Below are positions 1 through 56,748 of a DNA stretch of 56,748 nucleotides, in pieces. The notes below the pieces were generated by a model that saw only the letters and a program-made list of their open reading frames with translations, had not been told where the DNA came from and did no database searches. Position numbers and translations under genes: made by a program. Location of the stretch: assembly GCA_029865385.1 (NCBI GenBank), contig JAOUGX010000015.1:1-56748 (forward strand), given 5' to 3'. Source of the stretch: Gammaproteobacteria bacterium. Lineage in GTDB: Bacteria > Pseudomonadota > Gammaproteobacteria > Steroidobacterales > Woeseiaceae. Each line of letters starts with the position of its first letter. The stretch's first letter is position 1.

Positions 1-251
1 ACGAATTCGGAAAACTTTCCGCCGGGCTGTACGCGAATGCCGATTTCCATCGGCCACTGCCCGGGGACCGAACAGATGCTGTAGGTACGGCGCGTCAGTT
101 TGCCGCCGATAACGGCCTGCACCGGCAAATGCTGGCCCGGCTGAAAGGAGAAATTCGCCTGAAGCTCAACAGGTACCGAGAGCCACAGCCGTACCGAATC
201 AGCAGTTTCGTGTTCCAGTCGCGCAATGGAAAGCTTGTGAAACTGCCTCAT
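1..251 (-). CDS. paaE: Phenylacetyl-CoA epoxidase reductase subunit PaaE (N-terminal part)
   Basis: Only the first 83 codons are in the window; the gene runs off the left edge. The start is the ATG at 251, 16 bases after the paaD stop. The visible part is the start of the FAD-binding beta-barrel of a ferredoxin-NADP-reductase-like protein: residues around 40-65 read FQPGQHLPVQA and then RRTYSICS, the usual RxYS flavin-binding motif. In PaaE a C-terminal plant-type 2Fe-2S domain follows, but it would lie outside the window. PaaE passes electrons from NADPH to the di-iron oxygenase PaaA-PaaC. Its place after paaA-B-C-D makes the assignment safe. Confidence 0.9.
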   Translation of the reverse strand, partial: MRQFHKLSIARLEHETADSVRLWLSVPVELQANFSFQPGQHLPVQAVIGGKLTRRTYSICSVPGQWPMEIGIRVQPGGKFSEF

Positions 252-267
252 CGATCAGAACCGGCGA

Positions 268-777
268 TCAAATGCATTTGAAATACTCGAAAGGTTCCAG
301 GCAGTCACGACACTTGTAGCTGGCTTTGCAGGCGGTCGAGCCGAACTCGCTGACCTGCTCGGTATTACTGCTGGCGCAGCACGGGCAGGCGATTTTCGGT
401 AACGCTCCCAGCAACGAGCGTTTTCCGGCCGAGCCGATCGGCGGCGCAATGCCGTATGCGCGTAATTTCTCGCGTCCCGCTTCGCTGATCCAGTCTGTCG
501 TCCACGGCGGAGACAGCACCCGACGGATCGTAACGTCGGCAATACCCTTGTCCCGCAGACAGGAGACGATGTTCTGTTCAATGACATCGGTCGCCGGACA
601 GCCGGAATAGGTCGGCGCAACGGAGACGCGCACGGCGCCATCGGAAATCTCGACGTCGCGAATCATGCCCAGGTCGACTACGCTGACGACCGGAACTTCC
701 GGGTCGGGCAATTCGGCAAGCCACGCCCAGATGTTTTCCAGACCTGCTGAGTCGCTGGTTTCGACGTATGGCGTCAC
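268..777 (-). CDS. paaD: Phenylacetyl-CoA epoxidase accessory protein PaaD
   Basis: 169 residues. I start at the GTG at 777, four bases after the paaC stop, because the coding pattern begins there (VTPYVETSD). The N-terminal two thirds is a DUF59/MIP18-type domain (LPDPEVPVVSVVDLGMIRD, then TYSGCPATDVIEQ), the fold used in Fe-S cluster assembly factors. The C-terminal end carries four cysteines in two pairs (CPCC and CRDC) that probably bind zinc or iron. PaaD is needed for a working PaaABCE epoxidase and is thought to help mature its metal centres. Length and order match known paa operons. Confidence 0.93.
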   Translation of the reverse strand: MTPYVETSDSAGLENIWAWLAELPDPEVPVVSVVDLGMIRDVEISDGAVRVSVAPTYSGCPATDVIEQNIVSCLRDKGIADVTIRRVLSPPWTTDWISEAGREKLRAYGIAPPIGSAGKRSLLGALPKIACPCCASSNTEQVSEFGSTACKASYKCRDCLEPFEYFKCI

Positions 778-781
778 GGAA

Positions 782-1540
782 TTACCAGCTTGCGCCCGGG
801 AATGCGCGTTGCATGTATTGCATCTCCGCCAGCAAATAACCGAACGGTTCCGTGTGGCGGCCCTCGCGGCCGCCACCATCCATCCATTGATCCTCGGGCA
901 TCTGCAAGGTTGCCTGCTGCAGAATTTTGCCGACATTGTCGTGCCAGGTTCCGGCAATCCGTTGGAGATCGGGCCCGTCGAATGCGCTGTGCATCAGGTC
1001 ATCGATGCCATCACCGTCGAACAGTTCGCCGGTGTAGCGCCAAAAGTTTTGCAGGGAGTCGGCGACGCGTGCATGGCTTTCCTGCGTTCCGTCACCCAGA
1101 CGTACCAGCCAATGGGCCGCGTGACGCAGGTGATACTGAATTTCTTTTTGAGCGCGTGCCGCGATTTCGGCAGTCCCCGGATCGCTGCACGCAGCAAGCG
1201 CCTCCAGTTGCAGAATATAAAAGGAATCAAACAAAACCTGGCGGACAATCGTGTCGCCAAAATGCCCGTTTGGCTGTTCGACGAGCAGGAAATTTTCGAA
1301 CTCTCGCTCGCCCCTGAGAAACGCGATCTCGTCTTCATCGCGTCCGGCGCCTTCGAGTTCGCAGGCACGCGCGTAGAACATGCGCGCCTGCCCCAGGTAG
1401 TCGAGCGCAAAATTCGCGGTGGCAAGCTCTTCTTCGAGTTCCGGTCCGTTTGCAACGAGCTCGCCAAGGCGCTGCGCGAGAATCAGCGCATTATCGCCAA
1501 GCCGGAAAAGGTATTTTGTAAGTGCCTGATGGTTGGTCAC
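782..1540 (-). CDS. paaC: Phenylacetyl-CoA epoxidase structural subunit PaaC
   Basis: 252 residues from a GTG at 1540. All-helical ferritin-like protein of the PaaA/PaaC family, recognised by LGDNALILAQRLGELVANGPELEEE near the start (quoted here in part: LGDNALILAQRL), then DYLGQARMFYARA and the QKEIQYHLRHAAHW segment. PaaC pairs with catalytic PaaA as its non-catalytic partner in the epoxidase that converts phenylacetyl-CoA to the ring 1,2-epoxide. It starts 12 bases after the paaB stop and is followed at four bases by paaD, so the genes are almost certainly co-translated. Confidence 0.95.
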   Translation of the reverse strand: MTNHQALTKYLFRLGDNALILAQRLGELVANGPELEEELATANFALDYLGQARMFYARACELEGAGRDEDEIAFLRGEREFENFLLVEQPNGHFGDTIVRQVLFDSFYILQLEALAACSDPGTAEIAARAQKEIQYHLRHAAHWLVRLGDGTQESHARVADSLQNFWRYTGELFDGDGIDDLMHSAFDGPDLQRIAGTWHDNVGKILQQATLQMPEDQWMDGGGREGRHTEPFGYLLAEMQYMQRAFPGASW

Positions 1541-1552
1541 TGAATATTCCCG

Positions 1553-1840
1553 TCAGAGATTCTCGACGCCGTCGGGAATCTCGTAAAAGGTCGGATGCCG
1601 GTAGATCTTGTCGGCCGCGGGCTCGAAAAAGGCGGACGATTCCGCCGGATCGGAGGCAATGATTTCGCTCGATCGCACGACCCAGATGCTGACCCCCTCG
1701 TTGCGCCGCGTGTAAACATCGCGAGCATGATCCAGCGCCATCTGCGCATCCGCCGCATGCACGCTGCCCGCGTGTCGATGACTCAGTCCGGCCCGAGACC
1801 GAATGAACACTTCGTACAGGGGCCACTCTTTGTTGCTCAC
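1553..1840 (-). CDS. paaB: Phenylacetyl-CoA epoxidase subunit PaaB
   Basis: 95 residues. The start is the GTG at 1840; upstream in-frame codons look non-coding, and a GGGAGAG ribosome binding site lies just before it. Typical PaaB text: NKEWPLYEVFIRSRAGLSHR near the start, AADAQMALDHARDVYTRR in the middle, DKIYRHPTFYEIPDG at the end. PaaB is the small subunit bridging PaaAC heterodimers in the epoxidase complex. It sits 16 bases after the paaA stop, as in other phenylacetate operons. Confidence 0.95.
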   Translation of the reverse strand: MSNKEWPLYEVFIRSRAGLSHRHAGSVHAADAQMALDHARDVYTRRNEGVSIWVVRSSEIIASDPAESSAFFEPAADKIYRHPTFYEIPDGVENL

Positions 1841-1856
1841 TGGCTTTCTCTCCCGG

Positions 1857-2843
1857 TCAGGCCGCTGCTTTACGCCGCTGTTTTTCCGCGTAGGCACGTG
1901 CTGCTTCGCGTACCCACTCACCGTCATTGTGTGCACGCTGGCGTTTCTGCAGCCGCTGCCGGTTGCACGGGCCATTGCCCGCCAGCACATCAAAAAATTC
2001 CTGCCAGTCGATTTCACCAAATTTGTAATGTCCGCTCTCCGCATCGAACTCGAGTTCGTCGTCCGGCACCCGGATACCGAGGAATTCGGCTTGCGGCACG
2101 GTTACGTCGACAAACTTCTGCCGCAGCTCGTCGTTCGTAAATCGTTTGATCTTCCATGCCATCGACTGTGCCGAGTGTTTGGAATCGCTGTCGCCCGGAC
2201 CGAACATCATCAGCGAAGGCCACCACCAGCGATTCAGTGCGTCCTGCGCCATGGCTTTCTGCTCCTCGCTGCCGCGGCTCAGTGACAACATGATTTCGAA
2301 TCCCTGCCGCTGGTGAAAACTTTCTTCCTTGCAGACTCTCACCATGGCACGCGCGTAAGGGCCATAGGAGCATCGGCACAACGGGATCTGATTCATGATC
2401 GCCGCACCATCGACCAGCCAGCCTATCGCACCGATGTCGGCCCAGGTCAGCGTCGGATAATTGAAGATGCTCGAATACTTCGCTTTACCGGAAAGCAGGT
2501 CGTCGACCATCTGGCCGCGTGACGTGCCGAGTGTTTCGGCAGCACTGTAGAGATACAGGCCATGGCCGGCTTCGTCCTGCACCTTGGCGAGCAGAATCGC
2601 CTTTCGACGCAGCGACGGTGCGCGCGTCAGCCAGTTGCCTTCCGGCTGCATGCCGATGATTTCCGAATGCGCGTGCTGCGAGATCTGTCGCACCAGCGTT
2701 CGCCGGTACGCGTCCGGCATCCAGTCCTTGGCCTCGATCTTTTCCTCGGCGTCGATGCGCGCCTGGAAAGCCGCAAGCCGCTCGGCAGTTTCTGCCGTTC
2801 GGCCGGCATCTTCGCCTTTCTGATCAAGACCTTGTGTATACAT
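1857..2843 (-). CDS. paaA: Phenylacetyl-CoA epoxidase catalytic subunit PaaA
   Basis: 328 residues from the ATG at 2843 ([10 protein letters not shown]). Di-iron ferritin-like oxygenase subunit: [19 protein letters not shown] and [18 protein letters not shown] are the two PaaA signature segments, and the E..DEAGH and later [11 protein letters not shown]-type segment ([14 protein letters not shown]) supply the di-iron ligands. It forms the non-aromatic 1,2-epoxide on phenylacetyl-CoA using O2 and electrons from PaaE. It lies 64 bases downstream of the PaaI-like thioesterase on the same strand, so paaX, paaI and paaABCDE look like one transcription unit. Confidence 0.96.
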
Positions 2844-2907
2844 CGCCTGGCCCCTGCTGCTTTGCGGACCGGTTAATGTGTCACGCTTTTTTCGCTGATT
2901 CAAGCGA

Positions 2908-3345
2908 TTATGTGTCGCTTTTCCGCTCGGAAAGCGGTTCGCCTGTCGCGTGCGCCCTGCCCCGAAACAGCGCAACCGGCTTGCCATGCTGGTTCCGTAC
3001 CTGCACGTCGTAGATGCCGTTGCGCCGGCTCCGGCTCTGCTCCGATGCCACGGCCGTCAGCTGGTCACCTTCAACCGCAGGCCTCAGGAATTCGATGCTG
3101 GCGCCAGCGGCGACGGTCAGGTCGTCGTATGCATTGCAGGCGAACGCAAATGCGGTATCGGCCAGAGTAAAAATGTAACCACCGTGGCACACGTCGAAAC
3201 CGTTCAGCATAGCCTTGACCACGGTCATTTCGGCCGTAACGCTGCCTGGCGCGGTAACCGTCACCCGGATACCGAGGTCTCGCGACGCCCTGTCGTTATC
3301 GTACATGCGATCCGCGCAGCGTCTGGCCCGTTCAAGCTCCGACAT
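2908..3345 (-). CDS. paaI: Hotdog-fold acyl-CoA thioesterase, PaaI type
   Basis: 145 residues; ATG at 3345 preceded by AGGAG at an 8-base spacing. Single hotdog domain with the PaaI signature [20 protein letters not shown] (residues about 48-67) and the conserved [11 protein letters not shown] strand. PaaI thioesterases hydrolyse hydroxyphenylacetyl-CoA and other stalled CoA intermediates, protecting the CoA pool during phenylacetate breakdown. The start overlaps the end of paaX by 14 bases, which suggests translational coupling to the regulator. The assignment to the paa pathway follows from family plus position. Confidence 0.92.
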
Positions 3346-4282
3346 TTTCGTCACTCCTCTTTTCGAGTCCGCCGAATCGCATGTAGAACTCCGGCGCCGG
3401 CGGCGGCAACGGGCCATCGGCCGTCTCCATCGCCTCCGACATGAACCGGTCCGCCGCTTCGAACACGGCAATGTAGAGATTTCGGCACAGCTGGTATGCG
3501 GCGGTGCCGTGCCACTTCGGCGGCAACAGTTCGGCCGGCAGCAACGGGTCACGCAACAGCACCTTACGGTACTCCTGGATTAACAGCATGCGAATGAGAA
3601 AAGCGGTTCGCGGATCCATTCTCTTGCTCTTCGCAGCGGCCGACAATACCGGGCGAAATTTTCGCACGAAGGTTTCGTAGCGCTGATCGATATCGGCAAG
3701 ATTCCAGTGCTTGTGCACCAGGCCGCGCATGGCTGCTTCCTGCCCGCTGCGGGTCGTTCGACCCTGCATGACAACGAGTTCGTTTTCGCAACCCGTGCGA
3801 TTGAGCGACGCGCCGAGATCGTTCATGTCCGGCGACGGGTGTGCCAGTACGCCCGGCGACACCGTCGCAAAACCGAGCCACAACAGCTCCCTGCGCAACT
3901 TCTCTTTTATGCCGGCGTCGAGTTCCGGTAGCAGGATCAGGCACCAGTCACCGGACCATGCCTGCCTCGGTTCGCCATAGATTCGATGTGTAGCCTGCGA
4001 AAATTTTTTTTCGCCATCGGCGCTCAGACTGTAATAGCTGCGACGGCCCGATTGCTCCACCTCGAACCAGTCATCCTGCGACAAGCGAAATATGGAGGTC
4101 CGAACCAGCCGTTCGCTGATGCCGAAATCCGCCATTACCCGAATCAGGCTGCCGATCCATACGGTACCGCCGCGCGGCGCTATGGCGTCGCCGAACACCG
4201 TCACAATCAAAGAGCCGGCACGCATTGTCGGCTGTGCGCGAAATTCATCCAGCAGTACCCTGGTTGCGGACTCGAGTGTCAT
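3332..4282 (-). CDS. paaX: Phenylacetate degradation transcriptional repressor PaaX
   Basis: 316 residues, the usual PaaX length. The N-terminus is a winged helix-turn-helix (GSLIVTVFGDAIAPRGGTVW, then DFGISERLVRTSIFRLSQDDW), followed by the PaaX central domain (SGDWCLILLPE) and C-terminal domain (RTAFLIRMLLIQEYRKVLLRDPLLPAELLP). PaaX is a GntR-like repressor that releases DNA on binding phenylacetyl-CoA. Here it is the first gene of the minus-strand unit and is divergent from paaZ, so one control region (4283-4412) can regulate both arms. Its 3' end overlaps the thioesterase start. Confidence 0.96.
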   Translation of the reverse strand: MTLESATRVLLDEFRAQPTMRAGSLIVTVFGDAIAPRGGTVWIGSLIRVMADFGISERLVRTSIFRLSQDDWFEVEQSGRRSYYSLSADGEKKFSQATHRIYGEPRQAWSGDWCLILLPELDAGIKEKLRRELLWLGFATVSPGVLAHPSPDMNDLGASLNRTGCENELVVMQGRTTRSGQEAAMRGLVHKHWNLADIDQRYETFVRKFRPVLSAAAKSKRMDPRTAFLIRMLLIQEYRKVLLRDPLLPAELLPPKWHGTAAYQLCRNLYIAVFEAADRFMSEAMETADGPLPPPAPEFYMRFGGLEKRSDENVGA

Positions 4283-4412
4283 GTCGTAATCGGTATCCCG
4301 GATGAATCAGTGCCGCGTGAAGCTACATTGCGATACGAAAATATTCAATTTCTTGAATTAAATGTATCCAGAGATGATGATTGCCCACCGGAGCGTTTGC
4401 AGGAGATCTTGA
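4283..4412. promoter_or_regulatory. Shared paaX/paaZ control region with nested dyad
   Basis: This gap separates the divergent paaX and paaZ genes and is more AT-rich than the flanks. It holds nested inverted repeats with nearly the same centre: ATTCAA at 4343-4348 with TTGAAT at 4353-4358, and further out TACATT at 4324-4329 with AATGTA at 4361-4366 and GATAC at 4332-4336 with GTATC at 4364-4368. The nesting suggests a dimer or tetramer binding site, most simply for PaaX. The dyads are seen in the sequence; the binding protein is inferred. Confidence 0.5.
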
Positions 4413-6467
4413 GTGAAATTGCAGAGTTTTGCGGAAAACCGCTGGCATACCGCTGCCGACGACGGTCGGCCACTGCCCAGCGCGGTCGACGGTTCGACCG
4501 TTGCGACGATCTCCTCGCATGGCCTCGATTTCGAGGCAATGCTGGCGTACGCGCGTCAGGTCGGCGGGCCGAAGCTCCGCTCTTTTACCTTTCACGAACG
4601 CGCCAACATGCTCAAGGCGCTTGCCAAGCACCTTGGCGACCACAAGAAGGAACTGTACGCCCTGTCGACTCGCACCGGCGCAACCCGCGCCGACAGCTGG
4701 ATCGACATCGACGGCGGTATCTCGACGCTTTTCGTGTTCTCCAGCAAAGGCCGGCGCGAGATGCCGAACGACTTCGTGTTCCTCGACGGCTCGCCGGAAA
4801 TGCTGTCGAAGCAAGGCACTTTTGTCGGACAGCACGTGTTCACACCGCGGCTGGGCGTCGCGGTTCTGATCAACGCATTCAATTTTCCCTGCTGGGGCAT
4901 GCTGGAAAAGCTGGCGCCCGCAATGCTCGCCGGCGTCCCGGTCATCATCAAACCCGCGTCTAGTACCGCTTACCTCACGGAGTTGATGGTGCGCCGAATC
5001 ATCGACTCGGAAATCCTGCCCGAGGGATCCCTGCAACTCGTATGTGGCGACCTGGGCAATCTGTTCGAGCATCTCGATTGCCAGGACACGATTGCATTTA
5101 CCGGCTCGAAGAACACCGCCGAGAAGCTTGCCGCGCATCCGCGTGTGGTGTCGGAAACGGTGCGTTTCACCGCAGAGACGGACTCCCTGAACATGTCGAT
5201 ACTCGGACCCGACGCCTCGCCCGGCACGCCGGAGTTCGACCTGTTCATTCGCGAAGTGACGCGCGAGATGATCAGCAAGGCCGGCCAGAAATGCACCGCC
5301 ATTCGCCGCATCATCGCGCCTTCGGAATTTTCGTCGGATCTGGTCAAATCCTTGTCGGCAGAACTCGGCAAGATTCGCATTGGAAATCCCGCGAGTAAGG
5401 ACGTCGACATGGGCGCACTGGCGAGCCAGGGTCAGCGCAATGAAGTGCGTGCCAGAATTTCCGATCTGCGTACCGAAGCCAGCGTGGTCTACGGCAATAG
5501 GGAAGACTTCACGGTAACCGATGCCGACGCGCGCAAGGGCGCGTTCTTCATGCCGACGCTGTTGCACTGCGAGCGACCGCTCGTGGCGCGCGCGGTGCAT
5601 GCGGTCGAAGCTTTTGGTCCGGTCAGCACGGTTCTCCCTTACGACAGCCTCGACGAAGCGATCGAACTTGCACGCCTCGGCGCCGGCAGCCTCGCGGGTT
5701 CCATCGTGACCAATAACAACGACGTGGCGCAAGACCTCGTGATGGGTTGCGCCGCATGGCATGGCCGCATGCTGATCATCAATCGCCATTGCGCGGCCGA
5801 GTCCACAGGTCATGGTTCGCCGTTGCCGCATCTCGTTCACGGCGGGCCGGGCCGGGCCGGCGGTGGTGAGGAACTCGGCGGCATTCGCGCCGTATTGCAC
5901 TACATGCAGAGAACAGCGTTACAGGGCTCGCCCGAAACGCTTGCGCACATTGGCAGGCGCTGGATTCGCGGCGGCATCGAGCGCGATCCGGGCGCGCATC
6001 CTTTCCGCAAGACCTTTGAAGAACTGGAAATCGGCGACACTGTGAATACCGCTTCGCGTGAAGTTACTCTCGACGACATTAATCACTTCGCAGATTTCAC
6101 CGGCGATAAGTTCTACGCCCACATGGACGAGGAGGCTGCACGCAAGAATCCGTTTTTCGACGGACGCGTCGCGCACGGCTACCTTATCGTCTCCTTCGCG
6201 GCCGGCCTGTTCGTCGACCCGGACTTCGGCCCCGTTCTTGCCAACTACGGTGTCGACGAGCTGCGCTTCGCCAAACCGGTCAACTACGGTGACACTCTGA
6301 AAGTGCGACTTACCTGTAAACAAAAGACGCTGCGCGAAGACTCGGGCTACGGCGAGGTGCGCTGGGACACCGAAGTCACCAACCAGCTCGACGAAATGGT
6401 CGCCAGCTACGACGTCCTCACGATGGTCGCGACCCGCGACGAGTGGCAGAAAATCCAGGCTTCATAA
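4413..6467 (+). CDS. paaZ: Bifunctional oxepin-CoA hydrolase / 3-oxo-5,6-dehydrosuberyl-CoA semialdehyde dehydrogenase PaaZ
   Basis: 684 residues from a GTG at 4413, with AGGAG seven bases upstream. Two domains: an aldehyde dehydrogenase (residues about 1-510) and a MaoC-type (R)-hydratase (about 528-684). The dehydrogenase keeps its catalytic Cys294 (GQKCTAIRR) and general base Glu255 (FTAETDS). The hydratase has the DFTGDKFYAHMDEEAA and GRVAHGYL motifs. PaaZ opens the seven-membered oxepin ring and oxidises the reactive aldehyde. Both halves look intact, so this is the full fused form. The remaining genes (paaG, J, F, H, K) are not in the window. Confidence 0.96.
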   Translation: MKLQSFAENRWHTAADDGRPLPSAVDGSTVATISSHGLDFEAMLAYARQVGGPKLRSFTFHERANMLKALAKHLGDHKKELYALSTRTGATRADSWIDIDGGISTLFVFSSKGRREMPNDFVFLDGSPEMLSKQGTFVGQHVFTPRLGVAVLINAFNFPCWGMLEKLAPAMLAGVPVIIKPASSTAYLTELMVRRIIDSEILPEGSLQLVCGDLGNLFEHLDCQDTIAFTGSKNTAEKLAAHPRVVSETVRFTAETDSLNMSILGPDASPGTPEFDLFIREVTREMISKAGQKCTAIRRIIAPSEFSSDLVKSLSAELGKIRIGNPASKDVDMGALASQGQRNEVRARISDLRTEASVVYGNREDFTVTDADARKGAFFMPTLLHCERPLVARAVHAVEAFGPVSTVLPYDSLDEAIELARLGAGSLAGSIVTNNNDVAQDLVMGCAAWHGRMLIINRHCAAESTGHGSPLPHLVHGGPGRAGGGEELGGIRAVLHYMQRTALQGSPETLAHIGRRWIRGGIERDPGAHPFRKTFEELEIGDTVNTASREVTLDDINHFADFTGDKFYAHMDEEAARKNPFFDGRVAHGYLIVSFAAGLFVDPDFGPVLANYGVDELRFAKPVNYGDTLKVRLTCKQKTLREDSGYGEVRWDTEVTNQLDEMVASYDVLTMVATRDEWQKIQAS

Positions 6468-6829
6468 CATCGCACATCAGCGGAGTTTCGCTGTAGGAGC
6501 CTGCATCGCAGGCGACACGAAGAAATCCGTGGCAAACGGCGCCCCACCGGCATGCCCAATTCGCTCGGACAAGGAGAACTCGCTCGGTTGGGCATACCGC
6601 TGTGTCGCCTTGGAACCATCGTGGCACATGCTGATCCAGCGCGCAGAAAGTCGGGCTCCAGCAGTTGGCGCTATCTGTCCATCGCGAAGGTTAAGAATCG
6701 CGATTCAGGTGCTGATTGGAGGCCGTCGCCGCGGCGGGTGTGTGACGAGCGCATCCGAAAATTAAGCGAGGCACATATCCGGCGCGGCGACGGCCATTCG
6801 ATTTCCAAAAACAGATTACAAAAAAAAGA
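6468..6829. other. Intergenic stretch with composite palindromic sequence, no gene
   Basis: No credible gene is seen between the paaZ stop and the end of the Lrp-type gene. The left half is built of inverted repeats: the REP-type palindrome at 6493-6516, then GGCGACAC (6511-6518) mirrored by GTGTCGCC (6602-6609), and ATGCCCAA (about 6551) mirrored by TTGGGCAT (about 6589). The right half, to 6829, has nothing I recognise. Short reading frames here lack family features and ribosome binding sites. Confidence 0.6.
6493..6516 (+). repeat. REP-type palindrome
   Basis: GTAGGAGCCTGC followed by a short centre and GCAGGCGAC. The same element occurs at 54559-54582, 54606-54629 and 54666-54689, about 48 kb away, with only the central bases changed. 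GTAGGAGC-type palindromes are a known class of bacterial REP elements spread by RAYT-type transposases; no such transposase is in the window. Confidence 0.85.
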
Positions 6830-7291
6830 CTAGTCGCGGAACGGCAGCGCGGTGTCGGCTTTTATTTCCTTCAGCACGATGTTGGAGCGAACCTGCGAGA
6901 CTCCGGGCAGGCGAAAGATGAAGTCGTCGAGGAAGCGGTTATAGGCTTCCATGTCCTCGACGACGACGCGCAGATGAAAGTCCGCTTCGCCGCTGGTGGC
7001 GAAGCACTCCAGTACTTCGGGATGCCTCAGAACCTCGCGAATGAAGGTGTCGACGTTTTTTCGCTCGTGACGGGCGAGCGATACGTGCGTCATCGATGAA
7101 AGGCCGAAACCCGCCTTTCGGGCATTGACCTGTACCGCGTAGCGATCGATTACGCCGTCTTCTTCGAGACTCCGCACACGTCGCCAGCAGGCGGAGCTCG
7201 ACATGCCGACCTTGTCGGCCAGTTGCTGCATGGTCAGGCGGCTGTCCTTCTGTAACTCGCGCAGGATGTCGCGATCCTTTCGGCTGAGCAT
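6830..7291 (-). CDS. Lrp/AsnC-family transcriptional regulator
   Basis: 153 residues from the ATG at 7291 (MLSRKDRDILRELQKD). The N-terminal winged helix-turn-helix is clear (LTMQQLADKVGMSSSACWRRV, residues about 18-38). The C-terminal RAM/AsnC ligand domain carries TSGEADFHLRVVVEDMEAYNRFL and a terminal GVSQVRSNIVLKEIK. Proteins of this family sense amino acids. It is divergent from the indolepyruvate ferredoxin oxidoreductase gene, the classic layout for a local regulator of that enzyme. Control by an aromatic amino acid is my inference. Confidence 0.93.
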   Translation of the reverse strand: MLSRKDRDILRELQKDSRLTMQQLADKVGMSSSACWRRVRSLEEDGVIDRYAVQVNARKAGFGLSSMTHVSLARHERKNVDTFIREVLRHPEVLECFATSGEADFHLRVVVEDMEAYNRFLDDFIFRLPGVSQVRSNIVLKEIKADTALPFRD

Positions 7292-7454
7292 CGTTCGTGT
7301 CACTTTTTCATAAAATTCGCAACATTCTACCGATTTTCTGAAATATTTGGTTGTTTTTGTCGATACATAGGCTATCAGCGGGTAAATCTGGTAACCGCTG
7401 ACAGGCGGAATCTGCCAGAATCGGGCGCAGCCGTACGAACTACCAGGACCCGCC
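7292..7454. promoter_or_regulatory. Divergent promoter region between Lrp-type regulator and ior gene
   Basis: 163 bases, AT-richer than the surrounding coding sequence, particularly 7310-7380. It must hold the promoters for both divergent genes and probably the Lrp-type operator. No single box is convincing enough to name. Confidence 0.4.
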
Positions 7455-10400
7455 ATGAACGCATCCCCTGCGACCCGGACCCAGGGCTACCCGCTGGACA
7501 ACTACGAACTGGAGGACCGATACCGGCGCGAGTCCGGCCGCGTATTCCTGACCGGCACGCAGGCGCTGGTACGCATCCCGCTGATGCAAAGGACCCTGGA
7601 CCGGGCGGCGGGATTGAATACGGCGGGTTTCGTCAGCGGTTACCGCGGCTCGCCACTCGGCGCCTATGACCAGGAGCTGTGGCGTGCGAAAAGATTTCTT
7701 GCGGAAAGCAACATCGAGTTCCTGCCAGCGGTTAACGAAGACCTCGCGGCAACGGCGATTCTCGGCACGCAACAGGTCGAGTCCGAGCCGGGCCGGACAG
7801 TCGATGGCGTATTCAGCATCTGGTACGGCAAAGGGCCCGGCGTGGACCGCGCCGGTGATGCGCTGAAACACGGCAACGCGTATGGCAGCTCGCCGCACGG
7901 CGGCGTGCTGGTCGTCGCCGGCGACGACCACGGTTGCGTGTCGTCGTCGATGCCACACCAGTCCGATGTTGCGTTTCTCGCCTGGCTGATGCCGCACCTG
8001 AATCCGGCGAGCGTTGCGGAATACCTCGAGTTCGGCCTGTACGGCATAGCACTGTCGCGCTTTTCGGGCATGTGGGTCGGGTTCAAGGCAATATCCGAGA
8101 CCGTGGAATCCGCAATGTCTGTCGAACTGCCGCCCTATCCCGAGTTCGTGGTACCGGCGGACTTCAAGGCGCCGCCGGACGGCCTACACATTCGCTGGCC
8201 GGACTTTCCCGGTCCGCAGATCGAAGAACGCCTTGAAGCCAAGAAAGCGGCGACGCTGGCGTTCGCCGCGGCCAATCCGATCGATCGCAAGATTTTCAAC
8301 ACGGCAAATGCGCGCTACGGCATCGTCACAACGGGCAAAGCCCATCTCGACCTGATGGAGGCATTGCGCTTGCTCGGAATCGACGAGCGCGAAGCACGAC
8401 GCATAGGGCTCGACGTGTACAAGGTCGGTCTCGTCTGGCCGCTCGCGCATGATTCGGCGCTGGATTTCGTTCGCGACAAGCACGAGGTACTGGTCGTCGA
8501 GGAGAAGCGCGGCATTATCGAAAGCCAGTTCAAGGAATACTTTTACGACTATCCGGGCCGCAAGCCGAAACGAATGATCGGTAAGGAAGACGAGATTGGC
8601 CAACGGCTCGTGCCCTGGGTCGGCGAATTGTCGCCGGTGCAGCTTGCCGGAATTGTCGCGAAGCGACTGGACGGCGCAATCACGGGACTCGACTTGCGCT
8701 CACGCGCCGACAAGCTCGTCTCCGGTGAATCGAACGTCATTCGCATCGACGGTGCGTCGCGCACACCGTATTTCTGCTCGGGTTGCCCGCACAACACATC
8801 GACGCGATTGCCGGAAGGTTCCAAAGCGCTGGCCGGCATCGGTTGCCACTTCATGGCCAACTGGATGGATCGCGACACGGATGGTCTTATCCAGATGGGC
8901 GGCGAAGGAATCAACTGGATCACACGCTCGATGTTCAGCGGCGGCAAGCACGCATTCCAGAACCTGGGTGATGGAACTTTCTACCATTCCGGTTCGCTGG
9001 CGATCCGCCAGGCAATCGCCGCGAAAACCAATATCACTTACAAAATCCTTTACAACGATGCGGTCGCAATGACCGGCGGTCAGCCGGTCGACGGGCCGAT
9101 CAGTGTCCAGTCCATCGCGCACTCGGTACGCGCGGAAGGCGTGCAGCGCATTGCCCTGGTCTCGGACGAACCGGAACAGTTCAAAGCACGGGAGTTTCCT
9201 GCAGGGACCACCATTTCGCATCGCCGCGACCTCGACGCCGTGCAGCGCGAATTGCGCGACATTCCCGGCGTAACCGTGCTGATTTATGCGCAGACCTGTG
9301 CGACGGAAAAACGCCGTCGGCGCAAACGCGGCAAGTTGAAAGATCCTGATCGTATTGCCGTCATCAACGACCTCGTCTGCGAGGGCTGTGGCGATTGCTC
9401 GGTCGAATCGAACTGCCTTTCCGTGATCCCCAAGGAAACGCCATTCGGCCGCAAGCGGCAGATTGACCAGAACACCTGTAACAAGGACTTCTCGTGCGTC
9501 AATGGCTTCTGCCCCAGCTTCGTCACGGTCGAGGGCATAAAGTCGAAAGCCGCAAACACCAGCAGCGGCGGCGAATTCCCCTATGAGCGACTCTCGGCGA
9601 TCGCCGGGCCGCAACTGCCGTCCCTGGCAGAAGGCTACGACCTGATGGTCACCGGCGTCGGAGGCACCGGCGTGGTCACCGTCGGCGCACTGATCACGAT
9701 GGCAGCCCATCTCGAGGGAAAAGGTGCCAGCGTGCTCGACTTCATGGGTTTCGCGCAGAAGTTCGGCCCGGTGTTGAGCTACATCCGGATCGCCGGCGAA
9801 CCTGCCCAATTGAACCAGGTGCGAATCGACCTGCAACAGGCCGACGCACTGATCGGTTGCGATCTCGTCGTCAGCTCGTCTCCCAAAGCCTCGAAAACCT
9901 ATCGCCCGGGTCATACCAAAGCCGTGATTAACACGACGGAAATGTCGACAGCGGACTTCGTGCGCCATCGTGATGCGTCGCTGCGGGCCGGCGATCGTAT
10001 TGCTGCAATCGAACAGGTCGTCGGCAAGCACAATCTCTCGGCCGTAGCGGCCAATCGCATCGCCGAAAAGCTGCTCGGCAATACGATTTACTCGAACGTC
10101 CTGATGCTCGGCTACGCGTGGCAGAAAGGCCTGGTTCCAGTGTCATTGCCGGCGATGCTGCGCGCCATCGAACTGAACGGCGTGGAAGTCGAGCGCAACA
10201 GAGAGGCGTTTGGCTGGGGCCGTATTGCGGCCGGGGACGAAGAGTTTCTGAAGCTGCGCATGGACGAAGGGCAATCGGCCGAGTTCCGCGAAGAGACGCT
10301 CGACGACATCGTTTCCCGTCGATCCGATTTCCTCAAGGACTACCAGGATGAGGCCCTGGCGAAGAAATTCACGATGCTGATTGCCAAAGTTCGCGAAGCG

Positions 10401-10919
10401 GAATCTGCTGTCAGCAGGAACGATGCGTTGACTAAAGCCGTTGCTCGCGCTTATTTCAAAACGCTTGCCTACAAGGACGAATACGAAGTCGCGCGCTTGC
10501 ACACGCAGGGCGACTTTCTGTCGAAACTCAGGGACCAGTACGGAAAAAAGATCCGCATCAGTTTTCACCTGGCACCGCCCCTGATGGGTGGCAAGCGGGA
10601 TTCGCGCGGGCGGCCGGGCAAGCGCGAGTTCGGACCGTGGATCATACCGCTGTTCCGGGCGCTCGCCCGAATGAAGTGCTTGCGCGGGACCAAACTTGAC
10701 ATCTTCGGCATGACGGCAGAACGACGTACGGAGCGCGCGTTGATCGGCGAATTCGAGCAATCAGTCGATACGATCCTGCAAGAACTGTCGGCCGACAATA
10801 TCGCGGCGGCCACGACGGTCGTCAATCGCTACCTCGATATCCGCGGATACGGATCTGTCAAGGAACAGTCCTTGCACGAGGTTCGCAAGGAAATCGAGCG
10901 ACACCAGGCCGCCCTTTGA
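7455..10919 (+). CDS. Indolepyruvate ferredoxin oxidoreductase, fused alpha-beta form
   Basis: 1154 residues; ATG at 7455 with AGGA upstream. It oxidatively decarboxylates arylpyruvates to aryl-acetyl-CoA with reduction of ferredoxin. The N-terminal part is the pyrimidine-binding domain (VSGYRGSPLGAYDQEL). The thiamine diphosphate-binding region lies near residues 455-540 (GIGCHFMANW, MGGEGINW). A ferredoxin-like segment around 640-685 has CEGCGDCSVESNC plus further cysteines for Fe-S clusters. The gamma (IorB-like) domain follows near 728 (VTGVGGTGVVTVGALI). The one-chain arrangement is typical of proteobacteria. Its position next to paa genes suggests it supplies phenylacetyl-CoA from phenylalanine. 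Confidence 0.93.
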   Translation: MNASPATRTQGYPLDNYELEDRYRRESGRVFLTGTQALVRIPLMQRTLDRAAGLNTAGFVSGYRGSPLGAYDQELWRAKRFLAESNIEFLPAVNEDLAATAILGTQQVESEPGRTVDGVFSIWYGKGPGVDRAGDALKHGNAYGSSPHGGVLVVAGDDHGCVSSSMPHQSDVAFLAWLMPHLNPASVAEYLEFGLYGIALSRFSGMWVGFKAISETVESAMSVELPPYPEFVVPADFKAPPDGLHIRWPDFPGPQIEERLEAKKAATLAFAAANPIDRKIFNTANARYGIVTTGKAHLDLMEALRLLGIDEREARRIGLDVYKVGLVWPLAHDSALDFVRDKHEVLVVEEKRGIIESQFKEYFYDYPGRKPKRMIGKEDEIGQRLVPWVGELSPVQLAGIVAKRLDGAITGLDLRSRADKLVSGESNVIRIDGASRTPYFCSGCPHNTSTRLPEGSKALAGIGCHFMANWMDRDTDGLIQMGGEGINWITRSMFSGGKHAFQNLGDGTFYHSGSLAIRQAIAAKTNITYKILYNDAVAMTGGQPVDGPISVQSIAHSVRAEGVQRIALVSDEPEQFKAREFPAGTTISHRRDLDAVQRELRDIPGVTVLIYAQTCATEKRRRRKRGKLKDPDRIAVINDLVCEGCGDCSVESNCLSVIPKETPFGRKRQIDQNTCNKDFSCVNGFCPSFVTVEGIKSKAANTSSGGEFPYERLSAIAGPQLPSLAEGYDLMVTGVGGTGVVTVGALITMAAHLEGKGASVLDFMGFAQKFGPVLSYIRIAGEPAQLNQVRIDLQQADALIGCDLVVSSSPKASKTYRPGHTKAVINTTEMSTADFVRHRDASLRAGDRIAAIEQVVGKHNLSAVAANRIAEKLLGNTIYSNVLMLGYAWQKGLVPVSLPAMLRAIELNGVEVERNREAFGWGRIAAGDEEFLKLRMDEGQSAEFREETLDDIVSRRSDFLKDYQDEALAKKFTMLIAKVREAESAVSRNDALTKAVARAYFKTLAYKDEYEVARLHTQGDFLSKLRDQYGKKIRISFHLAPPLMGGKRDSRGRPGKREFGPWIIPLFRALARMKCLRGTKLDIFGMTAERRTERALIGEFEQSVDTILQELSADNIAAATTVVNRYLDIRGYGSVKEQSLHEVRKEIERHQAAL

Positions 10920-10935
10920 ATATCACTGCCAGAAT

Positions 10936-11027
10936 CGTCATTGCGAGTCGGCCAAAAGCCGACGTGGCAATCTCTCGCCCGCACTGCATAGCGACCGACA
11001 GATTGCTTCGCTGCGCTCGCAATGACG
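10936..11027. repeat. 92-bp palindromic repeat with GTCATTGCGAG ends
   Basis: Perfect 12-base terminal inverted repeats, CGTCATTGCGAG at 10936-10947 and CTCGCAATGACG at 11016-11027. Inside are a second inverted pair, GCAATCT (10967-10973) and AGATTGC (11000-11006), and a hairpin GTCGGC/GCCGAC (10947-10952 and 10958-10963). Repeats with these ends are scattered through many unrelated bacterial genomes. The right end supplies an ATG in frame with the next gene. Confidence 0.8.
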
Positions 11028-11060
11028 GGGGCACGTTTGGCCATCGTTCCTAAACCGCTC

Positions 11061-12077
11061 ATGGACTACGAGTTCGCCGAGAGCCCGGCCGCCGGCGACA
11101 CGATGAGGGTTGCGCATGGCGTTTACTGGCTGCGCATGCCGCTGCCATTCGCGCTGGCGCATATCAACCTGTGGCTGCTGGAAGATGACGACGCATGGAC
11201 CATCGTCGATAGCGGCGTTGCGACCGACGAGACAAAATCCGTCTGGGAGAAGACCTTCTCCGAACGAATGCACGGGCGCAATCCGGGACGCGTGATCGTG
11301 ACCCATCTGCATCCGGATCACGCAGGTTGCGCCGGTTGGCTGGCCGGGAGATTCGACATACCGCTGTGGATGAGCCGCGAGGAGTACCTGCTGTGCCGGG
11401 TGCTGGTCGCCGATACCGGTCGAATGGCGCCCGAGGCAGGCGATCGTTTTTATCACGCCGCCGGCTTTCCGCCGGAAGCATTGCAGAACTATCACAAGAT
11501 TTTCGGCTACTTCGGCAGGTTCGTGTCGCCGCTGCCGGAATCCTACAAGCGAATTCGCGATGCCGAGAAAATTTCGGTCGGTGGCAGCGACTGGGAAGTG
11601 ATCGTCGGGCGAGGTCATTCGCCGGAGCACGCCTGCCTCTTCAATGCTGAGCAGAACCTGCTGATTTCCGGTGACCAGTTGCTTCCGACGATCTCTTCGA
11701 ACGTCAGCGTTTACCCGACCGAGCCACAAGCCGACCCGCTCGGCGAATGGCTGGACTCACTGGCAAACCTGCGGGCTCGCATTCCGCAGGACGTGCTGGT
11801 TCTGCCCGCTCACGGCAAGCCGTTTCGTGGCGCACACGAACGGCTGGATGCATTGAAAGCCGAACACGAGTCCTGCCTCGAACAATTGCTTGAATATTGC
11901 CGCGAACCGAAGCGCGCAATCGACGTGTTTCCGGTGCTCTTCAAGAAAGCCATCGACAGGAACAACCTGATACTGGCAACAGGCGAGTCGATTGCACATC
12001 TCAACTATTTGCTTGCGAGAGGATTCCTGGGCATCGAAACCGACCGTGCAGGCGTGCACTGGTACGGTTCCAACTGA
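11061..12077 (+). CDS. MBL-fold metallo-hydrolase
   Basis: 338 residues from the ATG at 11061. An in-frame ATG at 11022 lies inside the palindromic repeat, so I use the later start; the first residues (MDYEFAESPA) then look native. Metallo-beta-lactamase fold: the zinc motif HLHPDHAG is near residue 92, GHSPEHACL near 198, SGDQLL near 216 and the late LPAHG near 255. The C-terminal helical extension resembles the LACTB2 / YflN-type branch. Substrate unknown. No signal peptide, so cytoplasmic. Confidence 0.85.
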   Translation: MDYEFAESPAAGDTMRVAHGVYWLRMPLPFALAHINLWLLEDDDAWTIVDSGVATDETKSVWEKTFSERMHGRNPGRVIVTHLHPDHAGCAGWLAGRFDIPLWMSREEYLLCRVLVADTGRMAPEAGDRFYHAAGFPPEALQNYHKIFGYFGRFVSPLPESYKRIRDAEKISVGGSDWEVIVGRGHSPEHACLFNAEQNLLISGDQLLPTISSNVSVYPTEPQADPLGEWLDSLANLRARIPQDVLVLPAHGKPFRGAHERLDALKAEHESCLEQLLEYCREPKRAIDVFPVLFKKAIDRNNLILATGESIAHLNYLLARGFLGIETDRAGVHWYGSN

Positions 12078-12145
12078 TATCAATCGGGACATCGATTGGA
12101 AATCGTGGAAGAATCGACCAAGCGTTAGCCAAACCAGGACTTTCC

Positions 12146-13876
12146 ATGCATCTTTTTCATTTTGCACGCTCGTCAGCACTCCAGTTTTTCCTGATCCTGC
12201 TCATTGCCTGTTCGCCTCCGAGTGAACATGCGGTATCCGACAACGCCAACAGCGCCGCAGCGCGCCAACCGGCCGAAGTCCGCAACAAAGCAGCGGTCGC
12301 CATGCCGGACAGCTACAGTGCGAAAATAACGGCCGACGTATTGCGCGCAGGGGGCAATGCCGTAGACGCGGCCATTGCCGCAGGGTTTGCGCTCGCCGTG
12401 ACGTATCCGGAGGCCGGCAACATCGGCGGCGGCGGTTTCATGCTGATGCAGATACAGGGAGTTTCCAGCTTCCTCGACTATCGCGAGAAAGCGCCGGCTG
12501 CCGCGGATCGCGACATGTTTCTCGACGAAAATGGCGAGGTCATCGAAGGTGCCAGCCTCTATGGCCACTTGTCAGTCGGCGTCCCGGGTACGGTTGCCGG
12601 CCTGTGGGAAGCACACAAGCGTTACGGCACCGTGCCCTGGAATGACCTGGTACAGCCTGCCGTGGACCTGGCAAGGGACGGTTTTGTGGTGCCCGATGCC
12701 CTGGGCGGCGGCATGATCTCGATGCAAAGCGAAGTCGCCGGAAGAACCAACTTCGACAAGCATTTTTCCGGCATGAAGGCCGGTGCGCTATTCAAGCAAG
12801 CGGATCTCGCGGCAACGCTTGGCCGCATCGCAGAACACGGCCCGGACGACTTTTATCGCGGTAAAACGGCGCAACTCATCGTCGCCGAGATGGCGCGCGG
12901 CAACGGCCTGATCACGCTGCAAGACCTGGCGGCCTATTCCGCAGTCTGGCGCGAACCGCTGCGCGCGAACTGGCGCGGTCACGAGATTCTGTCGGCGCCG
13001 CTGCCGAGTTCGGGTGGCATTGCGCTGATACAGCTTCTCAAAATCAAGGACTACATCAATCATTATTTCGAAGGTCTTACGCTCAATTCGCCGCAGTACA
13101 TCCACCTGGTCGCGGAAATCGAAAAGCGCGTTTTTGCGGATCGCGCGGAGTTTCTCGGCGATCCCGATTTCGTCAAAACCCGCACTGACGAGCTCCTGAG
13201 CGAGGAGTACATCCAGCGTCGCGCACTGGAAGTGAACCCCGATGAGATCTCACAGAACGTGGTGGCGGGCGTGGGTATCGATGCGCATGACACGACCCAT
13301 TACTCCATTCTCGACAAGTGGGGCAACGCGGTTTCGAATACCTACACGCTGAATATAAGCTTCGGCAGCGGCGTCGTCGTGGAAGGCGCGGGTTTTCTGC
13401 TGAACGACGAGATGGACGATTTCAGCGTCAAACCGGGCGTGCCGAACATCTACGGTGTCGTTGGCAGCACGGCGAATGCAATCGAGCCCGGCAAACGCAT
13501 GTTGTCGTCCATGACGCCGACGATCGTGCTGAAAGACGGCGATGTGGCGATGGTACTGGGCACACCCGGCGGCTCGACAATCTTCACGTCTGTATTCCAG
13601 ACCATCGTGAATATCGCGGATTTCGGCATGACGCCCGCCGATGCCGTTGGCGCAACGCGTTTTCACCATCAACTGCTGCCGGCCGACCTGATCGTATACA
13701 GCCCCGGCCGACCGTTGCCGGAGTCGACTATTTCGGCATTGGCTGACAAGGGTTATCGGGCGATTCCGAACAGCTGGGAATTCGGCGACATGCAGGTCAT
13801 ATACTCGGAAGGTAACGAAGTGATTCCCGCGTCCGATCCGCGAAATCGCGGCGAATCCCGGGTCATCGTCGAGTAG
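12146..13876 (+). CDS. ggt: Gamma-glutamyltransferase, lipoprotein form
   Basis: 576 residues; ATG at 12146. The N-terminus is a lipoprotein signal with lipobox LLIAC, so the enzyme is probably membrane-anchored facing the periplasm. It is an Ntn-hydrolase made as one chain that cuts itself before the catalytic threonine: TTHYS begins at residue 383, and the conserved GNAVSNTYTLN and GSGVVVEGAGFLLNDEMDDF segments follow. GMLSSMTPT-type sequence (RMLSSMTPTIVL) and the GGSTI motif complete the active site. It releases glutamate from glutathione and other gamma-glutamyl peptides, in keeping with the peptide-use theme elsewhere in the window. Confidence 0.93.
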   Translation: MHLFHFARSSALQFFLILLIACSPPSEHAVSDNANSAAARQPAEVRNKAAVAMPDSYSAKITADVLRAGGNAVDAAIAAGFALAVTYPEAGNIGGGGFMLMQIQGVSSFLDYREKAPAAADRDMFLDENGEVIEGASLYGHLSVGVPGTVAGLWEAHKRYGTVPWNDLVQPAVDLARDGFVVPDALGGGMISMQSEVAGRTNFDKHFSGMKAGALFKQADLAATLGRIAEHGPDDFYRGKTAQLIVAEMARGNGLITLQDLAAYSAVWREPLRANWRGHEILSAPLPSSGGIALIQLLKIKDYINHYFEGLTLNSPQYIHLVAEIEKRVFADRAEFLGDPDFVKTRTDELLSEEYIQRRALEVNPDEISQNVVAGVGIDAHDTTHYSILDKWGNAVSNTYTLNISFGSGVVVEGAGFLLNDEMDDFSVKPGVPNIYGVVGSTANAIEPGKRMLSSMTPTIVLKDGDVAMVLGTPGGSTIFTSVFQTIVNIADFGMTPADAVGATRFHHQLLPADLIVYSPGRPLPESTISALADKGYRAIPNSWEFGDMQVIYSEGNEVIPASDPRNRGESRVIVE

Positions 13877-13891
13877 GTACGGGCAGCCCCG

Positions 13892-14995
13892 CTATTCCAG
13901 GTCGATGATAATTTTTCCGCGCGCGCGGCCACTCTCGGAATACTCGATGGCCTGCGGAACCTCGTCAAGCGAATAAGTCCGGTCGATTACGGACCTGATC
14001 TGACCGGTTTCCATCAGATCGGCCAGCACGACCAGGTCTGGCTGCCGGAGTTGCGCCAGCATCGTACCGAGCTCCTGATCGACGAACTGTGAAATCAGCG
14101 CCGCTTTGAGCACGTTCATGATGGGACCCAGCCAGTTGCCCTTGGGACCGCCGATGATCACGAGTTTGCCGTTGGAATCGAGTACCCGTCGGTTCGCCGA
14201 CGGTGAATGATTTCCCACGTTGTCGATAATCAGGTCGTAGCGTTCATCTCTCTCGGTGTAATTCTCGCTTTTGTAATCGATGACATGATCCGCGCCCAAT
14301 GACCGCACCATGTCAACATTTCTCGTGCTGCAGACCCCGGTGACTTCCGCGCCGAAGGACTTCGCAATCTGCACGGCAAACGTGCCGACGCCTCCCGACG
14401 CGCCATTGATCAGGACTTTTTGCCCCGGCTTGAGCTGGCCCTTGTCACGAAGCGCCTGCAATGCCGTAACGGCCGCCACCGGCAATGCGGCGGCCTGCCC
14501 GAAAGTCACGTTAGCCGGTTTCAAGACGATCGCCTTGTCCTCAGGAACAATGACATATTCGCCGAATGCGCCGGTCCGGCCGCCGAAAACCTCATCTCCC
14601 GGCTTGAATTTCGTGACCCCCTTGCCGACGGCCTCGACGATTCCCGCGAAGTCGACGCCCAGTCGCGAATCCTTCGGCGCACCGATGCCGCTGCCCAGCC
14701 GCATGAAATACGGAGAGCCTCTCATGTAGTGCCAATCGAGCGGATTGACCGATGCCGCGCTGACTCTTACCAGAACTTCATTGCTCGCGGGTGTCGGCTT
14801 TACAACATCTTCGATCTGCAAGACTTCTGTCGAACCGTAGCAGTGGTACGCAATTGCTTTCATCGACTCTGAATTCTCCGGAAGCTCGGCCGCGGAACCA
14901 CAGGCCGAGTTGTGACTGAGAACGATTGCCAACGGTACCAGTGCAATCAGGACAATCAGCAGAAATAGGCCGGGAATCTTGTAGCGAAGTTTCAT
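13892..14995 (-). CDS. Membrane-anchored NAD(P)-dependent zinc-less alcohol dehydrogenase / quinone reductase
   Basis: 367 residues from the ATG at 14995, GAGG upstream. Unlike most relatives it begins with a hydrophobic helix (residues about 8-28, GLFLLIVLIALVPLAIVL) before the enzyme proper starts near MKAIAYHCYGS (about 45). GroES-like domain, then a Rossmann fold with NGASGGVGTFAVQIAKSFGAEVTG in the region 180-205. It lacks the zinc-ligand pattern of true alcohol dehydrogenases and belongs with the quinone oxidoreductase / zinc-less MDR group. The helix should tether it to the inner membrane. It converges with ggt at a 15-base gap. Confidence 0.85.
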   Translation of the reverse strand: MKLRYKIPGLFLLIVLIALVPLAIVLSHNSACGSAAELPENSESMKAIAYHCYGSTEVLQIEDVVKPTPASNEVLVRVSAASVNPLDWHYMRGSPYFMRLGSGIGAPKDSRLGVDFAGIVEAVGKGVTKFKPGDEVFGGRTGAFGEYVIVPEDKAIVLKPANVTFGQAAALPVAAVTALQALRDKGQLKPGQKVLINGASGGVGTFAVQIAKSFGAEVTGVCSTRNVDMVRSLGADHVIDYKSENYTERDERYDLIIDNVGNHSPSANRRVLDSNGKLVIIGGPKGNWLGPIMNVLKAALISQFVDQELGTMLAQLRQPDLVVLADLMETGQIRSVIDRTYSLDEVPQAIEYSESGRARGKIIIDLE

Positions 14996-15028
14996 CAAAC
15001 AGCCTCAGCAAGGCAAACGGCTCGAGAT

Positions 15029-16435
15029 TCAGACATGAAATCCGAGCGAACTGCCGAAATGGATGGTCATGACCAGGAAAATTGCGGCCAACGCGAAGAT
15101 CTTAAGCAACAACGGCGTGACAAACCGGACCCACGCGCCGTAGGGGATCTTGCCGAGCGCCAGGGCGCCCATGACGAGCGCACTAGTCGGTACGACCATG
15201 TTGGTGAAGCCATCGCCGAACTGGTAGGCCAGCACGGCCGTTTGCTGCGGCACACCTGTCAATGTCGCGAGCGGCGACATGATTGGCATGGTGACAAAGG
15301 CCTGCCCGCTACCCGACGGGATGAAGAAATTGCAGATCGTCTGCACGATCAGCATTCCGATCGCTGATGCTTCGGCGCCAAAGTTGACCAGCACCCCGGC
15401 AATGGAATCGATCACCGTGTCGATGACCTGCCCGTCGGACAGCACGACTTCGATGGTTCGTGCAAATCCGACCAGCAGCGCCGCAGCGGTCATGTCTGCC
15501 GCGCCACTGATGAATGTCCTGCTGGTCTCGCCTGCCGGCATACGAACTATAATGGCCGCAGCAAGGCCGATTCCAAGAAAAATCGCATTCAGCTCGCCGA
15601 TGTACCAACCGTACTTCGCGACGCCGAAAACAAAGCCGACAACTCCGACCATGAAAGCGATCAGGACCGCAATTCGCGGGCCGTCCAATCGCACGTCTGC
15701 CGGCAAATCGAAACCTTGCGTGTAGTCGATATGTGATACGAGGCTCTCTTCCGGATTGCGTTGTACTTTGATCGCATAGCGATAGATATGGTGAAACGCG
15801 ATCGCGAGGAATCCGGCCATCATGGCAAGCCGCAACGCCCAGCCGGATGTGATCGGCACGTTGGCGATGTTCTGCGCGATGATGACGCCGAAGGGATTGG
15901 TGCCGGCACAGGCCCAGCCGATTCCGTAAGGCACCCAAACCAGGCCCATGGCAACGATGGCATCCATGCGCATCGCAAGACTCATTGTGACGAGAATCGG
16001 AATCAGCGGCACGTATTCCTCGCCCATGCCGATCGTATAGGCACCGAGGCTGAACAGGACCAGGCAACCGGCGATCAGTATCCACGGACTACCGCCGAGC
16101 TTTTGCACGGCTTTGTGCAAAACGGCATCGATTGCGCCGCTACGTCGCAAGATGGCGATCACGCCGCCGACTATGAAAATGAGAAAGATGATATCCTGCG
16201 CCGCCGCCATGCCCTTCGGAATGGCCAGCAGGAAATGCCACGGTCGGATGGTGACCTGCTGTTCGGCCGACGCTGATTGATAGGTGTCCGCAACGACCAT
16301 CGAGCGTCCCGGATTGTCCGGATACGGCTGGCGCTCGAACTGACCCTGGGGAATCACGTAGATCAGAATCTGCGCGATTACGATGATGGAAAATATCAGG
16401 GTCAGCGAGTCGATCGACCAGGTTTGCTTTTTCAT
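15029..16435 (-). CDS. YfcC-family (DcuC/ArgD-type) C4-dicarboxylate or basic amino acid permease
   Basis: 468 residues from the ATG at 16435 with CGGAG upstream. At least ten hydrophobic segments. Family features are the GMGEEYVPLIPILV and MAMGLVW-type segment (AIVAMGLVWVPYGIGWACAGTNPF) in the middle and the SGSGQAFVTMPIMSPL and QFGDGFTNMVVPTS motifs near the C-terminus. Those last motifs are shared across YfcC/AbgT-type antiporters. Likely imports or exchanges a small organic or amino acid; the actual substrate cannot be read from sequence. It is 33 bases downstream of the MDR enzyme start on the same strand, and is divergent from the ABC operon. Confidence 0.85.
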   Translation of the reverse strand: MKKQTWSIDSLTLIFSIIVIAQILIYVIPQGQFERQPYPDNPGRSMVVADTYQSASAEQQVTIRPWHFLLAIPKGMAAAQDIIFLIFIVGGVIAILRRSGAIDAVLHKAVQKLGGSPWILIAGCLVLFSLGAYTIGMGEEYVPLIPILVTMSLAMRMDAIVAMGLVWVPYGIGWACAGTNPFGVIIAQNIANVPITSGWALRLAMMAGFLAIAFHHIYRYAIKVQRNPEESLVSHIDYTQGFDLPADVRLDGPRIAVLIAFMVGVVGFVFGVAKYGWYIGELNAIFLGIGLAAAIIVRMPAGETSRTFISGAADMTAAALLVGFARTIEVVLSDGQVIDTVIDSIAGVLVNFGAEASAIGMLIVQTICNFFIPSGSGQAFVTMPIMSPLATLTGVPQQTAVLAYQFGDGFTNMVVPTSALVMGALALGKIPYGAWVRFVTPLLLKIFALAAIFLVMTIHFGSSLGFHV

Positions 16436-16516
16436 CGGCACTCCGGCCTGTGCTTGATCAGCGTGCGGGCGCAACAGTATAGCGAGTCGCGTACCGGATA
16501 TTGAATTTTTGTTCAC

Positions 16517-16545
16517 TTGAGCACAATTGTGGTTTTTGATAAATA
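16517..16545 (+). promoter_or_regulatory. Possible sigma-70 promoter for the Gld-type ABC operon
   Basis: TTGAGC at 16517-16522, a 17-base spacer and TAAATA at 16540-16545, about 35 bases before the ABC ATPase start, in the AT-rich gap between divergent genes. The match to consensus is partial and rests on position and spacing. Confidence 0.35.
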
Positions 16546-16580
16546 ATGCAGCCGCGCGGCAACTTACCCATCCAATATGA

Positions 16581-17534
16581 ATGAAACCCATGATAAAAAT
16601 TGAAGGTCTGACAAAGAGATACGGCCAACACACGGTCGTCGACAACCTGAGCTTCGACTGCTCTGCCGGCGAAGTACTCGGATTTCTGGGTCCCAACGGC
16701 GCCGGAAAATCAACGACGATGAAGATGGTTACCGGATTCGTCGCCCCCAGCAGCGGCAACGCGAGCGTTTGCGGTCACGACATTGCTACGGACGCATTGG
16801 CTGCGCGCAGGAAGCTCGGCTATTTGCCCGAAGGCGCACCTTGCTACCCGGAAATGACGCCGAGGACGTTCCTGGAGTTCATCGCCGATATCCGTGAGCT
16901 GAGCGGTGACAGGCGAAAGAAACGACTTGCTGAGGTCATTGAGCGTTTGCACCTCGAGCCCGTGCTGAATCAGAGTATCGACACGCTGTCGAAGGGATTC
17001 AAACGACGCGTCGGCCTTGCACAGGCGATTTTGCACGATCCGCAAGTACTGATTCTGGATGAACCGACTGACGGGCTTGATCCGAATCAGAAACATGAAG
17101 TGCGACAACTGATTCGGTCGATGGCGGCCGATAAGCTGATTGTCATATCGACGCACATACTTGAAGAAGTCGAGGCCGTTTGCAGCCGTGCCATTATTAT
17201 TTCGGCTGGAAGAATCCTGGCCGACGATTCGCCTCGGCGGCTGGCGGCGCAGTCCCGTTATCACAACGCCGTGCGCGTTACTGTTTCCGACGCCGGCAGT
17301 TTCGATGCCGTGCACGCTGCAATCGGGCAACTGCCGTCGGTGGACCGGACGGAAACGGATCGTGACCACTTGACGATCACGGCACTCGCGAAATCCGGCA
17401 GCAATAACGCCGCAACATTGCACCAGGTTTCACGACTCATGACCGACAAAGGCTGGAATGTCGCCGGCCTGCAACTCGAAACCGGCCGGCTGGACGAAGT
17501 CTTTCGGCAGATCACCGGAGGAGCCATGGCATGA
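16581..17534 (+). CDS. ABC transporter ATP-binding protein, GldA-like
   Basis: 317 residues; the ATG at 16581 and one at 16590 (MIKIEGLTKRYG) are both possible, and neither has a clear ribosome binding site. Walker A is GPNGAGKST at residues 37-45, the signature is LSKGFKRRVGLAQAI, and Walker B is VLILDEPTDGLDP. The C-terminal extension after the ATPase core is like that of GldA and NatA-type export ATPases. It energises the permease encoded next; the two genes overlap at ATGA, so they are translationally coupled. First gene of a four-gene operon. Confidence 0.93.
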   Translation: MKPMIKIEGLTKRYGQHTVVDNLSFDCSAGEVLGFLGPNGAGKSTTMKMVTGFVAPSSGNASVCGHDIATDALAARRKLGYLPEGAPCYPEMTPRTFLEFIADIRELSGDRRKKRLAEVIERLHLEPVLNQSIDTLSKGFKRRVGLAQAILHDPQVLILDEPTDGLDPNQKHEVRQLIRSMAADKLIVISTHILEEVEAVCSRAIIISAGRILADDSPRRLAAQSRYHNAVRVTVSDAGSFDAVHAAIGQLPSVDRTETDRDHLTITALAKSGSNNAATLHQVSRLMTDKGWNVAGLQLETGRLDEVFRQITGGAMA

Positions 17535-18265
17535 ACATGATCAAAGCGTTATTCCGCCGCGAGCTGATGAGCTATTTCGCTACCCCGGTGGCGTACGTCT
17601 TCATCGTCATATTCCTGGTGCTTATGGGCACTTTCACGTTTTACCTGGGGGGCTTTTACGAACGCGGCCAGGCCGACCTGATGCCGTTCTTCAGTTTTCA
17701 TCCCTGGTTGTATCTTTTCCTCGTACCGGCCATCGCGATGCGCCTCTGGGCCGAGGAAAGAAAAACAGGCAGCGTCGAGCTGTTGATGACGCTGCCGATC
17801 ACGGCATGGCAGGCGGTACTCGGCAAGTACCTCGCCGCGTGGGCCTTTACCGGCATTGCGTTGATACTGACTTTTCCTATCTGGATTACGGTCAACTACC
17901 TCGGCGATCCGGACAACGGCGTCATTTTTGCCGCGTATATCGGTAGCTTCCTGATGGCCGGCGGTTTCCTGGCGATCGGTGCATGCCTTTCGGCCATCAC
18001 GCGCAACCAGGTCATTGCTTTTGTCCTCACGGTGGTCGTGTCCTTCGGCTTTTTGCTTTCCGGATTTCCTATGGTGCTCGACTTGTTCTCCGGATGGGCA
18101 CCGCAGTCGATCGTTGACGGGATCGCGTCACTGAGCTTTCTGACACACTTCTCCAGCATTTCGAAGGGGGTCATCGATCTTCGAGACCTCGTCTATTTCG
18201 GTTTGCTGATTAGCGCATTCCTCTACGCAAACACCATTGTTCTGCAATGGAAACAGGCAGACTGA
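17531..18265 (+). CDS. ABC transporter permease, GldF-like
   Basis: 244 residues. Six predicted membrane segments in the ABC-2 fold; the N-terminus MIKALFRRELMSYFATPVAYVF (shown in part: FRRELMSYFATPVAYVF) is the hallmark of the GldF/NosY-type permease of this operon. The LWAEERKTGSVELLMTLPI stretch, residues about 73-91, is the typical cytoplasmic coupling loop. Start overlaps the ATPase stop (ATGA), stop lies one base before the next gene. Function in proteobacteria is unknown; in Bacteroidetes relatives act in gliding. Confidence 0.92.
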   Translation: MNMIKALFRRELMSYFATPVAYVFIVIFLVLMGTFTFYLGGFYERGQADLMPFFSFHPWLYLFLVPAIAMRLWAEERKTGSVELLMTLPITAWQAVLGKYLAAWAFTGIALILTFPIWITVNYLGDPDNGVIFAAYIGSFLMAGGFLAIGACLSAITRNQVIAFVLTVVVSFGFLLSGFPMVLDLFSGWAPQSIVDGIASLSFLTHFSSISKGVIDLRDLVYFGLLISAFLYANTIVLQWKQAD

Positions 18266-18266
18266 C

Positions 18267-20171
18267 ATGAGTACCGAATCACAAAGACGGTTGGGAGCTT
18301 CGAGCCTGGCAATATTGGCTGTCGCCTTCATAGCCGCAGTCATAATCAGCAATCAGCTGTTCAAGGGGTCGCGAATCGACCTGACAGAGAACAAGCTGTA
18401 CACCTTGTCCGACGGCACCCGGCGCATTCTTTCCAACATCGATGAACCGATAAATCTTTACCTGTTCTGGTCGGACAAAGCGGCGGAAGGAATGCCGTCG
18501 CTTCGTGACTACGCGTTACGTGTTCGCGAAATGCTGGAGGAGTTCGAGGATGCGGCCAAGGGCAAGATCCGGCTCAACGTGATAGATCCGCTGCCATTCT
18601 CGGAAGACGAGGATCGCGCCGCGCAGTTCGGCCTGCAGGGCGTCGGGCTTCAGGGAAGTTCGGATCCGGTTTATCTCGGACTTGCGGGCACCGACAGCGT
18701 TGACAACGAGGAAGTCATCCCGTTTTTTCAGCCGGACAACGAAGCTTTTCTGGAGTACGACCTGGCGAAACTGGTCAGCACGCTGGCGAACCCGGAGCGA
18801 ACCGTCATCGGCCTGGTATCGGGCGTGGACATGGCGGGACGATTTGATCCGCAGACACAACAGATGCAGCAACCGTGGGTCGTTTACACGCAAGTGCAAC
18901 AGTTGTTCGAAGTTCGCAGTCTCGGGACCAGCTTCGAGACGATTCCGGACGACATCAGCCTGCTGTGGATCGTGCAGCCGAAGAACATTGGAAATGCCAC
19001 CCTGTATGCTATCGATCAGTTCATACTGCGCGGCGGTCGCGCGATCATCTTCGTCGATCCGCTGGCCGACTCGGATCCGGCAGCTCCGGTGCAGGGCATG
19101 CCCCCGGGGATGCCAGCGATGGGACAAGGCTCGGATCTACCGGCACTGTTCAGCGCGTGGGGCATCGAGTTCTCGTCGTCGGACGTCGTGGCCGATGCAC
19201 AGCTCGCGTTGCAGATTTCGGCGGGCCCGAGCCGTCGGCCGATGCGCCATTTCGGCTACCTCGGCGTGACCTCGGATCAGCTCGACGCGGAAGACGTGGT
19301 AACGGCTCAACTGAGTACGATCAACCTTGCGACGGCCGGACATTTCACGCTGGCAGAGGAAAGTCAGGCAACGCTTGAACCCCTTTTCACCTCGAGCCAG
19401 TCCGCATCGACGATCGCCGCATCGCGGTTCAGTTTCCTGCAGGACCCCTCGACCCTGCAGAACGGTTTCACGCCGAGCGGCGAGACCTACGTGCTCGCCG
19501 CAAGAATAAGCGGCACGTTGCCCAGCGCGTTCCCGGACGGCAAGCCGACGACAACGGTCAGCTCGGACGATAACGAAGAAGCAGTCGAAGTTGACGATAG
19601 CCACCTCGCGGAGGCATCCGAACCGGCTAATGTGATTGTTGTGGGCGACGTCGATATGTTGGGTGACCAGATGTGGGTGCAACTGCAAAGCTTCTTCGGC
19701 CAGCGGATTGCCAATCCGTTTGCCAGCAATGGCGCGTTCCTGACCAACGCGCTGGACAGCCTGGCCGGCAGTGCCGATCTCATCAGCGTTCGAAGTCGCG
19801 AGACCTATTCACGCCCCTTCACCCGGGTCGAGGAATTGCGTGTCGATGCCGAGGCTCGCTTCCGGGCAACCGAGCAACGCCTGCAAAGCGAACTTGCTGA
19901 AACCGAAAGACGACTCGGCGAGTTGCAGTCTTCGCGTGAAGACACTGGCAATTTGCTTATGACCGCAGAACAGCAGAACGAGATCGACCGATATATCGAC
20001 CAGAGGGCCGAAATCCGCAAGGAATTGCGCGCCGTGCAACGCGGGCTTGAAAACGACATCGAGCAGCTCGGTACGAAGTTGAAGATCATCAATATTGCCC
20101 TGGTACCGTTCCTGCTGGCGACGTTTGTGTTACTGGTCGTGTGGAGGCGAAACCGGGAGGTAGCGCGATGA
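18267..20171 (+). CDS. GldG-like ABC-associated periplasmic protein
   Basis: 634 residues from the ATG at 18267. One membrane helix near the N-terminus (residues about 13-32), then the marker DLTENKLYTLSDGTRRIL that defines GldG/ABC_transp_aux proteins. A large extracytoplasmic region follows, with VIGLVSG and FVDPLADSD segments. An acidic stretch around residues 435-455 (DDNEEAVEVDDSHLAEASE) separates parts of the fold. A coiled coil (about 520-600, rich in E, R, L, Q) leads to a C-terminal membrane helix (LVPFLLATFVLLVVWRR). The protein probably spans or rigidly bridges from the ABC permease into the periplasm. Its stop overlaps the next start. Confidence 0.9.
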   Translation: MSTESQRRLGASSLAILAVAFIAAVIISNQLFKGSRIDLTENKLYTLSDGTRRILSNIDEPINLYLFWSDKAAEGMPSLRDYALRVREMLEEFEDAAKGKIRLNVIDPLPFSEDEDRAAQFGLQGVGLQGSSDPVYLGLAGTDSVDNEEVIPFFQPDNEAFLEYDLAKLVSTLANPERTVIGLVSGVDMAGRFDPQTQQMQQPWVVYTQVQQLFEVRSLGTSFETIPDDISLLWIVQPKNIGNATLYAIDQFILRGGRAIIFVDPLADSDPAAPVQGMPPGMPAMGQGSDLPALFSAWGIEFSSSDVVADAQLALQISAGPSRRPMRHFGYLGVTSDQLDAEDVVTAQLSTINLATAGHFTLAEESQATLEPLFTSSQSASTIAASRFSFLQDPSTLQNGFTPSGETYVLAARISGTLPSAFPDGKPTTTVSSDDNEEAVEVDDSHLAEASEPANVIVVGDVDMLGDQMWVQLQSFFGQRIANPFASNGAFLTNALDSLAGSADLISVRSRETYSRPFTRVEELRVDAEARFRATEQRLQSELAETERRLGELQSSREDTGNLLMTAEQQNEIDRYIDQRAEIRKELRAVQRGLENDIEQLGTKLKIINIALVPFLLATFVLLVVWRRNREVAR

Positions 20172-21262
20172 ATTCGACAACTCTGAAATGGCTCGCCGTA
20201 GCAACGGGCGGCCTCGTGCTGTTGCTGCTCGTCGTCAACATTTCCGAACGAAGCGATACCGTTTCCGGCGGCGAGATACTGCTGCCCGGACTCAAGGATC
20301 GCATTAACGACATAAGCGAAATAAGTATCACGGGTGCCGGCCAGGAAACCGTGACTGTCGTTAGAGAGGGCGAGCGGTGGAGCGTTCGCGAAAAAAACGG
20401 TTTTGCGGCGAATGTCGGCAAACTGAGGGAAGTGTTGCTGGCGCTCGCGGATGCGCGCCGGCTGGAACAAAAGACGGCGAACCCGGAGCGATTCTCCCAG
20501 CTCGGCCTCGAAGGACCTGACGGCGGCAGCGGTACATTGCTAAAAATCGGCGGCGAAAACCTGCAGTATGATCTCATCGTCGGCAACGTTGCGCAGTCGA
20601 AAAACCGCTACGTTCGCCTGGCCGACGAGAATCAGACCTGGTTGATCGACCAGAATCCGGACCTGCCGGACGGCGCCAGCGGCTGGCTGTCGACCGATCT
20701 GCTGGACATCGACGCGGCGCGGATTCAATCGGTCAGCATTCGTCACGAAGACGGTGAAACTATCCGGCTGGAAAAAGCGTCCCAAGACGACGCGAACTTC
20801 ACTGTAGAAGCGATACCCGACGGACGTGAATTGACTTATGCGACGGTCGCGAACGGCATTGGCGGCGTTCTGAACGACCTCAAACTCGAGGATGTCCGGC
20901 GAAGTGACGCCGGCGAGCTGATCAGCACCAGCGTATATGCAACCTTTGATGGCCTCGAGCTGACGCTGCGTCGGTTCAGCGACGGCGACGCGTCATGGTT
21001 TTCGATAGCGGCCGAATTCCTGCTGCCGGAATCTGCCGAGAAAGAATCCGATGCAATGGATAAATCCGATGAATCCGCCTCGGACATCACAGATGATGTT
21101 GCTATTGACGATACTTCGGATGAGTCGGATTCGGCAGTGTCGCCGGTGCAAGAAGCCAGCGCGATTCGTACGCAGCATGCAGGATGGCAATACCAACTGC
21201 CGCAATACAAGGCCAACCTGTTGGCACGCCGGTGGGAAGATATTCTCAAGCCGGAGGAATAG
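20168..21262 (+). CDS. DUF4340 domain protein of the Gld-type ABC operon
   Basis: 364 residues; ATG at 20168 overlaps the GldG-like stop (ATGA) and has GGGAGG upstream. N-terminal membrane anchor (residues about 5-24), then repeated DUF4340 units: SGAGQETVTVVREGERWSV-like (quoted in part: VTVVREGERWSV), LLALADARRLEQKTANPERFSQLGL and WLIDQNPDLPDGASGWLS. A low-complexity acidic, serine-rich insert lies near residues 296-330. The last segment (WQYQLPQYKANLLARRWEDIL) is family-typical. DUF4340 proteins accompany GldA/F/G-like transporters; the task of the whole complex is not established. Confidence 0.9.
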   Translation: MNSTTLKWLAVATGGLVLLLLVVNISERSDTVSGGEILLPGLKDRINDISEISITGAGQETVTVVREGERWSVREKNGFAANVGKLREVLLALADARRLEQKTANPERFSQLGLEGPDGGSGTLLKIGGENLQYDLIVGNVAQSKNRYVRLADENQTWLIDQNPDLPDGASGWLSTDLLDIDAARIQSVSIRHEDGETIRLEKASQDDANFTVEAIPDGRELTYATVANGIGGVLNDLKLEDVRRSDAGELISTSVYATFDGLELTLRRFSDGDASWFSIAAEFLLPESAEKESDAMDKSDESASDITDDVAIDDTSDESDSAVSPVQEASAIRTQHAGWQYQLPQYKANLLARRWEDILKPEE

Positions 21263-21306
21263 CGCAAGCCGGCGATCGTCCTGAGCGAATGCCGCGAACG
21301 AGAGAC

Positions 21307-21344
21307 AACCCGCGCCGACAGGCTGTCGACGCGGGTTTTTCTTT
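21307..21344 (+). terminator. Rho-independent terminator of the ABC operon
   Basis: AACCCGCG at 21307-21314 pairs with CGCGGGTT at 21330-21337, with an inner CGACAG/CTGTCG stem, followed by TTTTTCTTT. It lies 45 bases after the DUF4340 stop. There is no matching A-run on the left, so it works only for the plus strand. Confidence 0.9.
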
Positions 21345-21356
21345 GCCGACTGCCTG

Positions 21357-21758
21357 TCAATGTCGTCGGTTGACTCGCCGGCCGCGATTGTCCAGCCGCC
21401 TGTCGATGCGATCGCCCTTGTGATCAAGACGGCGGTTGGCGCGGTCACCGCGGTTATCCAGGTGCCGGTCGATTCGGTCACCCTTGCGATCCAGCCGATC
21501 CGCCAACTTGTCCCTGCCTGCATCGGCGGCCCGGTCGGAACGTCTGTCCAACCGTCCGTCGATTCGGTCGCCCTTGTTGTCGAGGCGTTGGTCAATGCGA
21601 TCACCGCGATTGTCCAGGCGTTGATCGATTCGATCGCCGCGATTGTCCAGGCGCTCTTCGACGCGATCGCCATGATCTGCCAGCGCGGTGCCGCTCAGCG
21701 TCAGACCGGCCAGCGATATCATGGCAAGAATTGTCCTGAGTGTGGTCCTGTTGTTCAT
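21357..21758 (-). CDS. Secreted 11-residue-repeat protein, highly charged
   Basis: 133 residues. I start at the ATG at 21758, which has AGGGAG a few bases upstream; the reading frame open further 5' is probably not used. Residues 1-27 are a signal peptide ending GTALA. The mature protein is almost wholly built of an 11-residue unit, LDNRGDRIDQR and variants, about eight copies, one of them stretched near the middle (LDRRSDRAADAGRDKLADR). An 11-residue period fits a long right-handed or nearly straight amphipathic helix. Nearly all non-hydrophobic positions are R, D, K, N or Q. I know of no assigned function. Expected location: periplasm or outside the cell. Confidence 0.8.
   Translation of the reverse strand: MNNRTTLRTILAMISLAGLTLSGTALADHGDRVEERLDNRGDRIDQRLDNRGDRIDQRLDNKGDRIDGRLDRRSDRAADAGRDKLADRLDRKGDRIDRHLDNRGDRANRRLDHKGDRIDRRLDNRGRRVNRRH
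21360..21677 (-). repeat. 33-bp tandem coding repeats
   Basis: DNA behind the 11-residue protein repeat: units of 33 bases containing a variant of GATTGTCCAG and a GATCGATTCG-like core, read on the plus strand. Copies differ at third positions and at a few amino acids, so they are not recent perfect duplications. Confidence 0.8.
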
Positions 21759-21925
21759 GATCGTGCTCCCTGCGTTTACGTGACTTGTTACACCATTCAA
21801 CGCGGCCGTCGGCCGCCGGTTGACAAGCGATAAGATTCGGGCGGATTTATTGTCAAGTCGGGATCGGATCGCCAGCAGGCACAGTATCTGGCAAGCTCGC
21901 GGCTTCGCTGGCTGCGAGAATCACC

Positions 21926-23227
21926 ATGGCACTGGCCGGGAGCCTGACCAGAAACGGCATTGATACCCTGTACCGACGCCACCGGTTGCGGGTCATGCTG
22001 GCCATTACGCTGGGATACGGATTCATCTACACCTGCCGGCTCGGCCTGTCGATCGTCAAGAAACCGTTGATAGATGGCGGCATATTCAGCATTGACGAAC
22101 TCGGCATGATCGGCTCGGCATTGCTTTACGGCTATGCCTGCGGAAAACTGCTGAACGGATTCGCGGCAGATCATTTCAGGCCGCGATTGTTTTTCCCGGC
22201 GAGCATCCTGCTTGCTGCCATCGTCAATCTGTTCATGGGATTCTCGACACTGCTGTGGGTATCGATGGCGCTGTGGGCCCTGAACGGCTGGTTCCAGGGG
22301 ATGGCGGCGCCCTCCGCGGTCATCTCCATCAGAAACTGGTTCACGATCCACGAGCGCGGCCGATGCTACGGAATCTGGAGTGCCTCGCATTCCATCGGCG
22401 AAGGCCTGACGTTTTACGTCATTGCAACGGTGGTGGCGAGTTACGGCTGGCGTTACGGTTTCATTACGCCGGGCGTCATATGCATCGCGGTAGCCGCCTG
22501 GGCCTACGCTTTTCTTCGCGACGAACCGAAAACCATGGGCCTGCCGCCCGTCAATGTATGGCGGGGCGAGACCGATGACCCGGCCTCCGAAGAAGAAACC
22601 TGGAAGTCGCAAAAGGCAGTATTCGGCATTGCGGCCATCTGGATTGTTGCTGTTGCGAGTGCGCTGATGTATGTCACGCGCTATGCGATCAACAGCTGGG
22701 GTGTTCTCTACCTGCAAGAAATTCGCGGCATGTCGCTGGTCGATGCCGGATTTTTCATGAGCATCAACACCGTCGCTGGTATCGCCGGATCTATCGCTTA
22801 CGGATTCGTCTCCGACAAGCTGTTCGATGCAAAGCGACCTCCCGCGAATCTTATTTTTGCGATCATCGAGGTACTTGCCCTGCTGTTGATCTTCTACGGA
22901 CCGGAAAGTCGTTGGTTATTGGCGCTGGGCTTTGCATTGTATGGTGCTGCGCTCAGTGGCCTGATTGCCGCCGTCGGCGGCCTCTTTGCGGTCGACATCG
23001 CGCCGCGCCAGGCAACCGGCGCAGCAATGGGCCTGGTCGGCGTTTTCAGCTATCTTGGTGCCGCGCTGCAGGAAACCGTCAGCGCGGGCCTGATCAGCAA
23101 AGGGGTCACAATTGTCGATGGTGTGCGTAGCTACGACTTCGACACCGCAATCCTGTTCTGGATAGGTTCGTCCGTCCTTTCGCTGCTACTGGCAGCATCA
23201 TTGTGGAACACCAAGGTTCGTGACTAA
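21926..23227 (+). CDS. MFS transporter, organophosphate:phosphate antiporter (GlpT/UhpT-like) family
   Basis: 433 residues with twelve expected membrane segments. The N-terminal block YGFIYTCRLGLSIVKKPLID matches the GlpT/UhpT YxxxRxxxxxxKP pattern used to bind phosphate, and GYACGKLLNGFAADHFRPR is the MFS loop 2-3 motif. A second copy-like motif occurs in the C-terminal half (GFVSDKLFDAKRPP). It probably exchanges a phosphorylated metabolite for phosphate; the substrate is not readable. The ribosome binding site is weak. The last 8 bases overlap the HAD gene, so the two are translated together. Confidence 0.87.
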   Translation: MALAGSLTRNGIDTLYRRHRLRVMLAITLGYGFIYTCRLGLSIVKKPLIDGGIFSIDELGMIGSALLYGYACGKLLNGFAADHFRPRLFFPASILLAAIVNLFMGFSTLLWVSMALWALNGWFQGMAAPSAVISIRNWFTIHERGRCYGIWSASHSIGEGLTFYVIATVVASYGWRYGFITPGVICIAVAAWAYAFLRDEPKTMGLPPVNVWRGETDDPASEEETWKSQKAVFGIAAIWIVAVASALMYVTRYAINSWGVLYLQEIRGMSLVDAGFFMSINTVAGIAGSIAYGFVSDKLFDAKRPPANLIFAIIEVLALLLIFYGPESRWLLALGFALYGAALSGLIAAVGGLFAVDIAPRQATGAAMGLVGVFSYLGAALQETVSAGLISKGVTIVDGVRSYDFDTAILFWIGSSVLSLLLAASLWNTKVRD

Positions 23228-23849
23228 CAGCAAAGCTGCGGGCAAGCATTCGATCATTCTGTTCGATCTGGGCGGCGTGTTGCTGCACCTGGCCGATACG
23301 GGAAGTAACTTCGGCGTCGAGGGTGAGGAGCGCCAGTTTCACAGGTCCTGGCTCCTGTCTCCCTCGGTACGTGAATTCGAGCGTGGCGCTATCAGCGCGG
23401 AAGAATTCGCCAGGCGCATCGTGCCGGAGCTGCACTTGCCGTATGAATGGCCAGAGTTCCTGCAGCGATTCGACCGCTGGCCGGAGAAACTCTATCCGGG
23501 TGTTACGCAACTTCTGGCTCAGGTCGGAGAATATCGCCGCGTCGCACTGCTATCGAATACCAACGCGATACACTGGGGGCGGCGCGATATCGCCGGTGTG
23601 CTTGAACCGTTCTTTGATCACACGTTTCTGTCGTTCCGAACAGGTTTACTCAAACCGGACAGCGACGCGTTCCTGCAGGTTTCCCGTCATTACGATTGCA
23701 GACCCGATGACATCCTGTTTCTCGATGACAATCCACTCAATATCGATGCGGCGAATGCCGTCGGCATCCGAGCGTACCTGGCCCGTGGAATGCAGGACGT
23801 TCGCAATGTCCTCGCGAGCAACGGTATTTATCCGCTGAATCCTCATTGA
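23220..23849 (+). CDS. HAD-superfamily phosphatase (subfamily IA, YihX-like)
   Basis: 209 residues from a GTG at 23220 inside the end of the transporter gene. HAD motifs in order: IILFDLGGVLLHL (motif I; note DLGGV, the YihX/epoxide-hydrolase-N style, near residues 13-20), LLSNTNAIHW (motif II), LKPDSDAFL (motif III lysine) and ILFLDDNPLNIDAA (motif IV). YihX-type enzymes dephosphorylate sugar phosphates such as alpha-glucose-1-phosphate. Coupling to a sugar-phosphate-type antiporter suggests uptake and dephosphorylation of an organophosphate; this link is inference. Confidence 0.88.
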   Translation: MTNSKAAGKHSIILFDLGGVLLHLADTGSNFGVEGEERQFHRSWLLSPSVREFERGAISAEEFARRIVPELHLPYEWPEFLQRFDRWPEKLYPGVTQLLAQVGEYRRVALLSNTNAIHWGRRDIAGVLEPFFDHTFLSFRTGLLKPDSDAFLQVSRHYDCRPDDILFLDDNPLNIDAANAVGIRAYLARGMQDVRNVLASNGIYPLNPH

Positions 23850-23953
23850 GACGATTAATCGATGCGAATTTGTCGCGCCGGGCTACCGGGGTGTACGATG
23901 TCGGTCGAATCAGACCAACGCCTCTAAAAAACAAAATAACAGGAGCGCGAACT

Positions 23954-24196
23954 ATGCGTCGCATCATTACGAAATCGCTGGAATTTCTCAGTTACATTGT
24001 CATGGTACTCATCGTGCTGGGCTCGGCTATCGGAGGGGCTAACCAGGCTGGTTTCCTCGGCTTCATCGGTGGCCTGATCGTCGGCGCGGTGATGTCTATC
24101 GTTATTTTCGGCACACTCTTCGTGCTGATGGATACCGCGGACAACACCCGTCGCATGGCAGAAATGATGGAACGGCAAGGATCCGGATCACAGTAG
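23954..24196 (+). CDS. Small two-helix membrane protein of unknown function
   Basis: 80 residues; ATG at 23954 with AGGAG nine bases upstream. Two hydrophobic segments (residues about 11-31 and 34-60, the second glycine-rich: FLGFIGGLIVGAVMSIVIFGTL), joined by a short turn, with a basic N-terminus and a charged C-terminal tail. No family recognised. It stands alone between the HAD and racemase genes. Good codon use and ribosome binding site argue that it is real. Confidence 0.7.
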   Translation: MRRIITKSLEFLSYIVMVLIVLGSAIGGANQAGFLGFIGGLIVGAVMSIVIFGTLFVLMDTADNTRRMAEMMERQGSGSQ

Positions 24197-24284
24197 CAGG
24201 CCGGCGCCGCAGAGTTTATGCTTGCAACCGGAGAAGAATCCGGAACCGAGGGCACCGCCGCTGTTGTGCCACGCGACGGCAATA

Positions 24285-24986
24285 ATGCGACAGCACATTG
24301 GAATCGTAGCCTGCTCGTCTGAGGGCGCCGCACTCTGTTACCGGACTATTTGTTCGGAGGCTGCTGCGTCGCTGGGCAACTACGCGCATCCTGAAGTCTC
24401 GATGCATACGCCATCTTTTGCCGACTACGTCGACTGCCTGGAACGCGGCGATTGGGAAGCGGTTGGCAATCTGATGCTCGCATCGGCGAAGAAGCTCGCA
24501 AACATCGGCGCCGATTTCCTGATCTGCCCGGACAACACCATTCATCAGGCACTGCCATTGGTCGAACCGCTGTCGCCGAAGCCCTGGCTGCACATCGCTG
24601 AAGTGGTCGCCGCCGAGGCCGCGTCAAAGGGATTTCGCCGCCTCGGAGTTACCGGCACGCGCTGGCTGGTCGATAGCGACGTGTATCCGGAAAAACTCGC
24701 GGCACACAGCATCGAATGCGCCCGCCCGACCAACAAGCAGCGAGACGAGATCAATCGCATTATCATGAAAGAACTGGTGCTCGGTGTTTTTCGGCCGGAA
24801 AGTGTTGCGTATTTCCGCAGGGTATTTGATGCGATGAAGGAAGACGGCTGCGATGCCGTTATCCTTGGTTGTACGGAAATTCCATTGATTATGAATGACT
24901 CGAATTCACCGCTTGCTACCCTCGACTCGACGCGCTTGCTGGCGCGCGCCGCAGTGAAACATGCGGTACGATCGAATGAGACCTGA
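24285..24986 (+). CDS. Aspartate/glutamate racemase family protein with Asp in place of first catalytic Cys
   Basis: 233 residues from the ATG at 24285 (MRQHIGIVACSSEGAA). The second catalytic cysteine is present (Cys196 in ILGCTEIPLI). The first site, normally MPCNTxH, reads CPDNTIH with Asp83 where Cys should be. The second family member in this window (47862-48557) keeps both cysteines. Family enzymes with one replaced cysteine are known, such as E. coli YgeA, which has Thr there and prefers L-amino acids. So it may be a one-sided racemase or act on another substrate such as a hydantoin or maleate-like acid. Spacing to the next gene is 6 bases. Confidence 0.85.
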   Translation: MRQHIGIVACSSEGAALCYRTICSEAAASLGNYAHPEVSMHTPSFADYVDCLERGDWEAVGNLMLASAKKLANIGADFLICPDNTIHQALPLVEPLSPKPWLHIAEVVAAEAASKGFRRLGVTGTRWLVDSDVYPEKLAAHSIECARPTNKQRDEINRIIMKELVLGVFRPESVAYFRRVFDAMKEDGCDAVILGCTEIPLIMNDSNSPLATLDSTRLLARAAVKHAVRSNET

Positions 24987-24992
24987 TCGCCG

Positions 24993-25454
24993 GTGAGCGA
25001 AACCTTTCAGTTTAGCGAACGCGAGGCCCGTCGCATGCGACGCGGCGTATTCCTTTTTCCGCTACTCATACTGTCATTCGCAGCCATTCTTGGATCGGAC
25101 TCGGGAAAGTCGCAGCCGGCGCATTTCCTTATCGTCTTTGCGCTTGGTGTGATTGTCAGCGGAGTCATCGTTGGCGTCGGCTGGACGGGCATTCAGGCTC
25201 AGATCCGGCGTGCGAGAGACACCGTCCTGACCGTTACGCCATCGCGTCTGGCCTGGTCCGGGCCGCTCGGTCAAACGGAACTGCTTTTCGACCGCGTCGA
25301 ATCCGTAACCGTGCATCGTCGACAAAAAACGATTCACTCCGTTGAACTGAAAATGTCGGCAGGCAGGACTTGCCGGCTCGAGGGTTATGAGCGGATGGAT
25401 CGGCTCGTCGATACCTTGAAAAAGCATTTACCGGACAATTTGTTCGGTGGTTGA
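24993..25454 (+). CDS. Two-helix membrane protein with PH-like tail, unknown function
   Basis: 153 residues from a GTG at 24993. Residues about 18-35 and 43-66 are hydrophobic helices; the rest (about 75-150) looks like a small beta-rich, bacterial PH/DUF304-like cytoplasmic domain (TVTPSRLAWSGPLGQTELLFDRVESVTVHR). It begins six bases after the racemase-like gene and is probably co-transcribed. The PH-like reading is a fold guess from strand pattern. Confidence 0.6.
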   Translation: MSETFQFSEREARRMRRGVFLFPLLILSFAAILGSDSGKSQPAHFLIVFALGVIVSGVIVGVGWTGIQAQIRRARDTVLTVTPSRLAWSGPLGQTELLFDRVESVTVHRRQKTIHSVELKMSAGRTCRLEGYERMDRLVDTLKKHLPDNLFGG

Positions 25455-25496
25455 CGGCCGCTAACCGAAACTTGCGTCAGTTTGAGTGGATGACGA

Positions 25497-25521
25497 CGAC
25501 GTTTCCGGGTCGAAAACGTCG
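25497..25521. terminator. Possible shared terminator hairpin between convergent genes
   Basis: CGACGTTT (25497-25504) pairs with AAACGTCG (25514-25521). It sits between the convergent 24993-25454 gene and the YegP-like gene. There is no long T-run on either side, so activity is uncertain. Confidence 0.35.
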
Positions 25522-25543
25522 CCGTACAAACCATGCTCGATGA

Positions 25544-25876
25544 TCAGGTCTGGTCGTCGATCTTCGCCCCAGACGCAGCTTTGCCGACGCTCTTGATGCC
25601 GCCGTCGCAACCCGATTCGCTAGAGTAACTCTGGCTGGTACCGATGACCTGGTTATTGCTGGCAGTCAGATTGAAACTGAACTTGCCGGTGCCGGATGAC
25701 TTCTTGACGAATCGCTTGGGGTCCGTCGAATTCCTGATTACCGAATCGATTCCGTTCTTGCAACTGGTCTTCGCTTCGTATGCTTCGCTTGACAGTATGT
25801 TTTCACCGTTTGCGGCCTTCAGACGAAAACGAAACTTCCCGGCCTTGTCTTTATACAATTCGAACTTTCCTGCCAT
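25544..25876 (-). CDS. YegP-like DUF1508 protein (two tandem repeats)
   Basis: 110 residues; ATG at 25876 with GGAGCAGG upstream. Two copies of the DUF1508 unit: FELYKDKAGKFRFRLKAANGENILSSEAY (shown in part: KFRFRLKAANGENIL) and GKFSFNLTASNNQVIGTSQSY. Each is followed by a helix with a conserved C..GI.SV pattern (CKNGIDSVIRN, CDGGIKSVGKA). YegP-type proteins are small dimeric folds of uncertain role, often linked to stress. It lies 26 bases downstream of the dodecin gene. Confidence 0.92.
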   Translation of the reverse strand: MAGKFELYKDKAGKFRFRLKAANGENILSSEAYEAKTSCKNGIDSVIRNSTDPKRFVKKSSGTGKFSFNLTASNNQVIGTSQSYSSESGCDGGIKSVGKAASGAKIDDQT

Positions 25877-25902
25877 TACCTGCTCCTTTGATGGTTGATA
25901 AT

Positions 25903-26106
25903 TCAGTCTTTGATTATGAAAGTGACTTTCATCGTCACCCGGTATTCCTTGATTTCACCTTTCGAAACAACGACTTTTTGCTCCTTGACCCAGGCCCCCT
26001 CGACGTTGTCGACAGTCTTGGCAAATCGCTTGATGCCCTGGTTGACTGCATCCTCGAAACTCTTCTTCGACGTTGCGCTGATTTCAGAAACTTTGGCTAC
26101 ACCCAC
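25903..26106 (-). CDS. Dodecin, flavin-storage protein
   Basis: 67 residues. I choose the GTG at 26106, eight bases after GGGAG, giving MGVAKVSEISATSKKS; this is the normal dodecin length. Family pattern: SATSKKSFEDAVNQGI, then VEGAWVKEQKVVVSKGEIKEYRVTMKVTF, with the tryptophan (W38 or near) that stacks on the flavin rings. Dodecins form hollow 12-mers that bind and protect riboflavin or FMN. Same strand as, and just upstream of, the YegP-like gene. Confidence 0.93.
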   Translation of the reverse strand: MGVAKVSEISATSKKSFEDAVNQGIKRFAKTVDNVEGAWVKEQKVVVSKGEIKEYRVTMKVTFIIKD

Positions 26107-26364
26107 AATTGTTACTCCCGTTCCGCTTGAATTTAGCAGGACAGTAGAACGGATGAGCGGGGAAAAGTCCAACGACGGACGGATATCGTCGCCTGGTAAT
26201 ATTTTCCGACTGCGCAATTCAGCGCAGTGCGGCGGTAAAGTGCAGCTTATACCCGACTAGCGTGCGAAATCTGTTCGCAAGAGTTCACAAGTACCACGGG
26301 CGCCAACCGCGCCCTGAAAATTATGCCGCGCCATTTCGCTTTGGCATCGGCAACTGCTTGGATT

Positions 26365-27711
26365 TCAGTCCTGCTGGCCCGGGCTTGTATCGTTCAGCCG
26401 CGCTTCCAGCCGGTCGATTCTTTTCTGCTGCTGTTGCACGACACTGGTTAACACCGCGACGATATCCATGGCACTGAGCCCGGTTCTGTCGCTCGTGGCT
26501 ACCAGTTCCGGCACATCTTCGGCGATAAAGCCGACGTACTGCTCGGTGTCGTCAACAGTGTAGTTGAACAGGACCGGCTGCAGCGCTGCCAGCGCCGCCA
26601 GCGCTTCATCCGGCGCCAGCTCCTGCACGTTTTCCTTTTTTTCCCTGGACGAACTATTGGTCCAGACGCCGCCTGCCGTGACGTGCGCGCCGCTGCTCAT
26701 CTCGATAGGGTGCGATGGGCGATTAACACCGAATCCTGCGTTGCCTTCTCGCGTAATTGTAATTCTGTCGACCGAACCGGCACCTATGGTCAGCGTGTTG
26801 GCGCGATTATGCATGATGTAACCGGAGTCGCCGGAGGACTGGCTGATGATAAGACCCGCAACATTGCTGTTCTGTTCGTAAATCTGGATATTGCCGTTGA
26901 CTTCGAGACGCTGCTTCGGATCGTTTGTGCCTATACCGACGTTTCTGCCGTTGTCGAAAATCTGCGAGTTCGCAAGCTCGGTTGGCGCGATGAAGCGGGC
27001 CAGGTAGTCGACGGATCCTTCGACGTTGGTCTCTGCCGATGGTGCGGCATATGACTGCACTACGGGCGGGACTTCAACCTCGGCGACCGGTAGCGACGCC
27101 ACTACAATTGGCTCCTCGACCACTGCTTCAGGCTCGGAGGCATCGTCAGCGCTTTGAGAATCAACGGTAGCAGGTCCTGATGCGGCCTCAATTTCGACTT
27201 TGTCTTTAGACGCCGCCGCAGCCTCGACTGCGGCATCCTCTGCCGCCTCTGTTTCGGTTGCTGTTGCGACTTCGGCTTCGGCTTCGGCTTCGGCTTCGGC
27301 AATCGACGACAATGCCTCCGGCGGCATTGCTTCGACGTCCTTTTCCACGGCTGCAGGCTGCGGCTCCGGGGACAGCTTTTGATCAGGATCCGGCTCCGCT
27401 GTTGATACCGCATTCACATCGGCGATGACTATGGCTTCTTCGTCGTCGACCAGCAGAGACCATTCGGCGCTGACGTAACCGGTGCCGCCCCCTTCGAGCG
27501 CCACTTCGTGCCAGCCATTGACCGATCGCAGGTACGCGAGGCGGCTACCCTGCAGCAAACGCCCGACCACTTCGGAGCCGGCATCCGGCGCAAAGCGAAT
27601 ATTGACGAACGTATCGACCGACTCGATAGGTACAACATCGCTTGCAGACGCCTGGTTTGCTGACGCTGTCGCCAGCAACAGGACCAGGATCATTCTCGAT
27701 AGCGTATTCAT
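26365..27711 (-). CDS. Secreted SH3-domain protein with C-terminal S74 intramolecular chaperone domain
   Basis: 448 residues from the ATG at 27711. Signal peptide (residues 1-24, ending ASA), then a bacterial SH3 domain (about 26-85: VNIRFAPDAGSEVVGRLLQGSRL, part shown as VNIRFAPDAG). A long Ala/Glu-rich linker follows (about 100-210). Next comes a tail-fibre-like segment (NVGIGTNDPKQRLEVNGNI). The C-terminal S74 domain begins at NSSSREKKENVQELAP, the Ser/Lys self-cleavage motif, and ends in a coiled coil (VVQQQQKRIDRLEARL). S74 domains trimerise phage tail fibres and then cut themselves off. No other phage gene is near, so this is probably a host surface or periplasmic trimer. Confidence 0.82.
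   Translation of the reverse strand: MNTLSRMILVLLLATASANQASASDVVPIESVDTFVNIRFAPDAGSEVVGRLLQGSRLAYLRSVNGWHEVALEGGGTGYVSAEWSLLVDDEEAIVIADVNAVSTAEPDPDQKLSPEPQPAAVEKDVEAMPPEALSSIAEAEAEAEAEVATATETEAAEDAAVEAAAASKDKVEIEAASGPATVDSQSADDASEPEAVVEEPIVVASLPVAEVEVPPVVQSYAAPSAETNVEGSVDYLARFIAPTELANSQIFDNGRNVGIGTNDPKQRLEVNGNIQIYEQNSNVAGLIISQSSGDSGYIMHNRANTLTIGAGSVDRITITREGNAGFGVNRPSHPIEMSSGAHVTAGGVWTNSSSREKKENVQELAPDEALAALAALQPVLFNYTVDDTEQYVGFIAEDVPELVATSDRTGLSAMDIVAVLTSVVQQQQKRIDRLEARLNDTSPGQQD
27271..27300. repeat. Five perfect copies of a 6-bp repeat (TTCGGC)
   Basis: Codes for the Ala-Glu dipeptide run in the linker of the SH3/S74 protein. Slippage by whole units would change linker length without breaking the frame. 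Confidence 0.9.
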
Positions 27712-27863
27712 GGCAGGCTCCGCGAAAGTGGGCGCATTGCAGCTTGTATGCCACATCCGCACTGGCGAAAAGGTGACGTAGTTCTATCAGTATGGAATCG
27801 CCGGTGTAATGTCAGCGTTTTGCGACAGCCAAAACCGAACGTCGCCCGATCAGGGCCCCGAGA

Positions 27864-28955
27864 TTATCGCACGGGCGGCAACGACCAACGCCGGCTTGTA
27901 AGGTAGGTCGCAAAGCTGGCCAGCCAGTGGCTTCCCTCATAGTGTTCGCTGCTCACCGAAGACAATCCTGCTTCGCCGTGCGCGTCGGCCGCCGCCAGCA
28001 GTGATTGGCGCCGTTGGTCGGATTCAGGCAGGTTTTCGGCTATAGCCCGCAGATTCCAGGCCCGCGACAGATTGACGCCATCGAGATGTACGAGTTTTCC
28101 GTCCGTCGGGTCGAGCACGATACCGGGCGACAACCAGTCCGCTGAACCATCTGTCGGAATACCGGGCAGGAAGTCGCCAAGCCAGCGTGAAAAAGCCTCC
28201 CGCGCCATGACACGGCGCATCAGGTCGGCCTCCATCAGGCACGGCGAGAGAAAGTCCTCACCTGACGGCTCGTAACTCAAAGGACAGGCCCGGTCGTCGA
28301 GATGAAACGTACGAATTTTTGCCTGCAGCATTTCCTCGAGCTCACGATGCCCGGCGGTGCGGGCCCAATCGAGCACAAGCGCAAATGCGAATGCTGTCTG
28401 GTTGTGCGTGCCCAGCCGAATCGGATACGCAAGCTTCGGAAGCCAGGACAGGTACTGGTCAACGGCCGCCTGTTCAAGGGGAGCCAGGACCGCGAGCCAG
28501 CGTTTTGCATCAGCATCGTCCCACTCGCGAAGCTCCGCTGTCAGTTGCAGAAGCCAGGCGGTACCGTACGGTCGTTCGAAGGTCTTGTCTCCTCTGAGGT
28601 AGAGAACTTCCTGCTCGACACCCCGAGCCGTGAAACTCGTGTGCAGTGCAGCGCGCGATGCTTCAGCAAGAGCTGACTCAGGGCTCAAACGCAACAGGCG
28701 CAACAACAACCAGTGTCCGTGAACCGATGAGTGCCAGTCGAAACAACCGTAGAAAACCGGGTGCAGTATCCGGGGCACGGCGGAATCTGCGTCTTCATTC
28801 AGCACGTGAGAGATCTTGTTGGGATATTCGCGGTGCACGCAATCCAGCGCGAGTTGCATGAATCGATCCGATTCCTGATTTGCGCCGGTTGAAGGTGTAA
28901 GACAAAGCATTCCAAACACGAGAAGCGCGCGGCTCATTCCAATTCCCGTTTTCAT
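27864..28955 (-). CDS. Secreted DUF2891 protein
   Basis: 363 residues. The start is the ATG at 28955, which overlaps the flavoprotein stop as ATGA; a second in-frame ATG is six codons on. Signal peptide up to about residue 25 (STGANQ). DUF2891 is recognised by HPVFYGCFDWHSSVHGHW (residues about 65-82) and SEHYEGSHWLASFATYLT at the C-terminus. The many helices suggest an alpha/alpha barrel, the fold of several glycan-active enzymes. Function unknown. Its coupling to a lipid-type methyltransferase and reductase is unusual. Confidence 0.87.
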   Translation of the reverse strand: MKTGIGMSRALLVFGMLCLTPSTGANQESDRFMQLALDCVHREYPNKISHVLNEDADSAVPRILHPVFYGCFDWHSSVHGHWLLLRLLRLSPESALAEASRAALHTSFTARGVEQEVLYLRGDKTFERPYGTAWLLQLTAELREWDDADAKRWLAVLAPLEQAAVDQYLSWLPKLAYPIRLGTHNQTAFAFALVLDWARTAGHRELEEMLQAKIRTFHLDDRACPLSYEPSGEDFLSPCLMEADLMRRVMAREAFSRWLGDFLPGIPTDGSADWLSPGIVLDPTDGKLVHLDGVNLSRAWNLRAIAENLPESDQRRQSLLAAADAHGEAGLSSVSSEHYEGSHWLASFATYLTSRRWSLPPVR

Positions 28956-29935
28956 GAATTCAGTCGCGCTCCTGCGAAGCTTCGCTCGAGCCACTTGCTT
29001 ACGATGCTTTGGCCACTGTATCCCATGAGGGCACTTAGTGAGTATTCCGAGTCGTCTGCAATCGATTTCGCGGCGAGCTTTCCGCTTCGTATGGCCGGAC
29101 CTATGCCTTCACACATGTCACGGGTGGCAAGACCTGCCGAGTCCCCGACTATGAACGCGTTGCCAATCCGCACGGTGTCGACGTTGCCGCGAAGATAGTA
29201 GCTGTAGCCTTTGGGGTCGAGTGCCGTGTCATCGATAAAATCCCGGCGACGCAGGTACTCGACGAACGAGTTCCAATAGGCTTGCAAATGTTTATCGCCC
29301 TCTTTCAGTCGAACGGCCATGCCACCGAGTCCGACATTCAGGTAACCGTCTTCCTTCGGTACGTACCACGCATAACCCGGCAACCCGCTTTTGAAGAACC
29401 AGAGATGGCAGTCGGCGGTTTTCCATTGAAACGGATACTCCTGCTCCAGCGTCGCAGTCTGCAAATCCCTGTTTCGTGGATTTACCTCGTGGAAGAAAGT
29501 CTTGTAAACCGGGCAAGCAGTGCCGGCAGCCCCGACGACGTAGCGGCAGCGGAATGCACCGTCGATAACATAGTCGACACCATCCCTTTCGATATTGCGA
29601 ACTTTGTGCTGCGCGACTTCTGCGCCGGACCGGCGCAGCAGGAAATCGTCGAACTCGTAGCGACGAATCGAATGTTGCGTTGACGAATGGCTCAGTTTCA
29701 GCCATTTCCAGTGCAATTGCAGTTTGTCGAAAGTCATGAAACGGTGCGGGTAGTCGTCCTCGGTAAGGTCCAGATCTGCCAAGGCCTCCGGCGTCACCCA
29801 GCCGGCACACAGTTTGGTACGAGGAAAGCGCTCACGGTCCAGCACGACGACATCGAATCCCGAGGCCACGAGATCTCTCGCACAGCTGGATCCGGCGGGC
29901 CCGCCGCCGACGATCACGACATCAGCGACACGCAT
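28952..29935 (-). CDS. FAD-dependent oxidoreductase, geranylgeranyl reductase family
   Basis: 327 residues. FAD-binding GxGxxG at the N-terminus (VIVGGGPAGSSCARDLVASGFDVVVLD, given in part: GGGPAGSSCARDL), the LCAGWVTPEAL patch, and the family's second dinucleotide motif VGDSAGLATRDMCEGIGPAIRSGKLA near residues 260-285. Members reduce isoprenoid double bonds or act as halogenase-like oxidases. Its start lies two bases after the stop of the cyclopropane-synthase-like gene and its stop overlaps DUF2891, so the three form a tight operon. A role in saturating a lipid made by its neighbour is inference. Confidence 0.88.
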   Translation of the reverse strand: MRVADVVIVGGGPAGSSCARDLVASGFDVVVLDRERFPRTKLCAGWVTPEALADLDLTEDDYPHRFMTFDKLQLHWKWLKLSHSSTQHSIRRYEFDDFLLRRSGAEVAQHKVRNIERDGVDYVIDGAFRCRYVVGAAGTACPVYKTFFHEVNPRNRDLQTATLEQEYPFQWKTADCHLWFFKSGLPGYAWYVPKEDGYLNVGLGGMAVRLKEGDKHLQAYWNSFVEYLRRRDFIDDTALDPKGYSYYLRGNVDTVRIGNAFIVGDSAGLATRDMCEGIGPAIRSGKLAAKSIADDSEYSLSALMGYSGQSIVSKWLERSFAGARLNS

Positions 29936-29937
29936 CG

Positions 29938-31182
29938 TTACCGGCCCGGGGTTTCGGATTCGCCGTACTGGTACTTGCGCGTCCAGGGAACGCTGTTATT
30001 TCCAGGCGGTGCTATCAGCACCTGGTAAAGCTGCAAGGTGCCTGTGTGAAACCCGGCGGACGAACCGGCCAGGTACAGTCGCCAGGCCCGCGCGAACTCC
30101 TCGCTGTACATCGCGGACACCTCGTCCTTGACCCGTTCGAAATTCGCCAGCCAAGCACGGCAGGTGCGCGCATAGTGCAGCCGAAGGTTTTCGATATCGA
30201 GAATCGAAAATTCGAAGGGTTCGAAAATTTCGGACATCTCGCTGAGACTCGGGATGTGCCCCCCCGGAAATATATGCCGGGCAATCCATGCGTCGACGGG
30301 AGCCGGACGACTGCGCCCGATGCTGTGTATCAGGCCGATGCCTCCCGGTTTCAGGCAATTTCGGATCAACTTCCCCAGATTCCGGTAATGCTTTCGTCCG
30401 ACATGTTCGAGCATGCCGATCGAGACGAATGCATCGCAGCGGCCAGTGATATTGCGGTAGTCGTCCTTGACGAATGTCAGGCGGGAACTGTCGAGGCCGA
30501 GCCTCGCGGCTTCCTCCCTGGCGAAGCTTACCTGCTCGATGGAATTGTTGTACGCCTTAACCCGCACGCCATAGTGCTGAACCATATGCAATGCGAGCGA
30601 ACCCCATCCGCAACCGGCTTCGATGACTTCCTGGCCGGGCCGCAACCGGAGTTTTCGGCACACGTGGTCGAGTTTGGCAAGCTGCGCCTGTTCCAGCGTG
30701 GCATCAGCGTGCTCGTAATAAGCGCAGGTGTACACCATGCGCGGGTCGAGCCAGAGTCGGTAGAATTCGTTGCCGAGATCGTAGTGGTGTTGCACGTTCT
30801 GCTGCGAGCGCGAAAGCGTATTGCCACGCACCGATGCAAGCAGCGAGTGAATCTTCTGCAAATTATACCGGCCACGGTATTTTTCAGTTATCGCTCGTGT
30901 GATTTCATCCGCGAAGGCGACGAAATCACCGTGTACTTCGATCATGCCTTTCGAATAACACTCGCCGAATCCTACCGATGTCGACATGATTAACTCGGGA
31001 ATTACGCGCCTGTCACGGAACTCGAGGCAAGCGACCGGCCTGCCATCTGCGAGGCAGAACTCCTCGCCATTCCACATCCGGACCAGCACCCGGGGATTGC
31101 CGACCCGCATCATGATCCAGCGGACGACCCTGCTTTCCAGCGCATTGCCGGAGACCTGTTGCCTGGTATCGATATCCATCAT
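29938..31182 (-). CDS. Cyclopropane-fatty-acyl-phospholipid synthase family methyltransferase
   Basis: 414 residues; ATG at 31182 (another at 31179) with GAGGTG upstream. An N-terminal lipid-binding region, then the SAM-binding motif VIEAGCGWGSLALHM. Residues matching the E. coli enzyme's bicarbonate site are all present: Cys in YTCAYY, Glu in GMLEHVG, His and Ile in IHSIGR, Tyr in LHYARTC. It adds a methylene or methyl group across acyl double bonds in membrane phospholipids. The AYNNSIEQVSFAREEA helix departs from the usual synthase form, so a methyl transfer variant is possible. Confidence 0.88.
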   Translation of the reverse strand: MMDIDTRQQVSGNALESRVVRWIMMRVGNPRVLVRMWNGEEFCLADGRPVACLEFRDRRVIPELIMSTSVGFGECYSKGMIEVHGDFVAFADEITRAITEKYRGRYNLQKIHSLLASVRGNTLSRSQQNVQHHYDLGNEFYRLWLDPRMVYTCAYYEHADATLEQAQLAKLDHVCRKLRLRPGQEVIEAGCGWGSLALHMVQHYGVRVKAYNNSIEQVSFAREEAARLGLDSSRLTFVKDDYRNITGRCDAFVSIGMLEHVGRKHYRNLGKLIRNCLKPGGIGLIHSIGRSRPAPVDAWIARHIFPGGHIPSLSEMSEIFEPFEFSILDIENLRLHYARTCRAWLANFERVKDEVSAMYSEEFARAWRLYLAGSSAGFHTGTLQLYQVLIAPPGNNSVPWTRKYQYGESETPGR

Positions 31183-31323
31183 CAACACCTCTGTTTTGTG
31201 ACCTGGAATCAAATCGAGGCTATGCTGCCTCTTCATCATCTAACGCCCGGCGACCGAGCAATTGCCAATCGAGCGGTTGCACGGCGGCTCAATATTAGCA
31301 AAACCCGCCGTGCGATCCGATAT

Positions 31324-32187
31324 TTAAGTGTGCAGCATCAAGACCGGGATATTGGCTTCGAACAACATGAAATTCGAGGTACCGCCAAAAGCAACTTCGC
31401 GCCAGCGACTGCGACTGTAAGCCCCCATCACGATCAGATCTGAACCGGTATCACGGTAAACCGTGGTCAGCTCGGCATCGACGTTTTTTCCGCGTGTCGA
31501 TTCGACGCCGGCCTTGACGCCCCATGCGCCGAGGTAACTACGAAGTTGGGCTGATTTCGGACCGAGGCGATTTTCCGGGCCGCAGCTGACGACCGTGACC
31601 TGGGCGGCTCGCTGCAGCAAAGGTATCGCGGCGACGATTGCATGCATCGCGTGAGCACTCTGATTCCACGCGATGCAGATCTTTTCGCCGGCCGTCTTGT
31701 GCCCGCTCTGCGGCAGAATCAGCACCGGACGCGATGATTCCATCAGCGCAGACAGCATGAACATCGTGGCCAGCTTGTTTTTCCTGGTTTTCGGCCTGGA
31801 CACGATCAGCAAATCGGAGACCGGTCCGGAAATACGCATCAACTTGTCCGGTGAGCCTACTTTTTCCTGCCACACCGCTACCGGCCCGGACTTGACACTC
31901 TTGCTCAGCTGGAAACCAGAAGCCTCCGCCATTGTTTCGTAAAGCGCGCGTGCCGCCTTGGAAGATTTCGCACTTGTCTTCTTCTGCCATGCGGAGTGCA
32001 AAGTCCGATTGCCGTTTCCCAGGATTTCGTAAGGGAAATAAGAAGACAGAGAAATCTCGGAGTAACTGTGTGGCCTCATATGGCAGCCGACGACACTTGC
32101 CTCGAGTTTCCGCGCCAGTTCGAAGGCAGAATGCAAAGCCTTGGCACACTCCGGTCGATCGGCAACGGGCACGAAAATTATCTTCAC
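31324..32187 (-). CDS. Universal stress protein (tandem UspA-type)
   Basis: 287 residues from a GTG at 32187, GAGG upstream. Two UspA-like halves. The first (MKIIFVPVADRPE) is degenerate. The second keeps the nucleotide-binding end GAYSRSRWREVAFGGTSNFML, a GxxxxRxxxxxxxGGTS form of the ATP-loop, then the PVLML strand. Binds ATP in many relatives and is induced by stress or growth arrest. It starts 12 bases after the metallo-hydrolase stop, and a 141-base gap separates it from the methyltransferase. Confidence 0.88.
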   Translation of the reverse strand: MKIIFVPVADRPECAKALHSAFELARKLEASVVGCHMRPHSYSEISLSSYFPYEILGNGNRTLHSAWQKKTSAKSSKAARALYETMAEASGFQLSKSVKSGPVAVWQEKVGSPDKLMRISGPVSDLLIVSRPKTRKNKLATMFMLSALMESSRPVLILPQSGHKTAGEKICIAWNQSAHAMHAIVAAIPLLQRAAQVTVVSCGPENRLGPKSAQLRSYLGAWGVKAGVESTRGKNVDAELTTVYRDTGSDLIVMGAYSRSRWREVAFGGTSNFMLFEANIPVLMLHT

Positions 32188-32199
32188 GATTCAACCTCG

Positions 32200-33210
32200 C
32201 TAATCCTTGGCAAGACCCGGCTCATCGGCCCGCACTATGACGGAGAACCCACCGAACTGGTATTCGTAGTTACCGTCACTGACTGCGTAATTCTTTGCTT
32301 TGCCGGCACGAATATCTGCGAATGCGTCCCCCAGTGCCGTCATGTAACTGCTGTCGACGACGGGCACGTTGTGCGAGGTGATGGCCGAGTCGATGTCACC
32401 CGCCATGCCGGCCAGTCGCGCCGCAGACCGCGCATAGTCCTCGAAACTGGATCCTGGTATGTGCGTGTATAGCGGCGCGAGATAGAAAGTATCGCCGGTA
32501 AACAACACGCGATTCTGCCTGTCGATCAGGCAAATGGAGTCTGGCGCATGTCCAGGCGTTTCGAGAATCTCCAGCCTGCGCCCGCCCAGATCGATGACGT
32601 CGCCCTCGCCAACTCTCCTGCTGATGACGAATGGCCGGCTTCTGAAGCCGGCCGCATCGAATTCCGCCGGCAGCTCCTTCCACACCCAGCCCTCGCTGAG
32701 GAACTCTGCGACCTCCTCGGTGGTACTTCCAAGCGCCCTGCTCTTCGTGTAGTCGGTATCCATCGCATAGATCGTCTTGAACTGGTGGTTGCCGCCGATA
32801 TGGTCGTAGTGCGTATGAGAGTTAAGCACGATGACCGGCAGGCTGGTTAATTGATCGACGACCCGGCGCATGTCGCCGATCCCGAGGCCGGTATCGAACA
32901 TCAGCGCCTGGTCTTTTCCGAGGATCAGGAATGAAATGACTTCCTCGAACTGGCCTGGTTCGTAGATCGCATAAATGTCGTCCGAAATGAGATAGACCTC
33001 GAACCAGCTTACGTCCTGATCGATGCGCGTAAATGCACTCCACTCGGGCCGCGGCAATGCATCCCACCAGTTGTCTTTGCCCGCGCCCCGGTTCTGCACC
33101 TGCTTGTTGTCTGCGGTCGCGACCGGCGGTGCCGCGACCTTTGTGCAGGCGGACACTGTCATCGCGCAGCAACACCACAGCAAGGAGATTAGAACCGCGT
33201 TCGGTCGCAT
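32200..33210 (-). CDS. MBL-fold metallo-hydrolase, lipoprotein
   Basis: 336 residues from the ATG at 33210 with GGCGGGG upstream. The N-terminus carries a lipobox (MTVSAC; Cys near residue 21), so it is lipid-anchored in the cell envelope. Metallo-beta-lactamase motifs: NSHTHYDHIGG (near 131), ETPGHAPDSIC (near 219), FTGDTFYL and TSHNVP near the end. Substrate not known. Head of a minus-strand run with the universal stress protein and the lipid-modifying genes; divergent from the ArsR-type regulator. Confidence 0.85.
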   Translation of the reverse strand: MRPNAVLISLLWCCCAMTVSACTKVAAPPVATADNKQVQNRGAGKDNWWDALPRPEWSAFTRIDQDVSWFEVYLISDDIYAIYEPGQFEEVISFLILGKDQALMFDTGLGIGDMRRVVDQLTSLPVIVLNSHTHYDHIGGNHQFKTIYAMDTDYTKSRALGSTTEEVAEFLSEGWVWKELPAEFDAAGFRSRPFVISRRVGEGDVIDLGGRRLEILETPGHAPDSICLIDRQNRVLFTGDTFYLAPLYTHIPGSSFEDYARSAARLAGMAGDIDSAITSHNVPVVDSSYMTALGDAFADIRAGKAKNYAVSDGNYEYQFGGFSVIVRADEPGLAKD

Positions 33211-33300
33211 GCTATTGCCCCGCCGTTGTTTGAAAAGTCCGGCAATCACTCTAGCAGATCGACTGGTCCTGCCGGCAGGCTTGACTGGGCCGGAAAAACA

Positions 33301-33318
33301 GGTAACCTATTGGTTACC
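33301..33318. promoter_or_regulatory. Perfect operator-like palindrome at the arsR-type start
   Basis: GGTAACC at 33301-33307 and GGTTACC at 33312-33318 with a TATT spacer, ending one base before the ATG at 33320. Site size and symmetry fit an ArsR dimer. Binding here would block the promoter or the translation start. Confidence 0.6.
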
Positions 33319-33319
33319 T

Positions 33320-33646
33320 ATGAAGCCCGAATCCATGGACAAAGTGTTTCAGGCCCTGGCCTCGACGGTCCGGCGCGACATGCTGGACATTGTCCGGGAC
33401 AAACCCGGCTGCAGCGTCAGTGAAGTCAGCCGCCATTTCGATGTGAGCCGGATTGCCGTCATGAAACACCTGGCCGTACTGGAGCAGGCCGGGCTTCTGA
33501 TCTCCGAAAAGAAAGGCCGCACGCGCTGCCTGTATTTCAATACCGTTCCCATTCAGATGATCCACGACCGCTGGACCTCCGAGTTCAGTGCGTTATGGGC
33601 AGGAAAACTCACGGCGTTCAAGTATCGCCTTGAAGAAGCATCCTAG
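33320..33646 (+). CDS. ArsR-family winged-helix regulator
   Basis: 108 residues from the ATG at 33320; an ATG at 33335 (MDKVFQALAS) is the more usual family start, and neither has a strong ribosome binding site. HTH: GCSVSEVSRHFDVSRIAVMKHLAVLEQAGLL (the recognition part is SRIAVMKHLAVLE), followed by the wing SEKKGRTRCLYFN. It belongs to the ArsR branch that is next to AHSA1/SRPBCC genes and lacks metal-binding cysteine pairs. Probably controls the downstream DUF4287-remnant and SRPBCC genes, and itself through the adjacent palindrome. Confidence 0.9.
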   Translation: MKPESMDKVFQALASTVRRDMLDIVRDKPGCSVSEVSRHFDVSRIAVMKHLAVLEQAGLLISEKKGRTRCLYFNTVPIQMIHDRWTSEFSALWAGKLTAFKYRLEEAS

Positions 33647-33658
33647 AGGACTACAGCA

Positions 33659-33793
33659 ATGAGCAAGACATCTCCGGAACAAATGACACAGGCCATGATA
33701 GAAAACATGCCCGCCAGGACCGGCAAGCCGATGAAGCAATGATTGAAAATCGTTGCCAAATCCGGACTGAAAAAAGCGTACGACGCCGCCTGA
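33659..33793 (+). pseudogene. DUF4287-like remnant with in-frame UGA
   Basis: From the ATG at 33659 the frame reads MSKTSPEQMTQAMIENM then PARTGKPMKQ, a stop (TGA at 33740-33742), and then LKIVAKSGLKKAYDAA to a second TGA at 33791. DUF4287 proteins have TGK-x-x-x-x-W-x-x-x-VKKSGLKKH here, so the TGA stands exactly where Trp (TGG) is expected. The part after GLKK is also missing. I read it as a decayed gene. It sits between ArsR and SRPBCC genes, where intact relatives are often found. Confidence 0.7.
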
Positions 33794-33818
33794 CGCGGCG
33801 CTAATGGAGGAAACCATC

Positions 33819-34382
33819 ATGACCGAACCTACATCGCTACATGCCGTTGACGTGCAGCACGAAGGCAGCGCCGACGACACCGACAAATCCTATTACCGGG
33901 TAGTGATTCGCGCACCGATCCACAAAGTCTGGGCCGAATTGACACGAACGGACGCCGTGCTACCGTTTTTCTTCAACTCGGTGTGTCACACCACCCGCCT
34001 TGGCGTCGATGCTCCGGTGCGCATGCGGTCGAAAGACGGAAAGTACACTGCCGTCGTCGGCAAAGTCCTCGAGTTCGAACCGCCGCACCGCTACTCGCAC
34101 ACCTTTCGCTTCACGAGTTTCGAGGATCCGCCATGCATCATTCGCTATGTGCTGAAAGAGGTCGACGGTGACACGGAGTTCACATTGATCAACGAGAACG
34201 TACCGGCCGGAACACAGACCGAGAAATACATGACACAAGGGGGACCGTTCATTGTCGAAAATCTCAAATCCGTTGTCGAGACTGGAAAGCCTACTATCGG
34301 TGGCCGCTTCGCACTTTTCATGATGGGGCTGACCGCTCCGTTCACGCCGAAACGATGCCGTAGCGAGAACTGGCCGCTTTGA
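33819..34382 (+). CDS. SRPBCC / AHSA1-type protein
   Basis: 187 residues. The ATG at 33819 has GGAGGA seven bases upstream; an earlier in-frame ATG at 33804 lies inside that ribosome binding site. START-like helix-grip fold: YYRVVIRAPIHKVWAELTR near the start, FEPPHRYSHTFRF in the middle. The C-terminal end KRCRSENWPL is typical of the ArsR-linked AHSA1 subgroup. These bind small hydrophobic ligands. Expected to be regulated by the upstream ArsR protein. Confidence 0.85.
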   Translation: MTEPTSLHAVDVQHEGSADDTDKSYYRVVIRAPIHKVWAELTRTDAVLPFFFNSVCHTTRLGVDAPVRMRSKDGKYTAVVGKVLEFEPPHRYSHTFRFTSFEDPPCIIRYVLKEVDGDTEFTLINENVPAGTQTEKYMTQGGPFIVENLKSVVETGKPTIGGRFALFMMGLTAPFTPKRCRSENWPL

Positions 34383-34445
34383 CGAAATACAACGGATATT
34401 CACCTCGGTGCGCGAAGCGGCGATTCGCGGTAAGCTGCGAACAAC

Positions 34446-35003
34446 ATGCTGCAGACCATTGCCAGAAAAATACTCGCGTTTTTCCGCTGGACACTCGTGG
34501 GTGAAATTCCGCCGATCAAAAAGGGCGTGTTTGTCGCTGCGTATCACACATCGAATTGGGATGGCTTCTGGTTCATCGTTTACAAATTCGCCATCAATGT
34601 GCGCGTCAGGTTTCTCGCCAAGCACACGCTATTCTGGTGGCCAATGGGCCCGTTTCTGAGAAAACTGGGCGCGATTCCGATCGATCGCGACCACACGCAT
34701 TCAACGGTGCAGATGCTGGTCGACACCTTTCGCAACGAGGACCATTTGTTTCTGGCTCTGGCGCCAGAGGGCACGCGCAAATGGCAGCCGTACTGGAAAT
34801 CCGGCTTTTATCAAATCGCCAAAAAGGCCGGCGTACCGATCGTTCTCGCGTTCATCGACTATCGCAAGAAGGAAATTGGCATCGGCATCAGCATTGAACC
34901 CGGCGACCGCCAAAAAGACCTGCAAACAATGCGCGATTTCTATCGCAACGTAACTCCGCGACATCCAGCCAACCAGGGACCGGTCGCTTTTCCGCCGGAT
35001 TAG
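34446..35003 (+). CDS. Lysophospholipid (1-acyl-glycerol-3-phosphate) acyltransferase family
   Basis: 185 residues; ATG at 34446. Motif I is HTSNWDGFW (HxxxxD with a W), motif III is LALAPEGTRKW (EGTR). This HTSNWD...EGTRKW form is the short MSMEG/YihG-like branch rather than full PlsC. It should acylate a lysophospholipid at the inner membrane; substrate not determined. Its end is 20 bases short of a long hairpin and converges with mscL. Confidence 0.85.
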   Translation: MLQTIARKILAFFRWTLVGEIPPIKKGVFVAAYHTSNWDGFWFIVYKFAINVRVRFLAKHTLFWWPMGPFLRKLGAIPIDRDHTHSTVQMLVDTFRNEDHLFLALAPEGTRKWQPYWKSGFYQIAKKAGVPIVLAFIDYRKKEIGIGISIEPGDRQKDLQTMRDFYRNVTPRHPANQGPVAFPPD

Positions 35004-35007
35004 AGCC

Positions 35008-35043
35008 TCTCGATGCTCGCGCCATATGGCGGGAGCATCGAGA
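35008..35043. terminator. Long perfect hairpin between convergent genes
   Basis: TCTCGATGCTC (35008-35018) pairs exactly with GAGCATCGAGA (35033-35043); CGCC/GGCG close the inner part around an ATAT loop. It lies between the acyltransferase stop and the mscL stop. No T-run follows in either direction, so it may block both transcripts or protect 3' ends. Confidence 0.6.
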
Positions 35044-35055
35044 ATGCGCAAGAAA

Positions 35056-35472
35056 TCAGCGCGCTTTCAATGCATCGCGGATTTCTGTCAACAAGGCGAC
35101 TTCGACCGATGGTTTCGGTGGTGACGCGGGCTTTTCTTCTTCCTTCTTCTTCATCTTGTTCATGCCTTTCACAACCATGAAGATTGCAAAGGCTACGATG
35201 ACGAAGTCCAGTACGGTGTTAAGGAACACGCCGTAATTTATGGTTGCCGCGCCGGCATCTCTTGCCGCAGACAAGGTGGCGTACTCGCCGCCGGAGATAT
35301 TCAAGAACAGCTGGCTGAAGTCGACTTTCCCCAACATCAAACCTATAGGCGGCATGATCACATCGCTGACCAGCGACGAGACGATCTTGCCAAAGGAGGC
35401 ACCGATCACGATACCGACCGCCATGTCGACGACGTTGCCGCGCATGGCAAAAGCTTTGAATTCCTTTAACAC
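35056..35472 (-). CDS. mscL: Large-conductance mechanosensitive channel MscL
   Basis: 138 residues from a GTG at 35472 with GGGGAA upstream. Classic Msc[22 protein letters not shown] at the N-terminus (amphipathic helix plus TM1), [11 protein letters not shown] after TM1, [26 protein letters not shown] as TM2 and a cytoplasmic charged helix ([10 protein letters not shown]) leading to [11 protein letters not shown]. Opens at high membrane tension to release solutes on osmotic downshock. Stands alone. Confidence 0.97.
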
Positions 35473-35626
35473 TGTATTCCCCTTTATTATCCAATGACGT
35501 TCTTCCAGGCAATGCTCAGCGGATTGCCAGCCCGAATGTTAACCATATTGCCGAGTGATCACCATTGCTGATGATAATGGGCTCCCCGGATGATCCGGGC
35601 GAAAACCGATTGCCTCTATCGTCGAT

Positions 35627-37621
35627 ATGCGAGACTTGAATCGCCGACGCCGTTTGTGGCCCAATCGTGTGATGTCGCATTCCGGATCCGCCTTGTGCCT
35701 GCCTTTGCTGCTGTCCGCCGCAGCTTTCGCGGGCGAGTTTGATGACTGGTCGCATTATGGCGGCAGCGAAAAAGGCATGCAGTATTCGTCTCTCGCGCAG
35801 ATTTCCACAGGCAATGTTGGGCAGCTGGAAGAGGCCTGGCGATTCCAGACCAACGAACCGGGTGGCGGCAAGTTCGGGCCGTTCGCATTCCAGGCGAATC
35901 CGATACTCATTGAAGGCAGACTTTTCGTGTCGACGGGAAGTGCCATCGTCATCGCACTCGACCCGGCCAGTGGCAAAGAGCTGTGGCGATACGATCCCGA
36001 TATCGACCGAAGCAAGGGCCATTCGGAAATAGCGAATCGCGGTGTCAGTTCCTGGATCGACAACAACGCCGGGCCGGACGACCCCTGCCGTCATCGGATT
36101 TTTGTCGGCACGCTGGACGCACGGCTGATTGCCGTCGATGGATCAAATGGCAAGCCGTGCCGCGACTTTGGCGAGCACGGCCAGGTATTTCTCGATCGCG
36201 ATGTCAAAGCCGACAACAGCGAATGGTTTGAATACACGGTGACGTCACCGCCGGTAATCGTCGACGGGGTCGTAATCGTGGGATCGGCAATCGGCGACAA
36301 CCGGGCGGTCCAGTCGGAGCTCGGCATTGTGCGCGGCATCGATGCGAAAAGCGGTGCGGAAATCTGGCGCTGGGATCCGATTCCGCGCAGCGCTGAGAAT
36401 CCCGCATTTGCCGGCTGGCAAGCAGACGAAGCGAAAATCACCGGCTCCGCGAATGCCTGGGCGCCGCTGGCGGCGGACAGCGATCTGGGTCTCGTATATG
36501 TTCCGACCGGCTCGGCCAGCCCGGATTTTTTCGGCGGCGAGCGACAGGGCGACAATCTTTACGCGAACTCACTGGTTGCGCTGAGCGCTGCAAGCGGTGC
36601 AGTCGTATGGTACCGACAGCTGGTGCATCACGACCTGTGGGATTACGACCTCGCTTCGCAACCGACGCTGGTCGAACTGCAGCACAATGGCGAAACGGTT
36701 CCTGCGGTATTGCAGGGCACCAAGACGGGCATGATTTTTTCTTTCGACCGGCGCAATGGCGATGCGATTTTCGCGGTGGAGGAGCGGCCGGTACCGCAAG
36801 GCGGTGTGGATGGCGAACACCTCTCGCCTACGCAGCCATTTCCGGTGGCGCCGCCGCCCCTGGTGAGTCATGCGCCGCTGACGCCCGAAGATGCATGGGG
36901 AATGATGTGGTTCGACAAGCGATCCTGCGCGAAACGCATTGCGAGGTTGCGCTCGGAAGGGATTTACACGCCGCCTTCCGTTGAGGGCACGATCCTGTAT
37001 CCCGGATACGCCGGAGGTATCAACTGGGGTGGCGTTGCGTTCGATCCGGAAATGCAGCTGGCCATTGCCTATACGATCAACGTGGCTATGGAAGTCGCGC
37101 TGATCGCGCGAGACGAATTGCAATCGACTTTCGAATCAGACGATTTCGATGACTTCGAATTTGCGAGACAGCGAGGAACGCCTTACGGTATGCGACGCAA
37201 AGCGCTGCTATCGATGCTCGATATACCCTGCACCGCGCCACCCTGGGGAACGTTGTCGGCGGTCGACATGGTCCGTGGGTCCATTCTGTGGCAGGTACCG
37301 GTCGGCACCATCCAGGACATCGCTCCGGCCATTGTGCCCAACCTCAAACTGGGTGTGCCGGGAATCGGCGGACCGATCACGACGGCCGGGGGACTGATCT
37401 TTCTCGGGGCCACCATGGACGATTACCTGCGCGCCTTCGACATCCGCAGCGGCGACATGCTTTGGGAAGGTCGCCTGCCTGCCGGCGGCCAGGCGACGCC
37501 GATGACATATTTTCTGGATCAGACCGGAAAGCAATACGTCGTGATTGCAGCAGGCGGACATCCGAAAATGGGAACGACCATCGGTGACTACGTCGTTGCC
37601 TTCGCGTTGCCGGACCGATAA
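35627..37621 (+). CDS. PQQ-dependent (quinoprotein) dehydrogenase
   Basis: 664 residues from the ATG at 35627, which gives an arginine-rich n-region and a signal peptide ending AFAGEF; an ATG at 35672 is the alternative and neither has a clear ribosome binding site. Quinoprotein beta-propeller of the membrane-type glucose dehydrogenase group: WSHYGGSEKGMQYSSLAQI start, repeated W-docking blades (ALDPASGKELWRYD, DMLWEGRLPAGGQATPMTY) and HDLWDYDLASQPTLVE. No membrane domain and no cytochrome CxxCH, so it should be a soluble periplasmic enzyme. Oxidises a sugar or alcohol. No pqq biosynthesis genes are in the window. Its stop abuts that of the TonB receptor. Confidence 0.88.
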   Translation: MRDLNRRRRLWPNRVMSHSGSALCLPLLLSAAAFAGEFDDWSHYGGSEKGMQYSSLAQISTGNVGQLEEAWRFQTNEPGGGKFGPFAFQANPILIEGRLFVSTGSAIVIALDPASGKELWRYDPDIDRSKGHSEIANRGVSSWIDNNAGPDDPCRHRIFVGTLDARLIAVDGSNGKPCRDFGEHGQVFLDRDVKADNSEWFEYTVTSPPVIVDGVVIVGSAIGDNRAVQSELGIVRGIDAKSGAEIWRWDPIPRSAENPAFAGWQADEAKITGSANAWAPLAADSDLGLVYVPTGSASPDFFGGERQGDNLYANSLVALSAASGAVVWYRQLVHHDLWDYDLASQPTLVELQHNGETVPAVLQGTKTGMIFSFDRRNGDAIFAVEERPVPQGGVDGEHLSPTQPFPVAPPPLVSHAPLTPEDAWGMMWFDKRSCAKRIARLRSEGIYTPPSVEGTILYPGYAGGINWGGVAFDPEMQLAIAYTINVAMEVALIARDELQSTFESDDFDDFEFARQRGTPYGMRRKALLSMLDIPCTAPPWGTLSAVDMVRGSILWQVPVGTIQDIAPAIVPNLKLGVPGIGGPITTAGGLIFLGATMDDYLRAFDIRSGDMLWEGRLPAGGQATPMTYFLDQTGKQYVVIAAGGHPKMGTTIGDYVVAFALPDR

Positions 37622-39679
37622 TTACCAGCTTCGTGCAAGGCTCAGCAGAAGGTTTCTCCCTGCCGCATCAATGCCGGAACCGTGCTGGCGGTAGCGCTTG
37701 TCAAGCAGATTGCCCAATTCGGCCGCCAGCTGCCAGCCATCGCCCGGCAGCCATTCGACCCGCGTATTGAATGTACCCCAGCCTGCAGTGCCCTGTGGAT
37801 CGATGCGCACATCGCGTATGTCCCGGGGACTCAGCCGGTCCTGTCTTGCGGCGTATAGCAACGATGCCTCAAGCAGCCAGCGATCGCTCGCCTGCAATGC
37901 AAATTTCAGATGCCCATTCAGCGGTGGCATGCGATCGGCCGGCACTACGCTGCCGTCGGGCTCGGCCTGGTCTCCGTAGTTGTAGTTCAGCAAGATGTCT
38001 GCTCTAAGTCGTGGATTCAGTTGGAGGGCCGCAGAAGCCTCGACTCCGTGGATTTTCGCGGTCGAAACATTCTGGCTCTGGATGACGTCCCTGCCGTCCA
38101 CAGTGACCTCGCCGGTCAGGACAGAGGTGAGCCGGTCCGTGTATCGCAACTGGTAAAAAACGATCTCGGCTTGCACATTGCGGCGAAGATAACGCAGACC
38201 GGCATCAAGCTGCGTCACGTGTTCGGACTGCAGGTCGGGATTGGGAATGTTGTAGCGATTCCCGGGTCGCGGCCCCAGGGTACCGAGATCGAACACATTG
38301 GGTGCGCGAAATCCGTAACCGGCATTTGCAACGAATTGCAGATTGTCGGCGACATCGAACAACCAGCCTGCATCGGCGCTCAGATCGTCGAGCGAAGCGT
38401 TACCTTCGGGAACCGTACCGGCGGCCGGAAGTTTCACATCGAAAGCACTGTAACGGACGCCGCCCGAAAAAGTATGCCGCTCGGCGGTGTTCAATTCCGC
38501 GTTGATGTAAATCGCGGCCTGCTGTGCCACGGAGTCATGCGGATAGCGCGGCCGGACCTGCTGGCTTGCACCGCTGTTGACATCCTGTTCGGTTCGCTGA
38601 CTCCGGATCCTGTCGCGGTAATACTCCGCCCCGGCTATCCATGACACTTTTTCTCCGTCATGCGCTGCGCTGAGCGTCATGCCCGCCAGCTCGCTGCTGT
38701 TCGACTCGATGTTCCTGACACTCGCGCCGAAATCACGGGTGACGGGACTGTCGACAATGCGCTGCCAGCCGGCGTCGATGTTCCAGTCCGCGGATGCCAA
38801 CGCATCGTCGATGCTGTAACGAATATGCACGAAGTCCCGTTGGTTGGGTCTGAAAAAATACTCGGATGACGAAGGCTCTGCCTGGCCATAGCCGGCAATC
38901 AGTTCATCGATCCTGGGCGTGTCCGGTTGCCGTGCAAGCTGCACGTCGAATAGCCATGCCCTGCGCTCGTCCGGAGTTACGGACATTGCGCCACGAATTG
39001 CCCAGGCCTCGTAGCCGGTCGGAGAAATGCGCGCACCGCCACCGGTGCGCCGATCGCCGGTCTGCAGGTATTCACCGCTCAACAGTGCCGCTTTGTCGCG
39101 CGTTCCGTATTCGAGTACTCCGCGCAGGGTTTGCCCCTTTTCGGCGGTATCGGCTGCCATGTAGAACTCCCGGCGAAGGCCGGCATCAGTGCTGTCGAAA
39201 GAAGGAAACCGCGAGATAACCTGGACGACACCGCCAACCGCATCGCTTCCATACAGCGAAGCCGGAGCTCCCCGAAGTACCTCGATACGCTCTGCCGCGG
39301 CAACGGGAACCAGAGCAAGGTATGGCGTCGGTGCATTGCGAAAGATAGCGTTGTTCAACCGCAAGCCGTCGACCAGGTGCAGTACTTCGGATCCTTTCAA
39401 TCCGCGGACGATCGCGGCACCCTGGCCCGGCGTAGTTTGTTGCAGGAATACGCCGGGCTGCGATTGCAATGCATCGGTAAGCAGTTTGTTTTTGCCAACG
39501 TCTTTCGCCGCAACGATTGTAATTGCGGACGGTACTTCGCTTGACGACCGGGCACGGCGTGTCGCCGTTACCTGGATTTCGTCGATGGACCTGTCAGCCG
39601 AGCTGTCGGCGACCGCATCGCCAGGAGTCACCAGCAGCACGATTGCGAGATTCAACCCGACGCGGCGAAGCGAAGGCAA
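37622..39679 (-). CDS. TonB-dependent outer membrane receptor
   Basis: 685 residues from a TTG at 39679, three bases after the DadA-type stop. Signal peptide to about residue 24 (AVADS). The TonB box is probably DEIQVTATRR near 33-42; the plug (LTDALQSQPGVFLQQT ... RGLKGSEVLHLVDGLRLNN ... RIEVLRGAPASLYGSDAVGGVVQVIS) matches the BtuB/hemin-type plug. The barrel ends in ARSW with the terminal aromatic residue. It imports a ligand using TonB energy. Candidates are a metal complex, vitamin B12-like cofactor or PQQ for the neighbouring dehydrogenase. Confidence 0.93.
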   Translation of the reverse strand: MPSLRRVGLNLAIVLLVTPGDAVADSSADRSIDEIQVTATRRARSSSEVPSAITIVAAKDVGKNKLLTDALQSQPGVFLQQTTPGQGAAIVRGLKGSEVLHLVDGLRLNNAIFRNAPTPYLALVPVAAAERIEVLRGAPASLYGSDAVGGVVQVISRFPSFDSTDAGLRREFYMAADTAEKGQTLRGVLEYGTRDKAALLSGEYLQTGDRRTGGGARISPTGYEAWAIRGAMSVTPDERRAWLFDVQLARQPDTPRIDELIAGYGQAEPSSSEYFFRPNQRDFVHIRYSIDDALASADWNIDAGWQRIVDSPVTRDFGASVRNIESNSSELAGMTLSAAHDGEKVSWIAGAEYYRDRIRSQRTEQDVNSGASQQVRPRYPHDSVAQQAAIYINAELNTAERHTFSGGVRYSAFDVKLPAAGTVPEGNASLDDLSADAGWLFDVADNLQFVANAGYGFRAPNVFDLGTLGPRPGNRYNIPNPDLQSEHVTQLDAGLRYLRRNVQAEIVFYQLRYTDRLTSVLTGEVTVDGRDVIQSQNVSTAKIHGVEASAALQLNPRLRADILLNYNYGDQAEPDGSVVPADRMPPLNGHLKFALQASDRWLLEASLLYAARQDRLSPRDIRDVRIDPQGTAGWGTFNTRVEWLPGDGWQLAAELGNLLDKRYRQHGSGIDAAGRNLLLSLARSW

Positions 39680-39682
39680 AAC

Positions 39683-40942
39683 TCAGTTCCGATTAAGAGA
39701 GAACGGTGCCGGATCTATCGCCGGCTGCGTTCCCTGCATCAGGTCCGCGAGCAGTTCCGCGGATCCCATGGCCAGGGTCCAGCCGAGTTGTCCATGGCCC
39801 GCGTTCAGATACAGGCCGTCGATCGCGGTCCCGCCGATTACCGGTTTGCCGTCGGCGCTCATGGGCCGGAGGCCGGCCCACGGCAAAGCCTTGCTCCTGT
39901 CGATGCGCGCGTCGACCAACGGAAACAGCGCTTTCAGCATGTCGAACAGGTTGTCGACCCTGACCTGGTCGATGCGGGTATTGAATCCGGTGAACTCCGC
40001 TGTACCGACCAGGCGCAGGCGGTGGTCCAGCGGCGTCACGCCGGCATGCATCGTATCGTCCAGCACCGGGATGCGCGGCGTGCCGCCGAGGCCCGCGACA
40101 TCTATCGTTACGGAATATCCCTTGGCCGGTTGCACCGGCAGTGATATGCCGACCGGCCGCAGCAGCCTGCGACTCCAGGGTCCTGCGGCGAGCACGACCC
40201 GTTTCGCCGCAATCATGCCGTCACCGGCGCGCACGCCGGTGACGCGTCCATTCGCATGCAGGATCTCGGATACATGCACGCCGGTATCGATTTCCGCGCC
40301 GGACGCCCGGATTATGTCCGCCAGCGCCTTGCAAAAACTCTGCGCGTCACCGAATTCGTCATCGACGAAGTGAATACCCGCGACCAGTTCGTTCCTGACA
40401 CGCTCCAGCGCCGGCTCGAGCTCGACGATGCCATCGCTGTCCAGCAACTCGTAGCGCATGCCCAGTGCGGCCAGCCTGTCGGAAACCGCCTTTTTGTTCT
40501 GCAGGTCTTTTGCATTGCGAAATACGCTCAGCGTACCGCCCGTACCGTGTGAAAAATCGAGTTTGGACTTTCTCATCAGCGCCTGCATTCGCTGCAGCGA
40601 ATAACTGGCGAGGCGAAAATTGTCCTCGCACGCCCGGAAGTAACGAGGCGACGCAGAATTTCGCAGGAACTTCATGCCCCAGAAAAAAAGCGACGGAACG
40701 GCATGCAGGTGCAGCTTCATCGCCGATTTCGGATCGAACAGCGAAGCCGCGAGATGGCGGTGAACGCCCGGGTCGTTCCACGGTTCCGGCAGGGACGGCG
40801 TCAGCATTCCACCGTTGGCAAAACTGGTTTCCAGGGCCACGGCTTCGCGCGACTCCACGATGCGCACCGCTTCACCGCGATCCAGAAGCGCTTTGGCCGT
40901 GCATAGGCCGAGCAAACCGGCACCGATAACCAGTGTCGTCAC
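39683..40942 (-). CDS. D-amino acid dehydrogenase (DadA-like), FAD-dependent
   Basis: 419 residues, the normal DadA length. Start is the GTG at 40942, which overlaps the cyclophilin stop as GTGA. FAD motif VIGAGLLGLCTAKALLDRGEAV, then SFANGGMLTPSLPEPWNDPGV (the DadA LTPSxxxPWxxPG signature) and the C-terminal GHGQLGWTLAMGSAELLADL. Oxidises D-amino acids to 2-oxo acids and ammonia, passing electrons to quinones at the inner membrane. Sits in a cluster with racemases and D-peptide-type hydrolases, which supports the role. Confidence 0.92.
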   Translation of the reverse strand: MTTLVIGAGLLGLCTAKALLDRGEAVRIVESREAVALETSFANGGMLTPSLPEPWNDPGVHRHLAASLFDPKSAMKLHLHAVPSLFFWGMKFLRNSASPRYFRACEDNFRLASYSLQRMQALMRKSKLDFSHGTGGTLSVFRNAKDLQNKKAVSDRLAALGMRYELLDSDGIVELEPALERVRNELVAGIHFVDDEFGDAQSFCKALADIIRASGAEIDTGVHVSEILHANGRVTGVRAGDGMIAAKRVVLAAGPWSRRLLRPVGISLPVQPAKGYSVTIDVAGLGGTPRIPVLDDTMHAGVTPLDHRLRLVGTAEFTGFNTRIDQVRVDNLFDMLKALFPLVDARIDRSKALPWAGLRPMSADGKPVIGGTAIDGLYLNAGHGQLGWTLAMGSAELLADLMQGTQPAIDPAPFSLNRN

Positions 40943-41853
40943 CGCGTTACAGTTCTCACGGGCAGCGGTACATTGCACAGGCCGACTCTGCCGGCCGGAT
41001 CCACGAACCACTCCTCGCGGCGGTTTCGTCGCGCATCGACGAATTTGTCGAAAGTCTGCGTGTTGGTTCTCAGGGCTTCAAGGTGCTGCCGTTCGGCCGC
41101 CGGCAAGTCCGAACCGAAGCGAATCGATTCGATAGTCACGTACTGCTCTTCTTTATCGTAGAAACCGAGCGGTCCGGTGCCGCGCGACAGGGACGACAAG
41201 TGTTCCACGCCGACAAGTACTCGCCCGATCAGCGTCACATTGCGGTCCAGGTGTCGCGGCGCATGTCCGGTGACGACGTACAGCTCGGCTGCATTGCCGC
41301 TGTCCGGCTCGTTTGCGCGCCCGACGCCCAACATGCCGTAGCAATGGGCGAGCCAGGCGCGCTTCCCGTCACGGCCGGCCGGGAAACCGTCGACGAAACC
41401 GACCTCGTCCGCATAGGCATCGCGACTGTCGAGTTTCGTGAATTCGAGACCGGCCGAATCGCGAAAGAATTCCGGAGCCAGTGTCGATGCCGCCTCGCCG
41501 TAGGAACGGCTGTCTGTCTCGCCGAACTTTGGATCGCCCCACTGCACAACATAGTTGTCCTGAGAACGAATGATTGCGAGGCCGTCGAAATACTGTTGCG
41601 CTACCAGCTTTCTCAGGTTTTCTATGTGTCGCGGTGCAAACTGCGGCGCCAATTCAAAGACGATCTGCCTGCCCGCGAGCTTCATGTACATCAAGTTGCG
41701 TTGGTCGAGTGGGCGCCAGTCCGATGGCGACGACAATTCGATGACGCTGGCCATCGTTGGCGGTTCGTCTGCCTGCGACCCGCTGAAACAGAACAGCACT
41801 GCAAGCGTTACGGCAACATCCAGGCAAGGCGTTCTTCGGATAAGGCGTTTCAT
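40939..41853 (-). CDS. Secreted cyclophilin-type peptidyl-prolyl isomerase
   Basis: 304 residues. Signal peptide to about residue 28 (GSQADEPP). Cyclophilin fold: VFELAPQFAPRHIENLRKLVAQQYFDGLAIIRSQDNYVVQWGDP (parts shown: FAPRHIENLRKLV and YFDGLAIIRSQDNYVVQWGDP) is the core, then NAAELYVVTGHAPRHLDRN and LIGRVLVGVEHLSSL. The GDP..G motif is kept. It speeds folding at proline bonds in the periplasm. The C-terminal 50 residues are extra. Overlaps the DadA-type start. Confidence 0.9.
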   Translation of the reverse strand: MKRLIRRTPCLDVAVTLAVLFCFSGSQADEPPTMASVIELSSPSDWRPLDQRNLMYMKLAGRQIVFELAPQFAPRHIENLRKLVAQQYFDGLAIIRSQDNYVVQWGDPKFGETDSRSYGEAASTLAPEFFRDSAGLEFTKLDSRDAYADEVGFVDGFPAGRDGKRAWLAHCYGMLGVGRANEPDSGNAAELYVVTGHAPRHLDRNVTLIGRVLVGVEHLSSLSRGTGPLGFYDKEEQYVTIESIRFGSDLPAAERQHLEALRTNTQTFDKFVDARRNRREEWFVDPAGRVGLCNVPLPVRTVTR

Positions 41854-41867
41854 TGCGATGCCGGCTG

Positions 41868-43241
41868 TCAGATAAGGCCCATGACCAGCACGACGAAGAG
41901 TACCGGTGGTATCGCGAAACGGATCAGGAACTGCAGGGTGGCGAAGAACAGCCCGTCGGAGATACCTATTTCATCGAGTTTCAGCTGTTTCGGCACCAGC
42001 CAGCCGAAGAAGATCGAGGTCAGCATCGCGCCGATCAGCAACAGAATGTTGGCGGCGAAGAAGTCGAGCGTGTCGAAAATGGTTTTGTCGGCGAACGCAG
42101 GAATAAAGCCCAACGGACGAATATGAGACCAGTCACCCAGCGACATGATCGTCAGCAGGCCGATAAGCCAGCCGACGACGGCCATATAGACCACGCCGAT
42201 CTCGCGCCTGATTCCGCGCTGCTCGTCAAGCCAGTTCGTGACGCCTTCGGCGCAGCCTATGCAGGAGGACAGCGCTGCGGCAATCAGCAGGATGAAAAAT
42301 ATGCTGCCGAAAAGGTGACCGCCGGGCATCTGGCCGAATGCCAGCGGCAAGGTCTGGAATATCAGTCCGGCGCCGCTGGATGGTTCCAGGCCGTAAGCAA
42401 ACACCAGCGGAAAAATCGCGAAGCCGGCCAACAGGGCGACACCGGTATCCGACAGGATGATAATGGTCGCCGAACCGCGAATCGAGACTTCCTTCGGCAG
42501 ATAGCTACCGAAAGTTATCAGCGCGGCCATGCCGATACCGATGGAAAAGAACGCCTGGCCTATCGCGACCAGCACTGTGCGAAAGCCGACTTTGGAGAAG
42601 TCCGGCTGCAGCAGAAACTTCAGAGCTGCGCCGATATCGCCGGCGAACGTGCCGTAGATCACCATCACCACTAACGCGAGGAACAGCGATGGCATCAGTA
42701 TCTTGGCCGCTTTTTCTATGCCGCCCTGCACGCCGCGGCGAACAATGAAAATAATCAGCAGGTGCACTACCGAATTCCAGAACAACAGGCGACCGGGGTC
42801 ACTCATCAGCCCCGCGAACATTGCGGCGGACTCGTCGCTACCAATACCGTCAAACGAACCGTTCGCGGCGCGCAGAAAGTAATCGAATGTCCAGCCGGAC
42901 AGAACAGAGTAATAGCTGAGCACGATGAAAACGCAGAACACGCCGAGCGTACCGACGGCGCCCCATTTCCTGCTGCGTCCGGACTCGGCTGCAACCGCGC
43001 TTATGCTGCCGGACGAACCGGCGCGACCACGACGGCCGATGCTGAATTCGCTGATCAGGAGCGGCAAGCCGATGCCGAACACGCACAGTATGTAAATTAT
43101 CAGGAATGCGCTGCCGCCATTCTCGCCGGTAACATAGGGAAATCGCCAAATGTTGCCGAGGCCGACCGAAAAACCGATCGCCGCCAGCAGGAATCCGAGT
43201 CGTGACGACCACTGTTCATTAGAACCCGCGGAACCCGCCAT
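41868..43241 (-). CDS. Sodium-dependent transporter, NSS/SNF family
   Basis: 457 residues; ATG at 43241 with AAGGAG upstream. Eleven to twelve membrane segments. The N-terminal WSSRLGFLLAAIGFSVGLGNIWRFPYVTGENGGSAFLI (parts: SRLGFLLAAIGFSVGLGNIW and RFPYVTGENGGSAF) is the NSS signature and holds the sodium and substrate site in TM1. Bacterial members import amino acids such as Trp, Tyr, Leu or Met. In this cluster it would bring amino acids released by the secreted peptidases into the cell. A 113-base gap upstream allows a separate promoter. Confidence 0.93.
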   Translation of the reverse strand: MAGSAGSNEQWSSRLGFLLAAIGFSVGLGNIWRFPYVTGENGGSAFLIIYILCVFGIGLPLLISEFSIGRRGRAGSSGSISAVAAESGRSRKWGAVGTLGVFCVFIVLSYYSVLSGWTFDYFLRAANGSFDGIGSDESAAMFAGLMSDPGRLLFWNSVVHLLIIFIVRRGVQGGIEKAAKILMPSLFLALVVMVIYGTFAGDIGAALKFLLQPDFSKVGFRTVLVAIGQAFFSIGIGMAALITFGSYLPKEVSIRGSATIIILSDTGVALLAGFAIFPLVFAYGLEPSSGAGLIFQTLPLAFGQMPGGHLFGSIFFILLIAAALSSCIGCAEGVTNWLDEQRGIRREIGVVYMAVVGWLIGLLTIMSLGDWSHIRPLGFIPAFADKTIFDTLDFFAANILLLIGAMLTSIFFGWLVPKQLKLDEIGISDGLFFATLQFLIRFAIPPVLFVVLVMGLI

Positions 43242-43354
43242 TGATGCTCCTTATAGGTTGTTTTTCTCTTGCCCGGAGCGTACCCCCGCACGGGCGGCCT
43301 TTGATCCGTCGCCATCCTAACACGCGCAACTCGTGCAGTTCAGCGCCACGAAGT

Positions 43355-44545
43355 CTAATGGCTCTGCGGCGAAAGAGTCCGGTCCCAGTTCAAAACATTG
43401 TATTTCTGCAGTATCTCGGCGGTCGCTTCCAGCGGAATCGCTTCGAGCACACCGCGTGAACTACGAATCGTCTTCGCCTTGAGTATCGCGTTGTAGATCG
43501 CTTCTTCGGTGGCTTCCGCAGTCGCCGCAAACAATGGCGACATGGATTCGTTGGCGAGCGAGTCTGATGTGATGGCCACATCGCTGTTGCGCGGACGGCG
43601 GCCGGATTTGTCCGTGGAAAATACGATCACGTAGTCCCCCGAGCCGTTGCTCGCAAACGAGCCGGTGCGCGCAAGCCCCATCATCGCGCGCATGCCGAGC
43701 CGGTCGAGGCTGCGTGCATTCAGCGGTGCATCCGTTGCGACAACGATCATGACCGATCCGTCTTCCTGGCCGTCGCTTTCGCCGTTCGCCTCGAGCTCTT
43801 CTCTGAATGAGTAGTTCTGCAGTTCGCGACCCACCGGTGCGCCGTTCATGGTCAGTACGCCGCCGTAGTTCGTTTGCACCAGCACACCGATCGTGTAGCC
43901 ACCCAATGATTCCGGCAGAAGGCGCGAACTGGTGCCAATGCCACCTTTCCAGCCGAATGCCTGTGTGCCCGCGCCTGCACCGACACTGCCCTCTTCGACC
44001 GGGCCGCCCTTGGCATCGTCGAGAGCCGCAAATACCTCGTCGCGTCCTATCGGGTCGGCCCACATGTTGTTGACGACCGAGTCGTTGGTTTCACCGACGA
44101 CCGGATTCAGCGTGTGCTCACCCATGCCGGGCTGCAGGTAATTCCATTCCTTCAGCGCATTGGCAGCGCTCCACACGCACAATGTGCAGGTCAATAAAAT
44201 CGGCGTCTCTATCTCGCCGAATTCCCGTACCTGGGTTTCGCCAATGAGTTTGCCGTAGCCATTGCCGACATGAATCCACGCCGGCACAGGATGTGTGTAC
44301 AGGTTGCCGGGACCTGGGATGATCGCGGTGACGCCGGTGCGAATGTCATCGCCTTCGATCAGTGTGGCATGACCGACGCGAACGCCTTCGACGTCGGTGA
44401 TGGCATTTAATGGGCCGGTCGGAAACGTGCCGACGACCAGGCCGATTTCCCGCGCGCGCGGACGGTCTTCCGCCTTTGCGAACGCGCTGCCGCAAAGTAT
44501 CGCCAGCGCGATTGCATACAGTGTCAGCTCAGTTGAAGATTTCAT
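43355..44545 (-). CDS. P1-family (S58, DmpA/BapA-type) beta- or D-aminopeptidase, secreted
   Basis: 396 residues; ATG at 44545 with a GGGGGG ribosome binding site. Signal peptide to about residue 25 (GSAFAKA). Self-processing serine peptidase: predicted cleavage between Gly263 and Ser264 (DGSVMIVVATDAPL), with Ser264 becoming the N-terminal nucleophile. The GGIGTSSR and NDSVVNNMWADP segments are also conserved. DmpA and BapA remove N-terminal D-residues or beta-amino acids from peptides. Its partners (racemase, D-amino-acid dehydrogenase) fit such substrates. Confidence 0.9.
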   Translation of the reverse strand: MKSSTELTLYAIALAILCGSAFAKAEDRPRAREIGLVVGTFPTGPLNAITDVEGVRVGHATLIEGDDIRTGVTAIIPGPGNLYTHPVPAWIHVGNGYGKLIGETQVREFGEIETPILLTCTLCVWSAANALKEWNYLQPGMGEHTLNPVVGETNDSVVNNMWADPIGRDEVFAALDDAKGGPVEEGSVGAGAGTQAFGWKGGIGTSSRLLPESLGGYTIGVLVQTNYGGVLTMNGAPVGRELQNYSFREELEANGESDGQEDGSVMIVVATDAPLNARSLDRLGMRAMMGLARTGSFASNGSGDYVIVFSTDKSGRRPRNSDVAITSDSLANESMSPLFAATAEATEEAIYNAILKAKTIRSSRGVLEAIPLEATAEILQKYNVLNWDRTLSPQSH

Positions 44546-44578
44546 GACTGCCCCCCGATACCGTGGCTGTAGCCTGTC

Positions 44579-46822
44579 TCAATTGAAAACATCGAAAATG
44601 TGGCTGTACTTGAGGATGATCTCGCGGCCGGTTGGCGGCGCGCCGATGCCGCGTTCGTCTACTTCATTGTAAACCAGGTAAAAACCGGAGTTTGCCGACT
44701 GCAGCCAGGAGAAACGCAGGTTGGCTGCAAGGACTTCACTGAGTTCGTTGTATTGCACCAGTGCCTGTACCAGGATTTTAGGTGTGAATGAATACGAAAG
44801 CCTGAGCCGCGCGAGGTTGGCTTCAAACTGGCCGCCCGGCACAGGCAAGTCGAAATCGTTGTAGACGTAGGATATTTCGGAACTGAAGGTTTCGCCGATT
44901 CTGTAACGAACGGTCGGCGTCAGCGAGACGCGATCGCCGCCGAAACGGCCGCCAATGACGGACTCGAGTGTGAGGCTGAGCGGCGCGCCCTGGTTGGTAT
45001 TGAACCGCAGCTGCGCTTCGGTGTGATCGTAGGTGCCTGGCTGAATGGTCACGCCGGGAACGATGTCGAATGGGTCTTTGACACCGGAACGCGTGAAGTT
45101 GACGCCGGTGTCTACGCGATAACCGCTCCTGAACTCCCAGTGCACGTCGTTGTGCCAGAAACCCGTTTCCTGGAAGTCGTCGAAATCCCAGAAGCCGGTG
45201 TATGAAGAGTGCGGCCTGATTTCGAGCAGACCCCAGAGATTGTCCGGCCGAATGCGCCGCATGAGGAATCCCTCAACGCGCTGGTATTCGGTTCGCGAAA
45301 GGAATCCGACTTCCGGGTTGAAGTCGCCGCCGACTTCCGTGTAGTTCAGTCGATAAGCCCAGGTTGCCGAGTCGTAGTCGGCCTTGACGGCAAACGCATC
45401 GTCGCGACCGTCGCGACCCGGCGTTGCGGTTTTTGCCGCCCAGCCCGACAGGACCAGGTTGTCACCGATGCCCCAGCGGCCGTCGATCGAATAGGTTTGA
45501 TTCTCGTCGTCCTGTGGCGCGACGAGGTAACTGCCGTCGCCATTGCGATTGATGACCATTACACCGATCGACGAACGGCTGGGCAGTTCCTGGTTTACCC
45601 GCGCGACAGTGAACTGGTTGCCCGGCGCAATACCCGCGGCGGCTTCGGAACTCATATAGAGAAGGCCCACATTGGTGCTGTTGCCGACCTTGCCCGAAAG
45701 GCGCACGCCGCCATCGATCGGTATCTGCTCGCCGTCTTCGGCAATACCGATACGACGGCTGAAGAACAGCTCGACCTGCTCCGGATTTCCAACCGTGAAC
45801 TGTCCCGCATTCTCGAGGAAGAACGGACGTTTTTCCGGCAGGAACAGGCTGAATCGGTCCAGGTTGACCTGCTGTTCGTCGACCTCGACCTGGGCGAAAT
45901 CCGTGTTGTAAGTAGCGTCGAAAGTGAGGCTCGGCGTAATCGAATACTTTAAGTCGAAACCAAACTCGGTGTCGTTTTGCGTATCGACCAGATTGCCGCC
46001 GCGTGCCGTCTTGCCCAGCACGTACGGCGTCACCTTCAGATTGCGTTGAACGGGTGCTGCGACGCCACTGATCGTGCCTGCCTCGGACACGCGGTACAGG
46101 TTTCGCTCGCGCGACAGCGGCGCCCAGTACGCGATCTCGTTGTTGCGCCGGATATTGCGCTGAAAGTTGATGCCCCAGGTCTGGCTATCGCCCTTGCCGT
46201 AACGCAGGGTGCGAAACGGAATGCGGAATTCCGCGCTCCAGCCGATCTCGGAAATGCTCGCCGCGACGTCCCAGGTCCCGTCCCAGTTCAGGTTAAATCC
46301 GCCGCCACCGGAACCGAACTGGCCGGCGCCTTCGCGTACCACCTGACCGTCGTATTCGAGTCCGGCCGGGCTGGTGCCGAACACATAGCCGTTTTGCCTG
46401 TCCAGCAAACCGTCGATGACGATCTGGAAGCTGTCGGTTTCTTCAAGATCGGAATCGCGACGGCTGTCCGCGACGATGATTCCCTCCGGCTGCGAGTCGT
46501 AAGCGACCACGCCGACGTACAACGCGTCTTTCAGGTATGCGATGAATACTTCGGTTTTTTGTGTCGCTGGCCGTCCATCGTCCGGACGAACCTGCCAGAA
46601 TCCGCTCGCCGGTTGTATGCCTTCCCACGCGGAGTCTCCCAGCACCCTGCCGTCAAGAACCGGCGCCGCGGTAAGTTCACCAGCCTGCATGGTCGGCCGC
46701 TGCCCCGGTGCAGTCTGTGCCTGGGCGGCGGAGAAAGGCAATAACAGTGTTGCAACGCCAACGGACCCGAAAAATCTGCGAGCCAGGCGGTCCCTCGACC
46801 GCGGGATCAAAAGATATGACAT
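44579..46822 (-). CDS. CBM9 / DUF5916 outer-membrane-type protein
   Basis: 747 residues from the ATG at 46822; an in-frame TTG at 46834 overlaps the upstream stop as TTGA. Signal peptide ending AQAQT (about residue 38). The N-terminal CBM9-like domain (about 45-220) has EGIQPASGFWQVRPDDGRPATQKTEVFIAYL (seen in part: FWQVRPDDGRPATQKTEVFI) and the ADSRRDSDLEETDSF patch. The DUF5916 barrel follows, with the signature EKRPFFLENAGQF near 335, and ends in aromatic-rich strands. Such proteins occur next to peptidases and may take up or bind the hydrolysis products. Role inferred. Confidence 0.85.
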   Translation of the reverse strand: MSYLLIPRSRDRLARRFFGSVGVATLLLPFSAAQAQTAPGQRPTMQAGELTAAPVLDGRVLGDSAWEGIQPASGFWQVRPDDGRPATQKTEVFIAYLKDALYVGVVAYDSQPEGIIVADSRRDSDLEETDSFQIVIDGLLDRQNGYVFGTSPAGLEYDGQVVREGAGQFGSGGGGFNLNWDGTWDVAASISEIGWSAEFRIPFRTLRYGKGDSQTWGINFQRNIRRNNEIAYWAPLSRERNLYRVSEAGTISGVAAPVQRNLKVTPYVLGKTARGGNLVDTQNDTEFGFDLKYSITPSLTFDATYNTDFAQVEVDEQQVNLDRFSLFLPEKRPFFLENAGQFTVGNPEQVELFFSRRIGIAEDGEQIPIDGGVRLSGKVGNSTNVGLLYMSSEAAAGIAPGNQFTVARVNQELPSRSSIGVMVINRNGDGSYLVAPQDDENQTYSIDGRWGIGDNLVLSGWAAKTATPGRDGRDDAFAVKADYDSATWAYRLNYTEVGGDFNPEVGFLSRTEYQRVEGFLMRRIRPDNLWGLLEIRPHSSYTGFWDFDDFQETGFWHNDVHWEFRSGYRVDTGVNFTRSGVKDPFDIVPGVTIQPGTYDHTEAQLRFNTNQGAPLSLTLESVIGGRFGGDRVSLTPTVRYRIGETFSSEISYVYNDFDLPVPGGQFEANLARLRLSYSFTPKILVQALVQYNELSEVLAANLRFSWLQSANSGFYLVYNEVDERGIGAPPTGREIILKYSHIFDVFN

Positions 46823-46830
46823 GGAATCGA

Positions 46831-47832
46831 TCAACCCGTTTTCAGTCTGTCGCTGTAGCCGAACAGACCGGCCGAACCGCCGGTATGTATGAACAGCAGA
46901 TTGTCCTTCTTGTTGAATTGCCTTTTTGCTACCAGGTCGATCATGCCGGCGAGTGCCTTGCCACTATATACCGGATCGAACAGCAATCCTTCCAGCCGCG
47001 CGAGCAGCAACAGGGCCTCGTTCATACCCTCGGTCGGTATGCCATAGCCGTCGCCTATGTAGTTGCAGTCCGCGACGATGTCCCTGCGCTCGACCGTGCC
47101 CGCGGCACCGACGTACGCGGCCGTTTCGACGGCCAGCTTGAACACCCGCTCTTCCTGGATGTCTTTCGGCGCATTCACGCCGATACCGAGGAGCGGGATA
47201 CCCGAATTCGTGCCTTTGAGTCCGACGATCAGTCCTGCCTGGGTACCGGCGCTGCCGGTCGCATGAATGACATGATCGATGCGAAGCCCCGTCCGATTGG
47301 CCTGTGTCATGAACTCGTGCGCGCAATCCACGTATCCCAGCGCGCCGACCTTGTTCGATCCGCCACCCGGAATGACGTATGGGAGCTCGCCCTTTTTCGC
47401 CAGTTCCACAGCAACCGCTTCCAATGCGGCGTTCATGTCGGAGCCTTTCTCGACTTCTCGAATACGCGCTCCGTAGATTCGGTCGAGGAAGACGTTACCG
47501 GATTTCACGTAAGGCTCGCTGGGCCTGTCGACCCGTTTCTCGAAGACCAGTTCGCATTTCATGCCGAGCTTGCAGGCCGCAGCGGCCGTCTGCCGCGCAT
47601 GATTGGACTGCACGGCCCCTTGCGTCACGACCACGGTCGCCTTTTTCTGCAGCGCCTCTGCCATCAGGAATTCCAGTTTGCGGGTCTTGTTACCGCCGGT
47701 TCCGAGCCCGGTACAGTCGTCGCGCTTGACGAAGATATTCGGCCCGCCGAGATGCTTGCTAAGGCGCGGCAGCGGTTCGAGCGGCGTCGGCAGGTGTGCC
47801 AGTGAGACGCGCGGAAATCGGGATAACAGCAC
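46831..47832 (-). CDS. D-cysteine desulfhydrase / ACC deaminase-like PLP enzyme
   Basis: 333 residues. I take the GTG at 47832, six bases after AGGAG; an earlier TTG is too close to that site. Fold-type II PLP enzyme: the catalytic lysine is in [22 protein letters not shown] (the core is [10 protein letters not shown], Lys near residue 49), then [20 protein letters not shown] and [19 protein letters not shown], and [12 protein letters not shown] near the C-terminus. Relatives act on D-cysteine, chloro-D-alanine, L-cysteate or 1-aminocyclopropane carboxylate. Which of these applies is not readable. Confidence 0.87.
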
Positions 47833-47861
47833 AATCAACTCCTCTCGGGCTCAGGCCCTTG

Positions 47862-48557
47862 TCAATCAATCGCAAGGGCGACCGTGCGCCTTGCAAGTAC
47901 CTCGGTGGACGAGATGAACGGCACATCGAGATCAGCGCTTCCCAGCACAAGCGGAATCTCGGTGCAACCGGCCACGATGACGTCGGCGTCCTGCGCCATG
48001 AGTTCCGTCGCAATGCGCCGCATCGATCTTCGCACTCCGGTACCTTTGTCGCCGCGCTTGATGCGGAATATCAGTTCCATAAGCTCGAATTGTGTTTTTT
48101 CCTCCGGCAGCAAGCAGCGCCTGCCGGTCGCTGCAATAGCAGACTGGTAGCCTTCGGATTGCACGCAGGCGATCGTAGCCAAAACGCCGACCTTTTTCGA
48201 CGCGGGTTGCAACTTCGCGATTTCGCCGACAGTCTCGTCAATAATGTGCACGAAGGGAACGTGAATTGCTGCGATAACATCGTTCAGGAACGCGTGTGCC
48301 GTGTTGCACGGCATCACGAGAAAATCGGCGCCGGCCGCCTCGAGGCGCAAACACATATCGATCAATGTGCCGACGACCGCCGAGCGGTCGCCGCGCAAAG
48401 CCTCCTGCCGGTCCGGTACCTGCGGATTGTGATCGACTATCATGCGGATGTGATCCTGATCCCTTTTTGCCGGCGTCAGCGCAATGACCGAGGCCATGAA
48501 GTCGACAGTGGCATCCGGCCCCATGCCACCCAGTACGCCCACCGTCTTGCCCTTCAA
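47862..48557 (-). CDS. Aspartate/glutamate racemase
   Basis: 231 residues from a TTG at 48557, GGAG eight bases upstream (MKGKTVGVLGGMGPDATVDF). An upstream in-frame TTG at 48617 overlaps the M28 stop but adds non-family residues. Both catalytic cysteines are present: Cys84 in VMPCNTAH and Cys198 in AGCTEIPLV. Interconverts L- and D-aspartate or glutamate without cofactor. Next to a PLP enzyme acting on D-amino acids and in the same operon as the peptidases. Confidence 0.9.
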   Translation of the reverse strand: MKGKTVGVLGGMGPDATVDFMASVIALTPAKRDQDHIRMIVDHNPQVPDRQEALRGDRSAVVGTLIDMCLRLEAAGADFLVMPCNTAHAFLNDVIAAIHVPFVHIIDETVGEIAKLQPASKKVGVLATIACVQSEGYQSAIAATGRRCLLPEEKTQFELMELIFRIKRGDKGTGVRRSMRRIATELMAQDADVIVAGCTEIPLVLGSADLDVPFISSTEVLARRTVALAID

Positions 48558-48613
48558 ATTTCGAACTCCGCTGTGAAATACCGTTGCCGGATATGGTGTC
48601 CAGAGGATAGCAC

Positions 48614-50641
48614 TCAATCGACCGGGTTAATGACGCCGATGGAGTGCAGCGCTTCCAGGTATTCGGCGACTGTTTCCACCGGCACCGGACCGAGTTCAGC
48701 GGTCAGCCAGTCGCGGATTTCTGAGACCGTGCGCTTGCCGTCGACAAAGTTCAGCGCTTCGTAAACGTATTCGCCGCCGCTGCCATGCGAGCCCGCGTAT
48801 TTCGGCAGACGGAGCTGCGCGTACCTGTCCGCACCGTAGCGATCTTCCATGTAATCGAATCCGAAGCCGCTCATCGGGCCTGGAATCTTCGGATCGCGCC
48901 GATAAACCGTGTCGTTGGTCGACGCATGCGCCGCGGCGGGCCTGGCCACCAGTGCCTCCAGGCGGGCAACGAAATCGGCCGCTTCGTCGTGCAGTCTTTC
49001 CGCTAGCGGCGCGAAAGATTCGACGCTGTGGATTTTGCGTCGTTCGACGGTAAAGTGAACGCGAGCGACCGCCGATTTGTCAGCCGGCTCCAGCGGCTTC
49101 AGGCGCTCCACGAGTTCGGCGCTGCGGTAAAGTGCATTCTTGCGCAGCATCGCGAGCACTGCCGGAACGTGCTCGTTCGAGAAGCCCGCGAGAAACAATG
49201 CGTTCACGGCGCCGATGAAGGCAGCGCGCTTCAACTTGGTGGGGTCGATCATCGCTGCCGTGTCGAAGTTCGTGTGAATGTAGCGATCGGGCCAGTCGTG
49301 CAGGTACAGCCCGGGGATTCGCCAGCTGCCCTCGCGAAACACATCGTGGTCGCTGCCCATGTCGAGTCCTTCCATCAGCGCGAGCTGTGGTTCCTTGCCG
49401 CCCTCCGTGGCAATCAAGGGAAACGCAACGTCTGCGCCGCCGGCGAACGCTTCGCTTTGTTCATTGACGAAACGACCGACCTCGAAGCCCAGATCGCTGA
49501 TGAAGGTCGGCAGGCTGATCGGGCCGCCGGATATCCGGAACACCGCTTTTGTTTCCGGTCCCCCGCCAACCATGTCCATGTGGATGTTGGCTTTGATGAG
49601 CGACGGCTCTTTGTGCTGCGAGAGAAAAATGATGCTGCCTTCGATTTCGGCCGGCCAAAGGAATCGTATCGAGCGCGCGGGACGCAGCAGCGTGCCTTCA
49701 TCGATCAATTTGTTCAGCGTGCGCGCGACTTCGAGAATAGAGACACAACCGGAAGCGTTGTCATTGGCACCCGGCCGCGGGTGATCGAGGTGACAGGTGA
49801 ACAGGATTTCCTCGGCCGACTTCTGCGGGTCCGCTCCTTTTATTCTCGCCGTGGCAAACCTGTAGTGCCCCCGTTCGTGAGTGGCATCGACCTTGCCGTG
49901 CAGCAGGATCTGTTCGCCTCCGGCCATGCGTTCCTGCAGCCGACGTGCTTCGCCGAGTGAAACCATGAAGGCGAATGTTTTTGTTTTTGGAAAACTGCTG
50001 AGATGCCCCCAACGCACCAGCCGGTCGTCTTGCTTCCACCATGCGGATCGCTGGTTCGCCGCATAGGAAACTATGCCGGCTGCACCGAGCTCACCAACCG
50101 CGCGCTCGACGACAATCTCCGGCTGACTCGAGGTCAGCACGAATTTGCCGCGGACATCCTTGCCCGCGTAGTCGGCATCGGCAGTGCCGCCGCCGATATC
50201 GACCAGCATCGTCGTCGCTTCGCCCGACAGGCTGTCCTGCGCGAGGCTCAAAGGTACCGCTTCCCAACTCGCCAGCCGGCGGCTCCGCGTTCTTTGGCCG
50301 CCGTCGTCCTTCAATTCCCACAGCTCGGCGAAATTGACCTTCCATACCGGCCGCGATTTCTGCGTACCGAACATCGTCTTGCCGTCGGCCGCGTATTCGA
50401 GCGTCGACACTTCGTCGAGCCCGTAGGATTCGAGCTTGCGCAGGATGTGCGAGGTCGCATCATCGAACTGGCTGCTGGCGCGCATGCGATGCTGCAGCGT
50501 CAGTGTATCGAGATTCCGTTTCGCTTCTTCCCCGGAAGTTTCCTCGGCAATCTGTTTCAGGACCGCTTCCGGCACCAGCTCGCGGATATCGGCAACAGCC
50601 GGTCCGGCCAGCAACAGGGCGATGACAAGCATTCGCAACAT
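48614..50641 (-). CDS. Secreted M28-family zinc peptidase with PA domain
   Basis: 675 residues; ATG at 50641. Signal peptide MLRMLVIALLLAGPAVADI. A PA-like insert (GKDVRGKFVLTSSQPE, GELGAAGIVSYAANQ) precedes the metallopeptidase core: the zinc ligands are in FTCHLDHPRPGANDNASGC, the catalytic carboxylate in WPAEIEGS, further ligands in IHMDMVGG and GSDHDVF. The C-terminal 100 residues include GYEYVYEALNFVDGKRTVSEIRDWL-like sequence (part: YVYEALNFVDGKRTVSEI). Periplasmic or secreted aminopeptidase. Twenty-one bases after the M24 stop. Confidence 0.9.
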   Translation of the reverse strand: MLRMLVIALLLAGPAVADIRELVPEAVLKQIAEETSGEEAKRNLDTLTLQHRMRASSQFDDATSHILRKLESYGLDEVSTLEYAADGKTMFGTQKSRPVWKVNFAELWELKDDGGQRTRSRRLASWEAVPLSLAQDSLSGEATTMLVDIGGGTADADYAGKDVRGKFVLTSSQPEIVVERAVGELGAAGIVSYAANQRSAWWKQDDRLVRWGHLSSFPKTKTFAFMVSLGEARRLQERMAGGEQILLHGKVDATHERGHYRFATARIKGADPQKSAEEILFTCHLDHPRPGANDNASGCVSILEVARTLNKLIDEGTLLRPARSIRFLWPAEIEGSIIFLSQHKEPSLIKANIHMDMVGGGPETKAVFRISGGPISLPTFISDLGFEVGRFVNEQSEAFAGGADVAFPLIATEGGKEPQLALMEGLDMGSDHDVFREGSWRIPGLYLHDWPDRYIHTNFDTAAMIDPTKLKRAAFIGAVNALFLAGFSNEHVPAVLAMLRKNALYRSAELVERLKPLEPADKSAVARVHFTVERRKIHSVESFAPLAERLHDEAADFVARLEALVARPAAAHASTNDTVYRRDPKIPGPMSGFGFDYMEDRYGADRYAQLRLPKYAGSHGSGGEYVYEALNFVDGKRTVSEIRDWLTAELGPVPVETVAEYLEALHSIGVINPVD

Positions 50642-50662
50642 GGCGTTCTCTCTGATAGTTGT

Positions 50663-52006
50663 TTATTGCGTGGCCGGCACGCGCGGAATCAGGTGAAAGG
50701 CTTTCTGACGCCCGTCGATGTACCAGGTTTTTTCGCCGTCGAAAAAGGCGTCTTCCTCCAGGCTGATCCGCACCGCCTTGCCCCAGGCTGCGACTTCCGT
50801 CTCGGCATACAGTTCGATCGAGTACGCGGTATCCGGGTACATCGGGTAGTCGCCGTTGCCGGGCACGCCCTGCTGCTGGTCCCACATGCCGATGGTCGGG
50901 CCGGCCGCGTGACCGTGATAGCCGATCGGATGGGTATAGATCGAAGCAACGATGCCTTCTTTCTTTGCCTGTGCGAGCGACTGCGCAAGGATATCGTTGC
51001 CGGTGCGCCCGGTGACGAATCGGGAGGTCAGGATATCCTGCAGCCGGTTGCCGCGTTCCAGTGCGCGCTTCAGTTCTTTCGGCGCGTCTGATTCGCCGGG
51101 CCTCAATACGTATGCGTGCTGCTGGGTATCCGTGTTCAGGCGAAGATAGGTAATGCCGAAGTCAACGTGAATCAGGTCGCCTGGAAGTATGACGACATCG
51201 TCATCTTGCGATTCGATCGCGGTTTTCATGTCGACCACCGCCTGCTCGGCACGCTGCACCGACACCGAGGGATGGAACCATGTCGTCAGCTTGAGCTCGC
51301 GGATTCGCTCCCGGTACCACCAGGAAACATCGTTTGTGGTCGTGATACCAGGCTGTATGACGGCTTCCGACAGGCCTTCTGCAAGAATCTCGTGCGCAAT
51401 ACGGCAGATCTGCGGGTAGATCTGCATTTCTTCCGCACTGCGGGTTTCCAGCCAGCCAATCGCAATGTTTTCCGCCGACACCACGCGCGCCTGTAACTCG
51501 GGTGTCAGCACCTCCATCAGCTTCCCGTACTCGGTGTGGCTGATGCCGTCGGCCAGCGCGAAATTGTCCGAGGTGTTGACAGCGATTTTTTTCGGCTGGC
51601 GTTCGGCGATCAGTTTGCCCAGATGCTGCCACTGCTCACCGTCCTGTTCCCGATCCCAGGCTTTCTTGAACGTATCGCCAACGGCGTAACGAGACACCGC
51701 AAGCGTTTCCAGCGGCTGACCTTCTGCCGAATCGTAAATGAGCAGGATGGTGGTTCGTCTCGCCGCATGCCAGGTCGACGGCAGGAAAGTGCGAATGACG
51801 GGGTCCTCGTTGTATTCGCGCGAAATGATCAGCCACATGTCGATGTCGCTGCGGCGCATGATTCCCGGCAATACACTTTGCACGCGGCCTGCGAGCACAT
51901 TGTCTATTACCTCGGCGCGTTCACGCATCGACAGGATTTTTGGGTCGGCCATCGCTGTGCCCGCAATGGCCAGGACAATTGCAAGCATTGCCAGTCTGAA
52001 TTTCAT
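50663..52006 (-). CDS. Secreted M24-family (Xaa-Pro aminopeptidase-like) metallopeptidase
   Basis: 447 residues; ATG at 52006. Signal peptide to about residue 21 (TAMADP). N-terminal creatinase-like domain, then the pita-bread fold with five metal-ligand positions: Asp in LIHVDFGITY, Asp in LNTDTQQ, His in HPIGYHGHAAGP, Glu in SIELYAE and Glu in ISLEEDAFF. Most family members cleave X-Pro bonds or act on methylated or cyclic peptides. Secretion is unusual for Xaa-Pro aminopeptidases, and fits the extracellular peptide-processing reading of this cluster. Confidence 0.88.
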   Translation of the reverse strand: MKFRLAMLAIVLAIAGTAMADPKILSMRERAEVIDNVLAGRVQSVLPGIMRRSDIDMWLIISREYNEDPVIRTFLPSTWHAARRTTILLIYDSAEGQPLETLAVSRYAVGDTFKKAWDREQDGEQWQHLGKLIAERQPKKIAVNTSDNFALADGISHTEYGKLMEVLTPELQARVVSAENIAIGWLETRSAEEMQIYPQICRIAHEILAEGLSEAVIQPGITTTNDVSWWYRERIRELKLTTWFHPSVSVQRAEQAVVDMKTAIESQDDDVVILPGDLIHVDFGITYLRLNTDTQQHAYVLRPGESDAPKELKRALERGNRLQDILTSRFVTGRTGNDILAQSLAQAKKEGIVASIYTHPIGYHGHAAGPTIGMWDQQQGVPGNGDYPMYPDTAYSIELYAETEVAAWGKAVRISLEEDAFFDGEKTWYIDGRQKAFHLIPRVPATQ

Positions 52007-52051
52007 GAGTTCTCCCGGTAGCGGATTGTCTTATCGTTGTTAAGAGGGCTA

Positions 52052-52921
52052 TTAAGGAGACAGGTCCGCATAAGCAGCCCGCAGCAACTCTTCGGGGCTG
52101 CCGATTCGTGTCGCGCTGGCCCAACGCGGGTCGTATTCGGCCGTGAGGCCGGCTTTCTGTGTCTGCTCAAGGGTCATTCCCGCCGCGATGCTGGTGATGA
52201 CGCGATCCCGAATGATCAGCAGCATGTCGCGCACGGCGCGCACTTCAGCGACGTTCGACACGACCCCGTGACCCGGAATGATCCTGGTCTTGCTGTCCGA
52301 AACTTCGATCAATAGATCCAGCGCTTTGATGGTTCCGAGGAAACTGCCGCCGTTGGCCACGTCGATGTAAGGATAGGTTGTCGTGCGATAGACGTCACCC
52401 GTATGTATCACATTGGCGGCCATGAACCGTATGAAAGAATCGCCGTTGGTGTGTGCATCCGGCGTTTTGAACACATGCACCGTATCGCCATTGATGTGAA
52501 AGCGGATGTCTTCGCTGAATGTCACCAGCGGCGGCTCTTCGGCGTAATCACTCAACGCCATCTGGATACGGACGTTGTCGTGGCCGAAGATTGTCGCACC
52601 TAGTTTGCCGAAATTTTCGTTGCCTCCGGTGTGATCGGGATGCATGTGGGTATTTATGAGGAAGCGCACGGGTTTGTCCGTCAATTTGCCGATGGCGGCC
52701 ACGATTTTCCCGGTGAGCGGCGCATACTGGTCGTCTATCAGAAAGACGCCGTCATCGCCGATGAAAAGCCCCATATTGCCGCCGCTGCCCTCGATGTAGG
52801 ACACGTTGCCCGAAACCGGGTGGACGATCATTTCGACCGGTTTGAAATCCTGGGCCCCGACCAATGTCGACAGCGGCAGCGCCAACAACATCAAGGACTT
52901 GCATGAAATGCGTCTGAACAT
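52052..52921 (-). CDS. Secreted MBL-fold metallo-hydrolase
   Basis: 289 residues; ATG at 52921. Signal peptide to about residue 23 (LVGAQD). Metallo-beta-lactamase motifs: NTHMHPDHTGGNE (near 91), TPDAHTNGD (near 156), IHTGDVYR (near 173) and IIPGHGVV (near 216). The GNMGLFIGDDGVFLIDDQYAP start is common to a periplasmic subgroup whose substrate is unknown; some are lactonases or quorum quenching enzymes, others act on thioesters. First gene of the long minus-strand unit. Confidence 0.87.
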   Translation of the reverse strand: MFRRISCKSLMLLALPLSTLVGAQDFKPVEMIVHPVSGNVSYIEGSGGNMGLFIGDDGVFLIDDQYAPLTGKIVAAIGKLTDKPVRFLINTHMHPDHTGGNENFGKLGATIFGHDNVRIQMALSDYAEEPPLVTFSEDIRFHINGDTVHVFKTPDAHTNGDSFIRFMAANVIHTGDVYRTTTYPYIDVANGGSFLGTIKALDLLIEVSDSKTRIIPGHGVVSNVAEVRAVRDMLLIIRDRVITSIAAGMTLEQTQKAGLTAEYDPRWASATRIGSPEELLRAAYADLSP

Positions 52922-53083
52922 GTTACCCCCTGTATTTGTTCTGCCAGCAGCCTAACGCAAACGCCATTCTCGCGCATTCCGATTTAGCGGGTTTCGTCAG
53001 TAACGATTGGCCTTCGTTGTACTTCCGGATGTTAAGATCCGCTGGATATCGATTGGTATTTTCAGGAATCCGGGGGACGAACC

Positions 53084-54049
53084 GTGCGTATTTTTTTCGT
53101 ATCCATTCTGCTGGCTGTTTTCGCATTACCCGGAACGGCGTTCTGCGCGAACAAGGTCAAGGTCGATGTCATCAAGCAGCCCTATGGCGGTTCGCGCAAC
53201 GTCGATGAGATATCAATGAACCCGGATTACATTCACGCCGCAGGGCTCGAGCGCCTTATCGCGGAATGGGGCGGCGAGCTGATACGCCCGGTACAGGATG
53301 TCCGCCTGACGGCGGAACAGGACAAGCAGTACGGAACCTGGAATCGCATGGCACTGGCCAACGCGAACATGGCCGACATCGTGCGCGAAGGACTGCAGGA
53401 CGACCTGCTGACGGTTGGCCTGGAAGCCAACTGCAATGTCTTGCTCGGTATGCTCGGCGGCCTCAAGTACGACTCCGACGGCAACGCCCGGCGCGTCGGC
53501 CTGGTTTTCATCGACGCGCACGGCGATTTCAATGTGCCGGAAACCACCTTGTCCGGAATGCTGGGCGGCATGCCGGTCGCGGTTGCGGCCGGTCATGCGC
53601 TGCACAATATTCGCAGGACTTCCGGCCTGACCGAGGGACTGCCGATGAGCGACATCGTGTGGGGCGGTGTGCGAGACCTCGATCCGCTGGAAGCCGAACG
53701 GTTTCGCGAGTACGAGGTGCAGCAGTTTTCGGTCGAGGATATTCGCAAGCTCTCGGGCAACCTGAAAAAGCAGATGGACACGCTGTCGGCAAATGTCGAC
53801 GTGATCTACGTTCACATCGACATGGACGTACTCGATCCCGATGAAGTACCCGGGCACGGCCTGCGCGTGGCGAACGGGCCGACCAGCGAAGAGCTCGCGG
53901 CCGCGATGACGCTGATGTTCAAATACGCGAAAAGCGTTGCGATAGGCATTGCATCCACACCTGCGGGACCGCTTGATCCAAACGGTGTCAGCCGCCAGGC
54001 GGCGTTGAACCTGATCGAAGGTGCGATCAGGGGCGTCCAGGCACGATGA
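53084..54049 (+). CDS. Secreted arginase/ureohydrolase-fold protein with altered metal site
   Basis: 321 residues from a GTG at 53084. Signal peptide MRIFFVSILLAVFALPGTAF then CA. The arginase fold is clear: DAHGD at residues 144-148 and HIDMDVLDP at 244-252 supply four of the usual ligands. The first ligand motif, GGDHS in true arginases, reads GLEANCNVLLG (residues 112-122), so the His is gone. One or no metal may be bound. Related 'arginase family' proteins with GNC or GDC here exist. A secreted form is odd, as arginases act in the cytoplasm. Its stop overlaps the next start (ATGA). Confidence 0.82.
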   Translation: MRIFFVSILLAVFALPGTAFCANKVKVDVIKQPYGGSRNVDEISMNPDYIHAAGLERLIAEWGGELIRPVQDVRLTAEQDKQYGTWNRMALANANMADIVREGLQDDLLTVGLEANCNVLLGMLGGLKYDSDGNARRVGLVFIDAHGDFNVPETTLSGMLGGMPVAVAAGHALHNIRRTSGLTEGLPMSDIVWGGVRDLDPLEAERFREYEVQQFSVEDIRKLSGNLKKQMDTLSANVDVIYVHIDMDVLDPDEVPGHGLRVANGPTSEELAAAMTLMFKYAKSVAIGIASTPAGPLDPNGVSRQAALNLIEGAIRGVQAR

Positions 54050-54558
54050 TCCGCATCGCGCTCGCGACGCTGGCACTGACTGCAGCGCCGGCACTGGCAG
54101 ACTCGCCAGCGGAAAACTGGTCACTGGAAGTCGGCAAGGATCCTGTTTCCTGGGAAAACGTCGCTACGTTGACGACGGAATCCAGCATTGAGATTGCGAA
54201 CGAGTACGCAACGAAGCAGGTTCGTCCGCTGCTGATTTTCCAGTGCAGGCCGGGCGGTGACGGAAGCGTATCCGTACGCGTTGACTGGCAACGATTCATC
54301 TCCTCGTTCAACACCGAAGTCGGCTTCAAGGCAGATGAAAAGGATTTGCTGCTGGTCAACTGGGGCGTCGACAAATCGAACAGGATCACGCAGCCTCGCG
54401 GCGCAAGCGACAGCCGCGAGTTGCTCGCGTACCTGAAAGGAGCAATCCGCCTGCAGGTCGAAGTCATCCCCTATTCCGCAAGCCTGTTGAGCGTGAACTT
54501 CGACGTTTCGGGAATCGATACGGCGCTTGCAACGTTGATTGCAAAGTGCAGCGGTTAA
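54046..54558 (+). CDS. Small secreted TagO/VasI-like protein
   Basis: 170 residues; ATG at 54046 overlaps the arginase-like stop. Signal peptide to about residue 19 (PALADS). Two cysteines (near 66 and 168) could form a disulfide. The pattern LLIFQCRPGGDGSVSVRVDWQRF, then IPYSASLLSVNFDVSGIDTALATLIAKC, follows the type VI secretion-associated TagO/VasI fold. No other type VI gene is nearby, so the similarity is to the fold only. Role unknown; overlap suggests it works with the arginase-fold protein. Confidence 0.55.
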   Translation: MIRIALATLALTAAPALADSPAENWSLEVGKDPVSWENVATLTTESSIEIANEYATKQVRPLLIFQCRPGGDGSVSVRVDWQRFISSFNTEVGFKADEKDLLLVNWGVDKSNRITQPRGASDSRELLAYLKGAIRLQVEVIPYSASLLSVNFDVSGIDTALATLIAKCSG

Positions 54559-54582
54559 GTCGCCTGCAGTGCAGGCTCCTAC
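54559..54582 (-). repeat. REP-type palindrome copy 1
   Basis: GTCGCCTGC...GCAGGCTCCTAC, reverse of the element at 6493-6516. Begins at the stop codon of the preceding gene (TAA ends at 54558). Confidence 0.85.
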
Positions 54583-54605
54583 AATGATGCGGTTCTTGGC
54601 ACCGG

Positions 54606-54629
54606 GTCGCCTGCCATGCAGGCTCCTAC
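54606..54629 (-). repeat. REP-type palindrome copy 2
   Basis: Same orientation as copy 1, one central base different. A shortened, degraded third copy (GTCGCCTGC then GCTAC, missing about four bases) follows at 54639-54658. Confidence 0.85.
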
Positions 54630-54638
54630 AAGGGCAGG

Positions 54639-54658
54639 GTCGCCTGCAATGCTGCTAC
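54639..54658 (-). repeat. Degraded REP-type copy 3
   Basis: GTCGCCTGCAATGC then GCTAC: the right arm has lost several bases, so the hairpin would be weaker than in the other copies. Confidence 0.6.
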
Positions 54659-54665
54659 TGGCGCT

Positions 54666-54689
54666 GTAGGAGCCTGCATGGCAGGCGAC
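54666..54689 (+). repeat. REP-type palindrome copy 4, inverted
   Basis: GTAGGAGCCTGC...GCAGGCGAC, opposite to copies 1 to 3. Head-to-head placement with copy 2/3 forms a larger cruciform-capable unit just before the FNR stop at 54700. Confidence 0.85.
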
Positions 54690-54699
54690 CCCTTTTGGC

Positions 54700-55725
54700 C
54701 TAGTCCGGTATGCCGAGGCGCTGGTGCATGATCGGGCTGGTTGTCGTGTACTGGACGTGCACCTTCTTGTCCGGCTCGATGCGTTGCTTGATGGCGAATG
54801 CCGCCAATGCTGCTTCGTGGAAGCCGCACAGTATCAGTTTCTTCTTGCCCGGATAAAAGTTGATGTCGCCGACGGCGTGGATTCCCGGCACGTTCGTTTC
54901 GAACTTTTCGGTATCGACGTTGATGGTCTTGCGATTGATGTCGAGGCCCCACTCGGCGATCGGTCCGAGCTTTGGCGCCAGTCCGAAAAACACCAGTACC
55001 GCGTCGGCCGGCAGGTCGATGGCATCGCCCTCTTTCGGTTGAATTGTCAGGGAAGTCAATTGGCCGTTATCGCCGTGTATTGCAGTGGCCTTGGCATTCT
55101 CGATCACGCTGACATTGCCGGCCCTGGCCAGTGCGCGCATTTTTTCGACCGTTGCGGGTGCCGCTCTATATTCGTCACGGCGATGCACCAATGTGATTTT
55201 CTTCGCTATGCCGGCCAGCGCGACCACCCAGTCGAGCGCGGAATCGCCGCCGCCGAGAATCACGAGATTCCTGCCGGAGAAAATCGCCGGCTTGCTTACG
55301 CGATAGTGCACCGATTTTCCTTCGTAGGTTTCGATGTCGGGAACGCGCAGCTGGCGCGGCTGAAAGGAACCGACGCCTCCCGCAATGACTACCGCCTTTG
55401 CCGTGAACTGTTTGCCGGCATCGGTCTCGACGTGAAACGTGTCCGCATCGTTTGCCCGGACGACAGTCACTTCCTCGCCGAGATGCATGCCGCAGTGAAA
55501 CGGCTCGATCTGCTTCAACAGGCTTTGCGTCAGTTCCTCGCCGGTACACACCGGGATGCCCGGAATGTCGTAAATGGGCTTGTCCGGGTAGAGTTCCGTG
55601 CACTGTCCGCCGGGCTGGCGAATGGAATCCACGACCTCTGCCTTGAGGCCAAGCAAGCCGAGCTCGAATACCTGGAAAAGGCCGCAGGGGCCCGCGCCGA
55701 TTACGACGACATCCGTATTGATCAA
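54700..55725 (-). CDS. Type-2 ferredoxin-NADP(+) reductase (thioredoxin-reductase-like, YumC type)
   Basis: 341 residues. The start is a TTG at 55725; GGAG lies seven bases upstream, and the product MINTDVVVIGAGPCG begins correctly. FAD motif VVVIGAGPCGLFQVFELGLLGL, then RQPGGQCTELYPDKPIYDIPGIP, NADPH motif VILGGGDSALDWVVALAGIAKKITLVHRR, and the closing FAD contact GIHAVGDINFYPGKKKLILCGFHEAALAAFAI (each shown only in part). No redox CxxC pair, so it is a ferredoxin/flavodoxin reductase, not a thioredoxin reductase. May feed low-potential electrons to or from ferredoxin used by IOR elsewhere in the window. Confidence 0.92.
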   Translation of the reverse strand: MINTDVVVIGAGPCGLFQVFELGLLGLKAEVVDSIRQPGGQCTELYPDKPIYDIPGIPVCTGEELTQSLLKQIEPFHCGMHLGEEVTVVRANDADTFHVETDAGKQFTAKAVVIAGGVGSFQPRQLRVPDIETYEGKSVHYRVSKPAIFSGRNLVILGGGDSALDWVVALAGIAKKITLVHRRDEYRAAPATVEKMRALARAGNVSVIENAKATAIHGDNGQLTSLTIQPKEGDAIDLPADAVLVFFGLAPKLGPIAEWGLDINRKTINVDTEKFETNVPGIHAVGDINFYPGKKKLILCGFHEAALAAFAIKQRIEPDKKVHVQYTTTSPIMHQRLGIPD

Positions 55726-55848
55726 TGCAACGCTCCACGCAAGATTTGCAGCGCATTTTCCGGGCTATCGCCGCAGGCTGCAATGTGTATGTTGCGAAAG
55801 GAGTCCGGCCGTCGCCGCTGCGCCCCGGCAATCGTGAAATAATGCCGT

Positions 55849-56748
55849 ATGAGCCGAATCGCCTATCCTGATTATCATAGCCGTTGCGGGTGGAACGCAC
55901 TGTTGCCGCCGCACGAGGCCGGCAACGCATTGTGCGATGACACTCGGTGTGACCTTGCGATTGTCGGCGCGGGATACACCGGGCTCGCGGCAGCCAGACA
56001 GTGGGCCCGCCATGCGCCCGACGACCGCATCGTGGTGCTCGAGTCCAGCGAGATCGGCGAAGGCAATCCGGGACGTAATTCCGGCTTCATGCTGGAGATA
56101 TCGCTGGCCAACGACGCCGATGCGCAGCAGGTCGAGCGCATGCGCCGCTGCAATCAGCTGATAGCGCAGACAATGGAAGAAATGCGGGAAATCGTGGAGA
56201 TTGCGGCGATAGATTGCGACTTGATACGAAGCGGCACTTATCGCGCCGCTGCCGGGAACAGCGGCCGGCGGGCACTCGACCAATACCGGGCTTTCCTCGA
56301 TGCAGCGAATCTACCGTATGAGTCGCTCGAACGGGGCGAGCTCGAGAGAAGAATCGGCAGTCGTTTCTATCATGGCGGCCTGTACTCGCCGCACTGCTAT
56401 CTGGTGCAGCCCGCCGCACTGATCCGTGGCCTCGCACGACAGCTGCCGCGATCGGTAAGGATCTGTGAACACACGCCGGTCGCGCGCCTCACCCGGCAAC
56501 GTGATTGCTGGTTGTTGACAACGCCGCAGGCCGAGGTTCGCGCGGTCAAAGTCATTCTTGCGAACAATGCGTTCAGCAAAGGACTCGGCGTCGGTGCGTC
56601 GCGAGTAGTGGCAATGTACACCTACGCGGCACTGACCGAACCCTTGCCGCCCGAAGTGCTCGCAACTCTTGGCAGCGAATCCAGCTGGGGACTGTTGCCG
56701 GCGCACCGACTGGGCAGCACGCTGCGCCGCACCCTGGATAATCGCCTG
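55849..56748 (+). CDS. FAD-dependent oxidoreductase, DAO family (N-terminal part)
   Basis: First 300 codons; the gene continues past the window. ATG at 55849. FAD-binding motif DLAIVGAGYTGLAAARQWARHAPD at residues about 35-58, then VVLESSEIGEGNPGRNSGFML, the GRNSGF pattern of PuuB/OrdL-type enzymes (gamma-glutamylputrescine oxidase and relatives). These oxidise amines or N-substituted amino acids. Divergent from the FNR gene. Substrate cannot be told from this part. Confidence 0.88.
   Translation, partial: MSRIAYPDYHSRCGWNALLPPHEAGNALCDDTRCDLAIVGAGYTGLAAARQWARHAPDDRIVVLESSEIGEGNPGRNSGFMLEISLANDADAQQVERMRRCNQLIAQTMEEMREIVEIAAIDCDLIRSGTYRAAAGNSGRRALDQYRAFLDAANLPYESLERGELERRIGSRFYHGGLYSPHCYLVQPAALIRGLARQLPRSVRICEHTPVARLTRQRDCWLLTTPQAEVRAVKVILANNAFSKGLGVGASRVVAMYTYAALTEPLPPEVLATLGSESSWGLLPAHRLGSTLRRTLDNRL

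Follow-up and report, generated by a model that had tools for sequence, protein, structure and literature searches.

The gene at positions 53084–54049 of the stretch of DNA analysed here (56,748 nucleotides, contig JAOUGX010000015.1 from a gammaproteobacterium of the family Woeseiaceae; hereafter the window) encodes a protein of the arginase fold that carries a signal peptide and has a Cys in the place of a metal-binding His. The locus raises the question of whether an exported arginase-fold protein lacking this His can still be an enzyme and, if so, which kind of bond it would cleave. The first-pass annotation had proposed half a metal site, a dedicated TagO-like partner encoded by the adjoining gene, and either a new activity or a binding function.

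Export signal and family of the arginase-fold protein

The open reading frame begins with GTG and encodes 321 residues:

53084..54049, forward strand: putative secreted Cys-type arginase-fold hydrolase (open reading frame, Pfam, alignment, fold model)
53084..53149, forward strand: signal peptide, approximately residues 1–22, cleavage placed by eye (start-rule control)

The product matches the Pfam arginase family PF00491 with 81.1 bits (E value 1.3e-22; gathering cut-off 22). Its score against the arginase profile TIGR01229 is 112.7 bits, about half of the equivalog cut-off of 227.6, and against the agmatinase profile it reaches 27.6 bits, the cut-off being 174.3. The structure predicted with a 58-row alignment as input has a mean pLDDT of 92.6, and its residues 25–320 superpose on the arginase of Bacillus caldovelox (PDB: 2CEV) with a Z score of 33.5 (281 residues, 2.8 Å, 22% identity). 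That the best PDB neighbours, by sequence as well as by fold, are arginases would speak for an ordinary arginase or agmatinase that is merely exported; the low profile scores and the loss of two of the three family motifs, along with His141 and Glu277 of arginase, make this explanation very improbable.

Four arginase-family matches are present in the window's genome, and the genomes of other phyla tested hold two to four in all (9 of 9). Because each of these nine has at least one further match, the ordinary duty of the family may be covered elsewhere in the genome. In the plasmid collection 198 records match the 321-residue protein, none at 60% identity or more; the 20 matches listed either bear the name arginase or arginase family protein or lack an annotation.

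Since the initial choice of start codons favoured hydrophobic starts, a single start-choosing rule was also run on other arginase-family rows as a control. With this rule a hydrophobic stretch precedes the core in 82 of 87 clade rows, which include duplicate loci from the same genomes, versus 1 of 37 other rows. The five clade rows failing the rule comprise two from Bathyarchaeota, two from Gemmatimonadota in which the stretch is weaker, and a paralogue that is truncated. The signal peptide of the first-pass annotation is borne out by this difference, and a mis-called start, which would have spoken against it, is judged unlikely. In the alignment used below, the bacterial members have a signal-like N-terminal stretch, which is weaker in L036 and L037 and lipoprotein-like in L034 and L037; the signal peptide is absent in both Bathyarchaeota members.

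The genome-contig scan revealed 65 loci related to the window protein, along with four distant archaeal hits. The hosts of the clade are Woeseiaceae, other Gammaproteobacteria, Gemmatimonadota, Acidobacteriota, Planctomycetota, Candidatus Aminicenantes, Saprospiraceae and Bathyarchaeota. The alignment of the clade contains 57 full-length loci and the window protein, four truncated loci and two degenerate second copies having been left out. In a 296-genome sample of the window's order, a match at an E value below 1e-60 occurs in 22 genomes, all within its own family group (f1), and when 398 genomes from across the phylum were compared, that of the window alone reached this level, the next best value being 7.0e-37. 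Together with the members in other phyla, this pattern of occurrence would fit a putative lateral arrival in Woeseiaceae. Among the papers listed in a literature search that took in few subscription papers and no bioRxiv preprints, none could be recognised as dealing with the secreted clade or with the structure of DcsB.

Two Longimicrobiales-type loci (L054:3828–4880 and L055:1–873, forward strand) carry a tandem second copy beside the intact arginase-type gene. In these second copies the metal motifs are broken (SERGD or SERAD; HVDLN or HVDVS), and the intact and degenerate copies recall the active/inactive pair MetCa/MetCb.

The active site and its relation to DcsB

The positions on which the argument rests are the following:

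53432..53434, forward strand: codon of Cys117, at the position of arginase His101, a metal A ligand; invariant in 58 of 58 rows (alignments)
53513..53527, forward strand: DAHGD, residues 144–148, with Asp144, His146 and Asp148 at metal ligand positions (alignment)
53564..53566, forward strand: codon of Gly161, at the position of the arginase proton-shuttle His141 (alignment)
53813..53827, forward strand: HIDMD, residues 244–248, with His244 at the place of arginase Ser230 and with Asp246 and Asp248 at metal ligand positions (alignment)
53954..53956, forward strand: codon of Ser291, at the position of arginase Glu277, the guanidinium contact (alignment)

The arginase residue numbers and roles employed here are in part those in general use. 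Among the three motifs of arginase, DAHxD is kept as DAHGD; GGDHS, which includes the His ligand of metal A, is replaced by LEANCN, with the Cys present in 58 of 58 rows; and SxDxDxxDP reads HIDMDVLDP, with the His likewise present in 58 of 58. The first-pass annotation had read these segments correctly, with GLEANCNV at residues 112–119 in place of GGDHS and with DAHGD and DMD (residues 246–248) retained. The other part of the residue numbers and roles was taken from PMC9475637 and PMC10028609.

Twelve residues of the window protein, Cys117, Asp144, His146, Asp148, Asn150, Ser157, Gly161, Asp200, Glu203, His244, Asp246 and Asp248, are invariant in all 58 rows, which span six bacterial phyla and Bathyarchaeota and extend down to 39% identity to the window protein. 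The equivalents of Asn130, Ser137, Asp183 and Glu186 of arginase are thereby retained in the secreted clade, while position 291 is occupied by Ser, Thr, Ala or Gly throughout the 58 rows. As compared with arginase itself (EC 3.5.3.1; TIGR01229; PDB: 2CEV), the window protein shares the fold, DAHxD, the four Asp and one His at ligand positions, and the Asn130, Asp183 and Glu186 equivalents, but it is exported and does not keep GGDHS, SxDxDxxDP, His141, Thr246 or Glu277.

These changes occur together. In a comparison set of 97 rows (69 Cys-type and 28 His-type arginase-family rows), the letters at the His101, Ser230 and His141 positions are Cys/His/Gly in 60, Cys/His/Asp in 9 and His/Ser/His in 28, with no mixed row, so that His at position 244 and Gly or Asp at position 161 accompany the Cys in 69 of 69 rows and are found in none of the 28 His-type rows. 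Glu277 and Thr246 occur in all 28 His-type rows; among the 69 Cys-type rows the former is absent and the latter is found once. The other five metal ligand positions are kept in 97 of 97 rows, the Asn130, Asp183 and Glu186 equivalents in 69 of 69 Cys-type rows, and Ser137 in 58 of 58 rows of the secreted clade. As the five ligand positions are kept throughout and mixed rows are absent, the site seems to have been re-set as a unit rather than half lost.

A precedent for such a site is DcsB (PDB: 6LUG), an N-omega-hydroxy-L-arginine amidinohydrolase, which was matched by the DcsB-like protein of L139 with an E value of 3.2e-51. The primary structure of 6LUG has Cys86 at the His101 place, Gly126 at that of His141, His196 at that of Ser230, and Glu241 at that of Glu277. 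The combination that typifies the Cys-type site, i.e., Cys at His101, His at Ser230 and a residue other than His at His141, is thus found in DcsB as well as in 58 of 58 clade rows. According to the DcsB structure paper, the active-site Cys reportedly binds one of the two Mn ions. All four Asp and the His126 equivalent are also common to DcsB, of which 6LUH and 7EUK are further entries, and the clade. Two further entries deposited as DcsB have other letters: 7EUL has His and Ser at the places of Cys86 and His196, and 7EUQ has in addition Asn and His at those of Tyr124 and Gly126. We read both, from their residues, as DcsB variants made arginase-like.

With a Cys at the place of the His ligand, a His on the strand that bears two of the Asp ligands, and the same letters in DcsB, a two-metal site would be expected in the window protein. 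The half metal site proposed earlier does not agree with this conservation, as only one of the six ligand positions differs from arginase, and there Cys117 is invariant and DcsB has the same letter. A His ligand elsewhere in the same pocket, which would speak against the earlier proposal, may exist, since His244 fits by its sequence position.

In an unrooted tree of 73 rows including DcsB, a branch with support 99/98, recovered in 99% of 200 bootstrap trees, separates the 47 Cys-type rows from the rest; since long branches were flagged and no root is set, the Cys-type may be either the derived or the older state. The 26 rows of the secreted clade are grouped with support 100/99. DcsB lies on the same side of the 99/98 branch but groups with L139, L140 and L143 at 100/100, apart from the secreted clade. 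It differs from the clade also in having Tyr at the Asn139 place and in keeping Glu at the Glu277 place, where the window protein has Ser291, and its printed chain (residues 5–264) begins in the core with no sign of the export signal that characterizes the clade.

Conservation and ancestry bear on two alternatives. The first is that the window protein has the activity of DcsB itself, i.e., the periplasmic hydrolysis of N-omega-hydroxy-L-arginine or of a similar compound such as canavanine. The identical Cys/Gly/His letters and the retained residues for the amino-acid head group would be in keeping with it; all 58 clade rows, on the other hand, have Ser, Thr, Ala or Gly where DcsB has Glu241, and DcsB lies in a different subclade (100/100), which renders it unlikely. 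The second is that the protein is a pseudoenzyme or binds a ligand in the periplasm without catalysis, possibly in concert with the IalB-like protein described below. His101, His141 and Glu277 of arginase are indeed absent, a degenerate tandem paralogue with broken metal motifs occurs in L054 and L055, and MetCb is described as an arginase-fold pseudoenzyme subunit (PMC11271267). According to the same source, three to five of the six ligands are mutated in MetCb-type proteins, while only one of six is substituted here, which led us to reject an assignment to that type. Across the 58 rows, even at 39% identity, the five other ligand positions do not vary; the Cys is likewise invariant and has a solved precedent in DcsB. 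A half-site or pseudoenzyme was therefore also rejected as first choice and is regarded as improbable. The window protein is probably a working hydrolase rather than a broken enzyme, as judged from its residues and from the analogy with DcsB.

The peptide arginase OspR provides a further comparison. Like the window protein it is an atypical member of the fold, both lacking His141 and having Ser at the Glu277 place, and yet it cuts arginine residues (PMC10028609). In the same source, peptide arginases are RiPP maturases that keep the His ligand within the motif EEH(N/H)EAF. As the window protein has LEANCN instead, an identity with OspR was rejected.

Cys-type sites are not confined to these two branches. 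Six further Cys-type rows (L141, L142 and L144–L147) lack the equivalents of Asn130 and Asp183, and a Cys-type subfamily with the segment GGDCTILLG (L141:1456–2382 and L142:1734–2642, forward strand; L145:1797–2804, reverse strand) has Asn for the His126 ligand (DGNAD). The Cys alone, therefore, does not guarantee the rest of the site, these six rows being without the two equivalents and three with Asn at His126. At L130:9678–10514 (forward strand) and L132, approximately 8580–9355 (reverse strand), a Cys-type arginase-fold gene lacking a signal peptide directly follows hisA, with hisB and hisH near, these names being our reading of the translations. The Cys-type proteins encoded beside hisA in the window's phylum (L107, L102 and relatives) share with the window protein the NC motif, HxDxD, and the lack of His141 and Glu277, but they differ in having Phe at the Asn139 place and Asp at the His141 place, and no signal peptide was found in them.

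Neighbouring genes

The genes surrounding the arginase-type gene include several predicted secreted proteins:

54046..54558, forward strand: secreted IalB-like two-cysteine protein of 170 residues, lineage-specific neighbour (fold match, Pfam, locus survey)
52052..52921, reverse strand: secreted metallo-beta-lactamase-fold protein, divergent; near the gene in at least 10 of 29 Woeseiaceae-type loci (profile matches, locus survey)
50663..52006, reverse strand: secreted M24 peptidase-family protein; near the gene in at least 10 of 29 Woeseiaceae-type loci (Pfam, locus survey)
48614..50641, reverse strand: secreted M28 peptidase of 675 residues; near the gene in at least 11 of 29 Woeseiaceae-type loci (Pfam, locus survey)

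The flanks of the 29 loci differ in length, and the counts for M28, M24 and the metallo-beta-lactamase-fold protein are lower bounds for that reason.

The stop codon of the arginase-type gene (TGA, 54047–54049) overlaps the ATG of the downstream frame (54046–54048) as ATGA, as had been described, and all 12 rows of the downstream protein have its two Cys residues, C67 and C168. Its predicted structure (pLDDT 86.8) matches the invasion-associated locus B protein IalB (PDB: 3DTD) with a Z score of 12.4 over 137 aligned residues at 3.8 Å (Foldseek E value 7.4e-5). The Pfam family IalB is matched weakly by 8 of 12 members (E values up to 1, best 5.9e-5), whereas the window's own copy has no Pfam match up to an E value of 5. 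No TagO/VasI match was found in Pfam (window copy to E 5; 12 members to E 1), nor was such an entry among the 50 matches listed in either of two structure searches. In view of the fold match the name TagO-like is replaced by IalB-like, although a relationship to TagO may still exist.

Homologues of this protein are encoded downstream of the arginase-type gene in 13 of 26 Woeseiaceae-type loci with downstream sequence, at distances of 0.9 and 1.4 kb in two of them; a fourteenth, L154 (the same as L078), has only a 39-residue remnant. A search of the loci from other phyla detected no homologue. Of 147 genomes of the order, 6 contain the protein. Five of these six carry the arginase-type gene as well; the sixth, G096, has no match to the arginase-type protein. 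These occurrences do not agree with a dedicated partner, and the exported, IalB-like protein is better described as an optional neighbour. Between its gene and the next (54559–54694) a 26-nucleotide repeat occurs four times (identity to the first copy 100, 92, 62 and 62%), together with a 34-nucleotide inverted pair that is 91% complementary; the region resembles a REP-type element.

Upstream, the divergent orientation noted earlier is confirmed by the gene at 52052–52921 on the reverse strand. A secreted M20 gene lies within 100 nucleotides upstream on the same strand in 12 of 29 distinct Woeseiaceae-type loci, distances being taken between open-frame ends; an Amidohydro_3 gene is directly upstream in 3 and neither of the two in 14. 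None of the 11 neighbour genes probed is present in 10 of the 29. All four M20 members tested belong to M20_dimer by Pfam, and one exceeds the cut-off of the amidohydrolase profile TIGR01891 (188.5 bits versus 153.75). In the window itself the M20 gene was not seen, while the metallo-beta-lactamase-fold, M24 and M28 genes are present, followed beyond M28 on the same strand by genes for CuyB, CuyA and an S58 peptidase.

Outside this family, 3 of 5 Aminicenantes loci have, next to the arginase-type gene but on the other strand, an M28 gene with 27–31% identity to that of the window. The scan of neighbours in other phyla covered 139 of 147 proteins from 32 loci; it gave matches to Amidohydro_1 (7), Amidohydro_3 (7; the two may overlap) and M28 (4), with 146 families matched in all and the neighbours mostly unrelated. 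The association with peptidases is strong within a part of one family, recurs in a second phylum, and is weak in the others.

Several neighbours were noted in their own right. At 46831–48617 on the reverse strand, CuyA (D-cysteate sulfo-lyase; NF052482, 520.9 bits versus a cut-off of 450) and CuyB (cysteate racemase; NF052483, 266.2 bits versus 190) are encoded by adjoining genes, that of CuyB overlapping the M28 peptidase gene, and the two form a cysteate-degradation pair inside the peptidase cluster. CuyB homologues are near the gene in only 3 of 29 loci, and a functional link is not claimed. The C-terminal end of the M28 peptidase (48614–50641, reverse strand) resembles a PqqD-type domain, none being found in Pfam at an E value of 0.001. 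An unexpected neighbour in common with L055 is a DUF5916 protein, encoded in the window at 44579–46834 on the reverse strand; in L055 a relative with 32% identity adjoins the arginase-type gene.

The proposed activity and its meaning

A deacylase-like hydrolase could also account for the M20 gene that immediately precedes the arginase-type gene in 12 of 29 loci and for the missing guanidinium contact; it would use the fold as histone deacetylases do, on N-acyl or amide-linked amino acids in a step beside M20. Deacetylases of the arginase fold work with one metal ion, the ligands of metal A having been lost. The window protein keeps both Asp148 and Asp246, and a deacylase is accordingly rated as a poor candidate.

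Sequence, fold model and the analogy with DcsB lead us to consider it rather likely that the window protein belongs to the Cys-type (DcsB-type) branch as an exported hydrolase with two metals, acting on an amino-acid-like substrate that has no guanidinium group. An amino-acid-like substrate of this kind is suggested by the retention of the metal ligands and of the residues holding the alpha-amino and carboxylate groups, together with the loss of Glu277, which DcsB keeps as Glu. In the proposed mechanism, Cys117 would replace His as a ligand of metal A, Asp144 and Asp246 would bridge the metals, and His146 and Asp248 would hold metal B. The metal-bridging hydroxide would attack a C–N bond, as in arginase and DcsB, with the head group of an alpha-amino acid held as in arginase; because the residues gripping the guanidinium are gone, the group cleaved would lack it. 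The head-group residues do not prove an amino-acid substrate, as the same residues are present in the Cys-type proteins encoded beside hisA, and a guanidino substrate may still be accepted, since OspR, with Ser at the Glu277 place, cuts arginine residues (PMC10028609). The probable site of action is the periplasm, beside the secreted M20 amidohydrolase and the M28 and M24 peptidases, where amide-type groups might be removed from amino acids or small peptides for uptake as food. The earlier choice between a new activity and a binding protein thus holds in part: the protein is exported, is no ordinary arginase, and is likely to have a different activity, whereas the half site on which that choice was based finds no support in the invariant ligand positions.

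The precedent of DcsB largely explains the surprise of an arginase without its His. The Cys-type active site being already known from that enzyme, what is new is the exported variant in at least six bacterial phyla. We tentatively suggest that this widespread exported family of the arginase fold, with its site re-wired (His to Cys, Ser to His, His to Gly, Glu to Ser), could cut a non-guanidinium C–N bond in extracytoplasmic amino-acid conjugates, together with secreted M20 and M28/M24 enzymes, and so constitute a new form of extracellular nitrogen scavenging. A site known from one enzyme of an antibiotic pathway (DcsB, D-cycloserine) occurs in several branches of the fold, and five active-site positions differ together between the secreted branch and ordinary arginases. 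A name transferred from the nearest solved relatives would be arginase, which is probably wrong in activity. If found, the substrate would add an extracellular nitrogen-release enzyme to the bacteria of sediment and soil, and the comparison with DcsB would then show which of the five positions sets the substrate.
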